A DNA stretch of 64,000 bases from Williamsia soli. GTDB taxonomy: Bacteria > Actinomycetota > Actinomycetes > Mycobacteriales > Mycobacteriaceae. The position numbers and the translations under genes were made by a program. The stretch spans positions 62,001 to 126,000 of the forward strand of contig NZ_JAFRDR010000009.1 of assembly GCF_017377795.1 (NCBI RefSeq), given 5' to 3'. The notes under the pieces are model-generated. The model had not been told where the DNA came from. It ran no database searches and saw only the letters and a program-made list of their open reading frames with translations. Numbering within the stretch: the stretch's first letter is position 1; each line of letters starts with the position of its first letter. Below, piece after piece: positions 1 through 64,000 of the stretch.

Positions 1-453
1 GGCGCCGTACACGTCCAGGCGCGATCGGGCGGCCCACGGGAACCTGATCTCCGTGTCGTTGATCGTGGCGGTTCGGCCATTACCGAGTTCTCTGATCACG
101 GAGATGCTGTCCCGCAGGGTCGCCAGCGTCGACGGCTTGCCCGAGAGCACCCGGACCGCGGAGTCACCACGGCCAATTCCGCAGACCGTGCGGTTTCCGT
201 ACATGGAATTGAGCGTCGCGAACGTCGAGGCCGTGACCGTGGCATCCCGCGTCAGCGGGTTGGTGACCATCGGCCCCACGATCACGTTGCGGGTGGCGGC
301 GAGGATCTGGCTGTAGATCACGTTCGGCTCGTGCCACAGCACGTGCGAGTCGAAGGTCCAGACGTGTGTGAAGCCGCGGTTCTCCGCTGCCACCGCCAGT
401 TCGACGACACGCGAGGCCGGTGGATTGCATTGCATGACAACGCCGAAGTCCAT
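1..453 (-). CDS. LLM class F420/flavin-dependent oxidoreductase, C-terminus beyond the left edge
   Basis: N-terminal 151 residues of a luciferase-like (LLM) TIM-barrel oxidoreductase; the rest lies outside the window. The frame opens MDFGVVMQCNPPASRVVELA and continues with AENRGFTHVWTFDSH, a NPLTRD segment and a GIGRGDSAVR loop, all typical of F420/FMN LLM enzymes. The ATG at 453 follows an AAGGAG ribosome site six bases upstream and lies 13 bases after the dihydropyrimidinase stop, so it is the last visible gene of that operon. From memory it resembles the TIGR03842 subfamily, which is seen beside hydantoinase/dihydropyrimidinase genes. The substrate cannot be read from the sequence. Confidence 0.85.
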   Translation of the reverse strand, partial: MDFGVVMQCNPPASRVVELAVAAENRGFTHVWTFDSHVLWHEPNVIYSQILAATRNVIVGPMVTNPLTRDATVTASTFATLNSMYGNRTVCGIGRGDSAVRVLSGKPSTLATLRDSISVIRELGNGRTATINDTEIRFPWAARSRLDVYGA

Positions 454-466
454 GTGAGTCTCCTTC

Positions 467-1888
467 TCAGATCAGGTTTTGCGAGAGCTCGCGGCGGACG
501 AACCGCCCGTCCGCACGAGAGCCGAGGTACGTTCGGCGCTCGACGATCTTCTTGCCCCGCGAGAGCACGGTGTCGACGGCGCCGTCGATCTCGAAGCCCT
601 CCCACGCCGAATAGTCCATGTTCATGTGATGGGTTTTCTCGACCCCGATGCTGGTGTGCCCGTTCGGGTCGTAGACGACGACGTCGGCGTCTGCACCCGG
701 CGAGATCACACCCTTGCGGGGATACATACCGAACATTCGGGCCGGGGTGGTGGCACACACCTCCACCCACCGCTCCAGGGTGATCTTGCCGTCGACGACA
801 CCCTGGTACATCAGGTCGAGCCGGTGCTCCACTCCCCCGATCCCGTTGGGGATCTTCGAGAAGTCGGAGATCCCGAGCTCCTTCTGATCGACCATGCAGA
901 AAGGGCAGTGGTCGGTGGCGACGCCCGCGACATCGCCGGTGCGGATGAACTTCCACAGTTCGTCCTGATGCCCTTCGGCCCGCGAGCGCAGCGGTGTCGA
1001 GCACACCCACTTGGCACCCTCGAAACCCGGCGCCCCGAGCTGTTCCTCGAGCGAGAGGTACAGGTACTGGGGACAGGTCTCGGCAAAGACGTTGGCGCCA
1101 CGGCCCCTGGCCGTCGCGATCTGCTCGAGCGCTTGACGGGCAGAAACATGCACTACGTACAGCGGGGCACCGGTCACGTCCGCGAGCATGATCGCGCGGT
1201 GCGTGGCTTCTTCCTCGAGTTGCCAGGGTCGCGACACCCCGTGGTAGTACGGCGAGGTCTCACCCCGTTTGAGGTGCTGCGACACGAGTTCGTCGATGGC
1301 GATGCCGTTCTCGGCGTGCATCATCATCAGCGCACCGGTCGCCGCCGACTTCTGCATCGCCCGCAGGATCTGTCCGTCGTTCGAATAGTAGACGCCCGGG
1401 TAGGCCATGAACAGTTTGAAGCTGGTGACCCCTTCGGTGATCAATTCGCCCATCGCGGAGATGGATTCGTCGTTGACGTCGCCGATGATCTGGTGAAAGC
1501 CATAGTCGATCGCGCAGTTGCCCGCCGCCTTCTCGTGCCACTGCGCAAGGGTCTCCTGCAGCCGCTGGCCAGGAGTCTGGATGGCGAAGTCGACGATCGT
1601 CGTGGTACCTCCGAATGCTGCTGCCCTGGTCCCGGTTTCAAAGGTGTCCGAGGCCGTGGTCCCGCCGAACGGCATCTGCATATGGGTGTGTGCATCCACG
1701 CCACCGGGGATGACGTACTTCCCGGTCGCATCGATCACCTTGTCGACATTGCCGGCGAGATCGGTGCCGAGGGTGGAAGATCCCGGCTCGATCAGAGCCA
1801 CGATGGTCTCGCCGTCGATCAGGACGTCGATGAGTTGCCTGCCGGTGGCGGAGATGACGGTGCCACCACTGATCAGAATTGTCGCCAT
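467..1888 (-). CDS. hydA: dihydropyrimidinase / D-hydantoinase
   Basis: Cyclic amidohydrolase of 473 residues, the usual length, that opens dihydropyrimidine or hydantoin rings. The binuclear metal site is complete: H67 and H69 in DAHTHM, the carboxylated lysine K158 in SFKLFMAY, H191 in MMHAENG, H247 in VVHVSA and D326 in ATDHCPF. The ATG at 1888 overlaps the permease stop (ATGA) and has a GAAGGAG site upstream; a longer in-frame extension to 2074 would run into the permease gene and lacks family similarity. The coupling to an NCS2 permease suggests that an imported pyrimidine-like ring or its reduced or oxidised product is the substrate. No dihydropyrimidine dehydrogenase or beta-ureidopropionase is visible nearby. 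Confidence 0.92.
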   Translation of the reverse strand: MATILISGGTVISATGRQLIDVLIDGETIVALIEPGSSTLGTDLAGNVDKVIDATGKYVIPGGVDAHTHMQMPFGGTTASDTFETGTRAAAFGGTTTIVDFAIQTPGQRLQETLAQWHEKAAGNCAIDYGFHQIIGDVNDESISAMGELITEGVTSFKLFMAYPGVYYSNDGQILRAMQKSAATGALMMMHAENGIAIDELVSQHLKRGETSPYYHGVSRPWQLEEEATHRAIMLADVTGAPLYVVHVSARQALEQIATARGRGANVFAETCPQYLYLSLEEQLGAPGFEGAKWVCSTPLRSRAEGHQDELWKFIRTGDVAGVATDHCPFCMVDQKELGISDFSKIPNGIGGVEHRLDLMYQGVVDGKITLERWVEVCATTPARMFGMYPRKGVISPGADADVVVYDPNGHTSIGVEKTHHMNMDYSAWEGFEIDGAVDTVLSRGKKIVERRTYLGSRADGRFVRRELSQNLI

Positions 1889-3207
1889 CAAATCTCCTTC
1901 GTTCCGGCCAGTTCGCGTTCCGGATCGGTGGGGTCGATCGGCCCCGGCTGCTCGCGTTTGTCGACGACAACCGTGCCGCGCCAGGTCCCGATCACTCGCA
2001 TGACGTGGTAGATGATGACCGCGGAGATGGCGCCGAGCGCGATACCGCCGAAGCTGAGATCGCCGATTTTCCACGAGAAGTCGGCGATGCCGATGACCAG
2101 GGCGATGGCTGCGGTGAACTGGTTGATCGGCTTGGAGAAGTCGACCTTGTTCGTGACCCAGATGTGCACGCCCAGGATTCCAACGAGTCCGTACAACGCG
2201 ATGGTGACACCGCCGAGGACGCCCGCCGGGATGGAAGCGATGACCGCACCCACCTTCGGCGACAGGCCCAGCAGGATGGCCGCCGCACCGGCCACCCAGT
2301 ACGCCGCCGTCGAGTACACCTTGGTGGCCGCCATGACGCCGATGTTCTCGGCGTAGGTGGTGGTGGCCGAACCGCCCCCGCTACCGGCGATGATGGTGGC
2401 GAGACCATCTGCCGCCAGGGCCTTTCCGATGCGATGGTCGTTGTTGATGCCGGTCATGGTGTTGATGGACTTCACGTGGCCGATGTTCTCGACGACCAGC
2501 ACGAGCACCACCGGGATGAACATGGGCAGAACCGACAGGTGAAAGGTGGGGGTGGCGAAGTCGGGCAACCCGACCCAACTCGCCGCACTGATCGCATCGG
2601 TGTCGACCTCGCCACGGGCCAGCGCGATGAAGTACCCGATCACCACGCTGAGGAAGATCGCGAGCCGGCCGAGAAGTCCACGGAAGAGGACCAGAGACAG
2701 GATCAGCAGTACCAGCACGATGAACGCGGTCACGGCGCCCTGCTCGAAGTTGGTCTTGGCGGTCGGCGCCAGGTTGAAGCCGACCAGGGCGACGATCGAA
2801 CCGGTGACGACCGGGGGCATCATGGCCTCGATCCAGCCGATACCGCTGAAGTTGACCACCACGCCGATGATCATGAGCAGGGCGCCGACCACGACGATGC
2901 CGCCGAGCGCACCTCCTGGCCCGTGGGCGGTCGAGGCCGCGATCGCCGGTGCGATGATCGCAAAGCTCGAACCCAGATAGCTCGGCAGCCGGTTACGGGT
3001 GATGATCAAGAACAGGATGGTGCCGATCCCGGAGAACAGCAACGTCGTCGCCGGTGGGAAACCGGTGAGCACCGGTACGAGGAACGTGGCACCGAACATG
3101 GCGACCACGTGCTGCAATCCGATTCCCACGGTTTTGGGCCAGCTCAGCCGTTCGTGTGGTGCGACAACGGCATCACCGGTTTTGACCTGCCAGTCGAAGA
3201 TGGACAT
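1888..3207 (-). CDS. NCS2 family uracil/xanthine-type permease
   Basis: Integral membrane nucleobase:cation symporter of 439 residues, with about 14 hydrophobic segments and a hydrophilic N-terminal stretch. Typical NCS2 features are WPKTVGIGLQHVVAMFGATF near the N-terminus, the LGSSFAIIAP segment and VVENIGHVKSI, which matches the substrate-site region of UraA-type proteins (a glutamate followed by IGH). Uracil is the best guess from overall resemblance, but xanthine or another ring cannot be excluded. It starts at ATG 3207 behind an AAAGGA site and its stop overlaps the hydA start, so the two are translationally coupled. About 100 bases separate it from the upstream VOC gene, room for an internal promoter, but I see no clear one. 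Confidence 0.9.
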   Translation of the reverse strand: MSIFDWQVKTGDAVVAPHERLSWPKTVGIGLQHVVAMFGATFLVPVLTGFPPATTLLFSGIGTILFLIITRNRLPSYLGSSFAIIAPAIAASTAHGPGGALGGIVVVGALLMIIGVVVNFSGIGWIEAMMPPVVTGSIVALVGFNLAPTAKTNFEQGAVTAFIVLVLLILSLVLFRGLLGRLAIFLSVVIGYFIALARGEVDTDAISAASWVGLPDFATPTFHLSVLPMFIPVVLVLVVENIGHVKSINTMTGINNDHRIGKALAADGLATIIAGSGGGSATTTYAENIGVMAATKVYSTAAYWVAGAAAILLGLSPKVGAVIASIPAGVLGGVTIALYGLVGILGVHIWVTNKVDFSKPINQFTAAIALVIGIADFSWKIGDLSFGGIALGAISAVIIYHVMRVIGTWRGTVVVDKREQPGPIDPTDPERELAGTKEI

Positions 3208-3307
3208 GTGTAGTTCCTTTCGCCTCCGCCGGGGTGACGGGGGCCAGCTGCGTAGGGGACAGATCGACGCCGGTGTCGAGGAATGCCCAGGGTGAAACGA
3301 GAAGCAA

Positions 3308-3712
3308 TCAGGGCAATTCGAGGGTGAGGTGGTTGATTCGGAAGGCGTTGCCCTCAGGGTCGAGGAAGACCGACTGCCAGGCTCCGTAGTACGTTCGCGC
3401 CGGCGTCTTGACGCAGGTGGCGCCCGCCGCGATGGCGGCCGCGGTCGCAGTGTCCACCTCGTCGTCGTCGGCCATCTCGAAGGTCAGGAACGAACTCACT
3501 CCATCGCTCCCGGGTTCGGGGGCGACGAGATTGAGCATGTCGTAGGCGGTGTGAGCGCTGAAGCCGAGCACGGTGCCGCCGACCCGAAGGCCCCGGAAGT
3601 GTTCAGAATGCAGCTCGACGACTTCGTCGAACCCGAACACACGGCGATAGAAGTCACTGAGTCCGCCGATGTCGTCGGCGAAAACACTGGCGAAAGACAG
3701 ACCGGTGGTCAT
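3308..3712 (-). CDS. VOC (glyoxalase/bleomycin-resistance fold) family protein
   Basis: Small 134-residue protein with the single vicinal-oxygen-chelate module layout: LSFASVFADDIGGLSDFYRR at the start, then a beta-rich core and FLDPEGNAFRINHLTLELP at the end. The aligned metal-ligand positions are not all evident (the N-terminal ligand position appears to be a serine or alanine), so it may not be an active metalloenzyme. It sits between the ferredoxin and the permease on the same strand, 24 bases after the ferredoxin stop, so it is probably part of the same transcript. Function unknown; a ring-opening or isomerase role in the pathway is only a guess. Confidence 0.8.
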   Translation of the reverse strand: MTTGLSFASVFADDIGGLSDFYRRVFGFDEVVELHSEHFRGLRVGGTVLGFSAHTAYDMLNLVAPEPGSDGVSSFLTFEMADDDEVDTATAAAIAAGATCVKTPARTYYGAWQSVFLDPEGNAFRINHLTLELP

Positions 3713-3736
3713 GAGTTGTCACACGCTCCTTGGTTC

Positions 3737-4021
3737 TCAGAGATCGATGGCGATGCGTGGGGTCAGAGACCGGCTGACGCAGAGGATGATTCGTTTCCCG
3801 GCCTCTCGTGCCCGTTCGGAGAGCACGGTGTCTCGATGGTCCGGCACACCGTCTAGAACCGTCGCCACGCAGGCCCCGCATTCGCCCTGCAGGCAGTTGA
3901 ACTCCGCATGCGGGACCTCCTCGCGCACGACGTCGAGGGCGGAGCGATCGGCGGGCACCCTGCGGACGGTGCCGGTCCGGCGCAGTTCTATCTCGAACGA
4001 GGCGGGTGCGTACTCGGTCAT
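3737..4021 (-). CDS. stand-alone plant-type 2Fe-2S ferredoxin (phthalate dioxygenase reductase-like domain)
   Basis: 94-residue electron-transfer protein. The four cluster cysteines are C43, C48, C51 (in NCLQGECGAC) and C81 (in IILCVSRS). The HRD motif after the third cysteine and the CVSRS ending match the C-terminal ferredoxin domain of class IA oxygenase reductases (phthalate dioxygenase/vanillate demethylase type), but here the FMN- and NAD-binding domains are absent and the domain is a separate gene. The ATG at 4021 was chosen because it lies two bases after the oxygenase stop; the longer frame to 4132 would overlap that gene. Its partner reductase and acceptor are not visible in the window. 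Confidence 0.85.
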   Translation of the reverse strand: MTEYAPASFEIELRRTGTVRRVPADRSALDVVREEVPHAEFNCLQGECGACVATVLDGVPDHRDTVLSERAREAGKRIILCVSRSLTPRIAIDL

Positions 4022-4023
4022 CA

Positions 4024-5016
4024 CTACGAGCTCAGGACAATGGTTTTCGCGAACTTGGACGTCAGGTGATCGCCCGAGCTGATCGGCGCGTACCTGGGTT
4101 GATCGCCATCGGCGACACAGGTGGGCAGACATTCGATCATGGCGTCGTAGTTCGGCTGATGAAAGAAGACCAAGGACATACGCCGGGTGTCGCCGGCGGC
4201 GTCAGGTCGCGGCGTCCGGACGCGATGGCGGGTGGAGGTCCACTGATCGTTGGTCCACTGCGCCATCAGGTCTCCGATGTTGACCACCAGCGCATCCGGC
4301 ACCACCGGCACCGGGATCCAGTCGCCGTCCTTGGTGAACACCTCGAGGCCGCCCGGCGCCTCTTCCTGACGGACGATGGTGAGGCTGCCGTAGTCGGTAT
4401 GAGCACCGGCGCGCATCTGGCCCGGCTGGGGCGGTGTGGTCATGTGCGGGTAGTTGATGGCCCGCAGCATGGAGATGTCCTTGTCGATGGTGCCCGCGAA
4501 GAAGTCGGGGTCGAGGCCCAGACCAAGAGCGAAGGCACTCATCAGTTTTCGGGACAGCTCGTTCATCACCCGGAAGTAGGTCGTCCATGCCTGCTCCATG
4601 GTTTCCGGCGTCTGCGGCCACTGGTTGGGCAGGAAGTGCGGGCCGGCGTGTTCCTTCGAGAAGTACGGGTCCGCGGCGTCGAAGTCGACCGGACCGACGT
4701 CGAACTTCTCGTGCAGATCTCGCGGCTGCTGCACGTCTTCGCTGTACGAGAACGCCTGTTCCCCGACCGAGGAGTAACCGCGAACGGTGTCCGGGCTCGG
4801 CTGCGCGACCCGGCGCTTGTCGGCGTCGGGCAAGGAGAAGAACTCGTCCGATGTCCGGTACATCGCCTCGATGACCTCGGCCGGGACGCCGTGATTCTTG
4901 ATCTGGAAGAAGCCTATCTCGCGGCAGGCGAGGTCGAGTTCGGCGGCGACCGCGGCCTTGGCCTCGTCGTCGCCGTCGTGCAGGGCAGAAATGTCGATCA
5001 CCGGCACCACAGACAT
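4024..5016 (-). CDS. isopenicillin N synthase-family 2-oxoglutarate/Fe(II) oxygenase (paralogue 1)
   Basis: Non-haem iron oxygenase of 330 residues with the DIOX_N domain (about 1-125) and the 2OG-FeII core (about 190-290). The iron triad is intact: H206 and D208 in HTDYGS and H264 in STRHRV; R279 and S281 form the RxS motif that binds 2-oxoglutarate. This family includes thymine 7-hydroxylase and xanthine hydroxylase of fungi, so a nucleobase-oxidising role beside an NCS2 permease and hydantoinase is plausible but inferred. Start ATG 5016 has an AAGGAG site upstream; the extension to 5118 looks non-homologous. It is the first gene of the run that continues with ferredoxin, VOC, permease, hydA and LLM. 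Confidence 0.9.
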   Translation of the reverse strand: MSVVPVIDISALHDGDDEAKAAVAAELDLACREIGFFQIKNHGVPAEVIEAMYRTSDEFFSLPDADKRRVAQPSPDTVRGYSSVGEQAFSYSEDVQQPRDLHEKFDVGPVDFDAADPYFSKEHAGPHFLPNQWPQTPETMEQAWTTYFRVMNELSRKLMSAFALGLGLDPDFFAGTIDKDISMLRAINYPHMTTPPQPGQMRAGAHTDYGSLTIVRQEEAPGGLEVFTKDGDWIPVPVVPDALVVNIGDLMAQWTNDQWTSTRHRVRTPRPDAAGDTRRMSLVFFHQPNYDAMIECLPTCVADGDQPRYAPISSGDHLTSKFAKTIVLSS

Positions 5017-5137
5017 CGTGTTCTCACTCCTTGTTCGTCGTCTGTGAACAAGTCTGTTTGCCACGCGAACGACCGACAAGGGCACAGCTCTCCGGTAGAT
5101 CCGCGCGAGAACTGTCACCTCAGGTCAACCGAAACAT

Positions 5138-5160
5138 TTGCGTAACACTGCATTACGCAA
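5138..5160. promoter_or_regulatory. perfect inverted repeat, probable operator upstream of oxygenase 1
   Basis: TTGCGTAA, seven bases, TTACGCAA: eight-base arms with no mismatch, 122 bases upstream of the start of oxygenase 1 in the 211-base gap before oxygenase 2. The size and position fit a dimeric repressor or activator site. PucR (6283) and the FadR-type regulator (7806) are the nearest candidates to bind it. Confidence 0.55.
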
Positions 5161-5227
5161 TCGACTTCCGGCACATCGCGCCGTTAACAGATGACGATCA
5201 TCCGGCGCTGGTCGGTGGGCAGGTTCG

Positions 5228-6226
5228 TCAGCGCCGGGGGCGTCGACCGAACGTCGTCTGCCGCACGTACTTGTCGGTCAGATGCCGCCCGGCGATGAGT
5301 GCGTCGCTGAAGTGCTGGTCGGCGCCGCGCAGGGGCGCGACCGCCACCTCTGCGTTGGGGTGTTGATAAAAGGCGAACTCCAGACGCGAGCTGTCCAGGG
5401 CCACCGAACGGGGAGGGTTGGCGGTCCGATTCAGCGTGGCCGGCCAATGATCTCCGGTCCACTCGGCCAGCAGGTCGCCGACCAGCACCACCAGGGTCGC
5501 CGGGGTGGTCGCGACCTCGTGCCACTCCCCGTGCCTGCCGAGGACCTCGAGGCCGCCCGGTGTCGACTCCGCTGACGTCACCGTGAAGGCGCCGTAGTCG
5601 GTGTGGATGCCCGCTCGCGACTGATGCGGTAGCGGCGACTCGGCCTGCGCCGGATAGTAGAGCGCCCGCAACATGCTCAGCTCGGTGTCGAAGTCGCGTA
5701 CGAAATGATCGGCAGGCAGCCCGAACAACTCAGCGGTGAGCGACATCAACTCGCCGCCGATCCGCTGCATGTGCCGGTAGTACTGCTCCCAGATCGACCG
5801 GAACCCGGCCGGCGGCGCCGCAGGCCACAGGTTCGGGTACGCCATCGAACCGGCATCCGGTTCACCGAGCACCGGGGCATCGACCGGGCCGATGTCCATC
5901 TTCTCCTTGAGGTCGCCGTGGGACTCCTCACCCAGTGAGTACGACATTCCCTCCGAGCCCGATCCGGACCAGCCGCGTACCTGATCCGGCGCCGGCTGGG
6001 CGACCCGTTCCTTCACCGAGTCGGGCAGCAGGAAGAACTGCCGTGAGGTCGAGTACAGCTCGGCGAGCAAGGCCGCAGGGATCTGGTGCCCGACGAGATA
6101 GGCATAGCCACTGCGGGCGCACGCGGTGTCGAGGAGTTCGATCTGGCGGGCGCGCGAATGCGTGCCCGGTCCGATCTCGGCAAGATCGACCGGCGGGATG
6201 GAGAGCACGCGACTACTCTGCCTCAC
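5228..6226 (-). CDS. isopenicillin N synthase-family protein (paralogue 2) with altered iron site
   Basis: 332-residue paralogue of the downstream oxygenase, co-linear with it over its length (shared AQP-P-D-VRG segment, SMLRA-YP, HTDYG, GGLEV, GDLLAEWT). H208 and D210 of the iron site are kept, but the position of the distal histidine is N266 (the TLNRT segment; codon AAT at 5429-5431), and the RxS motif reads R281-L-E283. Both changes would be expected to weaken iron or 2-oxoglutarate binding. It could be a non-catalytic partner of paralogue 1, or use a different chemistry. GTG 6226 is taken as the start; GTG 6208 is an alternative. It is divergent from PucR with 56 bases between. Confidence 0.85.
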   Translation of the reverse strand: MRQSSRVLSIPPVDLAEIGPGTHSRARQIELLDTACARSGYAYLVGHQIPAALLAELYSTSRQFFLLPDSVKERVAQPAPDQVRGWSGSGSEGMSYSLGEESHGDLKEKMDIGPVDAPVLGEPDAGSMAYPNLWPAAPPAGFRSIWEQYYRHMQRIGGELMSLTAELFGLPADHFVRDFDTELSMLRALYYPAQAESPLPHQSRAGIHTDYGAFTVTSAESTPGGLEVLGRHGEWHEVATTPATLVVLVGDLLAEWTGDHWPATLNRTANPPRSVALDSSRLEFAFYQHPNAEVAVAPLRGADQHFSDALIAGRHLTDKYVRQTTFGRRPRR

Positions 6227-6282
6227 AGTCGGGTCCGATGCCGCCTACGCGTGCTCGATCATCGGCGTGGAGGAGGATTGTC

Positions 6283-7731
6283 GTGACCAGCGGGACTGCC
6301 ACCGTCGCAGATCTGGCGGTCGCCACCGGTGTCCAGATCGCCACCACACCGACCACCTGGGACACCGAGGTGAGCTCGGTGCTCGACGCCGCCGAAGCGC
6401 TGCACACGATCTCGCTCGACGGCGCGGTGGTCGTGACCTCGTGGCACCCCGTGCGTCCGAATGGCCCACTCCCCGATCTGCGGTCTCTCCTCGAACCCCT
6501 GATAAGGAGGAAGCCCGCAGCGATACTCGTCAGCCCGGCACGACCGGTCAATCCGCCACGGCAGGCGGTGGCGCTCGCCGAACGCGCAGATGTATGTCTG
6601 CTCTGGAATGCCGGTACCGACTCGGCCGCCGATGTCGCTGCAAAGCTGGATCGGCTGGTGTCGTCGGCTCAGCCGTCTCCACCCGCCGAAGTGCAGCCCG
6701 AGTCCACCCTGCTCGGCATCCTGGGCAAGGCCGACGATCTCGACGCACTGCTCGCCGCGATCGGCGACGCGCTCGGCGCAACGGTCCGGTTGTCCGATAC
6801 CCCCTCGGGCGCGGCAGTGGTGCTTCCGCTCTCGGGTATCCCCGGGACCACCCCGGCCCTCGAAGTCAGTGCGCGTGATGCGTTGGGCTCGGGCGAGCTG
6901 GCGATGCTCGACGGCGTGCTCGCCGTGATCCGGTTGCACGTCAGACTTCGCGACGCCCAGTCCGACGATGCCGCGGTCGAGATCGCCCGCAACCTGAAGA
7001 ACATCCTGGGCGAGGACCTCGTCCAGCGGGAGGCGAGCCTTCGCAAGAGCCGCCGACTGGCGGTGTTCCCGAGACATGCCGTCGCGTGCCTGGCTATCGA
7101 ACCGTTCGGCGTCTCGGTCGACATGAACGGGCTGCACGACCTCAAGGCCTCGCTCGCGCCGGTCGCGTTGCGGTTCGATCCTGATGCGATCACGATCGTC
7201 AACGAGGGGGTCCTGGTCGTGATGATCAAGGCGACGGCCGATCTCGATGCGTTGGCCCGCGCCCTGTACCGCGGGGTGCAGGTCCCGCTGGCAGTTGGTG
7301 CGGGCGACCAGGTGGACGACCCGCGAAGCTATCCGAGCTCTTTTCGGCAGGCGGTGCGCGCCGTGGCCGTGGGTCGCCGGATCGGTGCGATCAATCGGGT
7401 CACGAGATACCGCGACCTCGGTGTGCTCGGACTGCTGTACCAACTACCCGAGCACGCCCGTCGGAACTTCGTCGACGAGACGCTGGGCTCCATCGCCGAC
7501 GAGACACCCGACGGTCTCGATCAGCGAAGGATCCTGCGCGTCCTGCGTTCCACGGACTGCAACATCGCCGAATCCGCCCGGGAATTGTTCATCCACCCCA
7601 ACACCCTGCGAAGCCGAATCGCGCGCATCGAGGCAATAACCGGGCCCTTCATGAACGAGCCCGACCGTCGACTGACGATCTTCACGGCCCTGTCGATGTT
7701 CTCGCTCGACAGCAACGTCGAAGGCGACTGA
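6283..7731 (+). CDS. PucR family transcriptional regulator
   Basis: 482-residue regulator. The N-terminal PucR ligand-sensing domain (about 1-120, starting TSGTATVADLAVATGVQI) is followed by a GGDEF-like middle region (about 270-390) and a C-terminal PucR helix-turn-helix with the signature RVLRSTDCNIAESARELF and HPNTLRSRIARIEAITG. GTG 6283 is favoured because GGAGGAGG lies six or seven bases upstream; the open frame upstream to 5935 is antisense to the oxygenase and not homologous. Family members control purine, pyrimidine or allantoin breakdown genes, so it most likely activates the adjacent minus-strand catabolic genes in response to a pathway metabolite. Confidence 0.9.
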   Translation: MTSGTATVADLAVATGVQIATTPTTWDTEVSSVLDAAEALHTISLDGAVVVTSWHPVRPNGPLPDLRSLLEPLIRRKPAAILVSPARPVNPPRQAVALAERADVCLLWNAGTDSAADVAAKLDRLVSSAQPSPPAEVQPESTLLGILGKADDLDALLAAIGDALGATVRLSDTPSGAAVVLPLSGIPGTTPALEVSARDALGSGELAMLDGVLAVIRLHVRLRDAQSDDAAVEIARNLKNILGEDLVQREASLRKSRRLAVFPRHAVACLAIEPFGVSVDMNGLHDLKASLAPVALRFDPDAITIVNEGVLVVMIKATADLDALARALYRGVQVPLAVGAGDQVDDPRSYPSSFRQAVRAVAVGRRIGAINRVTRYRDLGVLGLLYQLPEHARRNFVDETLGSIADETPDGLDQRRILRVLRSTDCNIAESARELFIHPNTLRSRIARIEAITGPFMNEPDRRLTIFTALSMFSLDSNVEGD

Positions 7732-7805
7732 GCCGCCTCCCTCGCACCAGGCATGACGCGCGGCAATGGTCCCGACGGCAAACATGGGATGTTAGGTTGT
7801 TTGAC

Positions 7806-8483
7806 ATGACCGCTCAGATACAACGTCCTCGCCGTACCAGCGAGGTCGTCGTCGACCGCATGCAAGAACTCATCCGCACCGGTGAGTGGGCGGTCGGTGC
7901 GCGGATTCCTGCCGAGCCAGAACTCGTCGAGCAGCTGGGCGTCGGGCGCAACACGATCCGCGAGGCGGTTCGCGCGCTCGAACACTCCGGCTTCCTCGAA
8001 CCGCGGCGCGGCGACGGCACCTACGTGCGCAGCCGCAATCTGCTGGCAGCGGCGATCAGTCGGTGCGTCTCCAGCTCGGAGGTGCTCGAGCTGCTGCAGG
8101 TCCGCCGCGCGCTCGAACGTGAAGCCGCGCAGTCGGCCGCCCGCAACCGGACCGCCGAGCACGTGCGATCGCTGCGCAAGCTGCTGATCACGATGCGGTC
8201 CGCATTCGAGGCAGATGACCTACAGCGGTACATCGACGCCGACATCGCCTTCCACACCGCACTGGTCGCTGCCGCGGGCAACGCATTGCTGTCAGAGCTC
8301 TACGACGGCGTCGCCGAGGTCATGAGCCGGACGCACGCCACCCTCATCGCGGCCGACGTCGACGCCCACCCCCACCCGACCGGCCATGCCGAAGTGGTCG
8401 ACGCGATCGCCGCGGGTGACTCCGCCGCCGCGCTCGCCGCCGTCGACCACTATCTGGACCGATCCATCGAGGCACTGTCATGA
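7806..8483 (+). CDS. FadR-subfamily GntR transcriptional regulator
   Basis: 225-residue regulator with an N-terminal winged helix-turn-helix (about 10-75: GARIPAEPELVEQLGVGRNTIREAVRALEHSG, given here in outline, ending with RRGDGTYVRS) and a C-terminal all-helical FCD ligand domain (about 90-215) that contains DADIAFH, a typical metal/ligand segment. ATG 7806 is preferred over an in-frame TTG at 7797 because an AGG lies nine bases upstream. Its stop overlaps the start of the MFS gene by four bases, so it probably regulates that transporter and itself. The effector is unknown. Confidence 0.88.
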   Translation: MTAQIQRPRRTSEVVVDRMQELIRTGEWAVGARIPAEPELVEQLGVGRNTIREAVRALEHSGFLEPRRGDGTYVRSRNLLAAAISRCVSSSEVLELLQVRRALEREAAQSAARNRTAEHVRSLRKLLITMRSAFEADDLQRYIDADIAFHTALVAAAGNALLSELYDGVAEVMSRTHATLIAADVDAHPHPTGHAEVVDAIAAGDSAAALAAVDHYLDRSIEALS

Positions 8484-9682
8484 CGACCGCACCCACCACC
8501 GCGGAGCGGACGACGCCACCCCACCAGGGACGGACCGCTGCGATATTCGCCGCGCTCGCCATCATGGTCGTGGCCGCGAATCTGCGTCCCGCGGTGGTCG
8601 CCGTCGGGCCTCTCATCGACGACATCAAGCTATCCGAGGGATTCAGCAGCGCTGCGGCCGGCCTGCTGACCACCCTTCCGGTGCTGTTCTTCGGCCTCGT
8701 CGCACCGATAGCTCCGCGCATCGCAGCCCGGTTCGGCATCGAACGCACCGTGTTCGCCGCCATGGTCCTGCTCTGCGCCGCGATCCTGCTGCGGCTCGTG
8801 CCCAGCTGGTTTGCACTGTTCGCGGGCTCAGCGCTGGCCGGCGTCGCCATCGGCATCTGCAACGTCGTCCTACCCGCGCTGATCAAGCGCGACTTCTCCC
8901 ACCGGTCGGGGTTGATGACCGGGCTGTATTCGATGACCCTCTCCGGCGGGGCAGCCTTGGCCGCCGGGCTGACGGTGCCGATCGATTCCGCGGTGGGCGA
9001 GAACTGGCGCGCCGCGCTGGCGAGCTGGTCGCTGCTGGCCCTGCTCGGTGTGATCCTGTGGATCCCGCAGCTCTCGCGGGTTCACCGGATCAGCACCGCC
9101 GCGCTGCCCGCATCGCTGTGGCGCAACAAGATCGCCTGGGCGATCACGATTTTCATGGCGTCACAGTCGCTGATCTTCTACACGTTCACCGCCTGGCTAC
9201 CCGAGTTCCTCGGCGAACGCGGCATGTCGAAGGCCGGGGCCGGCGGCCTGCTCGCCCTCGCTCAGACCGTGGCGCTGGTGATGTCGCTGCTGGCGCCGAT
9301 CATCGCGGTCCGGTTCCGAGACCAACGCGCGGTCACTTTCGCTGCCATCGCCGCCTGCGCGATCGGCTTCATCGGGCTCGTGACCACCGAGCAACTCACC
9401 GTGCTGTGGGTTCTGCTCATCGCGGTCGGCCCCGGTGCCGCCATCAGCCTCGTCCTGCTGTTCATGGTGCTGCGTAGTTCGAGCACCGCGCAGACGAGTC
9501 AGGTCTCGGGAATGGCGCAGTCGGTCGGCTATTGCCTCGCTGCCATCGGGCCACTGGCCATCGGGGCCTTGCACGACGCGACCGGTTCGTGGACGTTGTC
9601 GATGTCGGTGCTCGCACTTGCCCTCATCCCACTGGCCGGGTCCACGCTCATCGCGGCCAAGGACAGCAAGATGCCCGTCTGA
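8480..9682 (+). CDS. MFS transporter, CynX/NimT (cyanate transporter-like) family
   Basis: 400-residue major facilitator with 12 predicted membrane segments. The early NLRPAVVAVGPLIDDI segment after the first helix is characteristic of the CynX/NimT group, as is the overall short loop layout. Members have been linked to export or uptake of cyanate, nitroimidazoles and other small molecules, so the substrate is open. The ATG overlaps the FadR-type regulator stop (ATGA), which indicates a two-gene operon. Whether it belongs functionally with the nucleobase cluster on the other side of PucR is not shown by the sequence. Confidence 0.85.
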   Translation: MTTAPTTAERTTPPHQGRTAAIFAALAIMVVAANLRPAVVAVGPLIDDIKLSEGFSSAAAGLLTTLPVLFFGLVAPIAPRIAARFGIERTVFAAMVLLCAAILLRLVPSWFALFAGSALAGVAIGICNVVLPALIKRDFSHRSGLMTGLYSMTLSGGAALAAGLTVPIDSAVGENWRAALASWSLLALLGVILWIPQLSRVHRISTAALPASLWRNKIAWAITIFMASQSLIFYTFTAWLPEFLGERGMSKAGAGGLLALAQTVALVMSLLAPIIAVRFRDQRAVTFAAIAACAIGFIGLVTTEQLTVLWVLLIAVGPGAAISLVLLFMVLRSSSTAQTSQVSGMAQSVGYCLAAIGPLAIGALHDATGSWTLSMSVLALALIPLAGSTLIAAKDSKMPV

Positions 9683-11140
<1,458 letters not shown>

Positions 11141-11172
11141 CCTCGAGACTCCCACCGCAGGGAGGCGTACGG

Positions 11173-11192
11173 TGAACTGGGGGTTCAGTTCA
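11173..11192. promoter_or_regulatory. inverted repeat, probable TetR operator
   Basis: TGAACTG, six bases, CAGTTCA: perfect seven-base arms centred about 28 bases before the aldo/keto reductase start at 11210. The overlapping segment GGTGAACTG to CAGTTACC gives a second, imperfect pairing. The downstream TetR gene in the same operon is the natural candidate to bind it. Confidence 0.5.
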
Positions 11193-11209
11193 GTTACCTG
11201 AGGAGCCGT

Positions 11210-12079
11210 ATGACCAGCAACACCGCATCCGCCACCCAGTCCGGCCAGTTCTCCATCGGGGGCAAGCTCTCCGTGAACCGTCTTGGCTACGGGTCCATGC
11301 AACTCACCGGACCAGGGGTCTGGGGACCACCCAAGGACCACGACGAAGCCATCAAGGTGCTTCGTCGAGCCGTCGAGTTGGGGGTCAACCTGATCGACAC
11401 CGCCGACTCGTACGGACCCGTTGTCGCCGAGCCGTTGATCAAGGAAGCTCTGTATCCGTACGCCGACGATCTGGTCATCGCAACGAAAGCCGGCCTGACC
11501 CGGAGCGGCCCCGGCGACTGGCGTCCGGTCGGGCGACCCGAGTACCTGCGTCAGCAGGCCGAGATGAGTCTGCGCCTGCTCGGGGTCGAGCAGATCGGGC
11601 TGTTCCAGCTCCACCGGATCGATCCGAAGGTGCCGCTCGAAGACCAGGTCGGTGAGCTCAAGCTGCTGCAGGATGAGGGCAAGATCAACCAGATCGGCCT
11701 GTCCGAGGTCACCGTCGAGGAGACGGTCGCCGCGCGAGAGATCGCCGAGATCGCCACCGTCCAGAACCTCTACAACCTCGCGAACCGCGGGGCCGAGGAT
11801 CTCCTGAACTACGCTGCCGCCGAGAGCATCGGCTTCATCCCCTGGTTCCCGCTCGCCACCGGTGAGCTCGCGGGCGAAGGCAGCAAGCTCACCGAGCTCG
11901 CCGCCGACAAAGGCGTGAGCCCGTCACAACTCGCCCTGGCCTGGCTGCTCGCGGTGTCACCGGTGGTGCTGCCCATACCCGGCACGTCCAGCGTTGCCCA
12001 CGTCGAAGACAACATCGCGGCCGCCGGCATCGAGCTCACTGCCGCAGACCTCGAGGCGCTCACCGCGGCGGTGGGCTAA
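11210..12079 (+). CDS. aldo/keto reductase
   Basis: 289-residue (alpha/beta)8-barrel NADPH-dependent reductase. The catalytic tetrad is visible: D and Y in [11 protein letters not shown] in VIATKAG and H in LFQLHRIDP. The C-terminal [16 protein letters not shown] segment is the NADPH-binding region of the AKR fold. It starts at ATG 11210 behind GAGGAG and overlaps the TetR start by one base (TAATG), so the two are co-translated. Substrate unknown; it resembles the general oxidoreductases grouped with YdbC/IolS rather than aldose reductases. Confidence 0.92.
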
Positions 12080-12675
12080 TGAGCACCACAGAGCAGTCCG
12101 CGAACCTCTCGAGCGCCCGCAGCATCAAGTGCCACAACGACGTGGTGGCCGCCACCCGGGAGCTGCTCACCGAGGGTGGGCTCCCGGCGGCAACGATCGA
12201 CGCGATCTCCGAACGGTCCGGCGTCAGCAAGGCCACGATCTACAAGCATTGGCCGAGCCGAATTGCCGTTGCCGCAGAAGCTTTCAGCGTCGCGCTGGGC
12301 GGTGCCATCCCCACCGCGGACACCGGCAACATCGTCGACGACATGACTGAGCAGCTTCGCAACGTGAGCACTTTCTATTCGACCCAGGAGGGCCAGGTCT
12401 TCACGCAGTTGATGGCGGCCTGCGTGGACGACAAAGCCGGCGCCGAGTACTTCCACCGTTTTTTCCTCGACGGCAGGCGCGCACGAGTCGCCGAGATATG
12501 GCAGCGAGCGGTCGACCGCGGCGAAGTCGACCCGGACACCGATGTCGATGTCGTGATCGATGTGCTGTTCGGCCCCATGGTCTTACGACTGGTGAGCGGG
12601 CATGCGCCTTTCGAGGGCGCCCAGGCTGAGTCGTTCGCGAAGGCCGTACTGTACGGACTGCTGCCCTCTGTCTGA
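12079..12675 (+). CDS. TetR/AcrR family transcriptional regulator
   Basis: 198-residue regulator with an N-terminal TetR helix-turn-helix at about 14-60 (AATRELLTEGGLPAATIDAI, then ERSGVSKATIYKHWPSR) and a helical C-terminal ligand domain of the TetR_C_11/AcrR type. Its start overlaps the stop of the upstream aldo/keto reductase, and the second aldo/keto reductase starts 18 bases after its stop, so all three genes are probably one transcript. An inverted repeat at 11173-11192 ahead of the operon is a likely autoregulatory operator. The inducer is unknown. Confidence 0.9.
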   Translation: MSTTEQSANLSSARSIKCHNDVVAATRELLTEGGLPAATIDAISERSGVSKATIYKHWPSRIAVAAEAFSVALGGAIPTADTGNIVDDMTEQLRNVSTFYSTQEGQVFTQLMAACVDDKAGAEYFHRFFLDGRRARVAEIWQRAVDRGEVDPDTDVDVVIDVLFGPMVLRLVSGHAPFEGAQAESFAKAVLYGLLPSV

Positions 12676-12693
12676 CAATCGGGAGACACCGCC

Positions 12694-13659
12694 ATGAAGT
12701 ACATCAACCTCGGAAACACCGGTCTCAAGATCTCGGCGGTGACGCTGGGCTGCATGAGTTTTGGTGCGGCAGATCAGGGCACGCATGCCTGGACCCTCGA
12801 CGAAGAAGCCAGTCGCGACATCATCGAACAGGCCCTGGACGCCGGGATCACCACGTTCGACACCGCGAACATGTATTCGCTCGGTTCCAGTGAGGAGATC
12901 GTCGGTCGCGCGATCCGTGACTTCGGTGCGCGCGACGACCTGGTGATAGCCACCAAGGTCTACCAGCGTATGCGCCCCGGACCGTACGGGGCAGGCCTGT
13001 CGCGCAAGGCGATTCTCGCCGAGGTCGACAACAGCCTGCGCCGCCTCGGCACCGACTACATCGACCTCTACCAAATTCATCGGTGGGACTACGACACCCC
13101 GATCGAGGAGACGATGGAGGCGCTGCACGACGTCGTGAAAGCGGGCAAGGTCCGCTACCTCGGTGCGTCGTCGATGCACGCGTGGCAGTTCGCCAAGGCG
13201 CAGCACACCGCCGACCTCGGCGGCTGGACGCGGTTCATCTCGATGCAGAACCACTACAACCTCATCTACCGCGAGGAAGAGCGAGAGATGTTGCCGCTCT
13301 GCGCCGATCAGGGAGTGGGAGTGATTCCGTGGAGTCCACTGGCCCGTGGCAGGCTCACCCGGCCGTGGGACGAAAAGACCGCTCGCACCGGCACCGATGA
13401 GGTGGGAAAGAAGCTGTATGTGAGCGGCGACAAAGACATCGTCGACCGCGTACTCGAGGTCGCCGCCAAGCGTGAGGTCACCCCGGCAGCCATCGCATTG
13501 TCGTGGGTGGCCGCCCGCACCACCTCACCGATCGTCGGCGTCACCAAACCCAAACATCTTGCGGACGCCGTCGCTGCGCTCGAGGTGGACCTCACCGACG
13601 ACGAGTCGCGATACCTCGAAGAGCCTTACCGACCGCACGAGGTCGCCGGATTTGTCTGA
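12694..13659 (+). CDS. aldo/keto reductase, YajO/YghZ-like
   Basis: 321-residue aldo/keto reductase of a different subfamily from the one at 11210. Tetrad residues are D and Y in TFDTANMYSLGSSEE, K in VIATKVY and H in LYQIHRWD. The SSMHAWQFAKAQHTA segment and MQNHYNLIYREEEREM are typical of the NADP-dependent alcohol dehydrogenase/YajO group. A GGGAG ribosome site precedes ATG 12694, which lies 18 bases after the TetR stop. It may reduce the same class of aldehyde or ketone that induces the TetR regulator; this is inference from the operon only. Confidence 0.92.
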   Translation: MKYINLGNTGLKISAVTLGCMSFGAADQGTHAWTLDEEASRDIIEQALDAGITTFDTANMYSLGSSEEIVGRAIRDFGARDDLVIATKVYQRMRPGPYGAGLSRKAILAEVDNSLRRLGTDYIDLYQIHRWDYDTPIEETMEALHDVVKAGKVRYLGASSMHAWQFAKAQHTADLGGWTRFISMQNHYNLIYREEEREMLPLCADQGVGVIPWSPLARGRLTRPWDEKTARTGTDEVGKKLYVSGDKDIVDRVLEVAAKREVTPAAIALSWVAARTTSPIVGVTKPKHLADAVAALEVDLTDDESRYLEEPYRPHEVAGFV

Positions 13660-13710
13660 TCCCGGGTATCGCTACCCCGTATTGCTAGGACTGACGAGGA
13701 GCGAGCAAAG

Positions 13711-14622
13711 TCAGTGCTGCGGTACCGGACACCCGCGTGGGAATGTCCCCAGCTCGGTGAGGTCGTAGCCGTTCGGATAGCTGCGGATGTTGGGCAGATC
13801 CCGCGCGTGGATGGGGGCCTTGCGAACCGGGAAGAACCGGACCAGCCGACCCCGCGCCCGCAGTGCGGCCCGGGAGACGATCTGGGCAACACGAGGCGGG
13901 TGCTTGTACCCGAACGCATCGAGCAAGGCGTCGTCCATCAGGGACCGGGCGAAGATGTTGATCAACCAGGCCGGCGCCTTGTCGTTCGGCGGGAACGTCG
14001 CCATCAGCGCCAGCGTCGAGTCGGCCACCTTGCGAGCGCCGTCGTTGTACGCGAAGTTCTTGTCCTCGTACTCATCGAGGAACCGGGCGAACTCGGTGTA
14101 CGTGACCGGGATGTCCTTGATGCCCATCAACGCACCGAGGCGCCGGTAGTAATTGGTCGCCGCCACCACCTCGTTGTGGTTGAGCTGACGCCAACCATAG
14201 TCTTCGATCCAGCGCACCGGAGTGACCACGAAGGTGGCCAGGACATAGCGCATGTCGTCGTTCGAGATGTCGTACGCGCCGTGCATCTGGTTCACGCGGC
14301 GGATACCTGCGCGCCCTTCGTCGCTGTCCAGACCGTGTTCGAGCACGGCATCGAGCAGCAACGTGGTGTCGTCGTAGCGCTTCTGCACCCTGCCGGTGAA
14401 CTCACCGGTGTCGAAGAGCAGTTGGCCGACCGTCGGGACCGCGTAGGTCCGGAACAGCGCGAAACTCAGGGCCTGATTGATGTCCCAGGGAAACTCGACG
14501 GTTGCGAGCAACCGGTTGATCTCCTCGAAGTCCCGTTCAGGATCGAGTTCGCTGGTCCTTGCGCGGACTGCGTAGCGGCTCACGGGGCAATTCCTGACGT
14601 TCGACAGTGTGTTGTAGACCAC
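13711..14622 (-). CDS. oxygenase MpaB-family (DUF2236) protein
   Basis: 303-residue protein of the ER-bound oxygenase MpaB/latex-clearing (DUF2236) family. Seen in the sequence: the N-terminal WDINQALSFALFRTYAVPTV segment, a conserved HGAYDISNDDMRYVLATFVV stretch with the histidine that binds haem in characterised relatives, and an RWIEDYGWR element. GTG 14622 is supported by GGAAGGG seven bases upstream. It is convergent with the aldo/keto reductase at 13659, with a short GGGTA-TCGC-TACCC hairpin between. No signal peptide is evident. Substrate is unknown; characterised relatives cleave rubber or act on lipids. Confidence 0.85.
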   Translation of the reverse strand: MVYNTLSNVRNCPVSRYAVRARTSELDPERDFEEINRLLATVEFPWDINQALSFALFRTYAVPTVGQLLFDTGEFTGRVQKRYDDTTLLLDAVLEHGLDSDEGRAGIRRVNQMHGAYDISNDDMRYVLATFVVTPVRWIEDYGWRQLNHNEVVAATNYYRRLGALMGIKDIPVTYTEFARFLDEYEDKNFAYNDGARKVADSTLALMATFPPNDKAPAWLINIFARSLMDDALLDAFGYKHPPRVAQIVSRAALRARGRLVRFFPVRKAPIHARDLPNIRSYPNGYDLTELGTFPRGCPVPQH

Positions 14623-14672
14623 AGGATAACCCTTCCGGGCCGAGCGGGCGATCGGTCCCTACCCGTCCTCGC

Positions 14673-15590
14673 CTAGGGCGTCGCCGGGTCGATGATCCGA
14701 CGGGTGATGGTGCCGAGGTCGGCGCCGGTGGCATCGGGGTAGCCGTGCAGAATCTCGACCCACTCGCTCGGCACTGCCGTTGCGCCGCGGCAGGCTCCGA
14801 CGAGCCCACCTGCAATCGCTGCGGTGGTGTCGGTGTCGTTGCCGGCCCGCACACAGTATTCGAGCGTCGCGGGTACATCGCCACCCGTCGTGGTGATTGC
14901 CCACCACGCGGTCTGCAGAGCGTGGACGACCCAGCCGTTGTTGGGAAAATCTGCAGGCGTACCGGTTTCGGCAATGTCGAGAAGTGGTGACCAGTAGTCG
15001 TTGGTCGACGCAGGGGCGTCCGCCAGGTACAGCCGCATCCCGTCGAGCGTGCCGGTGAGCACGGCGTGCCGAATCGCGAAGCTCCAGAGTTGGCACGCCT
15101 CACGAGCCCGTTCGTCGTGGTGAGTCAGATCGCCGATGGCCCCGGCAGCATCGACGCACCCGGCCGCATCGTCGAGGAACGCCAGCGCGACCGGAGCGGT
15201 GCGCATGAGCGACCCGTTGCCGCCGGTGCGACCGGACAGACTCGCAGCCTTCCTCGTCATCGCCTGAGCACTGGTGCTGCGCGCCGACAGCACAGCACGG
15301 GTCTGATTCCCGATGTCCGGTGGATTCGAGTCGTACCACCGTACGAACTCGGCTGCGATCGCGTCGAGGTCGGCACGCCCCGACGACAATCCGCGTGCGA
15401 CACACATCGCCATCGAGGTGTCATCCGTCCATTCACCCGGCGCCCAATCGAACGTGCCGCCGCCTTTCATGAATATCCGAGTGTCCGCCGAGGGATGGGT
15501 GAACTCGTAGCCCGCCCCCAGCGCATCGCCGGCCGCCGTACCCACGAGGACCCCGGTCGCCCGGTCGAGCTGTTGTTCGGAAAGTCTCAT
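14673..15590 (-). CDS. ADP-ribosylglycohydrolase family protein
   Basis: 305-residue all-alpha hydrolase of the DraG/ARH family that removes ADP-ribose from proteins or small molecules. The two metal-binding signatures are present: GEWTDDTSMAMCVA at about 52-65 and GNDTDTTAAIAGGLVGACRG near the C-terminus, plus TGVLVGTAAGDALG at the N-terminus. ATG 15590 faces the NUDIX-type regulator at 15652, and the 61 bases between them carry two palindromes of the same plan (TTAG, 12 bases, CTAA). This pairing suggests that the regulator senses an ADP-ribose-type ligand that the hydrolase makes or consumes. Confidence 0.93.
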   Translation of the reverse strand: MRLSEQQLDRATGVLVGTAAGDALGAGYEFTHPSADTRIFMKGGGTFDWAPGEWTDDTSMAMCVARGLSSGRADLDAIAAEFVRWYDSNPPDIGNQTRAVLSARSTSAQAMTRKAASLSGRTGGNGSLMRTAPVALAFLDDAAGCVDAAGAIGDLTHHDERAREACQLWSFAIRHAVLTGTLDGMRLYLADAPASTNDYWSPLLDIAETGTPADFPNNGWVVHALQTAWWAITTTGGDVPATLEYCVRAGNDTDTTAAIAGGLVGACRGATAVPSEWVEILHGYPDATGADLGTITRRIIDPATP

Positions 15591-15598
15591 CGCACCCC

Positions 15599-15618
15599 TT
15601 AGATCAATATTGATCTAA
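15599..15618. promoter_or_regulatory. 20-bp perfect palindrome, operator 1 of the NUDIX regulator
   Basis: TTAGATCAATATTGATCTAA is a perfect 20-base palindrome starting eight bases upstream of the ADP-ribosylglycohydrolase start. It has the same outer form (TTAG, 12 bases, CTAA) as operator 2, with centres 23 bases apart, so both probably bind the same dimeric protein. The position would block the hydrolase promoter or ribosome site. Confidence 0.75.
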
Positions 15619-15644
15619 ACCTTAGCGCACGGTTGCGCTAAGGT
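15619..15644. promoter_or_regulatory. 26-bp inverted repeat, operator 2 of the NUDIX regulator
   Basis: ACCTTAGCGCA, four bases (CGGT), TGCGCTAAGGT: perfect 11-base arms. The inner part again reads TTAG, 12 bases, CTAA. It abuts the putative start of the NUDIX regulator, which fits autoregulation. Confidence 0.75.
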
Positions 15645-15651
15645 GCAAGAC

Positions 15652-16281
15652 GTGGTGTGGAGAGATTCGTCTGGCAAAGCGCTCGACGATTACGCGCGAC
15701 CATCGGTTGCCGTCGACGTCGCGGTTCTGACGGTCACCGGCGATCAGCTGGCGGTCCTGGTCATCGACTCCGAACGTGGACTCTCCCTCCCGGGAACCTT
15801 CCTGCATCCACGAGAGACCTTGCGCGACGCCGCCGCCCGGGCACTGTCGAGCAAGGCGGCGATCACCGGCCTCGACTTCCATCAGCTCGGCATGTTCGAC
15901 GATCCCGACCGCGACGACCGCGGCTGGGTGTTGTCGATGGCCCACGGGGCGGCGATCGCGCGTGAAAAACTCCCCCACACATCGCGTTTGGTATCGATCA
16001 CCGACACCGGTGCGCACGAACGGTTGGCCTTCGACCATGACTCCATGGCGGCCGAGGCCGTTCGGGATCTACGACAGCGATACCGCGGCGCCGCCGACCC
16101 GGATCACCTGCTGCCCGAGGAGTTCACCCTCTTGGAACTACGGAGGCTGCACGAGGCGATCTTCGCGCACGAGTTTCCGAAGGACACCTTTCGGCGTCGG
16201 TTCATCGGCGACCTCGTGGGCACCGGCGAGCGATCATCCGCCGAAACCGGCCGACCGGCCGAACTGTTCAGGGTGCGCTGA
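15652..16281 (+). CDS. NUDIX-type transcriptional regulator, NrtR-like
   Basis: About 209 residues: an N-terminal NUDIX fold (about 15-140) fused to a C-terminal winged helix (about 150-200, FTLLELRRLHEAIFAHEFPK then DTFRRRF), the layout of NrtR regulators. The NUDIX box is degenerate: after GTFLHPRETLRDAAAR the REUxEE glutamates are missing (RALSSKA), as expected for a sensor rather than a hydrolase. GTG 15652 is preferred because AAGG lies about eight bases upstream; GTG 15643 and GTG 15655 are alternatives. NrtR proteins bind ADP-ribose or related nucleotides. The divergent gene is an ADP-ribosylglycohydrolase and two matching palindromes lie between, so local control of that gene is more likely than control of NAD synthesis. 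Confidence 0.87.
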   Translation: MVWRDSSGKALDDYARPSVAVDVAVLTVTGDQLAVLVIDSERGLSLPGTFLHPRETLRDAAARALSSKAAITGLDFHQLGMFDDPDRDDRGWVLSMAHGAAIAREKLPHTSRLVSITDTGAHERLAFDHDSMAAEAVRDLRQRYRGAADPDHLLPEEFTLLELRRLHEAIFAHEFPKDTFRRRFIGDLVGTGERSSAETGRPAELFRVR

Positions 16282-16291
16282 ACCCCGGCTG

Positions 16292-17401
16292 TCAGAAGAT
16301 GACGACCTGCCGGATCGCCTTGCCGTCGGCGAGTTGATCCATCGCGGAGTTGATGTCCGACAACGCTATCCGCGAAGAGATGAGTTGCTCCACCGGCAGC
16401 CTGCCTTCGCGCCACATCTGCGCATACTTCGGGATGTCCCGACTCGGCACAGCGGAACCGAGGTAGCTCCCGATGACCGTGCGGGCTTCTGCGGTTATCG
16501 TCAGGGGCGAGATACTCGATCTCGCCTGCGGTGCAGGCAATCCGACGGTGACGGTGGTGCCACCCGGTGCTGTTGCGGCGAACGCGGTCTCGAATGCCCG
16601 CGCATTCCCGGCGCACTCGATGACATGGGTGGCTTTGATCCCGTCGGCCGAGATCTGCTGCGGAGTGTAGGTCTCGTGAGCACCCAGCGACCGTGCGTGC
16701 TCGAGTTTGTCGTCGAAGGTGTCGACGGCAATGATGCGCGAGACCTGCTGCGCCACAGCTGTGATGAGTGCCGCCATCCCGACCCCACCGAGCCCGACGA
16801 TCATGATCGAGTCATCGGGCCCCGGTTTGGCCGCATTGAGCACCGCGCCCCCACCGGTGAGAACAGCACAACCGAGGACCGCAGCGATGTCCGCGGGTAC
16901 GTCTTCTCCGACCGGAACGGCCGATGCGGCGTCCACCACGGCGTGGGTGGCGAATCCCGACACGCCCAGATGATGATGAATGTGGTCGCCTGTATCGAGG
17001 TTCGCGAGCCGCCGCCCGCCACCGAGCAATTCGCCGGCATTGTTGGCCGCACTCCCGGGCCCGCATGGCAACCGGCCGTCGGCTGCGCAACCCGCACAGT
17101 CCTCGCACCGAGGCAAGAACGACATCACCACGCGCTGCCCGACCTCGACCCCGCTGACCTGCTCACCGACCTCGCGCACGATTCCGGCCGCTTCGTGTCC
17201 GAGCAACATCGGTACGGGACGTACGCGGTTGCCGTCGACGACGCTGAGATCCGAGTGGCAGACGCCGGCCGCTTCGATCTGCACCAGCAGCTCGGTGGGC
17301 CCGGGCGCCTGCAGTTCGAGCTCGTGGATCGCGATCGGCATCGACTCCGCGTAAGGCCGTGCCCGCCCGATCTCCTCGAGTACCGCTCCACTTATCCTCA
17401 T
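16292..17401 (-). CDS. zinc-dependent alcohol dehydrogenase (MDR superfamily)
   Basis: 369-residue class III-like medium-chain alcohol dehydrogenase. Catalytic zinc ligands lie in GVCHSD and LGHEAAG; the structural zinc lobe has four cysteines in RCEDCAGCAADGRLPC; the Rossmann motif is VGLGGVGMAA, and D in AVDTFDDKLE suggests NAD(H) preference. The VMSFLPRCEDC context and the long lobe resemble actinobacterial NAD- or NDMA-dependent (mycothiol-type) dehydrogenases. ATG 17401 faces the thioesterase at 17494; the end is convergent with the NUDIX regulator. Substrate not determined. Confidence 0.92.
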   Translation of the reverse strand: MRISGAVLEEIGRARPYAESMPIAIHELELQAPGPTELLVQIEAAGVCHSDLSVVDGNRVRPVPMLLGHEAAGIVREVGEQVSGVEVGQRVVMSFLPRCEDCAGCAADGRLPCGPGSAANNAGELLGGGRRLANLDTGDHIHHHLGVSGFATHAVVDAASAVPVGEDVPADIAAVLGCAVLTGGGAVLNAAKPGPDDSIMIVGLGGVGMAALITAVAQQVSRIIAVDTFDDKLEHARSLGAHETYTPQQISADGIKATHVIECAGNARAFETAFAATAPGGTTVTVGLPAPQARSSISPLTITAEARTVIGSYLGSAVPSRDIPKYAQMWREGRLPVEQLISSRIALSDINSAMDQLADGKAIRQVVIF

Positions 17402-17493
17402 CGCTCGCCCTTTCTACGCCTCCACACCCCCGAACCACTATGCACCTCGTACTCTTTGACGAGGCAATCGCCGACGCAGAGAGGCTTTGGACA

Positions 17494-17955
17494 GTGACCA
17501 GACCCGCGCTTCCGGTTCCGCAGGACTACCCGGTGCTGTGGCCGGTCCCCACCCGGTGGGACGACAACGACCACTACGGTCACGTCAACAACGTCACGTA
17601 CTACTCGTACTTCGACACCGCCGTCAACGCCTGGTTGATGTCGGCATCCGGGACCGACATCCGGCGGTTGGCCGCGATCGGCATCGTCGCCGAGACGTCG
17701 TGCATCTTCCACAGCGAGCTGACGTTCCCCGAGCAGCTACAGGTCGGGTTGTCGATCGAGCGGCTCGGGACCCGCAGTGTCGTCTACTCGCTGGCGATCT
17801 TCGCCGAGCGCCCCGACGGCACCGTCAGACCTGCCGCCACCGGACGCTTCGTGCATGTCTACGTCGACCGCGACACCCGCAAGCCCACCGAGATCCCACC
17901 GGCCATCGCGACGGCGGTGGCCGGGCTGGCCTCTGCAGCACGGAATGTGAGCTGA
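17494..17955 (+). CDS. acyl-CoA thioesterase, hot-dog fold (4HBT/YbgC-like)
   Basis: 153-residue single hot-dog domain. The segment TRWDDNDHYGHVNNVTYYSY is the classical active-site loop of 4-hydroxybenzoyl-CoA/FadM-type thioesterases, with the nucleophile-positioning D and the N-terminal end of the long helix at HVNN. GTG 17494 follows a GAGAGG site eight bases upstream; a longer frame from ATG 17440 is possible but has no homology. The antiporter starts one base after its stop, so they are co-transcribed, although no functional link is obvious. Confidence 0.88.
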   Translation: MTRPALPVPQDYPVLWPVPTRWDDNDHYGHVNNVTYYSYFDTAVNAWLMSASGTDIRRLAAIGIVAETSCIFHSELTFPEQLQVGLSIERLGTRSVVYSLAIFAERPDGTVRPAATGRFVHVYVDRDTRKPTEIPPAIATAVAGLASAARNVS

Positions 17956-17956
17956 C

Positions 17957-19195
17957 GTGTCGGCGACCGTCGTCACGTCGTTGTTCTGGATAACCGTGAT
18001 CGCGGTACTGGCACCGCTGGTTGCGGGACTCATCCGCAAGAGGCGGATACCGGAGGTGGTGCTGTTGCTGGTCGGCGGCATCATCATCGGGCCACACGCC
18101 CTCGACATCGCGGTCGAGGGACCCGAGATCCAACTTCTGCGTGAGCTCGGCCTCGGAATGTTGTTTCTCCTCGCAGGTTATGAGATCAAGACCTCGGAAC
18201 TCGTCGGCAGAGAAGGCCGTCGCGCGTTGTACACGTGGATCTGCTGCCTCGCGCTGGCATTTGCGGTGACCTTCGCGATCGGCACGACCGGTCTGATATC
18301 GGCGGAGAGCGCAGTCGCGATCGCCATGTGCTCGACCGCATTGGGCACACTGCTGCCGATCCTGCGCGACTCGGGGATGCTCGAGGGGCGCCTCGGCCTG
18401 ACCGTGCTCAACCACGGTGCGTTCGGTGAACTGGGACCGGTGATCGCCATGGCGGTCCTGCTCAGCGCCCGTGGCTCGCTCAAGTCGGCGATCGTGTTGG
18501 TGATCTTTGCCGTTGCGGCTGTGGTGGTCTGGTTGATCTCCGAACACCTCGTCGCACGGCATCACTGGCTGACGAGGGTGGTCTCGGCCGGCTCGGACAC
18601 CACCGCGCAGACCTCGGTGCGCATCACGGTGCTGCTGCTCGTCGGCCTGATGGCGTTGGCGTACGCCTTCGATCTCGACACCATTCTGGGTGCGTTCGCA
18701 GCCGGGTTCATTCTCCGTCGGATGCTTCCCGACGGAGACGAATCGATCGAGATCAAACTCGACGGCATCGCTTTCGGCCTGCTGATACCCATCTTCTTCA
18801 TCACCTCGGGGATGGCCATCGACATCTCGGCTGTGGCAGCCGAACCCTGGGTCCTGGTGGTGTTCGTCGCGATGATCCTGCTCGTCCGTGGTGTGCCGGT
18901 TTTCGTGGCAGCACGCTGGGACCGCGGGAACTCCGGCGCCGGACCGCCTTTCGACCTACGCGAGCGCGTCCAACTCGGTTTGTATTCCGCCACCGGACTG
19001 CCGATCATCGTTGCCGTCACCGGGGTCGCGGTCGCGTCGGGTGACATGTCTGCAGGCAATGCCTCCGTACTCGTGACCGCGGGCGCCGTGACCGTCCTGG
19101 TCTTGCCGCTGGCCGCGTCGATCGTCGGTGCGCGTGGCAAGAAGTCGGTTGCTCCCGCCCCAGCGTCGGCCGAAGGCGATCCACCGGATCAGTGA
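17957..19195 (+). CDS. cation:proton antiporter (CPA2, KefB/NapA-like)
   Basis: 412-residue membrane protein with about 12 hydrophobic segments of the Na+/H+ exchanger domain (IPEVVLLLVGGIIIGPHAL at about 25-43; GLGMLFLLAGYEIKTSELVG; a GAFGELGPVIAMAVLL segment). There is no TrkA-N/RCK nucleotide-binding domain at the C-terminus, which instead is a short polar alanine/proline-rich tail, so gating by NAD(H) as in KefB is not expected. GTG 17957 lies one base after the thioesterase stop. Exchanged cation (Na+ or K+) cannot be told. It is followed by a strong stem-loop and a convergent hydrolase. Confidence 0.9.
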   Translation: MSATVVTSLFWITVIAVLAPLVAGLIRKRRIPEVVLLLVGGIIIGPHALDIAVEGPEIQLLRELGLGMLFLLAGYEIKTSELVGREGRRALYTWICCLALAFAVTFAIGTTGLISAESAVAIAMCSTALGTLLPILRDSGMLEGRLGLTVLNHGAFGELGPVIAMAVLLSARGSLKSAIVLVIFAVAAVVVWLISEHLVARHHWLTRVVSAGSDTTAQTSVRITVLLLVGLMALAYAFDLDTILGAFAAGFILRRMLPDGDESIEIKLDGIAFGLLIPIFFITSGMAIDISAVAAEPWVLVVFVAMILLVRGVPVFVAARWDRGNSGAGPPFDLRERVQLGLYSATGLPIIVAVTGVAVASGDMSAGNASVLVTAGAVTVLVLPLAASIVGARGKKSVAPAPASAEGDPPDQ

Positions 19196-19239
19196 CCACG
19201 CGGTTGTCGCCGTCACCGTGCGCTCGGCACCGATGACGC

Positions 19240-19305
19240 CCGCCCACCCGAAATCGGCCGACCCACCCACTGTTTCAGGTGGCCGATGCAAAAACGGGTG
19301 GGCGG
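19240..19305. terminator. nested stem-loop between convergent genes
   Basis: Outer arms CCGCCCACCCG (19240-19250) and CGGGTGGGCGG (19295-19305) are perfectly complementary; inner arms ATCGGCC (19253-19259) and GGCCGAT (19281-19287) add a second stem. It lies in the 118-base gap between the antiporter and the hydrolase, which converge, so it may act as a two-way terminator. There is no long T tract; only a short A run (19290-19294) sits on the inner side. Confidence 0.55.
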
Positions 19306-19313
19306 ACGAAGGA

Positions 19314-20063
19314 TTACAACCGCAGGAAATCGAGCACCCGGCGATTGAACTCATCCGACCGATCGCGGTGCACGCTGTGCCCTGCGTCAATCTGGAAGTA
19401 GTCACCGCTCGGGAGCGCATCGGTCAGACTCTGCAAGTGTCGGGGCGGCAGAAAACTGCGATCGCCGCCGGAGATGACCAGAGTCGGAAAGGTGATGAGC
19501 GACAGCGCATCCCACCACGCCGTGTCGACAGCGTCGAACTGGCGGGTGACGACGTCGGACATCCGGTGATCGAATCGCAACACCGGTCCCGGGTACCGCG
19601 CGACACTCCAGAGCCCACGCATTCGATCGGCCATACCGGTGAACGGCGCGATGTTCTCGTCGAGATCGGCCTGGGTCCTGGGCATCGGCGGGATCTCCTC
19701 GAGCACGAGCTTGCCGATCCGCTCGGGGGTACTCATCGCCATGCGCAGGGCGGTCTGCCCGCCCAGCGAATGCCCGACCACGTCCACCTGCTCGACACCG
19801 AGCCCGTCGAGCACGAAGCTGAGGTCGTCGCGGAAATCGTTCAGCAGATACGACGGCGAGCGCGAACTGCGGCCGTGCCCGCGTTGATCGTAGGAGATGA
19901 CGGTCCGGCCGGCCGTGCGCAGTGCGCGGGCCAGCGGTCGCCAGGTGTGATGATCGCCGCCCATGCCGTGCACCAGCAGTACCGGGTTTGCGGCAGCCGG
20001 ACCGGATGTACGCACGGCGAGCGCGATCTCCTCAGAACCAGCGGTCCGGGTCAGTATCTCCAT
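19314..20063 (-). CDS. alpha/beta hydrolase
   Basis: 249-residue alpha/beta-hydrolase. The oxyanion region is LLVHGMGGDHHTW, followed by VISYDQRGHGRSS, the nucleophile elbow VVGHSLGGQTA (serine in GHSLG) and the catalytic histidine in IDAGHSVHRD near the C-terminus, with the acid probably in SGGDRSF. The fold and length match esterases/lactonases of the RutD/PcaD type, but no pathway genes adjoin it. It is convergent with the antiporter; the acyl-CoA synthetase lies on the same strand 55 bases upstream. Confidence 0.88.
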   Translation of the reverse strand: MEILTRTAGSEEIALAVRTSGPAAANPVLLVHGMGGDHHTWRPLARALRTAGRTVISYDQRGHGRSSRSPSYLLNDFRDDLSFVLDGLGVEQVDVVGHSLGGQTALRMAMSTPERIGKLVLEEIPPMPRTQADLDENIAPFTGMADRMRGLWSVARYPGPVLRFDHRMSDVVTRQFDAVDTAWWDALSLITFPTLVISGGDRSFLPPRHLQSLTDALPSGDYFQIDAGHSVHRDRSDEFNRRVLDFLRL

Positions 20064-20118
20064 TGCAGCAACGTTAGCCGCGGGACGGAGTCGGGGGCGG
20101 ATCTCGCCCGCGAGACGA

Positions 20119-21840
20119 TCAGCCCTTCAGCTCCGGGAACATGTCGTCGCGCCACTCCTCGGACAGCGCAGCGCCGGTGAGCGCCTCGTTCTCGCGTCCC
20201 CGCAACTCCACCCTGCGGATCTTTCCCGAGATCGTCTTGGGGAGCTCGAAGAACTCGATCCGACGTACTCGCTGAAACGGCGCCAGGTGCTCGCGCGCGT
20301 ATTTCAGGATCTCGAAGGCGGTCTCCCGGGTCGGTTCGTACCCCGGCGCGAGCGAAACGTACGCCTTCGGGATCGCCAGGCGGACCTCGTCGGGCGCCGG
20401 CACCACTGCCGCTTCGGCGACCGCTGGATGTTCGATGAGCACGCTCTCCAACTCGAAGGGACTGATCTTGTAGTCCGAGGCCTTGAAGACGTCGTCGGTG
20501 CGGCCGACGTAGGTGATGTACCCCTCGTCGTCGACCGAGGCCACGTCGCCCGTGTGATAGAAACCGCCCGCCATCGCCTGTTCGTTGCGCTCGGGATCGC
20601 CGTGGTAGCCGGTCATGAGCGGGAGCGGCCGCCCGCCTGCACTGTTCAACTCCAGACAGATCTCGCCTTCAGGGGTCTCCGATTCCGCAGTGACGCGCTC
20701 ACCGGTCAGCGGATCCACCAACACGACCGGGACACCCGGCAGCGCCCGCCCCATCGACCCCGCCTTGACCGCCGATCCGGGGGTGTTCCCGACCGCCGCG
20801 GTCATCTCCGTCTGGCCGAACCCGTCCCGCAAGGTCAGCCCCCACTTGTCCTGGACCTGCGCGATGACCTCGGGGTTCAACGGTTCACCCGCCCCGATGA
20901 TCTCCCGCAGCGACCCCGCGCCACCGCTCATGTCGGCTTTGATGAGCATCCGCCACACGGTCGGCGGCGCACAGAACGTCGTGACGGCGTTGGTGCGCAG
21001 CTGCGACATCAGTGCTGCGGCGTCGAAGCGTGAATAGTTGTAGATGAAGATCGTCGCCTCGGCAATCCAGGGCGCGAAGAAGCATGACCACGCGTGTTTG
21101 GCCCACCCGGGCGACGAGATGTTCAGGTGCACATCACCTGGGCGCAGCCCCAGCCAATACATCGTCGACAGCGACCCGATCGGGTACGACGACTGGGTGT
21201 GCTCCACCAGCTTGGGCCGGCTGGTGGTGCCGGAGGTGAAGTAGAGGAGCATCCGGTCGTCGGGCGCGGTCCCCGGATGCGCGATACCGGTGTCGTCGGT
21301 TCGAGCGGCGTCGGTCAGATCCAGCCAGCCCGCCGCCGTGCCCGTACAGATGCGCGTGTAATCACCGGGGACGTCGTCGAACTTGCCGACGTCGGCCGGA
21401 TTACACAGCACGTGTCCGGCTTCGGTCCGGGCCAGCCGGTCGCGCAGATCCGCGGCTCCGACAGCGGTGGTCGTCGGCACGATCACCGCCCCGAGTTTCA
21501 TCACCGCGAGCATCGACTCCCAGAGTTCGACCTGGTTACCGAGCATGATGATGACCGAATCGCCGCTGCTCACCCCCTTGTCGCGGAGCCAGCGTGCGAC
21601 CCTGTTCGACCGCCGTCGCATCTCGTCGAAGGTGACGGTGACGCGGGCCATGTTCTCCTCGACGATGACCAGCGCCGGTTTCTCGCTGCCCCGCGCGATG
21701 GCGTCGAACCAGTCGATGGCCCAGTTGAACACCGGTCCGACGACGGGCCAGGCGAACTCGGCGACTGCACGCTCGTGGTCACCTGACAGAGCGAGCAACT
21801 GATCTCTGGACTCTCGGTACACGTCCGTTGCGTTGGTCAT
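20119..21840 (-). CDS. AMP-forming acyl-CoA synthetase, medium-chain/acetyl-CoA synthetase-like
   Basis: 573-residue adenylate-forming ligase. The phosphate loop is YFTSGTTSRPKLVEH, the A5 motif is RDGFGQTEMTAAVGN, the A7/A8 hinge is FYHTGDVASVDDEGYITYVG then RTDDVFKASDYKISPFELES, and the A10 lysine is in LPKTISGKIRRVEL. The HAWSCFFAPWIAEATIF region and overall length resemble mitochondrial ACSM and bacterial medium-chain synthetases, so butyrate to octanoate or an aryl acid is likely. ATG 21840 begins the gene; the plus-strand hypothetical gene starts about 150 bases away in the opposite direction. Confidence 0.92.
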   Translation of the reverse strand: MTNATDVYRESRDQLLALSGDHERAVAEFAWPVVGPVFNWAIDWFDAIARGSEKPALVIVEENMARVTVTFDEMRRRSNRVARWLRDKGVSSGDSVIIMLGNQVELWESMLAVMKLGAVIVPTTTAVGAADLRDRLARTEAGHVLCNPADVGKFDDVPGDYTRICTGTAAGWLDLTDAARTDDTGIAHPGTAPDDRMLLYFTSGTTSRPKLVEHTQSSYPIGSLSTMYWLGLRPGDVHLNISSPGWAKHAWSCFFAPWIAEATIFIYNYSRFDAAALMSQLRTNAVTTFCAPPTVWRMLIKADMSGGAGSLREIIGAGEPLNPEVIAQVQDKWGLTLRDGFGQTEMTAAVGNTPGSAVKAGSMGRALPGVPVVLVDPLTGERVTAESETPEGEICLELNSAGGRPLPLMTGYHGDPERNEQAMAGGFYHTGDVASVDDEGYITYVGRTDDVFKASDYKISPFELESVLIEHPAVAEAAVVPAPDEVRLAIPKAYVSLAPGYEPTRETAFEILKYAREHLAPFQRVRRIEFFELPKTISGKIRRVELRGRENEALTGAALSEEWRDDMFPELKG

Positions 21841-21992
21841 CTCGTCTCTCCTGTCCGTCCTCGTCTCTTACTGTCGGTCCTCTCCCACCCTTTCACTTCG
21901 AGACCGGGCCAGGTACCCGAAACGCGTTCGCCTGTCTTTTCGGTCAGGTCACCCCGAGCGTCTTTCGGCGGGCAACGGCACAGATCCGGATA

Positions 21993-23033
21993 ATGGGACA
22001 CATGGTGTACGTCTCCGCGATCATCGGCTTCGTGCTGGTGTTTGCCACGACCGCACTGGCCTTCGTCGGCACCGAGTGGTTGAAGTCGATCAACTGGTCG
22101 GGGAAGTTCCGCGAAGCCTCCCTCCCGCCCCCGCAGAAGCAGTCGCAGAATCCGCCCCTGCGCGAGGACGACGACGCCGGCGCGGCCGCCATCGAACCCC
22201 GCCGCCCCCGCGGCGACGGGCTGACCGACCTCGCGAAGACGACCAACACCCCCTACTGGATCAACCTGCAGGGTGGGCCGCGTCCGGCCGGTGCCGTCGC
22301 GATCCGGTTCGCGTTCATCGCCGCCGACACCTGGCGCGGCGATTCACCACGGATCGCCGTCGACGAGCTCCTGGACCGTGAGTCGGGCCGCCCGGACGAC
22401 TGGTTCGTCCGCACCGACGAGGACCACTACCCACGCCTTCTCCGGCGCCAATTGCGGCAGTCGCACCTGTCCACAGACGATCAGGCAACGATCGACGAGA
22501 TGCGGTCGCATCCGATCGGCAAACTGGCCTATTTCGCGTGTTCGACGGCGACCGCGATCGAGCTGAGCACCTCTTGGCGGCACGACATCTTCGACGAGAA
22601 GATGATCCGGGTCGATCTCGACGCCGAGGTGGCCGAGATCAGCAGTAGCTGCGCGCGGCTGCGCACGGCCGTCGACAGGCTGGGTCCGCGTCCACCCGAC
22701 GACCTCGGCGACGATCCCGACGTCCTTGCCATCCATGCCGGTCGCACCGAGATCTACGACGAACGCCTCGGCCAGCTCGTCCAGCGACTACAAGCGTTCG
22801 CGCGGTACCGTGCGGGCATCGAGCAGGTCGACAAACAGCTCGCGAAGCTCGAGTGGGTGATGAAGATCGGCACCGAGGACGACTCCGACGAATTCATCGC
22901 AGCGGCCGCCGATGAGCTGGGTTCGGAACGGCTCAATCGCGCTGCCGAGGAGTTCGATTCGGTGTCCGGGGCCATCATCGAAAGCATGCTCACCGACGCC
23001 AAGAAGCTGTCGCGGATCGTGCGGTATTCCTAA
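21993..23033 (+). CDS. hypothetical membrane-anchored protein
   Basis: About 346 residues with one N-terminal membrane helix (VSAIIGFVLVFATTALAFVG, about residues 6-25) followed by a proline-rich linker and a soluble, acidic, helix-rich region. I recognise no domain. The end (AFARYRAGIEQVDKQLAKLE and on to LSRIVRYS) looks like a helical or coiled-coil part. The start is uncertain: ATG 21993, ATG 22002 and GTG 22005 are all possible, and none has a strong ribosome site. Its stop codon overlaps the convergent CoA-binding gene. The coding frame has normal actinobacterial base use, so it is probably real. Confidence 0.75.
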   Translation: MGHMVYVSAIIGFVLVFATTALAFVGTEWLKSINWSGKFREASLPPPQKQSQNPPLREDDDAGAAAIEPRRPRGDGLTDLAKTTNTPYWINLQGGPRPAGAVAIRFAFIAADTWRGDSPRIAVDELLDRESGRPDDWFVRTDEDHYPRLLRRQLRQSHLSTDDQATIDEMRSHPIGKLAYFACSTATAIELSTSWRHDIFDEKMIRVDLDAEVAEISSSCARLRTAVDRLGPRPPDDLGDDPDVLAIHAGRTEIYDERLGQLVQRLQAFARYRAGIEQVDKQLAKLEWVMKIGTEDDSDEFIAAAADELGSERLNRAAEEFDSVSGAIIESMLTDAKKLSRIVRYS

Positions 23034-23455
23034 CCCAGGCTCGGCGCGCGCAGGCCCAGCCGTCGCTGTTCGATGATCAGGCACCGGTCCTCGACGTACA
23101 GCAGGCCGGCACCCTCGGCGATCTCGCGGGCTTCGGCCGAGGCGATCCCGAGCTGCAACCACAGCGCGCTGGCGCCGGCGGCGACCGCCTGACGCGCGAT
23201 GTCGGGTGTCGCCTCCGAGGGCCGGAATACGTCGACGAGCCCGACGTGTTCCGGTATGTCGGCGAGGGTGCGGTAGACCTTCTCACCGAAGAGTTCGTCG
23301 GCTTTCGGGTTGACCGGCACGATGCGCCATCCGCGGTCGGCCATGAACGCCGGAACACTGTGGGCAGCTTTGCCCGGGTCGGCGCTGGCTCCCACCACAG
23401 TGATCGTGTCGTATGTGGTCAGGATCTGTTCGACGATGTCATCGGTCCGGGTCAT
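23030..23455 (-). CDS. CoA-binding (YccU-like) protein
   Basis: 141-residue Rossmann-like CoA_binding_2 domain protein. The N-terminal VVGASADPGKAAHSVPAFMA is the nucleotide-binding loop, followed by RIVPVNPKADELFGEKVY and a C-terminal CLIIEQRRLG. Family members resemble the CoA-binding domain of succinyl-CoA synthetase alpha chain and bind CoA derivatives, but their role is not established. It overlaps the stop of the upstream plus-strand gene by four bases and is divergent from the O-methyltransferase at 23489, with 33 bases between starts. Confidence 0.9.
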   Translation of the reverse strand: MTRTDDIVEQILTTYDTITVVGASADPGKAAHSVPAFMADRGWRIVPVNPKADELFGEKVYRTLADIPEHVGLVDVFRPSEATPDIARQAVAAGASALWLQLGIASAEAREIAEGAGLLYVEDRCLIIEQRRLGLRAPSLG

Positions 23456-23488
23456 GGTGAAATCCTACGCAGCGCGCACACTGGATGC

Positions 23489-24154
23489 ATGACCGAGAAC
23501 TGGGCCCACACCGATAAGTATCTGAGCGACATCCTCATTGGCGAGGACGCCGCGCTCGACGCCACGATCGCAGCCAACGCGGAGGCCGGGCTTCCGCCGA
23601 TCGATGTGGCGCCGGTGCAGGGCAAGTTCCTGCATCTGTTGGCGCGGGCCATCGGTGCGCGACGCATCCTCGAGATCGGCACACTGGGCGGCTACAGCAC
23701 CATCTGGCTCGCCCGTGCCGTCGGCGAAAGCGGCCAGGTCGTCACCCTCGAATACGAGCCGCACCACGCCGAGGTCGCCCGGATCAACGTCGACCGCGCG
23801 CTCGTCGGCGACCGGGTCGAGATCAGGGTCGGCGCCGCGCTGGACACGTTGCCGACGCTGCCCGCCGACAACCCCTTCGACCTGGTTTTCATCGATGCCG
23901 ACAAACCGAACAGCAGCAACTACATTCGCGCCGCCCTGCGGCTGAGCCGCCCCGGCACGGTCATCGTGGTGGACAACATCGTGCGCGGTGGTGCCGTGTC
24001 CGACCCCGGTGAGAACGACGAACGCGCCCAGGGTGGACGCGACGTGCTCGAGTTGTTCGCCACTGATCCACGTCTCGACGCCACGGCGCTGCAGACCATC
24101 GGGCTGAAGGGCTGGGACGGTTTCGGTCTCGCTCTCGTGCAGGAACCGAACTGA
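23489..24154 (+). CDS. SAM-dependent O-methyltransferase (methyltransf_3 family)
   Basis: 221-residue class I methyltransferase of the catechol/caffeoyl-CoA O-methyltransferase type. Motif I is RRILEIGTLGGYSTIWLA, followed by VTLEYEPHHAEVAR (acidic residue for the SAM ribose), the DLVFIDADKPNSSNY metal-binding aspartate motif and VIVVDNIVRGG. These metal-dependent enzymes methylate vicinal diols. The start ATG 23489 is the only one near the conserved MTENWAHTDKYLSDI N-terminus; the open frame upstream runs antisense through the CoA-binding gene. Substrate unknown. Confidence 0.92.
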   Translation: MTENWAHTDKYLSDILIGEDAALDATIAANAEAGLPPIDVAPVQGKFLHLLARAIGARRILEIGTLGGYSTIWLARAVGESGQVVTLEYEPHHAEVARINVDRALVGDRVEIRVGAALDTLPTLPADNPFDLVFIDADKPNSSNYIRAALRLSRPGTVIVVDNIVRGGAVSDPGENDERAQGGRDVLELFATDPRLDATALQTIGLKGWDGFGLALVQEPN

Positions 24155-24224
24155 GATCGCCATCGGGCTCAGGCTGTCGCGATTGTTCAAGTCAGACCGC
24201 CGAGAGCGGTGACAGAATCGGTTC

Positions 24225-24752
24225 ATGGCCACTCGGATCGTGCTCATCCGCGCAGTGAACGTCGGCGGCGCGAAATTGCCGATGGCCGAGCTGCGTGAAC
24301 TCGCCATCGACCTCGGCGCCACAGACGTGTCCACCTATATCGCGTCGGGGAACCTGTTGTGCACTCCACCTGGCGAGCCCACCTCGTTCGATCGCGCCCT
24401 GGAAAAGGCCATCGAAGAGAAGTACGGCTACTTTCGCGAGGTCATCAGCAGATCGGACACCGATCTCGAGGCCGCCCTCGCCGCGCACCCCTTCGACGTC
24501 GTCGAACCGAAGTACTCCTATGTGTACGCCCTCACCGGTATCCCGGCCAAAGCCGCCGTGGACGGGTTCGCGAAGAAAGACTTCGGCGCAGACGTCTTCG
24601 AAGTCATCGGCAACAATCTGCACATCCGCTACGACGCCGGTGCCGGCACCTCGAAGCTGACGGCACCCGTCATCGCGAGAGGCCTCGGCGTGCAGGGCAC
24701 CGGCCGGAACCTCCGGACGGTCAGGAAACTCATCGACCTCGCCCGGTCCTGA
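24225..24752 (+). CDS. DUF1697 domain protein
   Basis: 175-residue protein that matches DUF1697 over its length: it begins MATRIVLIRAVNVGGAKLPM, has the conserved YIASGNLLC segment and ends with a basic segment (GTGRNLRTVRKLIDLA), as in other members. The fold is ferredoxin-like in solved relatives but the function is unknown. It is a single gene, with about 70 bases before and 58 after to neighbours on the same strand. Nothing unusual in codon use. Confidence 0.9.
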   Translation: MATRIVLIRAVNVGGAKLPMAELRELAIDLGATDVSTYIASGNLLCTPPGEPTSFDRALEKAIEEKYGYFREVISRSDTDLEAALAAHPFDVVEPKYSYVYALTGIPAKAAVDGFAKKDFGADVFEVIGNNLHIRYDAGAGTSKLTAPVIARGLGVQGTGRNLRTVRKLIDLARS

Positions 24753-24810
24753 CACGCCGAACTTCGTCATCCGCCACCGCTGGGCGTGGTCGTCGCGGGA
24801 TACTGGGGGC

Positions 24811-25017
24811 ATGGAGACCTGGCAGATCGTCGTGGCAGTGGTAACCGTCGTGCTGGTCATCGGGGTGATCGCGGCGCTGATCCAGGCACAGCGCGCGAAG
24901 CGTCCGCCAATCCCGGCCGACTGGTATCCCGACCAGCGCGACCCGTCGCTCGAGCGCTATCACGACGGCAACGGCTGGACCGATCAGACCCGGCCCAACA
25001 AGGAAGACGACTACTGA
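24811..25017 (+). CDS. small membrane protein with DUF2510-like tail
   Basis: 68-residue protein with one N-terminal transmembrane helix (about 5-27, IVVAVVTVVLVIGVIAALIQ) and a short cytosolic or surface tail PADWYPDQRDPSLERYHDGN followed by GWTDQTRP, the tryptophan-rich pattern of DUF2510. These modules occur in many actinobacterial membrane proteins, but their role is not known. ATG 24811 gives a good signal-anchor start. It is followed by 139 bases without a gene before the ABC operon. Confidence 0.82.
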   Translation: METWQIVVAVVTVVLVIGVIAALIQAQRAKRPPIPADWYPDQRDPSLERYHDGNGWTDQTRPNKEDDY

Positions 25018-25156
25018 CCGCCCCTTCTCGAGCACACTTGTTGCGGTCGGCGCCTTTTCGGTCGTCGTGATCGAATCAATTGTGCGCACACCGGCCTTCC
25101 GATAGTTTTCGCCGAACCACCTCCTGAGCACAGGAGGATTCGACACGGGGGCCACG

Positions 25157-26158
25157 TTGACCAGTTTGATCTCGCCGAGTTCGCAGCGCGACCTCGACGA
25201 CTCCGAGATTCCACTCGAAGATCTACCGATAGTTCGCACGCCCCACTACGGACGATGGCTCGGCGTTGTCGTGGTCCTGATCCTGTTGTCGCAGTTCGTT
25301 GCCGGCGCCGTGACCAATCCTCGATTCGACTGGCCCACCTTCGCGCAGTTCTTCTTCAGCACCACCGTGCTCGACGCACTTTGGCTGACGATTCAACTCA
25401 CTGCCTACGGTGCCGTCTTCGGTTTCGCAGGCGGTGTCGTCCTCGCCCTGATGCGGCAATCGCCGAACCCGCTGTTGCGGAGCGTCAGCTGGGCGTTCAT
25501 CTGGCTCTTTCGCTCCATCCCACTGATCGTGCAGATTCTGTTCTGGGGGTTCCTCGGGGCGCTGTACACCCATCTGGGATACGGGATTCCCTTCGGTCCG
25601 ATCTTTGGGGAAACGGCAACCAAGGATCTCATCGGCCCCATGACGGCAGCCGTGATCGGACTTTCGATCCACCAGGCCGCCTACGGCGCCGAGATCATCC
25701 GCGCAGGACTCATCTCCGTCGACGAGGGACAACGGGAAGCCGCCGCCGCTCTGGGCATCCCCGCTCGGCGGCAGTTCACCAAAATCATCTTCCCGCAGGC
25801 CATGCGGACCATCGTGCCGCCCGCGGCCAATGAGATCATCGGCCTGCTCAAAGGCACGTCGGCGGTGTTCATCATCGCCCTGCCCGACCTGTTCTACCAG
25901 GTCCAGGTGATCTACGGCCGCAACGGCCGCATCATCCCGCTGCTCATGGTCGCCGTGGTCTGGTACGTGATCCTCACCGGCCTGCTATCGGTGATCCAGT
26001 TCTACATCGAGCGATACTTCGCGAAGGGCGCCCATCGCGAAGTCCCGCCCACGCCCATCCAGCGAGCAGTCACCCGCGTGCACGAAGTGCACGCCGAATA
26101 CTCGTTGCGCCGCGCCGCTTCTCGCGATGGACGCACAGACCGGACACAACAATCATGA
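25157..26158 (+). CDS. polar amino acid ABC transporter permease
   Basis: 333-residue permease of the HisMQ/GlnP family. It has an N-terminal cytosolic tail, about five to six membrane helices, and the permease EAA loop (QREAAAALGIPARRQFTKII then FPQAMRTIVPP). TTG 25157 is the likely start, with GGGGG five bases upstream; no better start is visible, and the perfect hairpin at 25120-25137 (CCTCCTG, four bases, CAGGAGG) lies in its leader. Its stop overlaps the ATPase start (ATGA), so it is the first gene of a permease-ATPase-binding protein operon for amino acid import. Confidence 0.9.
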   Translation: MTSLISPSSQRDLDDSEIPLEDLPIVRTPHYGRWLGVVVVLILLSQFVAGAVTNPRFDWPTFAQFFFSTTVLDALWLTIQLTAYGAVFGFAGGVVLALMRQSPNPLLRSVSWAFIWLFRSIPLIVQILFWGFLGALYTHLGYGIPFGPIFGETATKDLIGPMTAAVIGLSIHQAAYGAEIIRAGLISVDEGQREAAAALGIPARRQFTKIIFPQAMRTIVPPAANEIIGLLKGTSAVFIIALPDLFYQVQVIYGRNGRIIPLLMVAVVWYVILTGLLSVIQFYIERYFAKGAHREVPPTPIQRAVTRVHEVHAEYSLRRAASRDGRTDRTQQS

Positions 26159-26919
26159 CCCGACCACTGCTCGAGATCAGAAACGTCGAGAAGTCGTTCG
26201 GCGGCACCCCAGTGCTACGCGACGTCAGTCTCGACGTCGCGAAAGGCGAGGTCGTCGCCATCATCGGCCCCTCGGGTTCGGGAAAGTCGACACTCCTGCG
26301 GACCATCAACTACCTCCAGCCGCCCAACCGCGGCTTCGTACTCCTCGATTCCGAGCTGATCGGCTATCGCCGCGGACGAAAAGCTCTGCACCGACTACGT
26401 GAACGCGAACTCCTCAAGCAACGCAGCAGGATCGGATTCGTCTTCCAGGGCTTCAACCTCTTCCCGCACCTCACCGCGCTCGAGAACATCGCTGAGGCGC
26501 CGGTGGCAGCGCTCGGGGTTCCCAAGGAGTCCGCGACAGCCGGCGCGCGCGACCTACTGGAGCGCGTCGGGCTGGCGGACAAGGCGCACGCGTATCCGCG
26601 ACAGTTGTCCGGCGGGCAACAACAGCGCGTCGCGATCGCCCGGGCGCTGGCGCTGGACCCCGAACTGATCCTGTTCGACGAACCGACCTCCGCCCTCGAC
26701 CCCGAGCTCGTCGACGAGGTCCTGCACGTGATCCAGGACCTGGCCCGCGCCGGACGCACGCTGCTGATCGTCACCCACGAGATCACGTTCGCCCGCCGCG
26801 TCGCCGACCGAGTTGTGTTCATGGACGAGGGACGAATTGTCGAAACCGGTACCCCCACAGAGATTTTGAACAATCCGCAACATCCGCGTACGCGCGACTT
26901 CCTCAGCCGCGTCCACTGA
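26155..26919 (+). CDS. polar amino acid ABC transporter ATP-binding protein
   Basis: 254-residue ATPase of the GlnQ/HisP type. Walker A is IIGPSGSGKST, Q-loop VFQGFNLFPHLT, signature LSGGQQQRVAIARAL, Walker B LILFDEPTSALDPE, and the H-loop histidine is in LLIVTHEITFAR. An insert of about 20 residues (LIGYRRGRKALHRLRERELL) follows the first beta strands, as in other members with longer P-loop arms. It couples ATP hydrolysis to the permease encoded directly upstream by a four-base overlap. Confidence 0.95.
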   Translation: MTRPLLEIRNVEKSFGGTPVLRDVSLDVAKGEVVAIIGPSGSGKSTLLRTINYLQPPNRGFVLLDSELIGYRRGRKALHRLRERELLKQRSRIGFVFQGFNLFPHLTALENIAEAPVAALGVPKESATAGARDLLERVGLADKAHAYPRQLSGGQQQRVAIARALALDPELILFDEPTSALDPELVDEVLHVIQDLARAGRTLLIVTHEITFARRVADRVVFMDEGRIVETGTPTEILNNPQHPRTRDFLSRVH

Positions 26920-26941
26920 CGCACGAACAGAAAGCAGCCCC

Positions 26942-27964
26942 ATGCCGCAGCAGAACCATGCCCGGAGCAGGAACAATCGTCGGCCGCGCCGGCTCCTGCT
27001 GGCGCTCCTGGCCGCCACCACCGTTCTCACCTCCCTGGTCGCGTGCTCCTCCCCCGACGACGGTGGTACCCAGGAGGTCAAGAACGAGTCCGGGGAGGCG
27101 CTCAACCTCAGTGCGAACCAAAACCAGATCGTCCCGGCCAAGGACGAGGCGATCGCCGCCACCGTCCCCCAGGCGATCCGCGACCGAGGCACCCTGATCA
27201 TCGGGCAGGGATCCGGAACCGGCAATCCGCCCTTCTCGTTCCCGTCCACCGACAACGATCAGGTCTGGATCGGCGACGAGGTGGACATCGCCACCCTGGT
27301 TGCCGGTGTCCTCGGTCTCAAACCCGAGTTCAAACGGTCCTCATGGGAGGGCCTGTTCCTCGGAATCGACAGTGGTGCCACCGATGTAGGGTTCTCGAAC
27401 ATCACAGTCACCGAGGCCCGCAAAGAGCTCTACGACTTCGCGACCTACCGGACCGATGTGCTGTCGCTGATCGTGCCGAAGGATTCGGCTGTAACCTTCA
27501 CGAGCTATCAGGACTTGAGCGGCAAGACCATCGCGGTCGGATCGGGTACGAACCAGGAGAAGATCCTGGTCGACTACGCCGCCAAGCTGACGGCGGAGGG
27601 CAAGCCCACCATCGACATCAAGTACTACCAGGACACAGCCGGCATCTGGTCGGCGTTGACGTCGGGGCAGATCGACGGGTATTTCGGACCCAACCCGATC
27701 AACGCGTTCCACGACGCACAGGTGCGGGGCACCCCGAGCGAGACCAAGATAGTCGGAACCGTCTCCGGTGCCGGTGAAAGCCTCACCGGCCTGATCGCGG
27801 CGACCACCCTGAAGGGCAACCCGCTCATCGAGCCCGTGCAGGCGGCGCTGAACAAGGTGATCGCCGACGGCGAGTATGCCGAAGTGCTCAAACGCTGGAA
27901 CCTGCAGGACGAGGCCGTCACCGAGTCCCAGTTGAATCCGCCGGGACTTCCGAAGACGGACTGA
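26942..27964 (+). CDS. polar amino acid ABC transporter substrate-binding lipoprotein
   Basis: 340-residue SBP_bac_3 protein. The N-terminus has a basic stretch, a hydrophobic core and the lipobox LVAC (cysteine 35 or so), followed by a low-complexity linker. The body contains the family features RGTLIIGQGSGTGNPPFSF, a VGFSNITVTEARKELYDFAT segment and a second domain with SGKTIAVGSGTNQEKI. It is anchored on the outer face of the membrane and delivers ligand to the permease at 25157. The ligand is likely a polar amino acid, but which one is unclear. Its last 47 bases overlap the convergent membrane protein gene. Confidence 0.92.
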   Translation: MPQQNHARSRNNRRPRRLLLALLAATTVLTSLVACSSPDDGGTQEVKNESGEALNLSANQNQIVPAKDEAIAATVPQAIRDRGTLIIGQGSGTGNPPFSFPSTDNDQVWIGDEVDIATLVAGVLGLKPEFKRSSWEGLFLGIDSGATDVGFSNITVTEARKELYDFATYRTDVLSLIVPKDSAVTFTSYQDLSGKTIAVGSGTNQEKILVDYAAKLTAEGKPTIDIKYYQDTAGIWSALTSGQIDGYFGPNPINAFHDAQVRGTPSETKIVGTVSGAGESLTGLIAATTLKGNPLIEPVQAALNKVIADGEYAEVLKRWNLQDEAVTESQLNPPGLPKTD

Positions 27965-28490
27965 TCGAACGGTCTGGCCGCCGGCGCGATTTCTGCCGGC
28001 GGCCGACCGGTTTGTACACCGACAGTACGGTCGCGACCATCAAGGCCACCGATGACACGATCGGCGGCATCAGCAGTGACATCAGGTCGAATTCGGCACG
28101 TAGTTGCTCGGCCGAGAGGCCCGGGTCGGGCTCGGCCATCGACAAGGCGTTGGGCAGCAACAGGGTTGCGACCAATGCGGTCAACACCACGCTGATGATC
28201 AGTTTCGCAGTCACCCACCCGTGCGTGACCAATCCCCACCTGGTTCCGAGCCCGAGGAGGACTCCGGTCAGCAGTGTTCCCAGGGCCAGGGCCGGAATCA
28301 CCGGCGGGATGATGATCACGATCGCCGCGATGCCGGCGGCCACCAGTTGACCGTCGTCGGTCGTGAACGCAACGACATCAAGGGCAATCAGCGCGAGGTT
28401 CACGCCGAACCAGGCCACGCTCAGCAGGATGTGCGTGGTCAGGAGAGCCTTGCGGGCAGGTCTGCTGAGTTGGAAGACGTTCGGCGACAT
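27918..28490 (-). CDS. hypothetical membrane protein
   Basis: 190-residue protein with four predicted membrane helices, starting MSPNVFQLSRPARKALLTTH. It resembles small actinobacterial integral proteins (DUF2269-like, with LGTLLTGVLLGLGTRWGLVT), but no function is known. Start ATG 28490 lies eight bases after the ABC permease stop, so it is the last gene of that exporter operon. Its end overlaps the convergent substrate-binding gene by 47 bases, and a highly charged tail is encoded there; the last part of the frame may be an extension without function. Confidence 0.7.
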   Translation of the reverse strand: MSPNVFQLSRPARKALLTTHILLSVAWFGVNLALIALDVVAFTTDDGQLVAAGIAAIVIIIPPVIPALALGTLLTGVLLGLGTRWGLVTHGWVTAKLIISVVLTALVATLLLPNALSMAEPDPGLSAEQLRAEFDLMSLLMPPIVSSVALMVATVLSVYKPVGRRQKSRRRPDRSISPSSEVPADSTGTR

Positions 28491-28498
28491 CGGACTCC

Positions 28499-29299
28499 CT
28501 ATCCTGCAGTGACGTCGCGGCGGGACATCGCGTAGGCGATCACGCCTCCACACATCACCGCGTAGAGCGACAGGGTGGTCAGCGTGGTGCCGAGAGACAG
28601 GGCGCCCGGACTGTCCGGCTGAACCAGCGATCGCATCACGAGTCCGGGAAACCACCGCTCCGCCCACTCCCGGCCTTCGCCGAGTACGTTCTCGATCGGC
28701 CCGAACCACAGCAGGCAGATGCCCAGCGCTATCGGTGTCGATCTGACCAGCACCGCAACGGTTGTGCCGATCAGCGCGTACATCGAGACAAACACCAGTA
28801 ACCGGCCATAGTCGGCGATACCGCTACCGAGGGCGTCGGCGCCCAACCAGCCGCCGGTGTCCACATCTGCCGACGGTGCCACCACCGCGGCGGTCACGGC
28901 GCCCACGATGAGAGCAACGGCCATCAGGATCGACGCCAGACTCACTCGGGCCGCCAGCTTTCCGGCGATCAATGTCAGCCGACTGGGTTGCTTCGCAAGC
29001 GCGGCGCGCAGCGTCCCCCGCGTGATCTCGTTGCCCATGGCGGCGGCGAAGGCCGCCACCACCAGGACCGTGGCGAAGCCCATCGACGAGATGACGGCGG
29101 CGGTGGCTCCTCCGGATCCGGTCAAGGCTTCCAGCGACACCCCCGGACCGTCGCCACCGCGGCCCACGGGTTCGGCCGATTCCATCAGCAACCAAGTGGC
29201 GACCGCCGCGAACACGACCGTTGTCAGGCCGAGCCCGACCCAGAGCCGCGGGCGGTTCAGCAGGATCCATTCTGAGCGAAATGAGTTGAGCAGATTCAT
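28499..29299 (-). CDS. ABC-2 type exporter permease
   Basis: 266-residue membrane protein with about six helices, beginning MNLLNSFRSEWILLNRPRLW and containing the conserved ABC-2 feature of a cytosolic MGNEITRGTLRAALAKQPSR loop after the second helix. It pairs with the ATPase at 29296 by a four-base overlap. This class (multidrug, bacitracin or lantibiotic-type exporters, or energy-coupled protein release) moves substrates out of the cell; the cargo is not indicated. Confidence 0.88.
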   Translation of the reverse strand: MNLLNSFRSEWILLNRPRLWVGLGLTTVVFAAVATWLLMESAEPVGRGGDGPGVSLEALTGSGGATAAVISSMGFATVLVVAAFAAAMGNEITRGTLRAALAKQPSRLTLIAGKLAARVSLASILMAVALIVGAVTAAVVAPSADVDTGGWLGADALGSGIADYGRLLVFVSMYALIGTTVAVLVRSTPIALGICLLWFGPIENVLGEGREWAERWFPGLVMRSLVQPDSPGALSLGTTLTTLSLYAVMCGGVIAYAMSRRDVTAG

Positions 29300-30243
29300 C
29301 GGACGGCCTTCTCTGTGGGTGCGGCGGCGTTGATCATCGTGAGGTAGCGGGATTCCAGATCGGCTCGGCGATGGTGTAATTCGCTCAGCACGATCCCCGC
29401 CGCGTGGGCGCGGGTGTTGAGGTCTGCGGCGATCCGATGCGCGTCGGACTGTACGTCCAGAGTGATGACGATCGTCTCGGCAACCCGGTCGATCGGCAAT
29501 CCGGCGGACGCGGCGACGACTACCAGCGCATCGAGATCGGTAGCTGCACAGGGCTCCACGACCAGCGCATCCGCGGTGCCACCGAGGGACTCCGGTGTGC
29601 CCAGATGCACCAGTCCGCCGTGATCGAGGACCACAAGCCAGTCACATATCTGCTCGAGTTCACCGAGCAGGTGCGAGGACACGATCACGGTACGTCCCTG
29701 ACCGGAGATGATGCGGATGAGATCGCGGATCTCCTGCATCCCTTGCGGATCGAGTCCGTTTGTCGGCTCATCGAGGATGACCAGTTCGGGGTCGCCGAGG
29801 AGTGCAGCGGCGATGCCCAGACGCTGTTTCATACCGAGGGAGTAACTCCCGAACCGGTCGCCGCCGCGGTCTGAGAGTCCGACGATGCCGAGCATGTCGT
29901 CGATCCCGGTGATGCTGTGACCGGCCAGCCTCGCCAGAGACCGGAGGTTGTCGCGGCCGGACACGGCCGGATGGAACGCCGGCGACTCGATCAGTGCGCC
30001 GGTGCGCGGGAGGTACCGGGCCCGATCGCGAATCGGCGCGCCGAGCACGGTGCCCTCGCCCTCGGACGGAGTGATCAGCCCAAGCATCATGGCCATCACC
30101 GTGGTCTTGCCGGCCCCGTTGGGACCGATGAGCCCGGTCACCGATCCCGTTGGGACCGTGAACGACACGTTGTCGACCGCGGTTCGTGATCGGTAGCGTT
30201 TGGTGAGTCCGGTGACGGAAACCGCGACGGGTGCAGTTGTCAT
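29296..30243 (-). CDS. ABC exporter ATP-binding protein (CcmA/BcrA-like)
   Basis: 315-residue ATPase. Walker A is GLIGPNGAGKTT, signature YSLGMKQRLGIAAALL, Walker B ELVILDEPTNGLDPQG and H-loop VIVSSHLLGELE. The region beyond residue 225 is the long C-terminal extension typical of BcrA/DrrA-type exporters. ATG 30243 is used as the start; GTG 30282 is an in-frame alternative with no better ribosome site. Together with the permease downstream and the response regulator upstream it forms a drug/antimicrobial peptide export unit. Confidence 0.9.
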   Translation of the reverse strand: MTTAPVAVSVTGLTKRYRSRTAVDNVSFTVPTGSVTGLIGPNGAGKTTVMAMMLGLITPSEGEGTVLGAPIRDRARYLPRTGALIESPAFHPAVSGRDNLRSLARLAGHSITGIDDMLGIVGLSDRGGDRFGSYSLGMKQRLGIAAALLGDPELVILDEPTNGLDPQGMQEIRDLIRIISGQGRTVIVSSHLLGELEQICDWLVVLDHGGLVHLGTPESLGGTADALVVEPCAATDLDALVVVAASAGLPIDRVAETIVITLDVQSDAHRIAADLNTRAHAAGIVLSELHHRRADLESRYLTMINAAAPTEKAVR

Positions 30244-30324
30244 GAGGGCAACGATGCCGCGCCTGCCGGCCGAAGTCGTCACCCTGGTGTGGACATCTCG
30301 TCTACGTCAGGTGTCGAGGAACCA

Positions 30325-30996
30325 CTACCGCGGTGGGATCTGTACCAGACCCAGTCGGTAGGCGAAGACCACCAGCTGTGCGCGATCCCGGGCCGCGAGT
30401 TTGGTCATCGCGCGACTCACGTGGGTCCGGACCGTGGCGTTGCTGACGAACCACTTCGCGGCGATCTCGTCGTTCGACAGACCTTCGGCCAACAATCGCA
30501 CCACTTCGAGTTCACGCGCGGTGAGCAGGTCGACAATCCTCGCCGGCGGCTCCGATACCGATGTCTCGCCGCCGTGGGCGAATTCGGTGATCAGCCGGCG
30601 GGTGACCCCGGGCGACAGCAGCGCCTGCCCCGCCGCGATCACCCGCACTGCCTGGATCAACTCCGCAGGCTCGGTGTGTTTGACCAAAAACCCGCTGGCA
30701 CCGGACCGCAACGCCTCGAAGACGTACTCGTCGAGTTCGAAGGTGGTGAGGATGAGAACCCTGACATCGGCCAGATCTGCGCGGGCTGTGATCTGACGTG
30801 TGGCGTCGAGACCGTCGGTGCCCGGCATTCGGATGTCCATGATGATCACGTCGGGACGCCGCTCCACACAGAGCGCGACTGCAGCTTCTCCGTCGCCCGC
30901 CTCGCCGATCACCTCGATGTCGTCTTCCGCATCGAGCAGTGCACGGAAACCCGTTCGCACCAGAAGCTGATCGTCGGCGAGCGCCACCCTGATCAT
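30325..30996 (-). CDS. NarL/LuxR-family response regulator
   Basis: 223-residue two-component regulator. The receiver domain (1-120) has the acidic pocket in ALADDQ, the phospho-acceptor D54 in VIIMDIRMPG and the conserved lysine in GFLVKHTEP. The LuxR helix-turn-helix is at about 165-215 (LTARELEVVRLLAEGLSNDE then IAAKWFVSNATVRTHVSRAM). ATG 30996 gives the usual receiver start; an in-frame GTG at 31017 would add seven residues. It is divergent from the histidine kinase (31074) and on the same strand as the ABC exporter 81 bases downstream, which it may activate. Confidence 0.92.
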   Translation of the reverse strand: MIRVALADDQLLVRTGFRALLDAEDDIEVIGEAGDGEAAVALCVERRPDVIIMDIRMPGTDGLDATRQITARADLADVRVLILTTFELDEYVFEALRSGASGFLVKHTEPAELIQAVRVIAAGQALLSPGVTRRLITEFAHGGETSVSEPPARIVDLLTARELEVVRLLAEGLSNDEIAAKWFVSNATVRTHVSRAMTKLAARDRAQLVVFAYRLGLVQIPPR

Positions 30997-31073
30997 CCCC
31001 TCAGCGTAGCCACTCACCCGATCTCAACACTGAACGGACGCGGAGCCCGGGGGCGCGGTCCTACGATCGGCCT

Positions 31074-32210
31074 GTGAAGCCTTTCCGGGAACTCGGCCTG
31101 CGCCGCAGCGATGTCGCCGTGGTGATCGTCGTGGCTGTTGTCGTGCTCGTCGGAAGTTTCCGGGTCGATCACGGCGGCGCAGACTCCCACTCCATCGACG
31201 CCCTGGCCATCGCGCTGGGCGTGATCGGGGCTCTGTCGCTGGGACTGTCGCGTCGCTACCCGCAGGTGATGATCGCCATCGCGGCGGCAACGGTTTTCAC
31301 CTATCTGGCCCGCAGCTACCCCGGTGGGCCGGTGCTGCTGGTCGGGCCGGTGTCGATGGCGCTGGCCGGATATCGCGCGTCGCGCATCGTCGCGCTCGTG
31401 GGCGCCGTCGTGATGGCGGTCGCGGTAATGGCCGGCGCATGGGTTGCCGACGGCGATCTCGGGATCATCGGAGTGGCCGGGCCGGCGTGGGCATTCGCGT
31501 TGACGCTCGCCGGCATGTTGCTGGCAGCACGGACCGAGCGCGTGGCGGCGCAGAAGGAACGTGAGGAACTACGGCGGCAGCAGGCGTCCACCGACGAACG
31601 CCTCGGCATCGCTCGTGACCTGCATGATTCCGTTGCGCACGCCCTCGCCACCATCAACGTGCAGTCCGGTGTCGCGGCCCATCTCCTCGATCGGCAACCG
31701 CACCAGGCCAAAGCCGCGCTGGAAGCGATTCGGCAGGCCAGCAGCGAGGTTCTCGACGAACTCGCCATGATGCTCGAAACGTTGCGGGACAGCGATCACA
31801 CCGCGCCGCGGACGCCCACGGCGGGATTGCCGCAGGTGACCGAACTCGTCGAGAGAGCGCGCCGGGACGGTGTGACCATCCGCTACGACGTGGTCGGCGA
31901 TATCGGAGCGGTCCCGTCCGCGGAGAGTACCGCGGGCTACCGCGTGATCCAGGAGTCGCTGAACAACGTGCGTCGCCACGCCGGACCGGCGGCTGCGGTC
32001 ACAGTCGGCGTGACCGTTGCGTCCCCGAATATGCTGTCTGTCAAAGTCATTGACGACGGAGGCGGGCGGTTTGTGTCGCCGCAGACCACGTCGAGCACCG
32101 GCTTGGGCCTGATCGGCATGCGGGAACGTGTCGAGTCGACCGGTGGCCGCCTGACTGTCGGCGCCGACCCAGACGGACCAGGTTACCGCGTTGCGGCACA
32201 CTGGGATTGA
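31074..32210 (+). CDS. histidine kinase (HisKA_3, DesK/NarX-like)
   Basis: 378-residue sensor kinase. About four to six helices lie in residues 14-155 with little extracellular loop, followed by the HisKA_3 dimerisation helix with the phospho-histidine H184 in RDLHDSVAHAL and a HATPase domain (GYRVIQESLNNVRRHAG as N-box, DDGGG as G1, STGLGLIGMRERVES as G2). Such integral sensors often detect cell-envelope or membrane stress. GTG 31074 begins the gene. It is paired with the response regulator encoded divergently 77 bases away. The gene ends just before a degenerate repeat array at 32213. Confidence 0.9.
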   Translation: MKPFRELGLRRSDVAVVIVVAVVVLVGSFRVDHGGADSHSIDALAIALGVIGALSLGLSRRYPQVMIAIAAATVFTYLARSYPGGPVLLVGPVSMALAGYRASRIVALVGAVVMAVAVMAGAWVADGDLGIIGVAGPAWAFALTLAGMLLAARTERVAAQKEREELRRQQASTDERLGIARDLHDSVAHALATINVQSGVAAHLLDRQPHQAKAALEAIRQASSEVLDELAMMLETLRDSDHTAPRTPTAGLPQVTELVERARRDGVTIRYDVVGDIGAVPSAESTAGYRVIQESLNNVRRHAGPAAAVTVGVTVASPNMLSVKVIDDGGGRFVSPQTTSSTGLGLIGMRERVESTGGRLTVGADPDGPGYRVAAHWD

Positions 32211-32212
32211 TT

Positions 32213-32275
32213 CGCCGACCGTGCCTTAACAACCGCCGACCGTGCCCATCAAACGGTCGACCGTGCGTTTACTGC
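32213..32275 (+). repeat. three degenerate copies of the 21-bp repeat, without a DUF559 gene
   Basis: Three units of exactly 21 bases (32213, 32234, 32255) with the cores CGCCGACCGTGCC, CGCCGACCGTGCCC and GGTCGACCGTGCG. They match the core of the arrays around the DUF559 gene at 37520 (CGCCSACCGTGCCC). They sit two bases after the histidine kinase stop, between convergent genes. Confidence 0.75.
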
Positions 32276-32285
32276 TCAGGCCCGA

Positions 32286-32984
32286 TCAGCTGGGTGAGAA
32301 CTGCGTGAGCAAATGACGCTCCGCATCGCGCAGATACGTGTCCATAGCGTCGGCGGCGGACTCGACCTCTCCCCCGGCCAGCAGCTCTACGATCTCCCCG
32401 TTGCGCTCGACGTACCGCGAGTGGAAGTCGCTCGCCGACCCGCTGCGGAAGAACACCAGGCGCATCTCGGCGAGCAGCAGGTTCATCTCGACATCGAGTC
32501 GGCTACTACGGGCTTGCGCGACGACGGCACGGTGAAAATGCTGATTGGCGGTGGCAACAGCATCGCCGTCGGCCGTGGCCAGCCCGTCACGCCCCTCGCT
32601 CACCGCCGCGCGCATCGCCTGCAAGAACTCATCCCCACCAGCGCCGACGCGGATCGCTCCGGTTTCGATGACCCGCCGCGCACGGTACACATCGCGCACA
32701 TCATCAGCGGTGGGTGTCCGAATGAGAACACCCCGATTGGGTACCCGCACAACTATGCGTTCGGAAACGAGCTGGCTGAGTGCCTCTCGCAGCGTATTGC
32801 GCGAGATACCGAGCGCCCGCGCGATCGACTCCTCGGGTAGCCGGGCACCCGAGCGCAACCGACCTTCATCCACCTGGGCTCGCAGCACTGCGGCAGCGCG
32901 CTCGGCCGAGGACGTACGCACGACATCCGGCCGGGCGGCCTCGAGTGCACCCAGGACATCGTCGAGGTCAGATCGGTTTTCCAC
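32286..32984 (-). CDS. GntR/FCD family regulator of the 5-oxoproline operon
   Basis: 232-residue regulator: winged helix (about 30-95: GARLPEESIARALGISRNTL then REALSQLVSERIVVRV) and FCD effector domain (about 105-225). GTG 32984 is preferred over the longest frame (33059) because a 17-base palindrome at 33014-33030 lies between and the extension has no similarity. No strong ribosome site is seen, so a leaderless start is possible. It is divergent from the NRAMP-like transporter and pxp genes, and probably represses them until 5-oxoproline or a related ligand binds. Confidence 0.85.
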   Translation of the reverse strand: MENRSDLDDVLGALEAARPDVVRTSSAERAAAVLRAQVDEGRLRSGARLPEESIARALGISRNTLREALSQLVSERIVVRVPNRGVLIRTPTADDVRDVYRARRVIETGAIRVGAGGDEFLQAMRAAVSEGRDGLATADGDAVATANQHFHRAVVAQARSSRLDVEMNLLLAEMRLVFFRSGSASDFHSRYVERNGEIVELLAGGEVESAADAMDTYLRDAERHLLTQFSPS

Positions 32985-33013
32985 GAAAACAGTGTACGAG
33001 TTCGGGAATTGTG

Positions 33014-33030
33014 GGATTGTTGAACAATCC
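33014..33030. promoter_or_regulatory. 17-bp palindrome, probable GntR operator
   Basis: GGATTGTTGAACAATCC is a perfect palindrome with one central base, in the gap between the GntR gene and the NRAMP-like gene. The core TTGTTGAACAA contains GT, three bases, AC, the FadR/GntR half-site pattern. Confidence 0.72.
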
Positions 33031-33121
33031 TTATCGCCAAGGAAAAGTCCCGGAAACATCCGGGAACGACGCTAGGAGCACGACAGCACGCACCGGGCAC
33101 GTCACCCCAAGGAGCAATTCC

Positions 33122-34330
33122 ATGGCCGAAACCATCCCCGTCGAAGCAACCAACAAAGGTGGTCGAGCCGCCCTGCTCGGCGCCATGTTCCTCATGGCCA
33201 CCAGCGCCATCGGTCCGGGTTTCATCACCCAGACCACCGAATTCACCGTGCAGCTCGGCGCGGCATTCGCCTTCGCGATCCTCGTCTCGATCCTCGTCGA
33301 CATCGCCGTCCAGCTGAATGTCTGGCGGGTCATCGGGGTCGCCGGGCGTCGCGCACACGAACTCGCCAACGAGGTCATCCCGGGTGCCGGCTACGTCCTC
33401 GCCGGACTCGTCGTCCTCGGCGGGTTGGTGTTCAACATCGGCAACGTCGGCGGCACCGGCCTCGGCACCGATGCCATGTTCGGCCTCGAACCGCGCGTCG
33501 GCGGCGCACTCTCGGCCCTGATAGCCATCGCGATCTTCCTGAGCAAGCGAGCCGGGGTCGCGCTTGATCGGATCGTCGTGGTCCTCGGCGCCGGCATGAT
33601 CCTGATGACCGGCTACGTGGCCATCGTCTCCGGACCACCGGCCGGCGAAGCGCTGCGCAACACCGTGATTCCCGAAGAGATCGATTTCCTCGTCATCACC
33701 ACCATCATCGGCGGGACTGTCGGCGGCTACATCACCTACGCCGGAGCGCATCGGCTGCTTGATACCGGCCTGACCGGACCGGAGCACGTCACCCAGATCA
33801 GTCGTAGTTCCGTCCTCGGCGTCATCGTCACCGGCGTGATGCGGGTGCTGCTGTTCCTGGCCGTGCTCGGGGTCACCGCGGGCGGAGTCCAACTGGCGAA
33901 AGACAATCCGACCGCCTCGGCGTTCGAGTCGGCACTCGGTTCCGCCGGCATGCTCCTGTTCGGGATCATTTTGTGGGCGGCCAGCATCACCTCGGTGATC
34001 GGCGCGGCCTACACGTCGGTGTCGTTCCTGACCTCGACCGAAACCTCTCCGCGCCGACGAAATCTACTGACCGTCGCCTTCATCGCGATCAGCACCGTCA
34101 TCTACCTGCTGATCGAGACAACCCCGGTGAAGTTGCTGATCTTCGCCGGTGCATTCAACGGCATCATCCTGCCGTTCGGCTTCACGCTCATCCTGTGGGT
34201 CGCCTGGCGTCGACGCGATCTGATGGGTAACTACCGTTATCCCATCTGGTTGTTGGGTATCGGCGTGATCGCCTGGTTGATCACGCTGTACCTCGGTTAC
34301 GAATCACTGACCACGTTGGGAGACCTGTGA
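33122..34330 (+). CDS. NRAMP-like transporter (YcsG-type) of the 5-oxoproline operon
   Basis: 402-residue membrane protein with about 11 helices of the NRAMP fold. The first-helix metal motif DPGN reads GPGF (residues 31-34), and the helix 6 MPH motif appears as AGAH in [15 protein letters not shown], so the metal-coordinating residues of true Mn/Fe importers are not present. In Bacillus the homologue ycsG lies in the same neighbourhood with pxpABC. Its place as first gene of this operon suggests 5-oxoproline or a related anion/amino acid as substrate. ATG 33122 follows an AAGGAG site. Stop overlaps pxpA GTG. Confidence 0.85.
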
Positions 34331-35085
34331 GCACCATCGACCTCAACAGTGACATCGGCGAATCCTTCGGCCGCTGGGAACTCGGCGACGACAAGGCGAT
34401 GCTCGATCTGGTGACCAGCGCGAACATCGCCTGCGGATTCCACGCCGGTGACCCCAGCACCATCGCCCGGACGGCACGCTGGTCGGTCGAACGCCACGTC
34501 CGCATCGGCGCGCAAGTGGCGTATCGCGACCTCGCCGGATTCGGACGGCGCTTCGTCGACGCCTCCCGGACGGAATTGACCGACGACATCGTCTATCAGA
34601 TCGGCGGCCTGCAGGCACTGGCCGGCGCGGCCGACGGACGCGTCACATACGTCAAACCCCATGGTGCGCTGTACAACACCGCGGTTCATCATGAAGCGCA
34701 CGCGCAGGCGGTCGTCGACGCTATTGTTTCGGTGGACCCGACGCTGGCGCTCCTGGGTCTTCCGGGTTCCCGACTGCTGGCACTCGGTGAGCAACACGGC
34801 CTCCGCGTGGTGCGCGAGGCGTTTGCCGACCGCGGGTACACGCCGGAGGCGACTCTGGTGTCGAGGAAGGAACCCGGTGCCGTTCTGCATGATCCGGCCG
34901 AGGTGGCAGCGCGGGTGCTGAGGATGGTGGCCGACGGTCAGGTCGAGGCCGTCGATGGTTCGGTTGTCGACGTCGACGTACATTCGGTCTGTGTACATGG
35001 TGATTCACCCGCGGCCGTCGAGATGGCACGGGCGGTGCGGGACCTACTGACATCCGAAGGTGTTGACCTGGAGGCGTTCACATGA
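34327..35085 (+). CDS. pxpA: 5-oxoprolinase subunit A (LamB/YcsF family)
   Basis: 252-residue LamB_YcsF protein, part of the ATP-dependent 5-oxoprolinase that turns 5-oxoproline into glutamate. Recognisable stretches are [19 protein letters not shown] at the N-terminus, [19 protein letters not shown], and [13 protein letters not shown] 34327 overlaps the transporter stop; the stop overlaps pxpB. The three subunits (A, B, C) are all present in the order A-B-C and adjacent, as in Bacillus and Escherichia. Confidence 0.95.
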
Positions 35086-35696
35086 ACCTGCTGACCTATG
35101 GTGACCGCGCCCTGCTCCTCGAGGTCGCTGACACCGATGAGGTGATCGGCTGGACTACAGCGATACGCGACGCCGCCTTGCCCGGGGTGGTCGACCTGGT
35201 GCCCGGTGCCCGAACCGTGTTGATGATCGGCGACGAGCCACAGGTGATACCCCGCCTGCAGAAAGACCTGAAAGGGCTGTCGCCCACCGAGACAACAACA
35301 CTCGACGACGGACCAGTAGTCGAGGTGCCGGTGGTCTATGACGGCCCCGACCTCGACGACATCGCCCGCCTGACCGGTCTCGACACCAACGAGGTGATCG
35401 AGGCACATGCGGGAACCACGTGGAAGGTCGCGTTCGGAGGCTTCGCACCGGGATTCGCCTACCTCATCGGCGGAGATACCCGATTGGAGGTGCCGCGCCG
35501 CGACACCTCGCGCACCAGGGTCCCGGCCGGAGCGGTCGGATTGGCCGGGGAGTTCAGCGGCATCTACCCGCGGTCGTCCCCCGGTGGCTGGCAACTGCTT
35601 GGACACACCGACTTACCGATGTGGGACGTCGACCGCGACCCTCCGGCATTGTTGCAGCCGGGGACCCGGGTCCAGTTCCGCAGGGCCGAGTCATGA
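35082..35696 (+). CDS. pxpB: 5-oxoprolinase subunit B (KipI/AHS1 domain)
   Basis: 204-residue AHS1 (allophanate hydrolase subunit 1/KipI) family protein. The conserved core is [14 protein letters not shown] and [20 protein letters not shown] then [18 protein letters not shown], the sequence block typical of PxpB/KipI. It forms a complex with PxpC; together with PxpA it hydrolyses 5-oxoproline. ATG 35082 overlaps the pxpA stop and the gene ends at 35696 in the pxpC start. Confidence 0.95.
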
Positions 35697-36571
35697 GTTC
35701 CTTTGAAGTTCTCGCCGCCGGTCCGCTGACCACCGTCCAGGACGAGGGCCGGTCGGGTCTGGCCGCGTTGGGTGTCGGGCGATCAGGTGCCGCCGATCGC
35801 CGGTCGTACGGTTTGGCCAACCGCCTTCTCGCCAACCCCGACGGAGCGGCCGCACTGGAGGTGACGCTCGGCGGGCTGTCGTTGCGCGTCGGCGACGAGA
35901 CCTGGTTCGCGGTGACCGGCGCCGACCTGGAGGTGTTGGTGGACAGTGGTTCCGGACCGGTGGCCGTCGGCCGCAATGCCGCGTTCGTCGTCCCCGCGGG
36001 GGGCACTCTCACGCTCGGGATGGCGCGCGCAGGTCTGCGCGCCTACGTCGCTGTCCGCGGGGGTGTCGCCGTTGAACCCACCTTGGGCTCCCGGAGCACC
36101 GACACCCTGTCCGGGCTGGGACCCGAGCCGCTCGCCGAAGGCGACACCCTGGCCATCGGACCGCGACCCGGCGATCTCCCGGATCTCGATGTCGCCGCCG
36201 TCGCCACACCGGAGGCCGACGAGGTCGAGTTGAGTGTGCTGCGTGGGCCTCGCGACGATTGGGTCGTCGACGTCGACGATTTGGTGCATACGGTCTGGCA
36301 GGCGTCCGATCACAGTGACCGCGTCGGGATGCGGTTGAGCGGCAACGCTCCCGGACTCCGGCACCGCGATGAGGACCGGCAGCTGCCCAGCGAGGGCTTG
36401 GTGCGCGGATCGATCCAGGTGCCGCCGAGCGGCGAGCCGGTGATCTTCCTGGCCGACCATCCCATGACCGGTGGCTATCCGGTGGTCGCGGTACTGGTCG
36501 ACGAAGACACCGACATCGCAGCCCAGATTCGTCCCGGTCAGTCGGTGCGCTTGCATTGGAGTCGGCGATGA
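35693..36571 (+). CDS. pxpC: 5-oxoprolinase subunit C (KipA/AHS2 domain)
   Basis: 292-residue AHS2 (biotin-independent carboxyltransferase-like) family protein. It begins [20 protein letters not shown] and contains the conserved GLSRSGAADR-like element ([20 protein letters not shown]) and [19 protein letters not shown] near the end. It partners with PxpB. ATG 35693 overlaps the pxpB stop (ATGA). The longer open frame back to 35420 is antisense-type overlap with pxpB and non-homologous. Confidence 0.95.
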
Positions 36572-37359
36572 CACACCCAGATGCCGCTGCCATCGACCCA
36601 ATCGCCGCGCGGGCACTCTTCCGCGACGGTCTGGTGACACCCACCGCGGGATGGGCTCCCGGGTGGACGCAGGCGAACCTTCTCACGTTGCCCCGCGCGG
36701 ACGCCTACGATTTCCTGCTCTTCGCGCAACGCAATCCGAAGTCTTGTCCGGTGCTCGATGTACTCGATGCCGGTGACGTCAGCGGACCGCTGTTGGGAGA
36801 CGGCGACATCCGCACCGACGTCCCGCTCTACCGCGTCTACGAGTACGGCGAGATGGTCGCTGAAACGATCGACGTCACGTCGTGGTGGCGCCCCGACCTC
36901 GTGTCCTTCCTGATCGGCTGCAGCTTCACCTTCGAAGCCGCACTCCTCGACGCCGGGGTACCCGTGCGCCACATCGAGCAGGGTCGCAATGTGCCGATGT
37001 ACCGCACGTCGAGGCGATGTCGCCCGGCCGGAAGCCTGCACGGACCGGAGGTGGTGTCGATGCGCCCGATACCCGCCGATCTCGTCGCGACTGCCGTGCG
37101 CGTCACCTCACGCTACCCGGCCGTCCACGGCGTCCCCGTTCACATCGGCGACCCTGAGGCGATCGGCATCGGCGATCTCAGTGCCCCCGATTTCGGCGAC
37201 CCTGTCGAGATCCGACCCGGCGAGATCCCCGGGTTCTGGGCCTGCGGCGTGACTCCGCAAGCCGCGGTCATGGAGTCGCGGCCGGCGCTGGCCATCGGCC
37301 ACGCCCCCGGCCACATGGTCATCACCGACGCCCGAGACAGCGACTACCTCGTCCCCTGA
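36568..37359 (+). CDS. DUF1445/YcsI-type putative hydro-lyase
   Basis: 263-residue DUF1445 protein (YcsI family; some members are D-glutamate cyclases that make 5-oxo-D-proline). It starts at ATG 36568 inside the pxpC stop, with a family-typical opening: [20 protein letters not shown] followed by [10 protein letters not shown], then [20 protein letters not shown] and [16 protein letters not shown]. The conserved cysteines and glutamate in GCSFTFE and WACGVTPQ are intact. Its presence with pxpABC suggests conversion of D-glutamate to 5-oxo-D-proline or another step feeding the pathway; the exact reaction is inferred. Confidence 0.92.
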
Positions 37360-37373
37360 CCTCTCCCGACCCC

Positions 37374-37512
37374 CGCCGAGCGTGCCCTTTCAGTCGCCCA
37401 CCGTGCCCCTCCCGACGCCCACCGTGCCCTTTCAGTCGCCCACCGTGCCCCTCCCAACGCCCACCGTGCCCTTTCAGTCGCCCACCGTGCCCCTCCCGTC
37501 GCCGAACGTGCC
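37374..37512 (+). repeat. left array of 21-bp repeats beside the DUF559 gene
   Basis: Seven tandem units (21 bases each, the last one truncated) with the core CGCCCACCGTGCCC. Two types of tail alternate: TTTCAGT and CTCCCRA/T, so the array is a 42-base higher-order repeat. Units begin at 37374, 37395, 37416, 37437, 37458, 37479 and 37500. It fills the gap between the DUF1445 stop and the DUF559 stop. Not a CRISPR array: units are contiguous without spacers. Confidence 0.9.
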
Positions 37513-37519
37513 TAGCTGA

Positions 37520-38365
37520 TCACTCTCGATATCCTCTGTCCCATAGATGTTTCCGGATCTCGTCCACGACATCTCGCGGGTCGTTCCGTATTTGTTCCGA
37601 GCGCACCCGAATGATGACCCAACCCATTGCGCCGGCCTTCGCATCACGAGCCTCATCGTGAGCGCGCTGCTGCTCGGTCGAATGGAACTCTTCGCCGTCG
37701 TAATCAACACCGATGCGATACTTCCGGTAGCCGAGGTCCAATCGAGCGAACTCGTGGCCACTGCGATCGTGGAGAGCTATCTGTGCCTCGGGCTTGGGAA
37801 GGTCACCCCGAATCATCAGGAGTCGCAACCAACTCTCGGGCGGTGACTCGGCGTTGGTGTCGATGTGGGGGATCAAACCCCGGATCTGACAGACACCGCG
37901 TTTCGCCGGATGCGCGACCACATAGGCCCACAGGTCGGATGATTCGAGACCGGTGGCCTTCATCAGGTCATCGAGATGGCCGAGCGCCCTCCACTCCGGA
38001 GGTCTTCGACCGAGGTCATAAGCTGTTCGCACCACCGATAGAACCGGAATGCCATCAACAGTCGTGACGTCACCCGGGCCCAAATCGGCACGCACCACCT
38101 TGATTCCACCACGGTTGCGGCCCTGACCGGTGGCCGGGCGACAGACTTCGACCTCGAAATCATCGTCATACCACGCTATTCCGTGCAGAATCGCTGCCGA
38201 GACCCCGCTGATGACCGCTCCCGGCCCGGCCCGTTGCAGTGCGCAGCGCATCTGCCAGGCAGGGTCGATATCTGCGTCTGGCGGAACGTGAACACCACGA
38301 TAGACCTGACGCGACGCGCGACGCGATGAACCCGAACCCCACAGTGAAACGTCACCCGATTCCAT
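37520..38365 (-). CDS. DUF559 nuclease-fold protein (AbiEi-like), full length
   Basis: 281-residue protein of the type annotated DUF559 or AbiEi family in actinobacteria. The N-terminal half carries the short VYRGVHVPPDADIDPAWQMR and VSAAILHGIA segments, and the C-terminal half the DUF559 (Vsr/PD-(D/E)XK-like) domain: E177 in ESPPESWLR, D210 in ARLDLGY, D221 and D223 in VDYDGEEFH and a Q/R-rich basic helix ending MGWVIIRVRSEQI. All expected acidic active-site residues seem present. ATG 38365. Both flanks have inverted arrays of a 21-base repeat, within 8 bases of the stop and about 95 bases of the start. Its natural substrate is unknown. Confidence 0.85.
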   Translation of the reverse strand: MESGDVSLWGSGSSRRASRQVYRGVHVPPDADIDPAWQMRCALQRAGPGAVISGVSAAILHGIAWYDDDFEVEVCRPATGQGRNRGGIKVVRADLGPGDVTTVDGIPVLSVVRTAYDLGRRPPEWRALGHLDDLMKATGLESSDLWAYVVAHPAKRGVCQIRGLIPHIDTNAESPPESWLRLLMIRGDLPKPEAQIALHDRSGHEFARLDLGYRKYRIGVDYDGEEFHSTEQQRAHDEARDAKAGAMGWVIIRVRSEQIRNDPRDVVDEIRKHLWDRGYRE

Positions 38366-38459
38366 ACACTGATCGACGGCGGCGGACCGAGATCGGTTCC
38401 ATTCTCTGACCGATCAATATCCGAAGGAGTGGACCCCAGACCCACGTCCGACGCATGAA

Positions 38460-38597
38460 AAGGCACGCGCGGATACCGCAAGAGCACGGTGGGCGACCGG
38501 AAGGGCACGGTCGGCGACCGGAAGGGCACGGTGGGCGATTGGAAGGGCACGGTCGGCGACCGGAAGGGCACGGTCGGCGGTCGTCAGGGCACGATGG
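38460..38597 (-). repeat. right array of 21-bp repeats beside the DUF559 gene, inverted relative to the left array
   Basis: Units of 21 bases begin at 38460 (degenerate), 38481, 38502, 38523, 38544, 38565 and 38586 (truncated). Read on the minus strand the core is CGCCGACCGTGCCC, the same as the left array read on the plus strand, so the two arrays are inverted around the gene. The final units run into the stop codon of the SDR gene (38584-38586). Confidence 0.9.
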
Positions 38598-39378
38598 AAT
38601 CGACGTATCCACCGTCGACGCGTACCGCTGCCCCGGTGGTCGCCGACGCCTGCGTCGACGCCAGGTACACGCACATGTTGGCGATCTCTTCGGGCTCGAT
38701 CAGGCGTTGCAGCAAGGACTGCGGGCGGTGGAGCCGCATGAACTCGCGTTGCGCCTCGTCCCACGACAGATTCCCATCGACGAGTTGGTAGACGAAGTCT
38801 TCGACGCCACCAGTGTGCGTGGGTCCAGCGATCACCGAGTTGACGGTCACACCCGTTCCGGCCGCTTCTTTGGCGAACCCACGACTGACGGCGAGCAGAG
38901 CGGTCTTCGACATGCCGTAGTGAATCATCTCCGCGGGTATCGCGATGGCGGAGTCGCTGGCGATGTTCTGCACTCGGCCCCAACCGCTTTCGGTCATCCC
39001 CGGCAGGTAACCGCGGATCAGGCGCACAGCGGCCAGGACGTTCACCTCGAAGTACCGGCGCCACTCGTCATCGGAGATCTCCAGTGCCGGCTCGGCGCCG
39101 AAGATGCCCAGATTATTGATCAGGATGTCGACGGCCGGGAGCTCACCGAGCAAACTGTTCACCCCATCGGAAGTCGTGACATCGTAGGCCACCGGGACCA
39201 GATCGGCATCCGGGACGCGGGTCTGTATGTCGCGGACGGCCGCGTCGACCTTCCGCCGATCCCGGCCGTTGATCGCCACCTTCGCTCCGGCCTCGGCGAG
39301 GCCCTTCGCGATGGCCCATCCGATGCCCTGGCTCGAACCGGTCACCAATGCTGTCTTTCCGCTGAGGTCGATGCGCAT
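38584..39378 (-). CDS. SDR family oxidoreductase
   Basis: 264-residue short-chain dehydrogenase/reductase. The cofactor loop is TGSSQGIGWAIA, followed by NNLG, and the active site has S in IASDSA and Y, K in IHYGMSKTA. Arginine in INGRDRRK after beta strand 2 favours NADP. ATG 39378 gives the normal start. The gene ends inside the right repeat array: its last codons (encoding YVDSIVP) and stop are made of repeat-derived sequence, and one can ask whether the C-terminus was altered by the array. Substrate not known. Confidence 0.9.
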   Translation of the reverse strand: MRIDLSGKTALVTGSSQGIGWAIAKGLAEAGAKVAINGRDRRKVDAAVRDIQTRVPDADLVPVAYDVTTSDGVNSLLGELPAVDILINNLGIFGAEPALEISDDEWRRYFEVNVLAAVRLIRGYLPGMTESGWGRVQNIASDSAIAIPAEMIHYGMSKTALLAVSRGFAKEAAGTGVTVNSVIAGPTHTGGVEDFVYQLVDGNLSWDEAQREFMRLHRPQSLLQRLIEPEEIANMCVYLASTQASATTGAAVRVDGGYVDSIVP

Positions 39379-39477
39379 GCCCCGACTGTAAACCGCGGAC
39401 TCCATGCCATCGGTAGGCTTGGGTGACTGATCACCACCGAAAGCACAGTCCATATCGATCGACGGAGGACGATAAAG

Positions 39478-40056
39478 ATGTCAGTCAGTCTGGCCAAAGG
39501 CGGAAATGTATCGCTGAGCAAAGAGGCACCGAACCTCACGGCGGTGAGTGTTGGTCTCGGGTGGGATGTGCGGTCGACGACCGGCGCCGACTACGACCTC
39601 GACGCCAGCGCACTGGGCATCAACTCCGGCAAGCGGGTCGTCAACGACAATTTCTTCGTGTTCTACAACAATCTTCGCTCGCCTGACGGCGCGATCGAGC
39701 ACACCGGCGACAACCGGACCGGTGAGGGCGAGGGCGACGACGAGTCGATCAACGTCGACCTCAAGGCCCTCTCCCCCGAGGTCGAGTCGATCATCTTCCC
39801 GGTGACCATCCACGACGCCGACACCCTCGGGCAGAGCTTCGGGCAGGTTCATGGAGCGTTCATCCGAGTCGTCGATCAGTCCGATGGCCGCGAGCTCGCG
39901 CGCTACGACCTCAGCGAAGACGCATCCACTGAGACCGCAATGGTTTTCGGTGAGATCTACCGGCGCGGCGGTGAGTGGAAGTTCCGTGCCATCGGCCAGG
40001 GTTACGCCTCGGGACTCGCCGGGATCGCCCGCGACTACGGCGTCAACATCGGATAA
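39478..40056 (+). CDS. TerD-family stress protein
   Basis: 192-residue TerD/TerE-type protein: it starts MSVSLAKGGNVSLSKEAPNL, has the VGLGWDVRSTTGADYDLDAS and FVFYNN segments, and the Ca2+-binding-like acidic run GEGEGDDESINVDL. TerD-domain proteins are linked to tellurite and phage resistance and stress response, with Ca2+ binding in some. GGAGGA at 39464-39469 precedes ATG 39478 by eight bases. It is a single-gene unit here, with no TerC or TerB nearby in the window. Confidence 0.94.
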   Translation: MSVSLAKGGNVSLSKEAPNLTAVSVGLGWDVRSTTGADYDLDASALGINSGKRVVNDNFFVFYNNLRSPDGAIEHTGDNRTGEGEGDDESINVDLKALSPEVESIIFPVTIHDADTLGQSFGQVHGAFIRVVDQSDGRELARYDLSEDASTETAMVFGEIYRRGGEWKFRAIGQGYASGLAGIARDYGVNIG

Positions 40057-40057
40057 A

Positions 40058-40792
40058 TCACTTCGACGGTTGTACCGGCGCGGTCGGTTTACCCGCCACC
40101 AGGTCCTCGACGTCCAGGCCCCACTGCCCGAACCGCTCGTCGAAGCGGTCGGCGCGGTGGCGGGCGGACTGCTGTTTCGCGGGCGAGTAGCGCTTGTGAG
40201 CCCATCGTGACTTCGGGCGGGCCAGCCGAGCCGCCCCCACCCACGCGACCGGCGGGATGAAGGCCCCGATCGCCGCTGTCGAGTACTTCCCCTTCTCGAC
40301 GCACACGAGCAGTACAAAGATGTGGATCGGCAGATACGCCAGCACCACGGCATGTCCGCCGGTGAAGCCCGTGGTCTCGGCGATCGGGTTGATCCCCAGC
40401 AGGGCCAGGCCGAGCAAGGCAATGGTCAGCGACACCAGCTGTACCGAGAGTTGCCCCTGCGACGACCAGTACACGTCGCTCAGATGCAGGATCAGCGCGA
40501 ATTCGTCCAGCACCAGCGACGAACCGATTCCGATCATCACCGCACTCACCTCGGCCCAGGGCGAATGTCCGTCGACGCCGACCGACGTGAAGGCGCCGAC
40601 GATCATCAGGATGATGCCCGGGATCGAGTGGTGGATGTGAACTCCACCGGAGACGTTGTCCTTGAACGGCCCCTTACCCGCCCGGATCATGCGGGTGATG
40701 GTCCGGGTGACGATGAAGGTCACCAGGAACGACAGGAACAGCAAGAACATCGGCAGTTTGCCGCCGTCGACCAGGCTGTCGATGAAGTGCAT
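40058..40792 (-). CDS. hypothetical integral membrane protein with HIHH motif
   Basis: 244-residue protein with about six helices and a short cytosolic C-terminal tail rich in basic and proline residues. The GGVHIHHSIPGIILMIVGAF segment is characteristic of a family of actinobacterial membrane proteins whose histidines could bind metal; function is not known. It is convergent with TerD, one base between stops. ATG 40792 starts the gene, 47 bases from the SsuD-like gene stop on the same strand. Confidence 0.8.
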   Translation of the reverse strand: MHFIDSLVDGGKLPMFLLFLSFLVTFIVTRTITRMIRAGKGPFKDNVSGGVHIHHSIPGIILMIVGAFTSVGVDGHSPWAEVSAVMIGIGSSLVLDEFALILHLSDVYWSSQGQLSVQLVSLTIALLGLALLGINPIAETTGFTGGHAVVLAYLPIHIFVLLVCVEKGKYSTAAIGAFIPPVAWVGAARLARPKSRWAHKRYSPAKQQSARHRADRFDERFGQWGLDVEDLVAGKPTAPVQPSK

Positions 40793-40839
40793 GGATCGAC
40801 GCTACCGTCCCGGGCGGGCCGGCCCGGTGTAGAGCACCC

Positions 40840-41973
40840 TTATGTCCGCTGCCCCGACCGGTACTTCGAGAGGACTCCGGTGCCGAAGTGGCGGGCCTCT
40901 TCGATGTGCGGATAGCCGGAGAAGATGAACTCCTCGATGCCCACGTCCCGGTATTCGTCGATGCGGTCCGCGATCTCGTCGTGGCTGCCGACCAGCGCAG
41001 TACCCGCACCGCCGCGGATCAGTCCGATTCCGGCCCACAGGTTGGGTCCGACGACCAGGTTGGCCCGATCGCCGCCGTGCAGTGCGAGCATCCGCCGCTG
41101 ACCTTCGGATTCGATGGCGGCGAGTTGTTGCTGTCGTGCCGCGATGGTGTCGGCGTCGACGCCGGAGATGAGTTCGTCCGCCGCCTGCCAGGCATGCTCC
41201 GCGGTGTCCCGGGCGATGACGTGCAACCGGATGCCTCCGCGGATGGTTCGTCCCAGATCGGCAGCCCGTTGCTTGACCCGCGCGAGTTTCTCGCCGACGG
41301 CGGCCGGTGGTTCGCCCCAGGTGAGGAAGACGTCGGCCTGCCGTGCCGCGACGTCGATCGCTGCCTCGGATGATCCGCCGAGGTACACGTCCGGCATCGG
41401 GACGCTCGGATGGCCGGCAAAGCCGGGCGATCGCGGTCGGTCGATCGTGTAGTACGGCCCATCGACCTGAACGGGTTTGCCCAATCCGACATCCCGGGTG
41501 ATCTCGAGGAATTGATCGGCGCGGGCGTACCGCTCGTCCTTACCCAACGTGTCACCGAATGACCGTTGCTCCGCATCATCGCCCCCGACAACGACATTGA
41601 GCAGGATGCGCCCCGCGGAGAGACGGTCGAAGGTGCTGACCATCTGCGCGGCGAGCACGGGTGCGACCGCACCGGGCCGGAACGCGACAAGAAATTTGAG
41701 GCGACGGGTTGCGGGTATCAGCGCCGCTGTCACCAGCCAGGCGTCTTCGCAGTGTCCGCCGGTCGGGGTCAGGACGGCGTCGTAGCCGAGTTCGTCGACG
41801 GTCCTGGCCAAGTCGGTCAGGTACTCCAGTGACGCGTCGCGATGCCCGTCGGATTCGGCCGCGTCGCCGTCGTACCCGCTGGCGATCGACACCCCGTGCG
41901 AGCGGGCGCCGAGTCTCTCGTCGTCGCCGCCGGTGGGCAGGAACCAGTGGAATCTCGGAGCCACCCAGGTCAC
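40840..41973 (-). CDS. ssuD: alkanesulfonate monooxygenase (SsuD-like)
   Basis: 377-residue FMNH2-dependent LLM monooxygenase, close in length and motifs to SsuD: FHWFLPTGGDDERLG, the loop GGHCEDAWLVTAAL, PVLAAQMVSTFDRLSAGRIL then LNVVVGGDDAEQRSFG, and DVYLGGSSEAAIDVAARQAD. It would desulfonate alkanesulfonates and release sulfite. Its ATG lies four bases into the ATPase stop, so it is the last gene of the operon that begins at 50560. The flavin reductase partner is not in the operon; it may be elsewhere in the genome. Confidence 0.9.
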   Translation of the reverse strand: MTWVAPRFHWFLPTGGDDERLGARSHGVSIASGYDGDAAESDGHRDASLEYLTDLARTVDELGYDAVLTPTGGHCEDAWLVTAALIPATRRLKFLVAFRPGAVAPVLAAQMVSTFDRLSAGRILLNVVVGGDDAEQRSFGDTLGKDERYARADQFLEITRDVGLGKPVQVDGPYYTIDRPRSPGFAGHPSVPMPDVYLGGSSEAAIDVAARQADVFLTWGEPPAAVGEKLARVKQRAADLGRTIRGGIRLHVIARDTAEHAWQAADELISGVDADTIAARQQQLAAIESEGQRRMLALHGGDRANLVVGPNLWAGIGLIRGGAGTALVGSHDEIADRIDEYRDVGIEEFIFSGYPHIEEARHFGTGVLSKYRSGQRT

Positions 41974-43592
41974 GACAGAGCCACCCGTTTCCCGGGGATC
42001 GCATCCAGCAGTTCGCGTGTGTACTCGTGCGAGGGAGTGTCGAAAACATCTGCGATGGGACCGGTTTCGACGATCTGACCACGTCTCATCACCGCGACAC
42101 CGTCACTGATCTGGCGGACCACCGCCAGGTCGTGGGAGATGAAAAGATAACTCAGGTCGTACTCGCGTTGCAGCCGCGCGAGCAGGTCGAGGATCTGCGC
42201 CTGCACGGAGACGTCGAGCGCCGACACCGGTTCGTCGAGGACGACCAGCTGCGGGTTCAGGGCCAACGCGCGGGCGATCGCGACGCGCTGCCGCTGACCG
42301 CCCGAGAGCTGCGCCGGGTGGCGGGACAGATACTTGTCCCCCAGTGCCACCTGATCGAGCAGCTCGCGCACCTTGTCGCGCCGATCCTGCGCGGAGCCGA
42401 TTCCGAACGCCTGCAACGGTTCGGCCACGATCTTGTCGATCGTGAGCTTGGGGTCCAGGGATGCGTACGGGTTCTGGTGGACGAGCTGCACGCGGCGCCG
42501 CAACTCCCGCAGCGCCTTTCCGCGCAGATCGGTGATCGGGGCCCCCTCGAAGTCGACGGTGCCCGACGATGCGGCCTCCAGTCGTGCCACGATCCGTGCG
42601 GTCGTCGACTTGCCGGAACCTGATTCTCCGACCAGCGAAAAAGTCTGTCCCCGAGGCAAATCGAACGACACGTCGTCGACCGCCGTGAGAGAGCTGCCCC
42701 GACCCACCCGGAAGGTCTTGGTCAGATGTCGTACCGACAACACCGGAGCGTCGCCGGATGCCGCGCGTGGCTTGCGAACGGAGACGCCGGACACCGCGGT
42801 CATACTGGGCGCCGCGGCGAGAAGCTTCTGAGTGTACTGGTGCTGTGGATTCGTCAGCACCTGCTCGGAGGTCCCGGTCTCGACGATCTTTCCCTCACTC
42901 ATGACCACGATGCGATCGGCGCGGTCGGCCGCGACGCCGAGGTCGTGGGTGATGAGGAGAACGGCAGCGCCGGTGGCGGCGATCCGCTCGTCGAGATGAT
43001 CGAGGATCCGGCGTTGGACCGTGACGTCGAGTGCACTCGTCGGTTCGTCGGCGATGATCAGTTCCGGCTCGCACGCCAGGGCGATACCGATCAGGACGCG
43101 TTGACGCTGGCCACCCGAAAGATCCTGCGGGTATTGCCGAACACGGAGTCCTGGGTTGTCCAGGCCCGCTTCGGTGAGGATGCGCAGCGCTTCGACCGCG
43201 GCAGTACGGCGGTTGGCCCGGCCGTGGATGCGAAGCACTTCACCCACCTGCTCACCGATCCGCGTCACCGGGTTCAGTGACGTGGTCGGGTCCTGCGGGA
43301 CCAATCCGATGTGTGCGCCCCGGATCTTCTCGAGTGCCCGATCGGGGAGGTTGTCGATCCTGTTGCCTCGGAAACTCACCGACCCGGCGGCGATCTTCCC
43401 GGTTCCGGACAGCAACCCGATGACGGCCTGCGCTGTGGTCGACTTACCCGACCCAGATTCGCCGACAATCGCGACGACTTCACCCTGGGCGACCTCGAGG
43501 TCGATCCCGTCGACCGCGTTGGCGATATCGGCACCGGAACCGTACTGAACCCGCAGGCCCTTGATCTGCAGGACCGGAGTCGAGGTGCTCAT
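41970..43592 (-). CDS. peptide-type ABC transporter ATPase, DppD-DppF fusion
   Basis: 540-residue protein with two complete ATPase modules, about 10-250 and about 275-530, each with Walker A GESGSGKST, signature LSGGQRQR and Walker B (LIIADEPTSALD and LVVLDEPVSALD). It is thus the DppD and DppF halves fused into one chain. Both modules drive the DppB/DppC-like permeases encoded immediately upstream. ATG 43592 overlaps the permease stop; the longer frame to 43730 lies inside the permease gene. Confidence 0.94.
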   Translation of the reverse strand: MSTSTPVLQIKGLRVQYGSGADIANAVDGIDLEVAQGEVVAIVGESGSGKSTTAQAVIGLLSGTGKIAAGSVSFRGNRIDNLPDRALEKIRGAHIGLVPQDPTTSLNPVTRIGEQVGEVLRIHGRANRRTAAVEALRILTEAGLDNPGLRVRQYPQDLSGGQRQRVLIGIALACEPELIIADEPTSALDVTVQRRILDHLDERIAATGAAVLLITHDLGVAADRADRIVVMSEGKIVETGTSEQVLTNPQHQYTQKLLAAAPSMTAVSGVSVRKPRAASGDAPVLSVRHLTKTFRVGRGSSLTAVDDVSFDLPRGQTFSLVGESGSGKSTTARIVARLEAASSGTVDFEGAPITDLRGKALRELRRRVQLVHQNPYASLDPKLTIDKIVAEPLQAFGIGSAQDRRDKVRELLDQVALGDKYLSRHPAQLSGGQRQRVAIARALALNPQLVVLDEPVSALDVSVQAQILDLLARLQREYDLSYLFISHDLAVVRQISDGVAVMRRGQIVETGPIADVFDTPSHEYTRELLDAIPGKRVALS

Positions 43593-44497
43593 CGGTGTCC
43601 ACTCCGGTCGAATTGATGTCCGATGCGGTGGGCGGAGAGCACCACCGCAACGATGACGAGGCCTGGAAGTGTGGTCATCCACCAGGCCACCGCGAGGTAA
43701 TTGCGCCCTTCGGCGATCAGCGACCCCCACTCCGGTGTGGGCGGTACAGCCCCGAACCCCAGGAAGCTCAGTGCCGATACGGCCAGGATCGCCATACCGA
43801 ATTCCACAGCGGCGAGGGAGATCACCGGGGCATAGGAGTTACGGAGGATGTGCCGGAACAGGACGGTGGGCCAGCGGACCCCGGACGCGAAGGCGGCTTC
43901 GACGTACGTCGCTCGCCGTACGCGCAGCACCTCGGATCGGGTGACACGAGCGAAACTGGCCACCATGGCGACACCGACCGCGATCGCGACGTTGACCGTT
44001 CCGAATCCGAGTGCGGTGACCAGCGCCAGCGACAGCAGCAGCGCCGGGATCGACAACAGCACATCGACGACACGCATGAAGAACGCGTCGACGATGCCGC
44101 CGATGGACCCGGCGAGCAACCCGATCAGGGTGCCGGCGGCCAGCGCGATACCCACCGCCAGCAACGTTGCGGTCAGGGACAACCCGGACCCGTGTACGAC
44201 CCGGGTGTAGACATCCCGGCCGATGTTGTCGGTGCCGAACCAGTGCTGGGCGCTGGGGGCCTCGAACTTCTCCGCCGGGACGCCGGTCAAGGGATCACCG
44301 CTCGCGAACACCGACGGGAAGAGTGCGAATCCGATGACGAGCAGCACGACGACCACCGAGATCGCGAGCACGGCATACTGCAACAGACCACGCACACCGA
44401 ATCTGCGTGCAGGCCTGCGCTGGGTGTCGTCACCAACGGGTTCCGACGCGGCCTCGGCCTCGCGGATCTCGTTGTCAGCCAGGATGAGATCAGACAT
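43589..44497 (-). CDS. peptide-type ABC transporter permease (DppC-like)
   Basis: 302-residue permease with about six helices and the OppC/DppC features: WFGTDNIGRDVYTRVVHGSG just after the first helix, the EAA loop (YVEAAFASGVRWPTVLFRHI then LRN), and SFLGFGAVPPTPEWGSLIAEGR near the end. It pairs with the DppB-like permease; their genes overlap by eight bases. In this operon it presumably moves an organosulfur compound or short peptide; the family takes up a broad range. Confidence 0.93.
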   Translation of the reverse strand: MSDLILADNEIREAEAASEPVGDDTQRRPARRFGVRGLLQYAVLAISVVVVLLVIGFALFPSVFASGDPLTGVPAEKFEAPSAQHWFGTDNIGRDVYTRVVHGSGLSLTATLLAVGIALAAGTLIGLLAGSIGGIVDAFFMRVVDVLLSIPALLLSLALVTALGFGTVNVAIAVGVAMVASFARVTRSEVLRVRRATYVEAAFASGVRWPTVLFRHILRNSYAPVISLAAVEFGMAILAVSALSFLGFGAVPPTPEWGSLIAEGRNYLAVAWWMTTLPGLVIVAVVLSAHRIGHQFDRSGHR

Positions 44498-45491
44498 GAG
44501 CTGCCTCCGCCTTGTCGGCTGCCGGCGTGGCCTTGTCGGGCGCCGCCGGCTTCTTCCGGAAGGACTCGACGATCCTTGGATCGATCAGCGGATACAGCAG
44601 GTCGACGATCAAGTTGATGACGACGAACGTCACCGTCGAGAAGACGACGATCCCCAGCACCACCGGGATGTCCTGGGCCATGACCGATGTCTGCATCAGC
44701 CGCCCGACCCCGGCACGAGAGAACACCGTCTCCACGACGACCGCGCTCGCCAGCAGGTTGCCGAAGAGGACACCGGCGATGGTCAGCGCCGGAACACTGG
44801 CCAGCCGGACCACATGGTGCAGCACCACCCTGATCCGGCTCGCCCCCTTGGCCTGCGCTGTCTCGACGAACGGCTGCCGCCAGGTGGTGCCCATGCTCGA
44901 CGCGAGTACCTGCGCGATCACCGCACCCGTCGGAAGGGCCAGCGTGATCGCCGGGAGCACCAGAGACGAGAACCCCTGGTCACCGAAGGCGGGAAAGATG
45001 TGCAGATCGAACGAGAACAGCTGCAACAGCATCAGTCCGACCCAGAAGGTCGGAACGGCCACGCCGAGCGGCGGCAGCGCCTGCAAAGCGGTACGCAACC
45101 ACTGCGCTTTCGTGTACGTGGTCGCAAAGGCAATCAGACCGCCGAACAGGACGGCAAGAACCACCGCGAAGACAGCCAGCGCCAGGGTATTCGGCAACGC
45201 GTTGCCGATCGCGGTCGTCACCGGCTGGCCCGTCGAGATCGACGTGCCGAAGTCGCCGCGGACCGCATGACTGAGCGAGGTCCAGTACTGAGACAGCAGC
45301 GACTGGTCGAGCCCGTACCGCGCCTGCAGATCCTCGACGGCCTGCTGATCGACCGGTGTTGCCGAGTTGCCCTGCACCGCAATGCTGACCGGGTCAGACG
45401 GCAGGATGAACAGGATCAGGAAGGCGACCGTGAACGATGCCCACAGGACACCGATCGCCTGCAGTGCCCGCAACCCGACATACCGGACCAT
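44490..45491 (-). CDS. peptide-type ABC transporter permease (DppB-like)
   Basis: 333-residue permease with about six helices and the OppB/DppB features: ARYGLDQSLLSQYW, GDFGTSISTGQPV and the loop RQPFVETAQAKGASRIRVVL then HHVVRLASVP. It is translated two bases after the binding-protein stop. The C-terminal 20 residues are alanine/proline/lysine-rich. The longer frame toward 46010 is antisense-type overlap with the binding-protein gene and was not used. Confidence 0.93.
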   Translation of the reverse strand: MVRYVGLRALQAIGVLWASFTVAFLILFILPSDPVSIAVQGNSATPVDQQAVEDLQARYGLDQSLLSQYWTSLSHAVRGDFGTSISTGQPVTTAIGNALPNTLALAVFAVVLAVLFGGLIAFATTYTKAQWLRTALQALPPLGVAVPTFWVGLMLLQLFSFDLHIFPAFGDQGFSSLVLPAITLALPTGAVIAQVLASSMGTTWRQPFVETAQAKGASRIRVVLHHVVRLASVPALTIAGVLFGNLLASAVVVETVFSRAGVGRLMQTSVMAQDIPVVLGIVVFSTVTFVVINLIVDLLYPLIDPRIVESFRKKPAAPDKATPAADKAEAAHV

Positions 45492-45493
45492 GA

Positions 45494-47119
45494 TCAGTTC
45501 CCGGAGATCCAGGTGTCGAAGAACACGAGCCGTGCCGACGCATCGAACTTCAGATCCTGTGTCTTCGGGGATTTGCCGATGATCTGCGAGAGTTCGGTGG
45601 TCGGGATCCACAGCCCGTTCGAGATGATCTGTTCCTGCGCGGTGGCGAGGTAGCCGTCGCGCTGGGTCTTGTCCGTGGCCGCCAGTTGGGCGGTCAGAGC
45701 ATCGTCGAGGGCAGGGATCGGGCCGCGCTTGTTCAAGTTCCGGCTCTCGAGCCCGAAGGTGGTGCGCAGGATGTCGCCGTCGGCGCGGGTGCTGTTGTAG
45801 TACACCGCGTCGTAGTCGCCGCTGCCCTGAAGGGCGGTGAACTCGGCGTTGGAGACGAGCCCGAGTTTCATGTCGACGCCGACCTGCTTGAGTTCCTGCT
45901 GGACCAGTTCGAGGATCGCCTGGTTGCCGGCGAACACAGCACTGAACGAGAGGGTGAACGAGAGCTTCTGCCCGTCCTTCTCGCGGATGCCGTCGCTGCC
46001 TTCGACCCATCCGGCCTTGTCGAGGATGGACTTCGCCTTGTCCTGGTCGAACGTCACCTCCGACGACAGGTCCTTGTAGCCGGGAGTGTTGGCGGCCAGC
46101 GAGCCGGTCGCGACCTTGAAGTCGTCGTTGAGCACGGTGTCGATCAGCTCTTGCCGGTTGATCGCCGGGATGAGGGCCTGACGGACAGCGGGATCGGCGA
46201 GGACGCCGCGGGAGACGTTGGGCTGGAAACCGAACGGGACTCCCGGGTTCGGCGTGGTGAGAACCTCGCCGCCGGTGGACTCGATCTGCGGGGCGTCCTG
46301 CGGCAGCGCGTCGCTGACCGCATCGAGCTGGTCGGAGGCCAACGAACCGGTGCGCACGCCCGATTCGGGGATCACGGTGAAGTCGATCGTGTCGAGGTAG
46401 GCCTCACCGGAGTGTCCGAACACGGGCGAGCTCCAGTTGTAGCCGACACGCTTGGCCAGCGAAGCCGAGCGATCCTGCTGCCAGTCCGCGTAGGTGAACG
46501 GGCCACTACCGATATTGGTGCCGAGGCAGCGCTGTTCGGCGGTCTGGGCGACGGTGGAATCGGCCTGCAAGCCGAGCTGCGATGTCGAGGTGGCCTGCAA
46601 GAACTGGGCGTTCGGCTGGGCAAAGTTCACCTGCGCCGTCAGCGGGTCGACGACCGTGGTGCCGGTGTAGCCCGACAGGTAGCTCGCGGCCAGAGGGGCT
46701 TTGGCAGCCCCGAGCGTCCCGATCGCATCGAAGTTCTTCTTGACCGAGTCGGCAGTGACCGGCGTGCCGTCACTGAAGGTCACACCGTCTTTGAGCTTGA
46801 ACGTGAACGCTTTCGCGTCCGGGCTGATCTCCCAGCTCTCCGCGAGCCACGGGGTGATGTCGCCGGTCTTGGGATCCTGATCCGTCAGCGAATCGACCAC
46901 CTGGCGGGTCACGTAGATCGTCTGGTTGCTGCCGCCCTGCGCGGGGTCCGAACACGTGGGCGCCTGCGAGAGTCCGTAGCGCAGCGTGCCGCCCGGTTGC
47001 GCCGGGCCGGCGTCACCTCCACTCGACGAGTCGTCGGAGCCGCAGGCACTGAGCAGCGTTGCCGACAACAGTGCTGCGCCGGCAACGGCGATCAGCGGGC
47101 GGGACATACGTGCGGTCAT
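45494..47119 (-). CDS. peptide-type ABC transporter substrate-binding lipoprotein (SBP_bac_5)
   Basis: 541-residue extracellular binding protein. The signal peptide ends in the lipobox LLSAC, followed by a glycine/serine/aspartate linker and a large SBP_bac_5 fold (GTLRYGLSQAPTCSDPAQGG, then the WLAESWEISPDAKAFTFKLK and DGVTFSDGTPVTADSVKKNF segments typical of DppA/OppA). ATG 47119 follows a GGAGGA site seven bases upstream. It sits between three LLM monooxygenases and the two permeases. The ligand is not evident; the operon context favours sulfur-containing compounds. Confidence 0.93.
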   Translation of the reverse strand: MTARMSRPLIAVAGAALLSATLLSACGSDDSSSGGDAGPAQPGGTLRYGLSQAPTCSDPAQGGSNQTIYVTRQVVDSLTDQDPKTGDITPWLAESWEISPDAKAFTFKLKDGVTFSDGTPVTADSVKKNFDAIGTLGAAKAPLAASYLSGYTGTTVVDPLTAQVNFAQPNAQFLQATSTSQLGLQADSTVAQTAEQRCLGTNIGSGPFTYADWQQDRSASLAKRVGYNWSSPVFGHSGEAYLDTIDFTVIPESGVRTGSLASDQLDAVSDALPQDAPQIESTGGEVLTTPNPGVPFGFQPNVSRGVLADPAVRQALIPAINRQELIDTVLNDDFKVATGSLAANTPGYKDLSSEVTFDQDKAKSILDKAGWVEGSDGIREKDGQKLSFTLSFSAVFAGNQAILELVQQELKQVGVDMKLGLVSNAEFTALQGSGDYDAVYYNSTRADGDILRTTFGLESRNLNKRGPIPALDDALTAQLAATDKTQRDGYLATAQEQIISNGLWIPTTELSQIIGKSPKTQDLKFDASARLVFFDTWISGN

Positions 47120-47212
47120 CGATTTCCTCCATGAATCCGGGCAGAACTACTACGCTAAATGGTTGCGCACCAATATCTTCAATAGAATCAGCCAGGTTTT
47201 AACTGCTGTTCG

Positions 47213-48322
47213 TCACGCCGCGCCCTGAATCCGCTTGTCACGTTTGGCCACTTCTTCACGCACGATGGGGATCACGTACCGACCGAAGTCGATGGCGTCG
47301 TCGAGGAGGTCGTAGCCGCGGGCCGAGAGGATCTCGATCCCGAGGTCGTAGTACTCGAGCAGCGCGGCTGCCACCGTCTCCGGCGAACCGACCAGCGCGT
47401 TGGAGTTACCCGCTCCCCCGGTCGCCTTGGCCGTCGCGGTCCATCCGGCCTTTCCGAAGCGGTCGACGGAGTCGGCAATCCCCAGCAGGCGTTGAGAGCC
47501 GGCGTTCTGCGGCGCCGTCAGCGAATGCCTGCGGGAGATCGCAGCTCCCCCGGCGGTGCGTGCGTGCAACCGTTCGACGATGGATTCGGCTTTACGCCAG
47601 GCCAATTCGTCGGTAGGTGCGATGATCGGCCGAAAGGCGACCTGCAGGCGCGGTCGCTTCTCGCGGCCTGCAGCCTTGGCCGAGTCGGTGATCGACGCGA
47701 TCTGCTCGGCGGTGTTCTCGAGCGGTTCGCCCCACAACGCGTAGATGTCGGCTTCGGCGCCGCCGACTGCGTAGGCCGCGGCCGATGATCCACCGAACGA
47801 GATGTTCGGACGCGGTTGCGCGACCGGGAAGATGTCGGAGACGAAGTCGTTGAACTGGTAGTGCGTGCCGTGGTGATCGAAGGGCTCGTGGGATGTCCAG
47901 GCCTTCTTGACGATCTGGATGTACTCACGGGTGCGGTCGTACCGCTCGTCCTTGGACAGGAAGTCGCCTTCGCGCTGCTGCTCGGCATCGTTACCGCCGG
48001 TGATGACGTGCACCGTCACCCTCCCGCCGGAGATCTGGTCGAGCGTGGCGAAGGTCTTGGCTGCGAAGGTCGGATAGGACACGTTCGGACGGTGCGCGAG
48101 CAGGATCTGGATGCGGTCGAGGTTGCTGACGATGTACGACGCCGCGGCCGCGGGCTCCGGTGCACCCGCTCCGTAGGCGAACAGAATGCGATCCCAGCCG
48201 AAGTCCTCGTGTGCACGAGCGAGTTTGAGTGTGTACTCCTTGTCGAAAGAACTGGCGGTGGTACGGGGATGGATCTCGGTGGCATCGTTGGTGGCGGCGA
48301 TACCCAGGAATTCAACTGGCAT
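47213..48322 (-). CDS. LLM class flavin-dependent monooxygenase, SsuD/NtaA-like
   Basis: 369-residue LLM monooxygenase. Characteristic stretches are MPVEFLGIAATNDATEIHPR at the N-terminus, ILLAHRPNVSYPTFAAKTFA then TLDQISGGRVTVHVITGGND AEQQREG split across the flavin-binding strands, and ISFGGSSAAAYAVGG. It resembles alkanesulfonate monooxygenases more than bacterial luciferase. ATG 48322 has AAGGA eight bases upstream; the longer frame to 48364 is not needed. It lies 49 bases after the gene at 48372 on the same strand and 93 bases before the binding-protein start. Substrate likely an organosulfur compound. Confidence 0.9.
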   Translation of the reverse strand: MPVEFLGIAATNDATEIHPRTTASSFDKEYTLKLARAHEDFGWDRILFAYGAGAPEPAAAASYIVSNLDRIQILLAHRPNVSYPTFAAKTFATLDQISGGRVTVHVITGGNDAEQQREGDFLSKDERYDRTREYIQIVKKAWTSHEPFDHHGTHYQFNDFVSDIFPVAQPRPNISFGGSSAAAYAVGGAEADIYALWGEPLENTAEQIASITDSAKAAGREKRPRLQVAFRPIIAPTDELAWRKAESIVERLHARTAGGAAISRRHSLTAPQNAGSQRLLGIADSVDRFGKAGWTATAKATGGAGNSNALVGSPETVAAALLEYYDLGIEILSARGYDLLDDAIDFGRYVIPIVREEVAKRDKRIQGAA

Positions 48323-48371
48323 GACGGCGTCCTTACTGAGGTGTGGAGAGTCGGGCTGCGGCAAAGGAGGG

Positions 48372-49496
48372 TTACAGACCCCACGCCTTCGCGAGCAATT
48401 CGTGGGACCGCAGGCGGTCCTCGTGATCGTGGGTCACCGAGGTGATCACCAATTCTGTTGCTTTGGTGAGCCTTTGTAGAGCTTCGAGACGTCCGACCAC
48501 GGTTTCCGGACTGCCGACGAACTGGGTTTCGACCCGATCTGCGACGAGGTCGAACTTCTCCGCGGGCAACGGCGCCACGGTCTCCGGGTCCGGGTACGGA
48601 ATTGCTCCGTGCCCGCTTCGAATGCTGTACACCCACTGCGGGAACGAGGACGCGAGCCACTGCGCGGTCGCATCGTCGTCGGCGACCACCACATCGGCGG
48701 ACACCACCACGTAGGGCTCGGCAAGCGTCCCTGACGGGACGAAGGCCGCGCGGTAGGCGTCGACGGCTTCGACCGTGGTCGCCGGACTCACGTGGTAGTT
48801 GGCGACGAACGGCAGACCCCTCGCGCCGGCGACCTGCGCGCTCTGCCCTTTGCTGCTGCCGAAGATCCACAGTTCGACATCAGCGTGTTCGCCTGGGGTC
48901 GAGTGTAATTCGAGACCGTCGGGAGTCTGGTAGGTGCCGGCCAGCAGCGCCTCGATGTCGGCGACCTGCTCGGCGAAGTCCGGCGCCTGGGCGCCCGGCT
49001 GGGTGAGAACACCGAACGTCGCGGCCAGCCGGGAGCCCTTGAGCAGTTCGCTGAGATCCACAGGCGCAGGGATGATGACACCGTCGACCACCTCGCGCTC
49101 GCGCTCCGGTGCGGGCTCAGGTACAGGTGTAGCCTTCTGCGCTTCCGAACGGCGCTGTCCCGTACGCCCGAGCCCCAGGTCGAGCCGCCCCGGATAGAAG
49201 GCGTCCAGGATGCCGAACTCTTCGACGACCGACGCCGCGGTCCGCTGCCCCACCTGCACGGCAGCGGAACCGACACGGATGTTGGAGGTGGCCGCGGCAA
49301 TTTGTCCGATGACGACCGTCGGCGACGAACTGGCGACGGCGACGAAGTGGTGCTCGGCGAGCCAGAACCGCTTGAAACCCCAGAGTTCGGCGTGCCGGGC
49401 CAGGTCGACGGAATTCCTCAGCGCAGTTGCCGCGTCCGCCCCTTCGCTGATCGGCGCGAGATCGAGGATCGACAGGGGTACCCGGTTGTTGCTCAT
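48372..49496 (-). CDS. LLM class flavin-dependent monooxygenase (MsnO8-like)
   Basis: 374-residue LLM protein of the MsnO8/luciferase-like group: LSILDLAPISEGADAATALR, FWLAEHHFVAVASSSPTVVI and GRLDLGLGRTGQRRSE are the characteristic opening stretches. The middle insert (TPVPEPAPEREREVVDG, about 130-150) is longer than usual. ATG 49496 overlaps the upstream LLM stop by four bases. It belongs to the operon led by the S-box-like leader. The specific substrate is unknown. Confidence 0.88.
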   Translation of the reverse strand: MSNNRVPLSILDLAPISEGADAATALRNSVDLARHAELWGFKRFWLAEHHFVAVASSSPTVVIGQIAAATSNIRVGSAAVQVGQRTAASVVEEFGILDAFYPGRLDLGLGRTGQRRSEAQKATPVPEPAPEREREVVDGVIIPAPVDLSELLKGSRLAATFGVLTQPGAQAPDFAEQVADIEALLAGTYQTPDGLELHSTPGEHADVELWIFGSSKGQSAQVAGARGLPFVANYHVSPATTVEAVDAYRAAFVPSGTLAEPYVVVSADVVVADDDATAQWLASSFPQWVYSIRSGHGAIPYPDPETVAPLPAEKFDLVADRVETQFVGSPETVVGRLEALQRLTKATELVITSVTHDHEDRLRSHELLAKAWGL

Positions 49497-50560
49497 GACA
49501 CTGCCACCAGAGAAGTACTCGGAGAGATGGGGCGACTGGGGATCTCCCGCCGCAGCACCGGCGCGATCTCGCTCTGGAATATCTCGAGCGACTCGCGGTG
49601 CTGAGCATCGGTAAGCCCGCTGGCATCGGCGTGCAGATGCATCACCTCGTGTCCGAACTTCTCGTGATAGCGCAGGACTTTGTCGATCACCTGCTGCGGA
49701 CTGCCGAGGAGCAAGGAGCTGCGTTCGATGGCGTCCTCGAGCGTCGGGAACACCAGAGGCAGGCCGAATGATCCGATCCGCTTGACGGTGGCATCGAAGA
49801 TCGGCCGATAGGCGTCGATGGCGTCTTGCGAGTTCTTCGCTGTATAGAAACCGGCCGATCCGGCACCCACCAGCGCGGCGGCGGGGTCGTGACCGTAGTG
49901 CGCCCATCGCTCCCGGTAGTAGTCGATGAGCTCGGCGTAGGGCTCGATCGGATTGGTGACGTTTGCGGAGAACAGCGGATCACCGTAGGAGGCCGCGAGG
50001 TCGACCGATTCGCGGCTGGTGGCGCTGCCGTGCCAGATCCGGATCTGCTTCTGCAACGGACGCGGCAGCGCCTCGGCCTCGGTCAACGACGGTCGATAGG
50101 TGCCCTCCCACGTGACGGTGTCGTTCTCCCACAGCTGCCGGAACAACTCGTAGCCCTCACGATTGCGCTCCCACTGATCGGCCTCGGTGACATGGAACAG
50201 CTTGGCCTGCGCCGCGCCGTTTCCCTTGCCGATCATCAGCTGCAGCCGACCATCCGAGAGGTTGTCGAGTGTCGAGTAGTCCTCGAACGCCCGGACCGGG
50301 TCGAGAAGGCTCAGCGTCGTCACTGCGGTGAACAGAGCGATCTTCGACGTCCGGGCCGCGATGTGGCTCAGCACCACCGGTGGCGACGAGGAGATGAACG
50401 GCCGCTCGTGCCGCTCCCCCACGCCGTAACCGTCGAATCCGAGCTCTTCGGCAAGGACTGCATTATCGATCACTTCGCGGAACCGCTCGGCCGGTGTCGG
50501 CGTGAGTCCGGTGATGGGATCGGGGGTATGGGTGATCAGCGTGATCAACAGAAACTTCAC
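49493..50560 (-). CDS. LLM class flavin-dependent monooxygenase, first gene of the sulfur-type operon
   Basis: 355-residue LLM protein: FREVIDNAVLAEELGFDGYG then VGERHERPFISSSPPVV, SDGRLQLMIGKGNG and GSATSRESVDLAASYGDPLF. The GTG start at 50560 has AGGAG five bases upstream. It lies 33 bases downstream of the S-box-like aptamer and is the first gene of a run of eight minus-strand genes with short gaps. It likely oxidises an organosulfur or related compound using reduced FMN. Confidence 0.9.
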   Translation of the reverse strand: MKFLLITLITHTPDPITGLTPTPAERFREVIDNAVLAEELGFDGYGVGERHERPFISSSPPVVLSHIAARTSKIALFTAVTTLSLLDPVRAFEDYSTLDNLSDGRLQLMIGKGNGAAQAKLFHVTEADQWERNREGYELFRQLWENDTVTWEGTYRPSLTEAEALPRPLQKQIRIWHGSATSRESVDLAASYGDPLFSANVTNPIEPYAELIDYYRERWAHYGHDPAAALVGAGSAGFYTAKNSQDAIDAYRPIFDATVKRIGSFGLPLVFPTLEDAIERSSLLLGSPQQVIDKVLRYHEKFGHEVMHLHADASGLTDAQHRESLEIFQSEIAPVLRREIPSRPISPSTSLVAVS

Positions 50561-50593
50561 GCGGACTCCTGCACAGATGACACGACACGCCCT

Positions 50594-50682
50594 TCATCGG
50601 TCCCGGCAGTAGCACCCTCACCCACACATGCAGGGGGTTGCTGCGACGTCAGCGAGCCGGGTCTCTCAATCGCTCCTGATGA
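50594..50682 (-). promoter_or_regulatory. S-box (SAM-I type) riboswitch aptamer
   Basis: The minus-strand leader of the LLM operon lines up with the S-box core. P1 is TCATC paired with GATGA at the two ends. After AUCA it reads GGAGCGAUUGAGAGACCCGG, then CUCGCUGACGUCGCAGCAAC C, which matches the S-box P2 and the conserved GCAACC; next comes the P3 arm and GGUGCUA, the conserved J3/4 element. A pseudoknot is available: CCCGGC in the P2 loop pairs with GCCGGG downstream. P2 is AGCGA with UCGCU. The P4 hairpin seen in canonical S-boxes is very short or missing. High SAM would be expected to shut down the operon. Confidence 0.72.
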
Positions 50683-50817
50683 TTCGTTTCGACATTAAGC
50701 GCAGCTCAGAGACCGGTCAAACCGCCAATGCAGTTGCAGGCCAGTGTTTGTCACGGATCCCAAGGTCGAGGTGCCCATCAGGGTTTCGATCACTCAGAAT
50801 TTAAGGCGACTTTTCGG

Positions 50818-51618
50818 CTATCGACGCGCGCCGAGGTCAGTGCTGAACTCGGCGGCGACTTCCACCAGGAACTGCGCCACATCGGATTCGAACGCTTCCG
50901 GGGTGGTGCGCGCTGACGAGGACGAGCACGCGAGCGCACCCACGACCACACCGGTCGCGTCGCGGACCGGGGCGGCCAGCGAGATGAGTCCGACTTCGAG
51001 TTCCTGCGACGTCAGCGCGTAGCCCCGCGACCGGACGATGGCGAGTTCACGCTCGAGATCGGATCCGGACGACACTGTGGTCGGGGTGAGATGGCGGCCG
51101 AAGCCGGCGTCGGCGACCACGGAATCGACGACGTCGGGACTCGCCCAGGCCAGCAACACGCGGCCCATCGACGTCGCGTAGGCGGGGATCCGGGTACCGA
51201 CCGACACGTTGATGCTCATGATCCGGCGCACCGGGACGCGGGCCGCGTAGACGACGTCGGCGCCGTCGAGCACACCGAGCGACGCCGATTCATGCACGCT
51301 CTCAACGATCTTCAGCAGATGTGGCATCGCGGTGTCGGCGAGGGAATGCGAGGCGGTGTAATGCTGGCCGATGCTCAGCACCCGGGGTGTCAGCGACCAG
51401 CGGCCGCCCGACCCCGCGACGTAGCCGAGGCGTTGCAGGGTGAGCAGGATTCGCCGCACCGCTGGACGGGACAGTTCGGTGGCGGCGGCGAGTTCGGCGA
51501 GCGTGGGATTCGGACGACTCGCATCGAACGCCAGGAGTACCGCGAATCCCCGCTCGATGCTCTGGATGTAGTCGCGGTCGCGGTCGGTGCGCGCCGCCTC
51601 ATCGGTGCTGTCGGTCAC
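50818..51618 (-). CDS. IclR family transcriptional regulator (PcaR/CatR-like)
   Basis: 266-residue IclR protein: an N-terminal winged helix (about 15-75; SIERGFAVLLAFDASRPNPT then LAELAAATELSRPAVRRILL) and a C-terminal ligand domain with VPVRRIMSINVSVGTRIPAY. It is a clear paralogue of the pcaR-type gene at 54876 (both have LSRPAxRR and RIPAY/RFPAY ATSMGRVLLA-like blocks). It belongs to the Pca/Pob group that responds to protocatechuate, muconate or oxoadipate. GTG 51618 has AGGGGG about eight bases upstream. Its target is probably one of the aromatic degradation operons nearby. Confidence 0.88.
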   Translation of the reverse strand: MTDSTDEAARTDRDRDYIQSIERGFAVLLAFDASRPNPTLAELAAATELSRPAVRRILLTLQRLGYVAGSGGRWSLTPRVLSIGQHYTASHSLADTAMPHLLKIVESVHESASLGVLDGADVVYAARVPVRRIMSINVSVGTRIPAYATSMGRVLLAWASPDVVDSVVADAGFGRHLTPTTVSSGSDLERELAIVRSRGYALTSQELEVGLISLAAPVRDATGVVVGALACSSSSARTTPEAFESDVAQFLVEVAAEFSTDLGARR

Positions 51619-51720
51619 CGCTCACCCCCTCATCGCTGCGGTTACACCGTACGCATAGCGGACGGCCGACACGGCGAGGTCGACCGAGGGTGTCGCCCTT
51701 GTCGTTGAAGGATCAACCAG

Positions 51721-52194
51721 TCAGTGTCGATCATCCGGGGTGTCGAGCATCTGTTCCCGCATCTCGTCGAACACCCGTCCGAGTACTGCGACGTCGCGGG
51801 GGCTGAGGTGGTCGAACATCCGCTTGCGGACCTCGGCCACGTGGCCGGGACTGACGGCGGCCAGTTTGTCGGCTCCCTCCTCGGTCAGCTCGGCCATCAT
51901 GCCGCGCTTGTCGTCCTCACACTCCACCCGGCGCACCCACCCGGCCGTAACCAGCCGTCCGCACGCACGGGTCGCGCCGCCGCGGGTGGTGGTCATGGCG
52001 TCGGCCAGCTCGCGCATGCGCAGGCGCCGCTCCGGCGCCTCGGAGAGGATCACCAGGATCTCGAAGTCCGTGAACGACATGTCGGCGTCGCGGGTGAGCT
52101 GCTGGTCGAGCGTCCGCAGCAACAAACGGGTGCCGTCGAGGTAGGCCCGCCAGGCCTGGTGTTCGGCGTCGCTGAGCCATCGGGTGTCGTCCAC
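51721..52194 (-). CDS. MarR family transcriptional regulator
   Basis: 157-residue MarR regulator with the wHTH core at about 55-115 (MSFTDFEILVILSEAPERRL then RMRELADAMTTTRGGATRAC GRL and the wing VECEDDKRG). GTG 52194 is favoured, with the start before WLSDAEHQAW; no strong ribosome site is seen. It is divergent from the VOC/pirin genes, and two similar palindromes (52214-52231, 52250-52267) lie between, so it likely represses that operon and itself. The ligand is unknown; similar MarR/pirin/VOC sets respond to quinones or phenolic stress in other bacteria. Confidence 0.85.
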   Translation of the reverse strand: MDDTRWLSDAEHQAWRAYLDGTRLLLRTLDQQLTRDADMSFTDFEILVILSEAPERRLRMRELADAMTTTRGGATRACGRLVTAGWVRRVECEDDKRGMMAELTEEGADKLAAVSPGHVAEVRKRMFDHLSPRDVAVLGRVFDEMREQMLDTPDDRH

Positions 52195-52213
52195 CAGACG
52201 AGCATAACCAAAG

Positions 52214-52267
52214 TAGTTGACAACGCAATTACCTAGGGCTAAGTTCAAGTCGTTGACAAAGCAACTA
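52214..52267. promoter_or_regulatory. two tandem MarR operators and VOC promoter
   Basis: Two similar sites, TAGTTG-ACAACG-CAATTA (52214-52231) and TCGTTG-ACAAAG-CAACTA (52250-52267), share the palindromic plan TAGTTG, six bases, CAACTA with centres 36 bases apart. The first overlaps a TTGACA -35 box (52217-52222), which with TAAGTT at 52240-52245 gives a 17-base spacer promoter for the VOC gene; the second lies downstream of it, so both would block transcription. Confidence 0.65.
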
Positions 52268-52292
52268 CTTGGATTCTTAACGAGGAGCACGC

Positions 52293-52802
52293 ATGACCAC
52301 TGCAGCTGAGGACAAGCGTTCCCAGGATTTCGCCGAGCAGCGTGACCGCATCCGCGCCGAGCATCTCAAGCCGGCAGAGACCCGGCGCGCCTCGTCCGCG
52401 CGGGGCCTCCACCACACCGCTCTCGTCAGCAGTGACGTCGAACAGACCGTGCGGTTCTATCAGGACATCCTCGAGTTCCCACTGACCGAACTCATCGAGA
52501 ACCGCGACTATCCCGGTTCGTCCCACTTCTTCTTCGACATCGGCAACGGAAACCTGCTGGCGTTCTTCGACTTCCCCGGCCTCGACGTCGGGCCGTACCA
52601 GGAAGTACTCGGCGGTCTCCATCACGTCGCCATCAGCGTCGAACCCACCCGATGGGAAGCGCTACGCACCAAACTCATCGACGCCGGTGTGGAACTGATC
52701 GAACACAGCGATGTGTCCCTCTACTTCCGTGACCCCGACGGTGCACGCCTCGAGTTGATCGCCGACCCCCTCGGCGAGATGTACGGCCACCACGTCCTCT
52801 GA
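52293..52802 (+). CDS. VOC family protein (glyoxalase/ring-cleavage type)
   Basis: 169-residue VOC-fold protein. After a polar N-terminal tail of about 35 residues the domain begins GLHHTALVSSDVEQTVRFYQ and carries LGGLHHVAISVE as the second half-module start, with YFRDPDGARLELIA at the end; the histidines at both module starts and the terminal glutamate match the metal triad of VOC enzymes. GAGGAG lies before ATG 52293. It is followed by the pirin gene 31 bases later. A quinone- or catechol-modifying role is possible, as in similar MarR-controlled pairs. Confidence 0.88.
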   Translation: MTTAAEDKRSQDFAEQRDRIRAEHLKPAETRRASSARGLHHTALVSSDVEQTVRFYQDILEFPLTELIENRDYPGSSHFFFDIGNGNLLAFFDFPGLDVGPYQEVLGGLHHVAISVEPTRWEALRTKLIDAGVELIEHSDVSLYFRDPDGARLELIADPLGEMYGHHVL

Positions 52803-52832
52803 CACGTCAGTTCCCCGAAAGGTCCTTTTGCG

Positions 52833-53618
52833 ATGACTGCCCCGACCACCTCCGCACAGTTCGACGTACGGCGTGCCGACAACCGGTTCAAGACCAACGC
52901 CGGTTGGCTCGACTCCAAACACTCCTTCTCGTTCGGCCATCACTACGACGAGCGCAACACCCACCACGGTGTTCTCATGGTCAACAACGACGACATCGTG
53001 GTGCCCGGTCAGGGATTCGACACCCACCCTCACCGGGACATGGAGATCGTCACCTGGGTGCTCCAGGGGTCGCTCGTACATCAGGATTCGATGGGACACA
53101 ACGGCGTCATCTATCCCGGCCTCGCCCAGCGGATGAGCGCAGGCACCGGGATCATGCACTCGGAGAAGAATGATTCGTGGCGTCTGGACGGCGTCACCGG
53201 TGGCCATGCCAAGCACGACGACCCGGTGCACTTCATCCAGATGTGGGTCGTGCCCGATGAATCGGGAATCACACCCGGCTACGAACAACTCGAGATCGAT
53301 CACGAATTGCTCTCGGGCGGTTTGGTTCCCGTGGCGACCGGCATGCCTGAGTATGTCGACCACTCCGCCATCCGCATCAAGAACAAGTACGCCGCGATGC
53401 ACGTCGCCCGGATGCAGGCGGGTCAGACCCCCGTGACGCTGCCGGACGCACCGCTGCTGCACGTGTTCGTCGCCCGTGGCGAGGCCTCGATGGAAGGCGT
53501 CGGACTGCTGGGTGAAGGCGACGCGGTCCGGGTACGCGGCGGCGGGGGCCAGCAGCTGACCACCGACACCGACGCAGAAGTGATCGTGTGGGAGATGCAC
53601 GCCTCGATCGCGGGCTGA
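52833..53618 (+). CDS. pirin family protein (quercetinase-like)
   Basis: 261-residue bicupin of the YhhW/pirin type: ADNRFKTNAGWLDSKHSFSF, the metal-binding histidines in FDTHPHRDMEIVTWVLQG and MSAGTGIMHSEKN, and a C-terminal cupin. Some members have quercetin 2,3-dioxygenase activity; others are redox sensors. It follows the VOC gene in the same operon. The N-terminal cupin metal residues appear intact, so it is probably an active dioxygenase; substrate unknown. Confidence 0.9.
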   Translation: MTAPTTSAQFDVRRADNRFKTNAGWLDSKHSFSFGHHYDERNTHHGVLMVNNDDIVVPGQGFDTHPHRDMEIVTWVLQGSLVHQDSMGHNGVIYPGLAQRMSAGTGIMHSEKNDSWRLDGVTGGHAKHDDPVHFIQMWVVPDESGITPGYEQLEIDHELLSGGLVPVATGMPEYVDHSAIRIKNKYAAMHVARMQAGQTPVTLPDAPLLHVFVARGEASMEGVGLLGEGDAVRVRGGGGQQLTTDTDAEVIVWEMHASIAG

Positions 53619-53642
53619 TCCGGCGCACATCCACCTGTTCTG

Positions 53643-54854
53643 TCAGGCGATCCGTTCGAACACTGCCGCGAGGCCCTGCCCGCCGCCGATGCACATCGTC
53701 TCCAGGCCCCATCGGGCGTCGCGCCGATCGAGTTCGCGGAGCAGCGTCGCCAGGATGCGAGCGCCGGTCGCGCCGACCGGATGCCCCAGCGAGATGCCCG
53801 ACCCGTTCGGGTTGACGCGCTGATCATCGGCCTCGATCTTGAGGCTCTGTAGGACCGCAAGCGCCTGTGCTGCAAAGGCTTCGTTGAGTTCGATGACGTC
53901 CATGTCGTCGAGGGTCAGGTTCAGGCGACCCAGCGTCTTTTCCACCGCGGGCACCGGGCCGATGCCCATACGCGACGGTTCGACTCCGCTGACGGCCCAC
54001 GAGGCCAACCGCGCGATCGGACGAAGGCCGAGCTCCTTGGCCTTTTCGGGGGTCGTCACGATACACAGCGCGGCACCGTCGTTCTGGCCACTCGCGTTGC
54101 CGGCGGTGACGGTGGAGTCGGGGTCGATCGCGACGCGGATCGGCCGGAGCTTCGCAAGCGACTCCACGTTCGTGTCGCGGCGGGGGTGTTCGTCCACGGT
54201 CACCAGCTGCGGGTCACTTCTACGCTGCGGTACCTCGATGCCCACGATCTCCTGGTCGAAGATCCCGCTGTCCTGCGCAGCCACGGCCCGCTGGTGCGAC
54301 TGCACCGCCAGCGCGTCCTGGTCGGCTCGGCTGATGCCGAACTCGGCGCGCAGGTTTTCGGCGGTCTCGATCATGCCGCCGGGTACCGGATAGTTGACCC
54401 CACCGGCGGTCACCCGCCCGCGAGCCAGCCGATCCTGCAATTCGACGCCGGCTCCTTTGACCCCCCACCGGATCGCGTCGGTGTAGAACTCGGCCTGACT
54501 CATCGACTCCGCTCCCCCGGCGAGGATGAGGTCGCTCGCCCCGGTGGCCACCTGCATACAGGCTTGCAGCACCGCCTGAAGTCCGGATCCACACCGTCGA
54601 TCGACCTGCAGGCCCGGCACATCGATACCCAGTCCGGCGTCGAGTGCAGCGATCCGGCCGATCGCCGGCGCCTCACCGTTCGGCGTTGCCTGACCGAGGA
54701 TCACGTCGTCGATCTGGTCGCCAGAGACGCCCGTTCGGGTGACGATCTCGCGGATCACCGCCGCTGCCAACGTCTGTGGCGCAACGTCTTTGAAGATTCC
54801 GCCGAAACGGCCTACCGGGGTTCGCAGCGGTTCGCAGATCACGGCTTCGGGCAT
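53643..54854 (-). CDS. pcaF: beta-ketoadipyl-CoA thiolase
   Basis: 403-residue thiolase. The acyl-enzyme cysteine C88 is in DRRCGSGLQAVLQA, with the base region in NEAFAAQAL, GHPVGATGAR and the second active-site cysteine in MCIGGGQG. The length and the cluster (pcaD, pcaI, pcaJ adjacent) support the last step of the beta-ketoadipate pathway: 3-oxoadipyl-CoA to succinyl-CoA and acetyl-CoA. General acetyl-CoA acetyltransferases are similar, so the assignment rests on context. It is the last gene of the minus-strand pcaD-pcaR-pcaF run. Confidence 0.9.
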   Translation of the reverse strand: MPEAVICEPLRTPVGRFGGIFKDVAPQTLAAAVIREIVTRTGVSGDQIDDVILGQATPNGEAPAIGRIAALDAGLGIDVPGLQVDRRCGSGLQAVLQACMQVATGASDLILAGGAESMSQAEFYTDAIRWGVKGAGVELQDRLARGRVTAGGVNYPVPGGMIETAENLRAEFGISRADQDALAVQSHQRAVAAQDSGIFDQEIVGIEVPQRRSDPQLVTVDEHPRRDTNVESLAKLRPIRVAIDPDSTVTAGNASGQNDGAALCIVTTPEKAKELGLRPIARLASWAVSGVEPSRMGIGPVPAVEKTLGRLNLTLDDMDVIELNEAFAAQALAVLQSLKIEADDQRVNPNGSGISLGHPVGATGARILATLLRELDRRDARWGLETMCIGGGQGLAAVFERIA

Positions 54855-54875
54855 GGGTGTTCTCCTTCAGATTCT

Positions 54876-55649
54876 TCAGTGGGTGGTGCGGGCGATGTCA
54901 CCGGTGATGGCGGCGGCGGTGCGCAGAAGTTCTGGGACCAGGTCGTTGCGGATCGCGTCCAGGCTGTAGCGCACGGACTGGGTCGAGATGTTCACTGCCG
55001 CGATCACTGACCCGTCTCTGCCGTGGATCGGGGCAGCGAGCGAGCGTAGACCGGCCTCCAATTCGCCGTCGACGATGCAGAAGCCCTGTTCGCCCGCAGC
55101 TCGGATGGATTCGCGCAGATCTACCGTCGCGACCTTGGTGTGGGCGGTCAGCGGCCGCGGGGTGACCCTGTCCAGGTGCGCGCTGAGATCGGCGTCGCTC
55201 AGTGCGGCGAGGAGCACCCGCCCCATCGAGGTGACGTAGGCCGGGAATCGGGTGCCGATCGTGATCGAGACCGTCATGATCCGGCTGACCGGAACGCGGG
55301 CAACGTAGACCACGTCGTCACCGTCGAGGATAGAGACAGATGCGGACTCGTGGACACGCGCCGCCAGCGCCTCCAGATGCGGACCCGCGACCTCCGGGAG
55401 TGAGAGGGACGACAGATAGCTGTATCCGAGGTCGAGAACGCGCGGCGTCAGCCAGAACGCGGTGCCGTCCGTACCGACATAGCCGAGGTCATGAAGGGTC
55501 AGCAGAAACCTCCGCGCGGCCGGACGCGAGAGTTCGGTTCGCGCAGCGACCTCGCTGACGGTCTGGCGAGGACGGTCGACATCGAAGGCGCGGATGACCG
55601 CCAGTCCCCGGGCCAGCGACTGGACGTGGTCACCGGACGCACCGGTCAT
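54876..55649 (-). CDS. pcaR: IclR family regulator of the pca genes
   Basis: 257-residue IclR regulator, with a winged helix at about 10-70 (SLARGLAVIRAFDVDRPRQT then VSEVAARTELSRPAARRFLL) and an IclR C-terminal effector domain from about 85 onward. It lies between pcaD and pcaF on the same strand, as pcaR does in several actinobacteria, and opposite to pcaIJ. ATG 55649 overlaps the pcaD stop. Its operator is likely in the 75-base pcaD-pcaI gap (CCGTAC repeats). The effector is probably 3-oxoadipate or protocatechuate, by analogy. Confidence 0.85.
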   Translation of the reverse strand: MTGASGDHVQSLARGLAVIRAFDVDRPRQTVSEVAARTELSRPAARRFLLTLHDLGYVGTDGTAFWLTPRVLDLGYSYLSSLSLPEVAGPHLEALAARVHESASVSILDGDDVVYVARVPVSRIMTVSITIGTRFPAYVTSMGRVLLAALSDADLSAHLDRVTPRPLTAHTKVATVDLRESIRAAGEQGFCIVDGELEAGLRSLAAPIHGRDGSVIAAVNISTQSVRYSLDAIRNDLVPELLRTAAAITGDIARTTH

Positions 55650-56416
55650 CGGGTCGCCACATGCTCTCGGATCAGCGACGAGACCACGGTCGCCTGTTCG
55701 AGATTGACCAGATGTGCGCCGGGGTCCAGGATCTTGATGCTCGCACCCGGCACCAGGGCAGCGATGTCCTGCAGGTGTTCCGGCGGCGTGGCCGGATCCT
55801 GGGCACCCGCGATCGCCAGTGTCGGGGTGGTGACAGACGGTAGGTGCGGACGGGAGTCCCACTGCGCCAACGCCTCACAGCACGAGGCGTAACCCTCGTC
55901 ATCGGTGTTCTTCACCATCTCTCGCGCACGGTCGACCAGATCCCTGTCCTCGTCGGCCAATCCGAGGGTGAACCATCTGTCGACGACCGCATCGGCGATG
56001 GCCGACGTACCCGAGGACCGCACGGTGGCAGCCCGGTCGAGCCAGGGCTGCGGATCGCCGAAACGGGCCGAAGTGCACAGCAGGGTCATGGTGGACACCC
56101 GCTCTGGCGCCGCGACCGCGATCTGCTGGGCGATCGCTCCCCCCAGTGACAAACCCACGAGGTGAACGGTTCCCGCACCGAGCGCGACAAGAGTTGTCAG
56201 CACGTCGTCCGCCAGGTCGGGGACGGTATACGGACCGGCCGGAGCAGGCGACTCACCGTGCCCCCGCACGTCAAGAGCAATGACTCGGTGGTCAGATCCG
56301 AGGTCAGCCATCTGTGGCTGCCACATGGATCGATCGGAGCCCAACGATCCCAAGAACACGATCGTCTGCTGCGAGGTTTCGCTGCCGCCGACACTGCCGG
56401 CCAGTTCGTACGTCAT
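55646..56416 (-). CDS. pcaD: 3-oxoadipate enol-lactonase
   Basis: 256-residue alpha/beta-hydrolase: the nucleophile elbow is VGLSLGGAIAQQ (serine in GLSLGG), the oxyanion region IVFLGSLGSDRSMWQPQM, VIALDVRGHGESP follows, and the histidine is in ILDPGAHLVNLEQ. These match 3-oxoadipate enol-lactonases that open beta-ketoadipate enol-lactone. ATG 56416 follows a GGAGGT site; the longer frame to 56491 would overlap the divergent pcaI promoter. There is no fused carboxymuconolactone decarboxylase (pcaC) in the protein, and none elsewhere in the window. Confidence 0.92.
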   Translation of the reverse strand: MTYELAGSVGGSETSQQTIVFLGSLGSDRSMWQPQMADLGSDHRVIALDVRGHGESPAPAGPYTVPDLADDVLTTLVALGAGTVHLVGLSLGGAIAQQIAVAAPERVSTMTLLCTSARFGDPQPWLDRAATVRSSGTSAIADAVVDRWFTLGLADEDRDLVDRAREMVKNTDDEGYASCCEALAQWDSRPHLPSVTTPTLAIAGAQDPATPPEHLQDIAALVPGASIKILDPGAHLVNLEQATVVSSLIREHVATR

Positions 56417-56436
56417 TTCTACCTCCATCGCTCGAT

Positions 56437-56472
56437 CCGTACGCTCTCCGTACACTTGTACTATACCCGTAC
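56437..56472. promoter_or_regulatory. pcaD-pcaI divergent operator region
   Basis: Three copies of CCGTAC at 56437, 56448 and 56467 and a perfect palindrome GTACACTTGTAC (56450-56461) fill the 75-base gap between the divergent pcaD and pcaI starts. Repeated GTAC half-sites of this kind are expected for an IclR-type activator such as the adjacent pcaR product. Confidence 0.6.
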
Positions 56473-56491
56473 ACGTGGGTACCCTGTCCAC

Positions 56492-57241
56492 ATGCTCGAC
56501 AAAGTGATCACCTCAGCAGCGGCAGCGGTTGCCGACATCCCCGATGGCGCCTCGCTCGCCGTCGGCGGGTTCGGCCTGGTCGGCGTGCCGGAAGTCTTGA
56601 TCCGCGCCGTCCTCGACCAGGGTGCAACCAACCTCGAGACCGTCAGCAACAACTGCGGCACCAACGGGTTCGGACTCGGGCTGCTGTTGGCAGAGCATCG
56701 GATTCGCCGCACGATCTCGTCGTATGTCGGATCGAACGAAGAGTTCGCGCGGCAGTACCTCTCGGGTGAACTCGAGGTCGAACTCACGCCTCAGGGCACC
56801 CTCGCCGAGCGGATGCGCGCGGGCGGAGCTGGAATACCCGCCTTCTTCACCCCCGCAGGCGTCGGCACCCCGGTCGCCGATGGCGGCCTGCCGCTGCGGT
56901 ACGACGGCTCGGGTGGAGTGCTCGTCGCGAGCCCCCCGAAGGAGACCCGCGAGTTCGGCGGCTTCGCTTACGTTTTGGAACAGGGCATCGTCACCGACTT
57001 CGCGCTGGTACACGCCTGGAAAGGCGACCGCCACGGCAACCTGGTCTACCGTCGCAGTGCCCGCAACTTCAATCCGCCGGCTGCAACCGCCGGTCGGATC
57101 ACCATCGCTCAGGTCGAAGAACTGGTCGAGCCCGGCGAGATCGATCCCGATCAGGTCCACACCCCCGGCATCCATGTACAGCGGGTCGTCCATGTGGGCA
57201 AGGTCGAGGTCGGCATCGAGAAAAGGACTGTGCGCGCATGA
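56492..57241 (+). CDS. pcaI: 3-oxoadipate:succinyl-CoA transferase subunit A
   Basis: 249-residue CoA transferase alpha subunit. It starts [20 protein letters not shown] and contains the family signature [20 protein letters not shown] and the [20 protein letters not shown] segment. The two-subunit enzyme moves CoA from succinyl-CoA to 3-oxoadipate; acetoacetate:succinyl-CoA transferase (ScoA/AtoD) is similar, and the pathway context decides for PcaI. The stop overlaps pcaJ by four bases. Divergent from pcaD with a shared operator region. Confidence 0.92.
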
Positions 57242-57879
57242 GTTTGACACGCGAAGAGATGGCCGCGCGGGTGGCGCTGGAGCTCGAAGACGGCCAGTAC
57301 GTCAACCTCGGCATCGGCATGCCCACACTGGTCCCCAACTATCTGTCGGCCGACATCTCCGTCGAACTACATTCGGAGAACGGCGTTTTGGGAGTAGGCC
57401 CCTACCCCACCGAAGATGAACTCGACCCCGAGCTGATCAACGCCGGCAAGGAGACGATCACCGTCAATCCCGGTGCCTCCTACTTCGACTCGGCCGATTC
57501 CTTCGCGATGATCCGCGGTGGCCACGTCGATGTCGCGGTGCTCGGCGCGATGCAGGTCAGCGCCGCCGGCGACCTCGCCAACTGGATGGTCCCCGGCCAG
57601 ATGGTCAAGGGCATGGGCGGCGCGATGGACCTGGTCCACGGTGCCCGCAAGGTCATCGTGATGATGGAGCACGTCACCCGCACAGGCGCCCCCAAGATCC
57701 TCGACGTCTGCACCCTGCCCCTGACCGGAAAAGCCTGTGTGCAAAGGATCATCACCGATCTCGCGGTACTCGATGTGACCCCCGACGGCCTTCGTCTCGT
57801 CGAACTCGCCCCCGGTGTCACCTTCGAAGAAGTCGAATCCGCCACCGCCGCCCCCATCCTCGTTCCCCAAACCCAGTAG
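57238..57879 (+). CDS. pcaJ: 3-oxoadipate:succinyl-CoA transferase subunit B
   Basis: 213-residue CoA transferase beta subunit. The catalytic glutamate is in [14 protein letters not shown], with the [20 protein letters not shown] then HVTRTGAPK segment typical of the family. ATG 57238 overlaps the pcaI stop. Together with PcaI it activates 3-oxoadipate. Its stop is five bases from the palindromic repeat at 57885, which may also act as terminator. Confidence 0.94.
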
Positions 57880-57884
57880 TTTCA

Positions 57885-57937
57885 GGCAAACCCAGGTGTT
57901 GCAGCACCTGGGTTTGCCCGGAACACGTGGGTTTGCG
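57885..57937. repeat. left palindromic repeats beside the second DUF559 gene
   Basis: GGCAAACCCAGGTG (57885-57898), six bases, CACCTGGGTTTGCC (57905-57918): perfect 14-base arms. A further half copy, GGGTTTGCG, follows with a 19-base period (GGGTTTGC at 57910 and 57929). The same core occurs in the right flank at 58591-58662. The first hairpin could also terminate pcaIJ transcription. Confidence 0.85.
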
Positions 57938-57951
57938 TTTCATCCACAGAC

Positions 57952-58587
57952 TTGGGGTCCATCCACAGGTTCACCGTAAACCGGTACGACAACCTTCGCG
58001 TCCAGACCAGCCGCCCCGATGATCAATCCGTGGTCGACGGCGTGCTACTCACCAAGCTGGCACTGACTGCCTGTGACGTCGCGCGCCAGGGCACGTTCGC
58101 CCAAGCTGTCGCGGTCCTCGATCATGCCTTGCGCCTGGGTGTGATCCGCAGCGAGCTCAGATCCATCGCCCAGCGCTTCACGGGGACCAAAGGGATTGCG
58201 ACGCTCCGTCGAGCATTCGACGTTGCCGATGCCAGCTCGGAATCGGTGGGTGAGTCCCTCAGCCGGGCTCTGATGATCGAGTGGTGCGACATTCCACTTC
58301 CGGCACTACAGACCGAGTATCGGGACGAGTGTGGACAACTCATCGCCCGGGTCGACTTCGACTGGGGCGGAGAGGTCGTCGGCGAATTCGACGGCACGGT
58401 TAAGTACCAGAAGGATCGACACCCCGGCGAGACCGCCTCGGACGTCGTCATCCGAGAACAGATCCGTGAAGACCGTCTGCGCGAAGAAGGCCTGATCGTG
58501 GTGCGGTGGATCTGGGACGACTTCAAGAAGCCCCAGGTCCTCCGCGCGAGGATCAGGAAGGCGCTCGCCCGCGCCGGAGTCATCTGA
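57952..58587 (+). pseudogene. DUF559 nuclease-fold gene lacking its N-terminal part
   Basis: 211 codons from TTG 57952 that align with the C-terminal two thirds of DUF559/AbiEi-type proteins, including the intact one at 37520: V28-D29-G30 onward matches residues 103-105 there (offset about 75). The nuclease part is present: E101 in SVGESLSRAL, D135 in ARVDFDW, E145 and D147 in VGEFDGTVKY, and a basic helix ending LIVVRWIWDDFKK. The N-terminal segment that precedes these residues in full-length members is missing and the sequence just upstream is repeat-derived. It may be a remnant, or a short version still expressed from TTG 57952 or a later start. Confidence 0.7.
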
Positions 58588-58590
58588 CCG

Positions 58591-58662
58591 CGCAAACCCA
58601 GGCATTGCAGGCAAACCCAGGCGTTGCAGCAACTGGGTTTGCCTAAAACACCTGGGTTTGCG
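58591..58662. repeat. right palindromic repeats beside the second DUF559 gene
   Basis: Nested inverted repeats: outer arms CGCAAACCCAGG (58591-58602) and CCTGGGTTTGCG (58651-58662), inner arms GGCAAACCCAG (58610-58620) and CTGGGTTTGCC (58633-58643). The period is 19 bases on each side (GCAAACCC at 58592 and 58611; GGGTTTGC at 58635 and 58654). It ends 12 bases before the catC stop. Confidence 0.85.
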
Positions 58663-58674
58663 TGGAAGGCGGGG

Positions 58675-58956
58675 CTACTTGATTGACGACGCGTGCTTGT
58701 TCAACGGGGTCACATCGATCGTCATGAACGGGAACAGCGGGAGGTTCCACAAGAGTTCGTGGAGCTCGTCCGGAGTTTCGACGTCAAAGATGCTGATGTT
58801 GCTGAACTTTCCCGTGACGCGCCAGATGTGCACCCACTTCCCCGAATGCTGGAGGTCCTGGGAGTACTTCTTCTCCCGCGCAAGAGTCTCGGCCCGGATA
58901 TCGGGATCGAGGTCACGCGGGATGTCGACGTCCATGCGTACGTGAAACAGTGCCAC
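58675..58956 (-). CDS. catC: muconolactone delta-isomerase
   Basis: 93-residue small protein of the muconolactone isomerase family: MALFHVRMDVDIPRDLDPDI, then AREKKYSQDLQHSGKWVHIW, SIFDVETPDELHELLW and a final proline/histidine-containing NLPLFPFMTIDVTPLNKHAS. Length and motifs match CatC, which isomerises muconolactone to 3-oxoadipate enol-lactone. It lies 29 bases after catB on the same strand. Its stop is next to the repeat block at 58591-58662. Confidence 0.95.
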   Translation of the reverse strand: MALFHVRMDVDIPRDLDPDIRAETLAREKKYSQDLQHSGKWVHIWRVTGKFSNISIFDVETPDELHELLWNLPLFPFMTIDVTPLNKHASSIK

Positions 58957-58985
58957 TGGGTCATGCCTTTCGCGAGTTGAGGAAA

Positions 58986-60107
58986 TCAGGCCCGGGTGAG
59001 CTTGTCCACCATGTCCATGTCGAGTTCGACACCGAGTCCCGGCCCCTCGGGAAGATGGACCTTTCCATCAGCGTAACGCAACGGTTCCTGCAGCAGTTCG
59101 ACGGAAAACAGCAGAGGGCCAAAGAGTTCGGTGCCGAAGTTGATACCCGGTTCACTGCATGCGAAATGGATCGAGGCGGCGGTGCCGATGGGCCCTTCGA
59201 TCGACGTGGCACCGTGGCACGCGATACCTGCCGATTTGGCGATGGCCGCGATCTCTCGGCTCTTCGCCAGCCCACCACATTTGGTGGTCTTGATCGCGAT
59301 CACATCGGCCGCTCCCTGGCGCACCACCTCGAGAGCGTCATGAGGCGTCGACACACTCTCGTCGGCCATCACAGGAATCGGGAGCAGGCGATTCAGCTCG
59401 GCGAGCACCTCGATCTGTTCGCCCGGGGTGGGTTGCTCGATGAGTTCGACGCCACCATCAGCCAAGCGCGGCAGGTACTTCAGCGCGGTGAAGCGATCCC
59501 AGCGCGCGTTGACGTCGACGCGGACACCAGCACGCCCGTCCAGACCTTCGACGATGTCGAGGATTCGCTGCGTATCGACTTCGGGATCGAGAGCACCCAT
59601 CTTCAGTTTGAAGCTGTAGTGCATTCGACTGTCTAGTTTCTCTCGCGCTTCGTCGAGGATCTCGGCCACGGGCGCCGCACCGAGTGCCCACGTGACGTCG
59701 ACGCTGTTCCGGAATGCACCGCCGATCAGCGCATGGACCGGCAGACCGAGGCAGCGCGCCCACGCATCGTGGAGCGCGATCTCGACGGCAGCCTTGGCGA
59801 ACCGCGCCTGCGCGACCACCCGTTCGATGTCGAGCATGATGCCGGTGACGTCGTCGACCTTGCGGCCCAACAGGACCGGGGCGATGTAGCGGTCGACGAT
59901 CGACTTCATCGTCTCGACGGACTCGCCGCCCCACCACGGGCCACCGGGGACCACACCTTCGCCGCGCCCGATCACTCCGCCATCGGTTCTGATGGACACC
60001 AACAGGATCGGTTGTGCATCCATCGATGTGGTCGCGAACTTGTGAGAACGGACCAGAGGTACGTCGATGATGCGGGTCTCGACATCGACGATCTTGAGAT
60101 CGGGCAC
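58986..60107 (-). CDS. catB: muconate cycloisomerase
   Basis: 373-residue enolase-superfamily enzyme. The KxK motif is in SFKLKMG, metal ligands are D in VDVNARW, E in LIEQP and D in MADESVS, and the opposite lysine is in IKTTKCGG. The N-terminal capping domain starts KIVDVETRIIDVPLVRSHKF. It turns cis,cis-muconate into muconolactone. The start ATG 60107 lies six bases after the catA stop. Order catA-catB-catC is the Rhodococcus/Gordonia one. Confidence 0.95.
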   Translation of the reverse strand: MPDLKIVDVETRIIDVPLVRSHKFATTSMDAQPILLVSIRTDGGVIGRGEGVVPGGPWWGGESVETMKSIVDRYIAPVLLGRKVDDVTGIMLDIERVVAQARFAKAAVEIALHDAWARCLGLPVHALIGGAFRNSVDVTWALGAAPVAEILDEAREKLDSRMHYSFKLKMGALDPEVDTQRILDIVEGLDGRAGVRVDVNARWDRFTALKYLPRLADGGVELIEQPTPGEQIEVLAELNRLLPIPVMADESVSTPHDALEVVRQGAADVIAIKTTKCGGLAKSREIAAIAKSAGIACHGATSIEGPIGTAASIHFACSEPGINFGTELFGPLLFSVELLQEPLRYADGKVHLPEGPGLGVELDMDMVDKLTRA

Positions 60108-60113
60108 GACCGT

Positions 60114-61067
<954 letters not shown>

Positions 61068-61104
61068 TCACACGGCTTGTCAAGTGATCAGCTGCAGGCG
61101 GGGG

Positions 61105-62046
61105 TCAGGGGTGGCGCAACGTGTCCGACGGACTCTCGCCGTACTTGCGACGATAAGTCGCTGCGAACCGGCCGGTGTGAGTGAAACCCCACTTCATCGC
61201 GGCGTCGGTCACCGACGTGCCGGCACCTGGATCGTTCAACTCGCGGTTGACCCGAGCGAGCCGCACGTCATTGAGGTACTCGCGAGGACTCATACCCACG
61301 TATTCACGAAACCCCTCTTGCAGCCGGCGCACGCTCACGCCGGCGGCATCTGCCATATCCGCGGCTGTCCACGCCCGGCTGGGGTCTGCGTGGATCGCAT
61401 CGACGACCCTCGTGACGATCCTCGGCCGGATCTGCTGCTGGTCCGCCTCCGAGTCCCCGACGGCAGCGAGCACGAGCGCAGTGGTCAAAGCGCCGGAAAG
61501 CTGCTGCGCGACAAGCGGGTTCTGCCACAACTCGTCGTCATCGGCCTCTGCATGGATCGCGCGCACCATCCGCAACCAACCAGCCCCCGCGGATCCTCGG
61601 AGGTCGATCTGAGCGGGCAACCGGACGTCAGGGCGCGCCATCGTCCGGTTGAGCTCGCGGTGCAGGTGGTCACGGTCGATCCGGACCCCGACGATCGTGC
61701 AGGCGCTACTCCACCGGGTGATGAGTGTCGGGGTGTCCGGCGGATTGACCGTTGCGAGCCCCGGTGTGGACACCACACTGTCACGGGCAGTGCGCGACTC
61801 CAGTCTGCCGCGGAGCGGGATGTTGATGGCGTATGCACCCGGATGATCGGTCTCGACAGACACCTCTGCGCCCCAACCGATTCGAGCAATCCTGATCGGG
61901 CCGAGATCGACGGTGTTCACCACCACGTCTTCGGCGTTACTGCCCTTGCTCAGGGGTGTCAGCACGTGGGGGAAGTAGGCGCCCGACACCGCCTCTGACG
62001 CTTCATCCCAGTCAGGTGAACGGCCCGCGGCGGCGTGATTCTGCAT
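61105..62046 (-). CDS. AraC family regulator, PheR-like
   Basis: 313-residue activator with an N-terminal cupin-like sensing domain (about 35-180, including DHPGAYAINIPLRGRLESRT) and a C-terminal AraC double helix-turn-helix (about 220-310, WTAADMADAAGVSVRRLQEG and PREYLNDVRLARVNRELNDP then KWGFTHTGRFAATYRRKYGE). ATG 62046 faces the flavin reductase at 62199; direct repeats at 62095-62128 lie between. In Rhodococcus an AraC-type PheR of this kind activates the phenol hydroxylase genes, and this arrangement matches. Confidence 0.88.
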   Translation of the reverse strand: MQNHAAAGRSPDWDEASEAVSGAYFPHVLTPLSKGSNAEDVVVNTVDLGPIRIARIGWGAEVSVETDHPGAYAINIPLRGRLESRTARDSVVSTPGLATVNPPDTPTLITRWSSACTIVGVRIDRDHLHRELNRTMARPDVRLPAQIDLRGSAGAGWLRMVRAIHAEADDDELWQNPLVAQQLSGALTTALVLAAVGDSEADQQQIRPRIVTRVVDAIHADPSRAWTAADMADAAGVSVRRLQEGFREYVGMSPREYLNDVRLARVNRELNDPGAGTSVTDAAMKWGFTHTGRFAATYRRKYGESPSDTLRHP

Positions 62047-62094
62047 CTTCGGCACACCTCCTCGAGCTCCGTGACCCGACCCTTCGATTCTCGC

Positions 62095-62128
62095 CGCGTT
62101 TGCCGGATGGAGTTCGCGTTTGGCGGAT
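62095..62128. promoter_or_regulatory. direct repeats, probable AraC operator
   Basis: CGCGTTTGCCGGAT (62095) and CGCGTTTGGCGGAT (62115) are 14-base direct repeats with one mismatch, spaced exactly 20 bases apart. AraC-family activators bind such repeats. They lie upstream of the flavin reductase/oxygenase operon. Confidence 0.6.
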
Positions 62129-62198
62129 CGCGGCTTGGCCGCCGGGTCGCAATAGTGTTCTACACCACATTCTGGCGATCCGAAAGGAGGCGTTATCA

Positions 62199-62777
62199 AT
62201 GGACAAAGGCAGCGTGCGAAACATTTTCGGCCAGTTTGCCAGTGGCGTCACGGTCATCACCTGCACAAACGCCGACGGTGAACCCCACGGGGCCACGGTC
62301 ACCGCGTTCACCGCGATCTCGATGCAACCGCGTTTGTGCCAGGTCACCATGACCCGAAAGTCGAAGGCATGCGGGTTTCTCAGCGGCGCACCGTTCGCGG
62401 TGAACATTCTCGCGGCCGACCAGGTGGACATCGCCATGCATTTCGCAGGCCGCCCAGGCGAGCCCGGTCCGGTCTGGGCGGACGGACCCACCGCTCCCGT
62501 CCTGTGCGGGGCGGCCGCCACACTGTCCTGCACGTCCTGGGCAGAGTACGACGGCGGTGATCACCTCATCTTCATCGGCGAGATCGTCGATGCCGAAACC
62601 ACCGACAAGAAGCCGCTGCTCTACTACCGCAGCGCTTTTCACGACCTCGGACCGACATCGGCCAGCTCGGCATGGCTGGGATCGATGGACGACCCACATC
62701 GCGGATGGTTCGACGCCGACACCAGCTTCGTTCCCCTACATCTCAATTCAGCTCACCTGAACCCAACCCCTCGATAA
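62199..62777 (+). CDS. flavin reductase component of a two-component hydroxylase
   Basis: 192-residue flavin reductase-like domain protein (HpaC/PheA2 family): [20 protein letters not shown], then [20 protein letters not shown] and [20 protein letters not shown] are the FMN/FAD-binding blocks; the H in DDPHRGWFD is near the end. It supplies reduced flavin to the oxygenase encoded 10 bases downstream. AAAGGAGG precedes ATG 62199. In phenol degraders the pair is named pheA2/pheA1; with 4-hydroxyphenylacetate it is hpaC/hpaB. Confidence 0.9.
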
Positions 62778-62787
62778 AGGAGACATC

Positions 62788-64000
62788 ATGACCACCGTCG
62801 AAGACCGCGAGAACGCACCGCTGCAGGTCGATCCCCTGCAGGTGAACCCGGCCGCCGACCACCCGGCCAACCACACCAAGAACTTTGCGTCGCGTCCGAT
62901 GACGGGCGATGAGTACATCGAGTCGCTGCGTGACGACCGCGAGATCTGGCTCCACGGCGAACGCGTCAAAGACGTCACCACCCATGTGGCATTCCGCAAC
63001 CCCATCCGGATGACCGCGCGTTTGTACGACTCCATGCACACCGGACCCGACGTCGACAAGGTGACCGTTCCCACCGACACCGGCAACGGCGGCGTGACCA
63101 TGCCGTTCTTCAAGGCCTCGACCAGTTCGGCCGACCTCATCAAAGAGCGCGACGCCATCGCGACCTGGGCCCGCAAGACCTATGGCTGGATGGGACGTTC
63201 ACCCGACTACAAGGCCAGCTTTCTCGGCACCCTGCACGCCAACAAAGAGCTGTATTCACCGTTCCAGGCCAACGCCGAGCGGTGGTACCGCGAGTCGCAG
63301 GAGAAGGTCCTGTACTGGAACCACGCCATCATCAATCCGCCGGTCGACCGTCAGTTGCCGCCCGACGAGGTCGGTGACGTGTTCATGAAGGTGGAGAAGG
63401 AAACCGACGCCGGCCTCATCGTCTCCGGCGCCAAGGTCGTCGCCACCGGGTCCGCAATCACCAACTACAACTTCATCGCACACTACGGATTGCCCATCAA
63501 GAAGAAGCAGTTCGCGCTGATCTGCACGGTGCCGATGGATGCGCCAGGCGTGAAACTGATCTGCCGGTCGTCCTACACCCAGAACGCCGCGGTGATGGGC
63601 ACGCCCTTCGACTACCCGCTGTCGAGTCGGATGGACGAGAACGACACCATCTTCATCTTCGACAAAGTGCTGGTGCCCTGGGAGAACGTCTTCATGTACG
63701 GCGACGTCGAGAAGATCAACGCGTTCTTCCCACAGTCAGGATTCCTGCCGCGCTTCACCTTCCAGGGTTGCACCCGCCTTGCCGTCAAACTCGACTTCAT
63801 CGCGGGCCTGCTGATGAAAGCCCTCGACGCCACCGGGTCCGGAGGGTTTCGTGGCGTGCAAACCAGAGTCGGTGAGGTCATCGGCTGGCGCAACCTGTTC
63901 TGGACCCTCACCGACGCGATGGCCCACAACCCCGAACCGTGGATCGGCGACACCGTCATCCCCAGGCTCGAATACGGCCTCACCTACCGGATGTTCATGA
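62788..64000 (+). CDS. HpaB-family flavin-dependent hydroxylase oxygenase, C-terminus beyond the right edge
   Basis: First 404 codons of an HpaB/PheA1-type oxygenase, cut by the window end; full proteins are about 520-540 residues. It starts [20 protein letters not shown], with [20 protein letters not shown] and [11 protein letters not shown] early on, and [20 protein letters not shown] later, typical of 4-hydroxyphenylacetate/phenol hydroxylases that use FADH2. A strong AAGGAG site precedes ATG 62788. Position next to catABC and the AraC gene favours phenol 2-hydroxylase, making catechol; 4-hydroxyphenylacetate hydroxylase cannot be ruled out. Confidence 0.9.

Follow-up and report, generated by a model that had tools for sequence, protein, structure and literature searches.

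A DUF559/AbiEi-like gene between facing arrays of 21/22-bp repeats in Williamsia and other actinobacteria: a possible selfish repeat-and-nuclease element

Two arrays of a short direct repeat face each other across a DUF559 nuclease-like gene in Williamsia soli, which raises the question of whether gene and repeats belong together and, if so, what the pair does. We analysed a window of 64,000 nucleotides containing this locus, together with the rest of the window genome (G000, 6.07 Mb), other genomes of the genus and named actinobacterial genomes. A sequence-only reading of the window had proposed a repeat-associated nuclease unit comparable to REP sequences and their RAYT genes, and this idea is partly supported by the results described here.

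Table 1 Features of the window around the array-flanked gene.
Feature	Position	Strand	
Left neighbour gene, converging on the element	36556..37359	+	
Left array, seven 21-bp units, core CGCC[C/G]ACCGTGCC, gene-facing	37374..37512	+	
AbiEi-like + DUF559/MTES_1575 nuclease-like gene, 281 aa, open frame	37520..38365	-	
Right array, 5 good units + 1 weak, gene-facing	38462..38587	-	
Right neighbour gene, converging on the element	38584..39453	-	
Dispersed array of this family without a gene, 2 good units + 1 weak	32213..32275	+	

The gene is intact, as had been read, with its frame open over the whole minus-strand length (Table 1). The units of the left array start at 37374, 37395, 37416, 37437, 37458, 37479 and 37500 on the plus strand, which confirms the seven units first described and their alternating tails, giving a 42-bp higher-order unit; the first unit opens with CGCCGAGC and the last with CGCCGAAC, not with CGCCCACC. 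The right array is inverted and faces the gene as claimed, but we found six of its seven supposed units, with starts spanning 38462-38567 on the minus strand and three mismatches in the weak one, and the place of the supposed seventh overlaps the right neighbour's stop codon. The gaps, given earlier as 8 and about 95 bases, are 7 bp on the left and, on the right, about 96 bp if measured to the weak unit or about 117 bp if the first good unit is taken. The left array starts 14 bp past the stop codon of the left neighbour, and the right array 4 bp past that of the right neighbour, which we take, from its sequence, to be an SDR-type gene. The gene-free array of the same family begins 2 bp past the stop codon of the gene at 31074-32210. 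The phased-pair pattern of the window motif had 149 matches in the window genome compared to 0 for the reversed control, so the window arrays are not due to chance. As the 21-bp period is divisible by three, frames stay open across the arrays and encode heptads, PTVPFRS for example (window 38176-38571, minus strand, and upstream of the gene at L049 and L050); these frames are likely not genes. Two other short tandem repeats of the window, at 21841-21882 and 58592-58629, with periods of 20 and 19 and about two copies each, are apparently unrelated to the array family.

We then considered the protein. Profiles and fold prediction indicated that one half of the 281-residue product has an AbiEi-type fold, with AbiEi profiles matching residues 11-181, and that the other half is a Vsr/EDxHD-like nuclease with the EDxHD nuclease-domain fold and the E-D-H-D residues. 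The active-site-like residues were invariant in the subfamily comparison. A search with NCBIfam profiles gave, in the nuclease region, weak matches only, to large anti-phage proteins. The window genome contains 14 matches to the protein: the window copy (L009), a copy 80% identical to it with one in-frame TAG (L010), and 12 paralogs, the nearest of which (L011) is 40% identical and has no arrays. At E 1e-60 or better, eight subfamily loci were found in 6 of the 9 genus genomes. One locus, L099 (NZ_JNYV01000008.1), comes from a record titled Kitasatospora arboriphila that looks mislabelled, its gene layout being that of Williamsia muralis L098, the same place as in G005.

Arrays facing inward were present on both sides at all 8 genus loci, and no close relative carrying the gene with unrelated flanks, the observation named beforehand as evidence against a unit, was seen. 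The comparison was extended to 29 subfamily loci, made up of these eight, 20 from a protein-based scan of named genomes (26 loci, six of which, L096-L101, are the same places as L045-L050) and L225, found via its arrays. Flank periodicity at 20-23 bp was scored, with 28 other DUF559 loci from four genus genomes as controls. With a cut-off of 13.1, the top control score excluding L021 and a value picked after the controls were seen, phased 21/22-bp inward arrays were detected on both sides at 23/29 subfamily loci (22/28 without L225) and, among the controls, at none, which, within the DUF559/MTES_1575 and Vsr nucleases, sets the subfamily apart from the other DUF559 loci examined. Four loci passed on one side (L102 and L106, cut by N or a contig end, L110 and L118), and two on neither (L108 of Nakamurella and L121 of Coriobacteriaceae). 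The control L021 scored 30.7 on one side because a genuine dispersed element adjoins it; with 30.7 as the cut-off, 13 of the 29 loci passed on both sides, 8 on one and 8 on none. An inverted-match score discriminated poorly, only 13/29 subfamily loci exceeding the best control, because control flanks contain unrelated inverted matches, and the periodicity score was used instead.

The two arrays of a locus have one motif in common, in inverted sense, and this motif varies by lineage. The group of the window has CGCCGACCGTGCC, other Williamsia loci have CAGTTGGGCAC and GTGTTGGGCC, Gordonia has CGAGTGGGCC and CGACAGAACCC, and Pseudonocardia has GGCGAGTCGGGG, TTCAGTGGGTT and others. Units recur every 21 bp in Williamsia, in Amycolatopsis and at one Gordonia locus, and every 22 bp at the other Gordonia locus, in Pseudonocardia and in the rest. 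Protein and motif similarities were correlated (Mantel r 0.61 for n 24 and 0.51 for 21 non-redundant loci, p 0.0002 each), also within groups (r 0.60, n 9, p 0.0008; r 0.46, n 12, p 0.03), and shared ancestry by itself would produce some correlation. Pseudonocardia eucalypti has three subfamily genes and three motifs. We regard the association of the arrays with the subfamily and the matching of motifs as near certain, and the core of the initial proposal holds, with facing arrays around the subfamily in Williamsia, Gordonia, Amycolatopsis, Pseudonocardia and Umezawaea and a motif that accompanies the gene. In many Williamsia elements the innermost unit is a distinct variant, about ATCGA[G/C]TGGGCC (centres of L160, L126, L170, L176 and L168), similar to the motif that accompanies L106 in Gordonia.

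Away from the genes, the lineage motifs are dispersed mainly in genomes with a matching gene, with 26-203 phased pairs. In scans of 11 genomes the window motif gave 149 pairs in its own genome and 0-5 in the 10 others; the L103 motif 91 in W. maris, 26 in a Williamsia MAG and 0 in 9 others; the L120 motif 92 in P. eucalypti and 0 in 10 others, with one control match; and the L113 motif 203 in P. eucalypti, 36 in P. spinosispora, 16 in P. acaciae and 0 in 8 others. P. spinosispora and P. acaciae both have related GAGTCGGG-type genes, and many tails of the L113-motif matches in P. acaciae fit its own gene L115, some in P. spinosispora fitting L110. The pair counts of the nine genus genomes G000-G008 were 149, 394, 81, 8, 73, 98, 137, 155 and 0, with a control count of 0 in 9/9. 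G001 (394 pairs), G003 (8) and G008 (0) had no subfamily match at E 1e-60, and none of their 16 DUF559 loci (E 1e-8) was flanked by arrays. G001 is thus a plain counterexample to gene-dependent repeats, unless its gene was lost or lies in an assembly gap, as may be the case; its contig ends carried arrays in 3 of 20 stretches (both ends of 7 contigs and one end of 6, of about 40). Arrays spread genome-wide without a link to DUF559 genes had been named in advance as contrary evidence, and on this point the outcome is divided: among the matches listed, most arrays are away from the subfamily genes, at gene 3' ends with no DUF559 gene adjoining, and the genome with most repeats is without a subfamily gene, but the motifs are otherwise dispersed mainly together with the matching gene.

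The placement of the dispersed arrays was followed in 20 window-genome stretches picked among the matches listed (100 of 149), which contained 22 clusters, with a simple gene caller. The 19 clusters with plus units had a plus-strand left neighbour in 17 cases and an uncalled one in 2, with the stop codon within -5 to 50 bp in 14; the 13 with minus units had a minus-strand right neighbour in 12, within 20 bp in 8. The rule of sense orientation after a stop codon is looser in Pseudonocardia, W. maris and the MAG (29 clusters) than in the window genome, with a plus left neighbour in 16/19 and a minus right neighbour in 10/16, and one further cluster was ordered minus-plus. When units up to 130 bp apart were joined, 29 of 61 distinct clusters of the Williamsia loci had units on both strands, 26 ordered plus-minus, 3 plus-minus-plus-minus and none starting with minus. 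The inner spacing of the 32 plus-minus pairs was solely 7-8 or 17-19 modulo 21 (R 0.97 at 10.5 bp), and for the 21 spacings outside G001 the observed R was reached by 0 of 20000 uniform draws. Because decay of inner units can produce steps of 21 bp, what counts as independent is that there are two classes, separated by one helical turn. This suggests a fit with protein on duplex DNA and is unexpected for hairpins; the classes may be due in part to inner units that have decayed and to the copying of a small number of centres. In G001, several elements have a common centre sequence, in either orientation, and tandem copies occur at three places, which suggests copied units.

Two other accounts of the arrays were tried and set aside. 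If hairpins were the whole story, with arms made to pair as single strands, the tails of an element should match; mean best tail identity within elements was in weak excess, 4.12 of 8 compared to 3.63 when shuffled (16 elements, p 0.04), and single-strand pairing of the arms is not the main constraint, though it may play some part. For growth of arrays out of gene ends, the 21 bp upstream of the first unit matched the core slightly better than background (mean 6.97 mismatches compared to 7.70; 4 or fewer at 3/31 ends, background 2.7%), and the match 42 bp upstream was worse, with a mean of 8.29 mismatches.

Facing arrays were also used to predict a gene. W. maris was a misfit for the L103 motif, its known gene L104 having another motif, and it contains facing L103-motif arrays 1 kb apart. 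A gene was expected there beforehand and found: L225 encodes a 296-residue subfamily member, 60% identical to L103, flanked by 5 and 5 units. Three other listed pairs 0.6-0.8 kb apart (L226, L227 and L228) held other genes, and pairs up to 1.6 kb apart (L229 and L230) or shorter (L231-L237) held no DUF559 gene. A tblastn search over 20 stretches, of which G001 supplied 7 and W. maris together with P. eucalypti the other 13, detected the subfamily in L225 only, so facing arrays alone are not diagnostic. Ordinary genes can be embraced too, as at L156 1983-3574 (G000:C22), where a presumably photolyase-like gene lies between a 6-unit plus array and a 3-unit minus array. In P. eucalypti, the genes between L113-motif arrays at L230 739-2317 are, judging by their sequence, rplJ-rplL ribosomal genes, and further embraced genes outside the window genome appear to us HdeD-, CARDB-, GNAT- and CoA-transferase-like.

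Orthologous sites were compared for gain and loss. The left neighbour of the window gene is present in 7 of the 8 other genus genomes. In the 6 retrieved, the site had no subfamily gene, and their members, if any, lie elsewhere. G007 has arrays at both stop codons there with about 5.4 kb of other genes between, and in G004, G005 and G008 the place is taken by about 1.3-1.5 kb of other, array-free sequence. In G008 an open frame (L179 5446-6699), with what looks like an HNH-endonuclease-like end, takes the place of the DUF559 gene, and the window site is perhaps a hot spot for nuclease genes. The L010 site is empty in G001: the same two neighbours converge at a distance of about 75 bp, a terminator-like hairpin lies there, and both the gene and the arrays are absent, which may be a loss or the older state. 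As regards the defined ends and target-site duplication of a classical insertion sequence, this comparison, made by eye at one divergent site, shows the element ending in repeat units. Among G000, G006 and G007, identity at the L010 site is 97-99.6% over the gene and its 5' region, compared to 83-91% over the neighbours, and it changes at the arrays. Third positions of the gene differed at 16/281 (L045) and 6/281 (L046), those of the left neighbour at 104/371 and of the right at 78/265 and 84/266, that is, 94-98% identity between strains for the gene versus 68-72% for the neighbours. This array-bounded jump indicates recent spread of the gene from strain to strain at one site, the arrays marking its limits, and the gene likely moves together with them. 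Recent spread and the stop in the G000 copy match, in these alignments, what would be expected if a homing gene rises and then decays, and ordinary recombination would fit as well. At the other location, gene and neighbours have diverged to about the same extent: with short overlapping gene calls set aside, third-position identity was 0.849 versus 0.855-0.917 for L047/L048 and 0.664 versus 0.597-0.906 for L050/L049.

In its workings the system resembles both a homing endonuclease and a repeat served by a matching enzyme; by enzyme and repeat type it is not a RAYT system, nor is it an AbiE operon. As described in PMC3116915 and PMC8266576, RAYT systems have dispersed intergenic facing repeats, a gene-bearing copy within the same repeats, and matching enzyme-repeat pairs, several per genome; all of these are found here, with G001 as the exception to the match. 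Whereas RAYT is an HUH (Y1) tyrosine transposase, neither the profiles nor the predicted fold of the window protein gave such an enzyme, and it is predicted to be AbiEi-like and Vsr/EDxHD-like. REP sequences are single palindromes, but the units here are non-palindromic 21/22-bp direct repeats of which only the arrays face each other; no palindromic hairpin doublets of the REPIN kind were seen among the array units examined, and the facing arms are, unlike those of REPIN, phased as on duplex DNA. With the EDxHD homing endonuclease I-Bth0305I the protein has in common the nuclease-domain fold and its residues, but there is no intron or intein, the DNA-binding half is AbiEi-like, and the presumed target is dispersed tandem arrays in actinobacterial chromosomes. 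The AbiEi-type fold is that of Rv2827c and of the antitoxins of AbiE type IV toxin-antitoxin systems (PMC3943268 served for comparison); AbiEi antitoxins bind inverted repeats in their own promoters (PMC7319586). Unlike these antitoxins, the protein has a fused nuclease domain and its repeats are dispersed over the genome; the gene stands alone between the arrays with its neighbours converging, and between the arrays there is no DUF1814 nucleotidyltransferase toxin gene such as an AbiE operon has. No description of a repeat-DUF559 system was found in the CC-licensed PubMed Central literature, a body of text that leaves most subscription papers and preprints outside.

Our leading explanation, to which we give a little short of an even chance, is a selfish repeat-and-nuclease element, homing-like, that targets its own dispersed arrays. 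The protein would recognise the phased 21/22-bp sites, probably via its AbiEi-like half, and two arrays facing across a short, helically phased centre would make up the target, a complex on duplex DNA in which the Vsr/EDxHD-like half may break or nick the DNA. Recombination repair through the arrays would copy the gene into other alleles or elements, and the gene, sitting in the centre of one element, would interrupt that target. The same repair could expand and disperse gene-free arrays, which would survive at harmless places after stop codons while the gene decays in some lineages. That the nuclease acts on the arrays, with homing, is slightly less than an even bet in our estimate, and the agent that multiplies gene-free arrays is the most uncertain point, given G001. 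The strongest evidence against a selfish element is indeed this genome, which has the most repeats and no subfamily gene in its assembly. Also against it, the signal of fast spread comes from one site only, the gene at the other location having diverged like its neighbours; other genes also lie between facing arrays, and L108, L121 and L011 are without them. As a class, such elements in Actinobacteria would combine a homing nuclease with an AbiEi half and a target of phased facing 21/22-bp arrays, would home the gene and seed gene-free copies, and would let enzyme and motif co-evolve into private pairs; this wider proposal is put forward more tentatively. A selfish system of that class would be so far undescribed.

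The same facts can be read as a resident engine of the RAYT kind, in which the protein nicks array DNA and disperses arrays as non-autonomous elements without homing of its own gene, the spread at one site being ordinary recombination between strains. The motifs that match the gene and are dispersed, the G001 elements with a common centre and tandem copies, and the gene diverged like its neighbours at the other location all agree with this, but the identity jump at the arrays and the empty site argue that the gene moves as well, the enzyme is not of the HUH kind and no single-strand hairpin constraint is evident; we judge it rather unlikely, though a reading to be taken seriously. The sense orientation after stop codons, the 21/22-bp phasing with its 10.5-bp spacing, which suit a bound complex, and the elements at shared places in related genomes would rather point to a DNA-binding host factor that acts at gene ends, in termination, insulation or chromosome structure, and has phased arrays as its sites, with the nuclease fold serving in repair or idle and the arrays spreading by slippage and recombination under selection. 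This is improbable in our view, for the active-site-like residues are invariant, one gene copy has an in-frame stop, and 2 of the 9 genus genomes have no gene and 0 or 8 phased pairs, so that the system is dispensable.

An AbiE-type toxin-antitoxin or defence gene with the arrays as its operators would account for the AbiEi profile matches at residues 11-181 and would recall the promoter inverted repeats that AbiEi antitoxins bind (PMC7319586), but no toxin gene lies between the arrays, and an array 3' of the gene, like the gene-free arrays at gene 3' ends, is not at a promoter; we consider it very improbable. Mere coincidence, arrays being common at gene ends and the gene lying between two of them by chance, is hardly credible. 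The other genes embraced by facing arrays, as named from their sequence (the photolyase-like gene of the window genome, the HdeD-, CARDB-, GNAT- and CoA-transferase-like genes and rplJ-rplL), speak for it, but arrays on both sides at 23/29 subfamily loci versus 0/28 other DUF559 loci and a motif that matches the gene across genera already contradict it.

If the selfish element is real, it would be a second, unrelated solution to the role of RAYT and REPIN, in which a Vsr-like nuclease is joined to an antitoxin-like fold. One subfamily of DUF559/AbiEi proteins would gain a role, and the tandem repeats scattered over gene ends in several actinobacterial genera would be accounted for. Natural pairs of protein and DNA specificity would be on offer, three in one Pseudonocardia and two in W. 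maris, and harmless strains could be used to study how bacterial repeats originate and are kept up.
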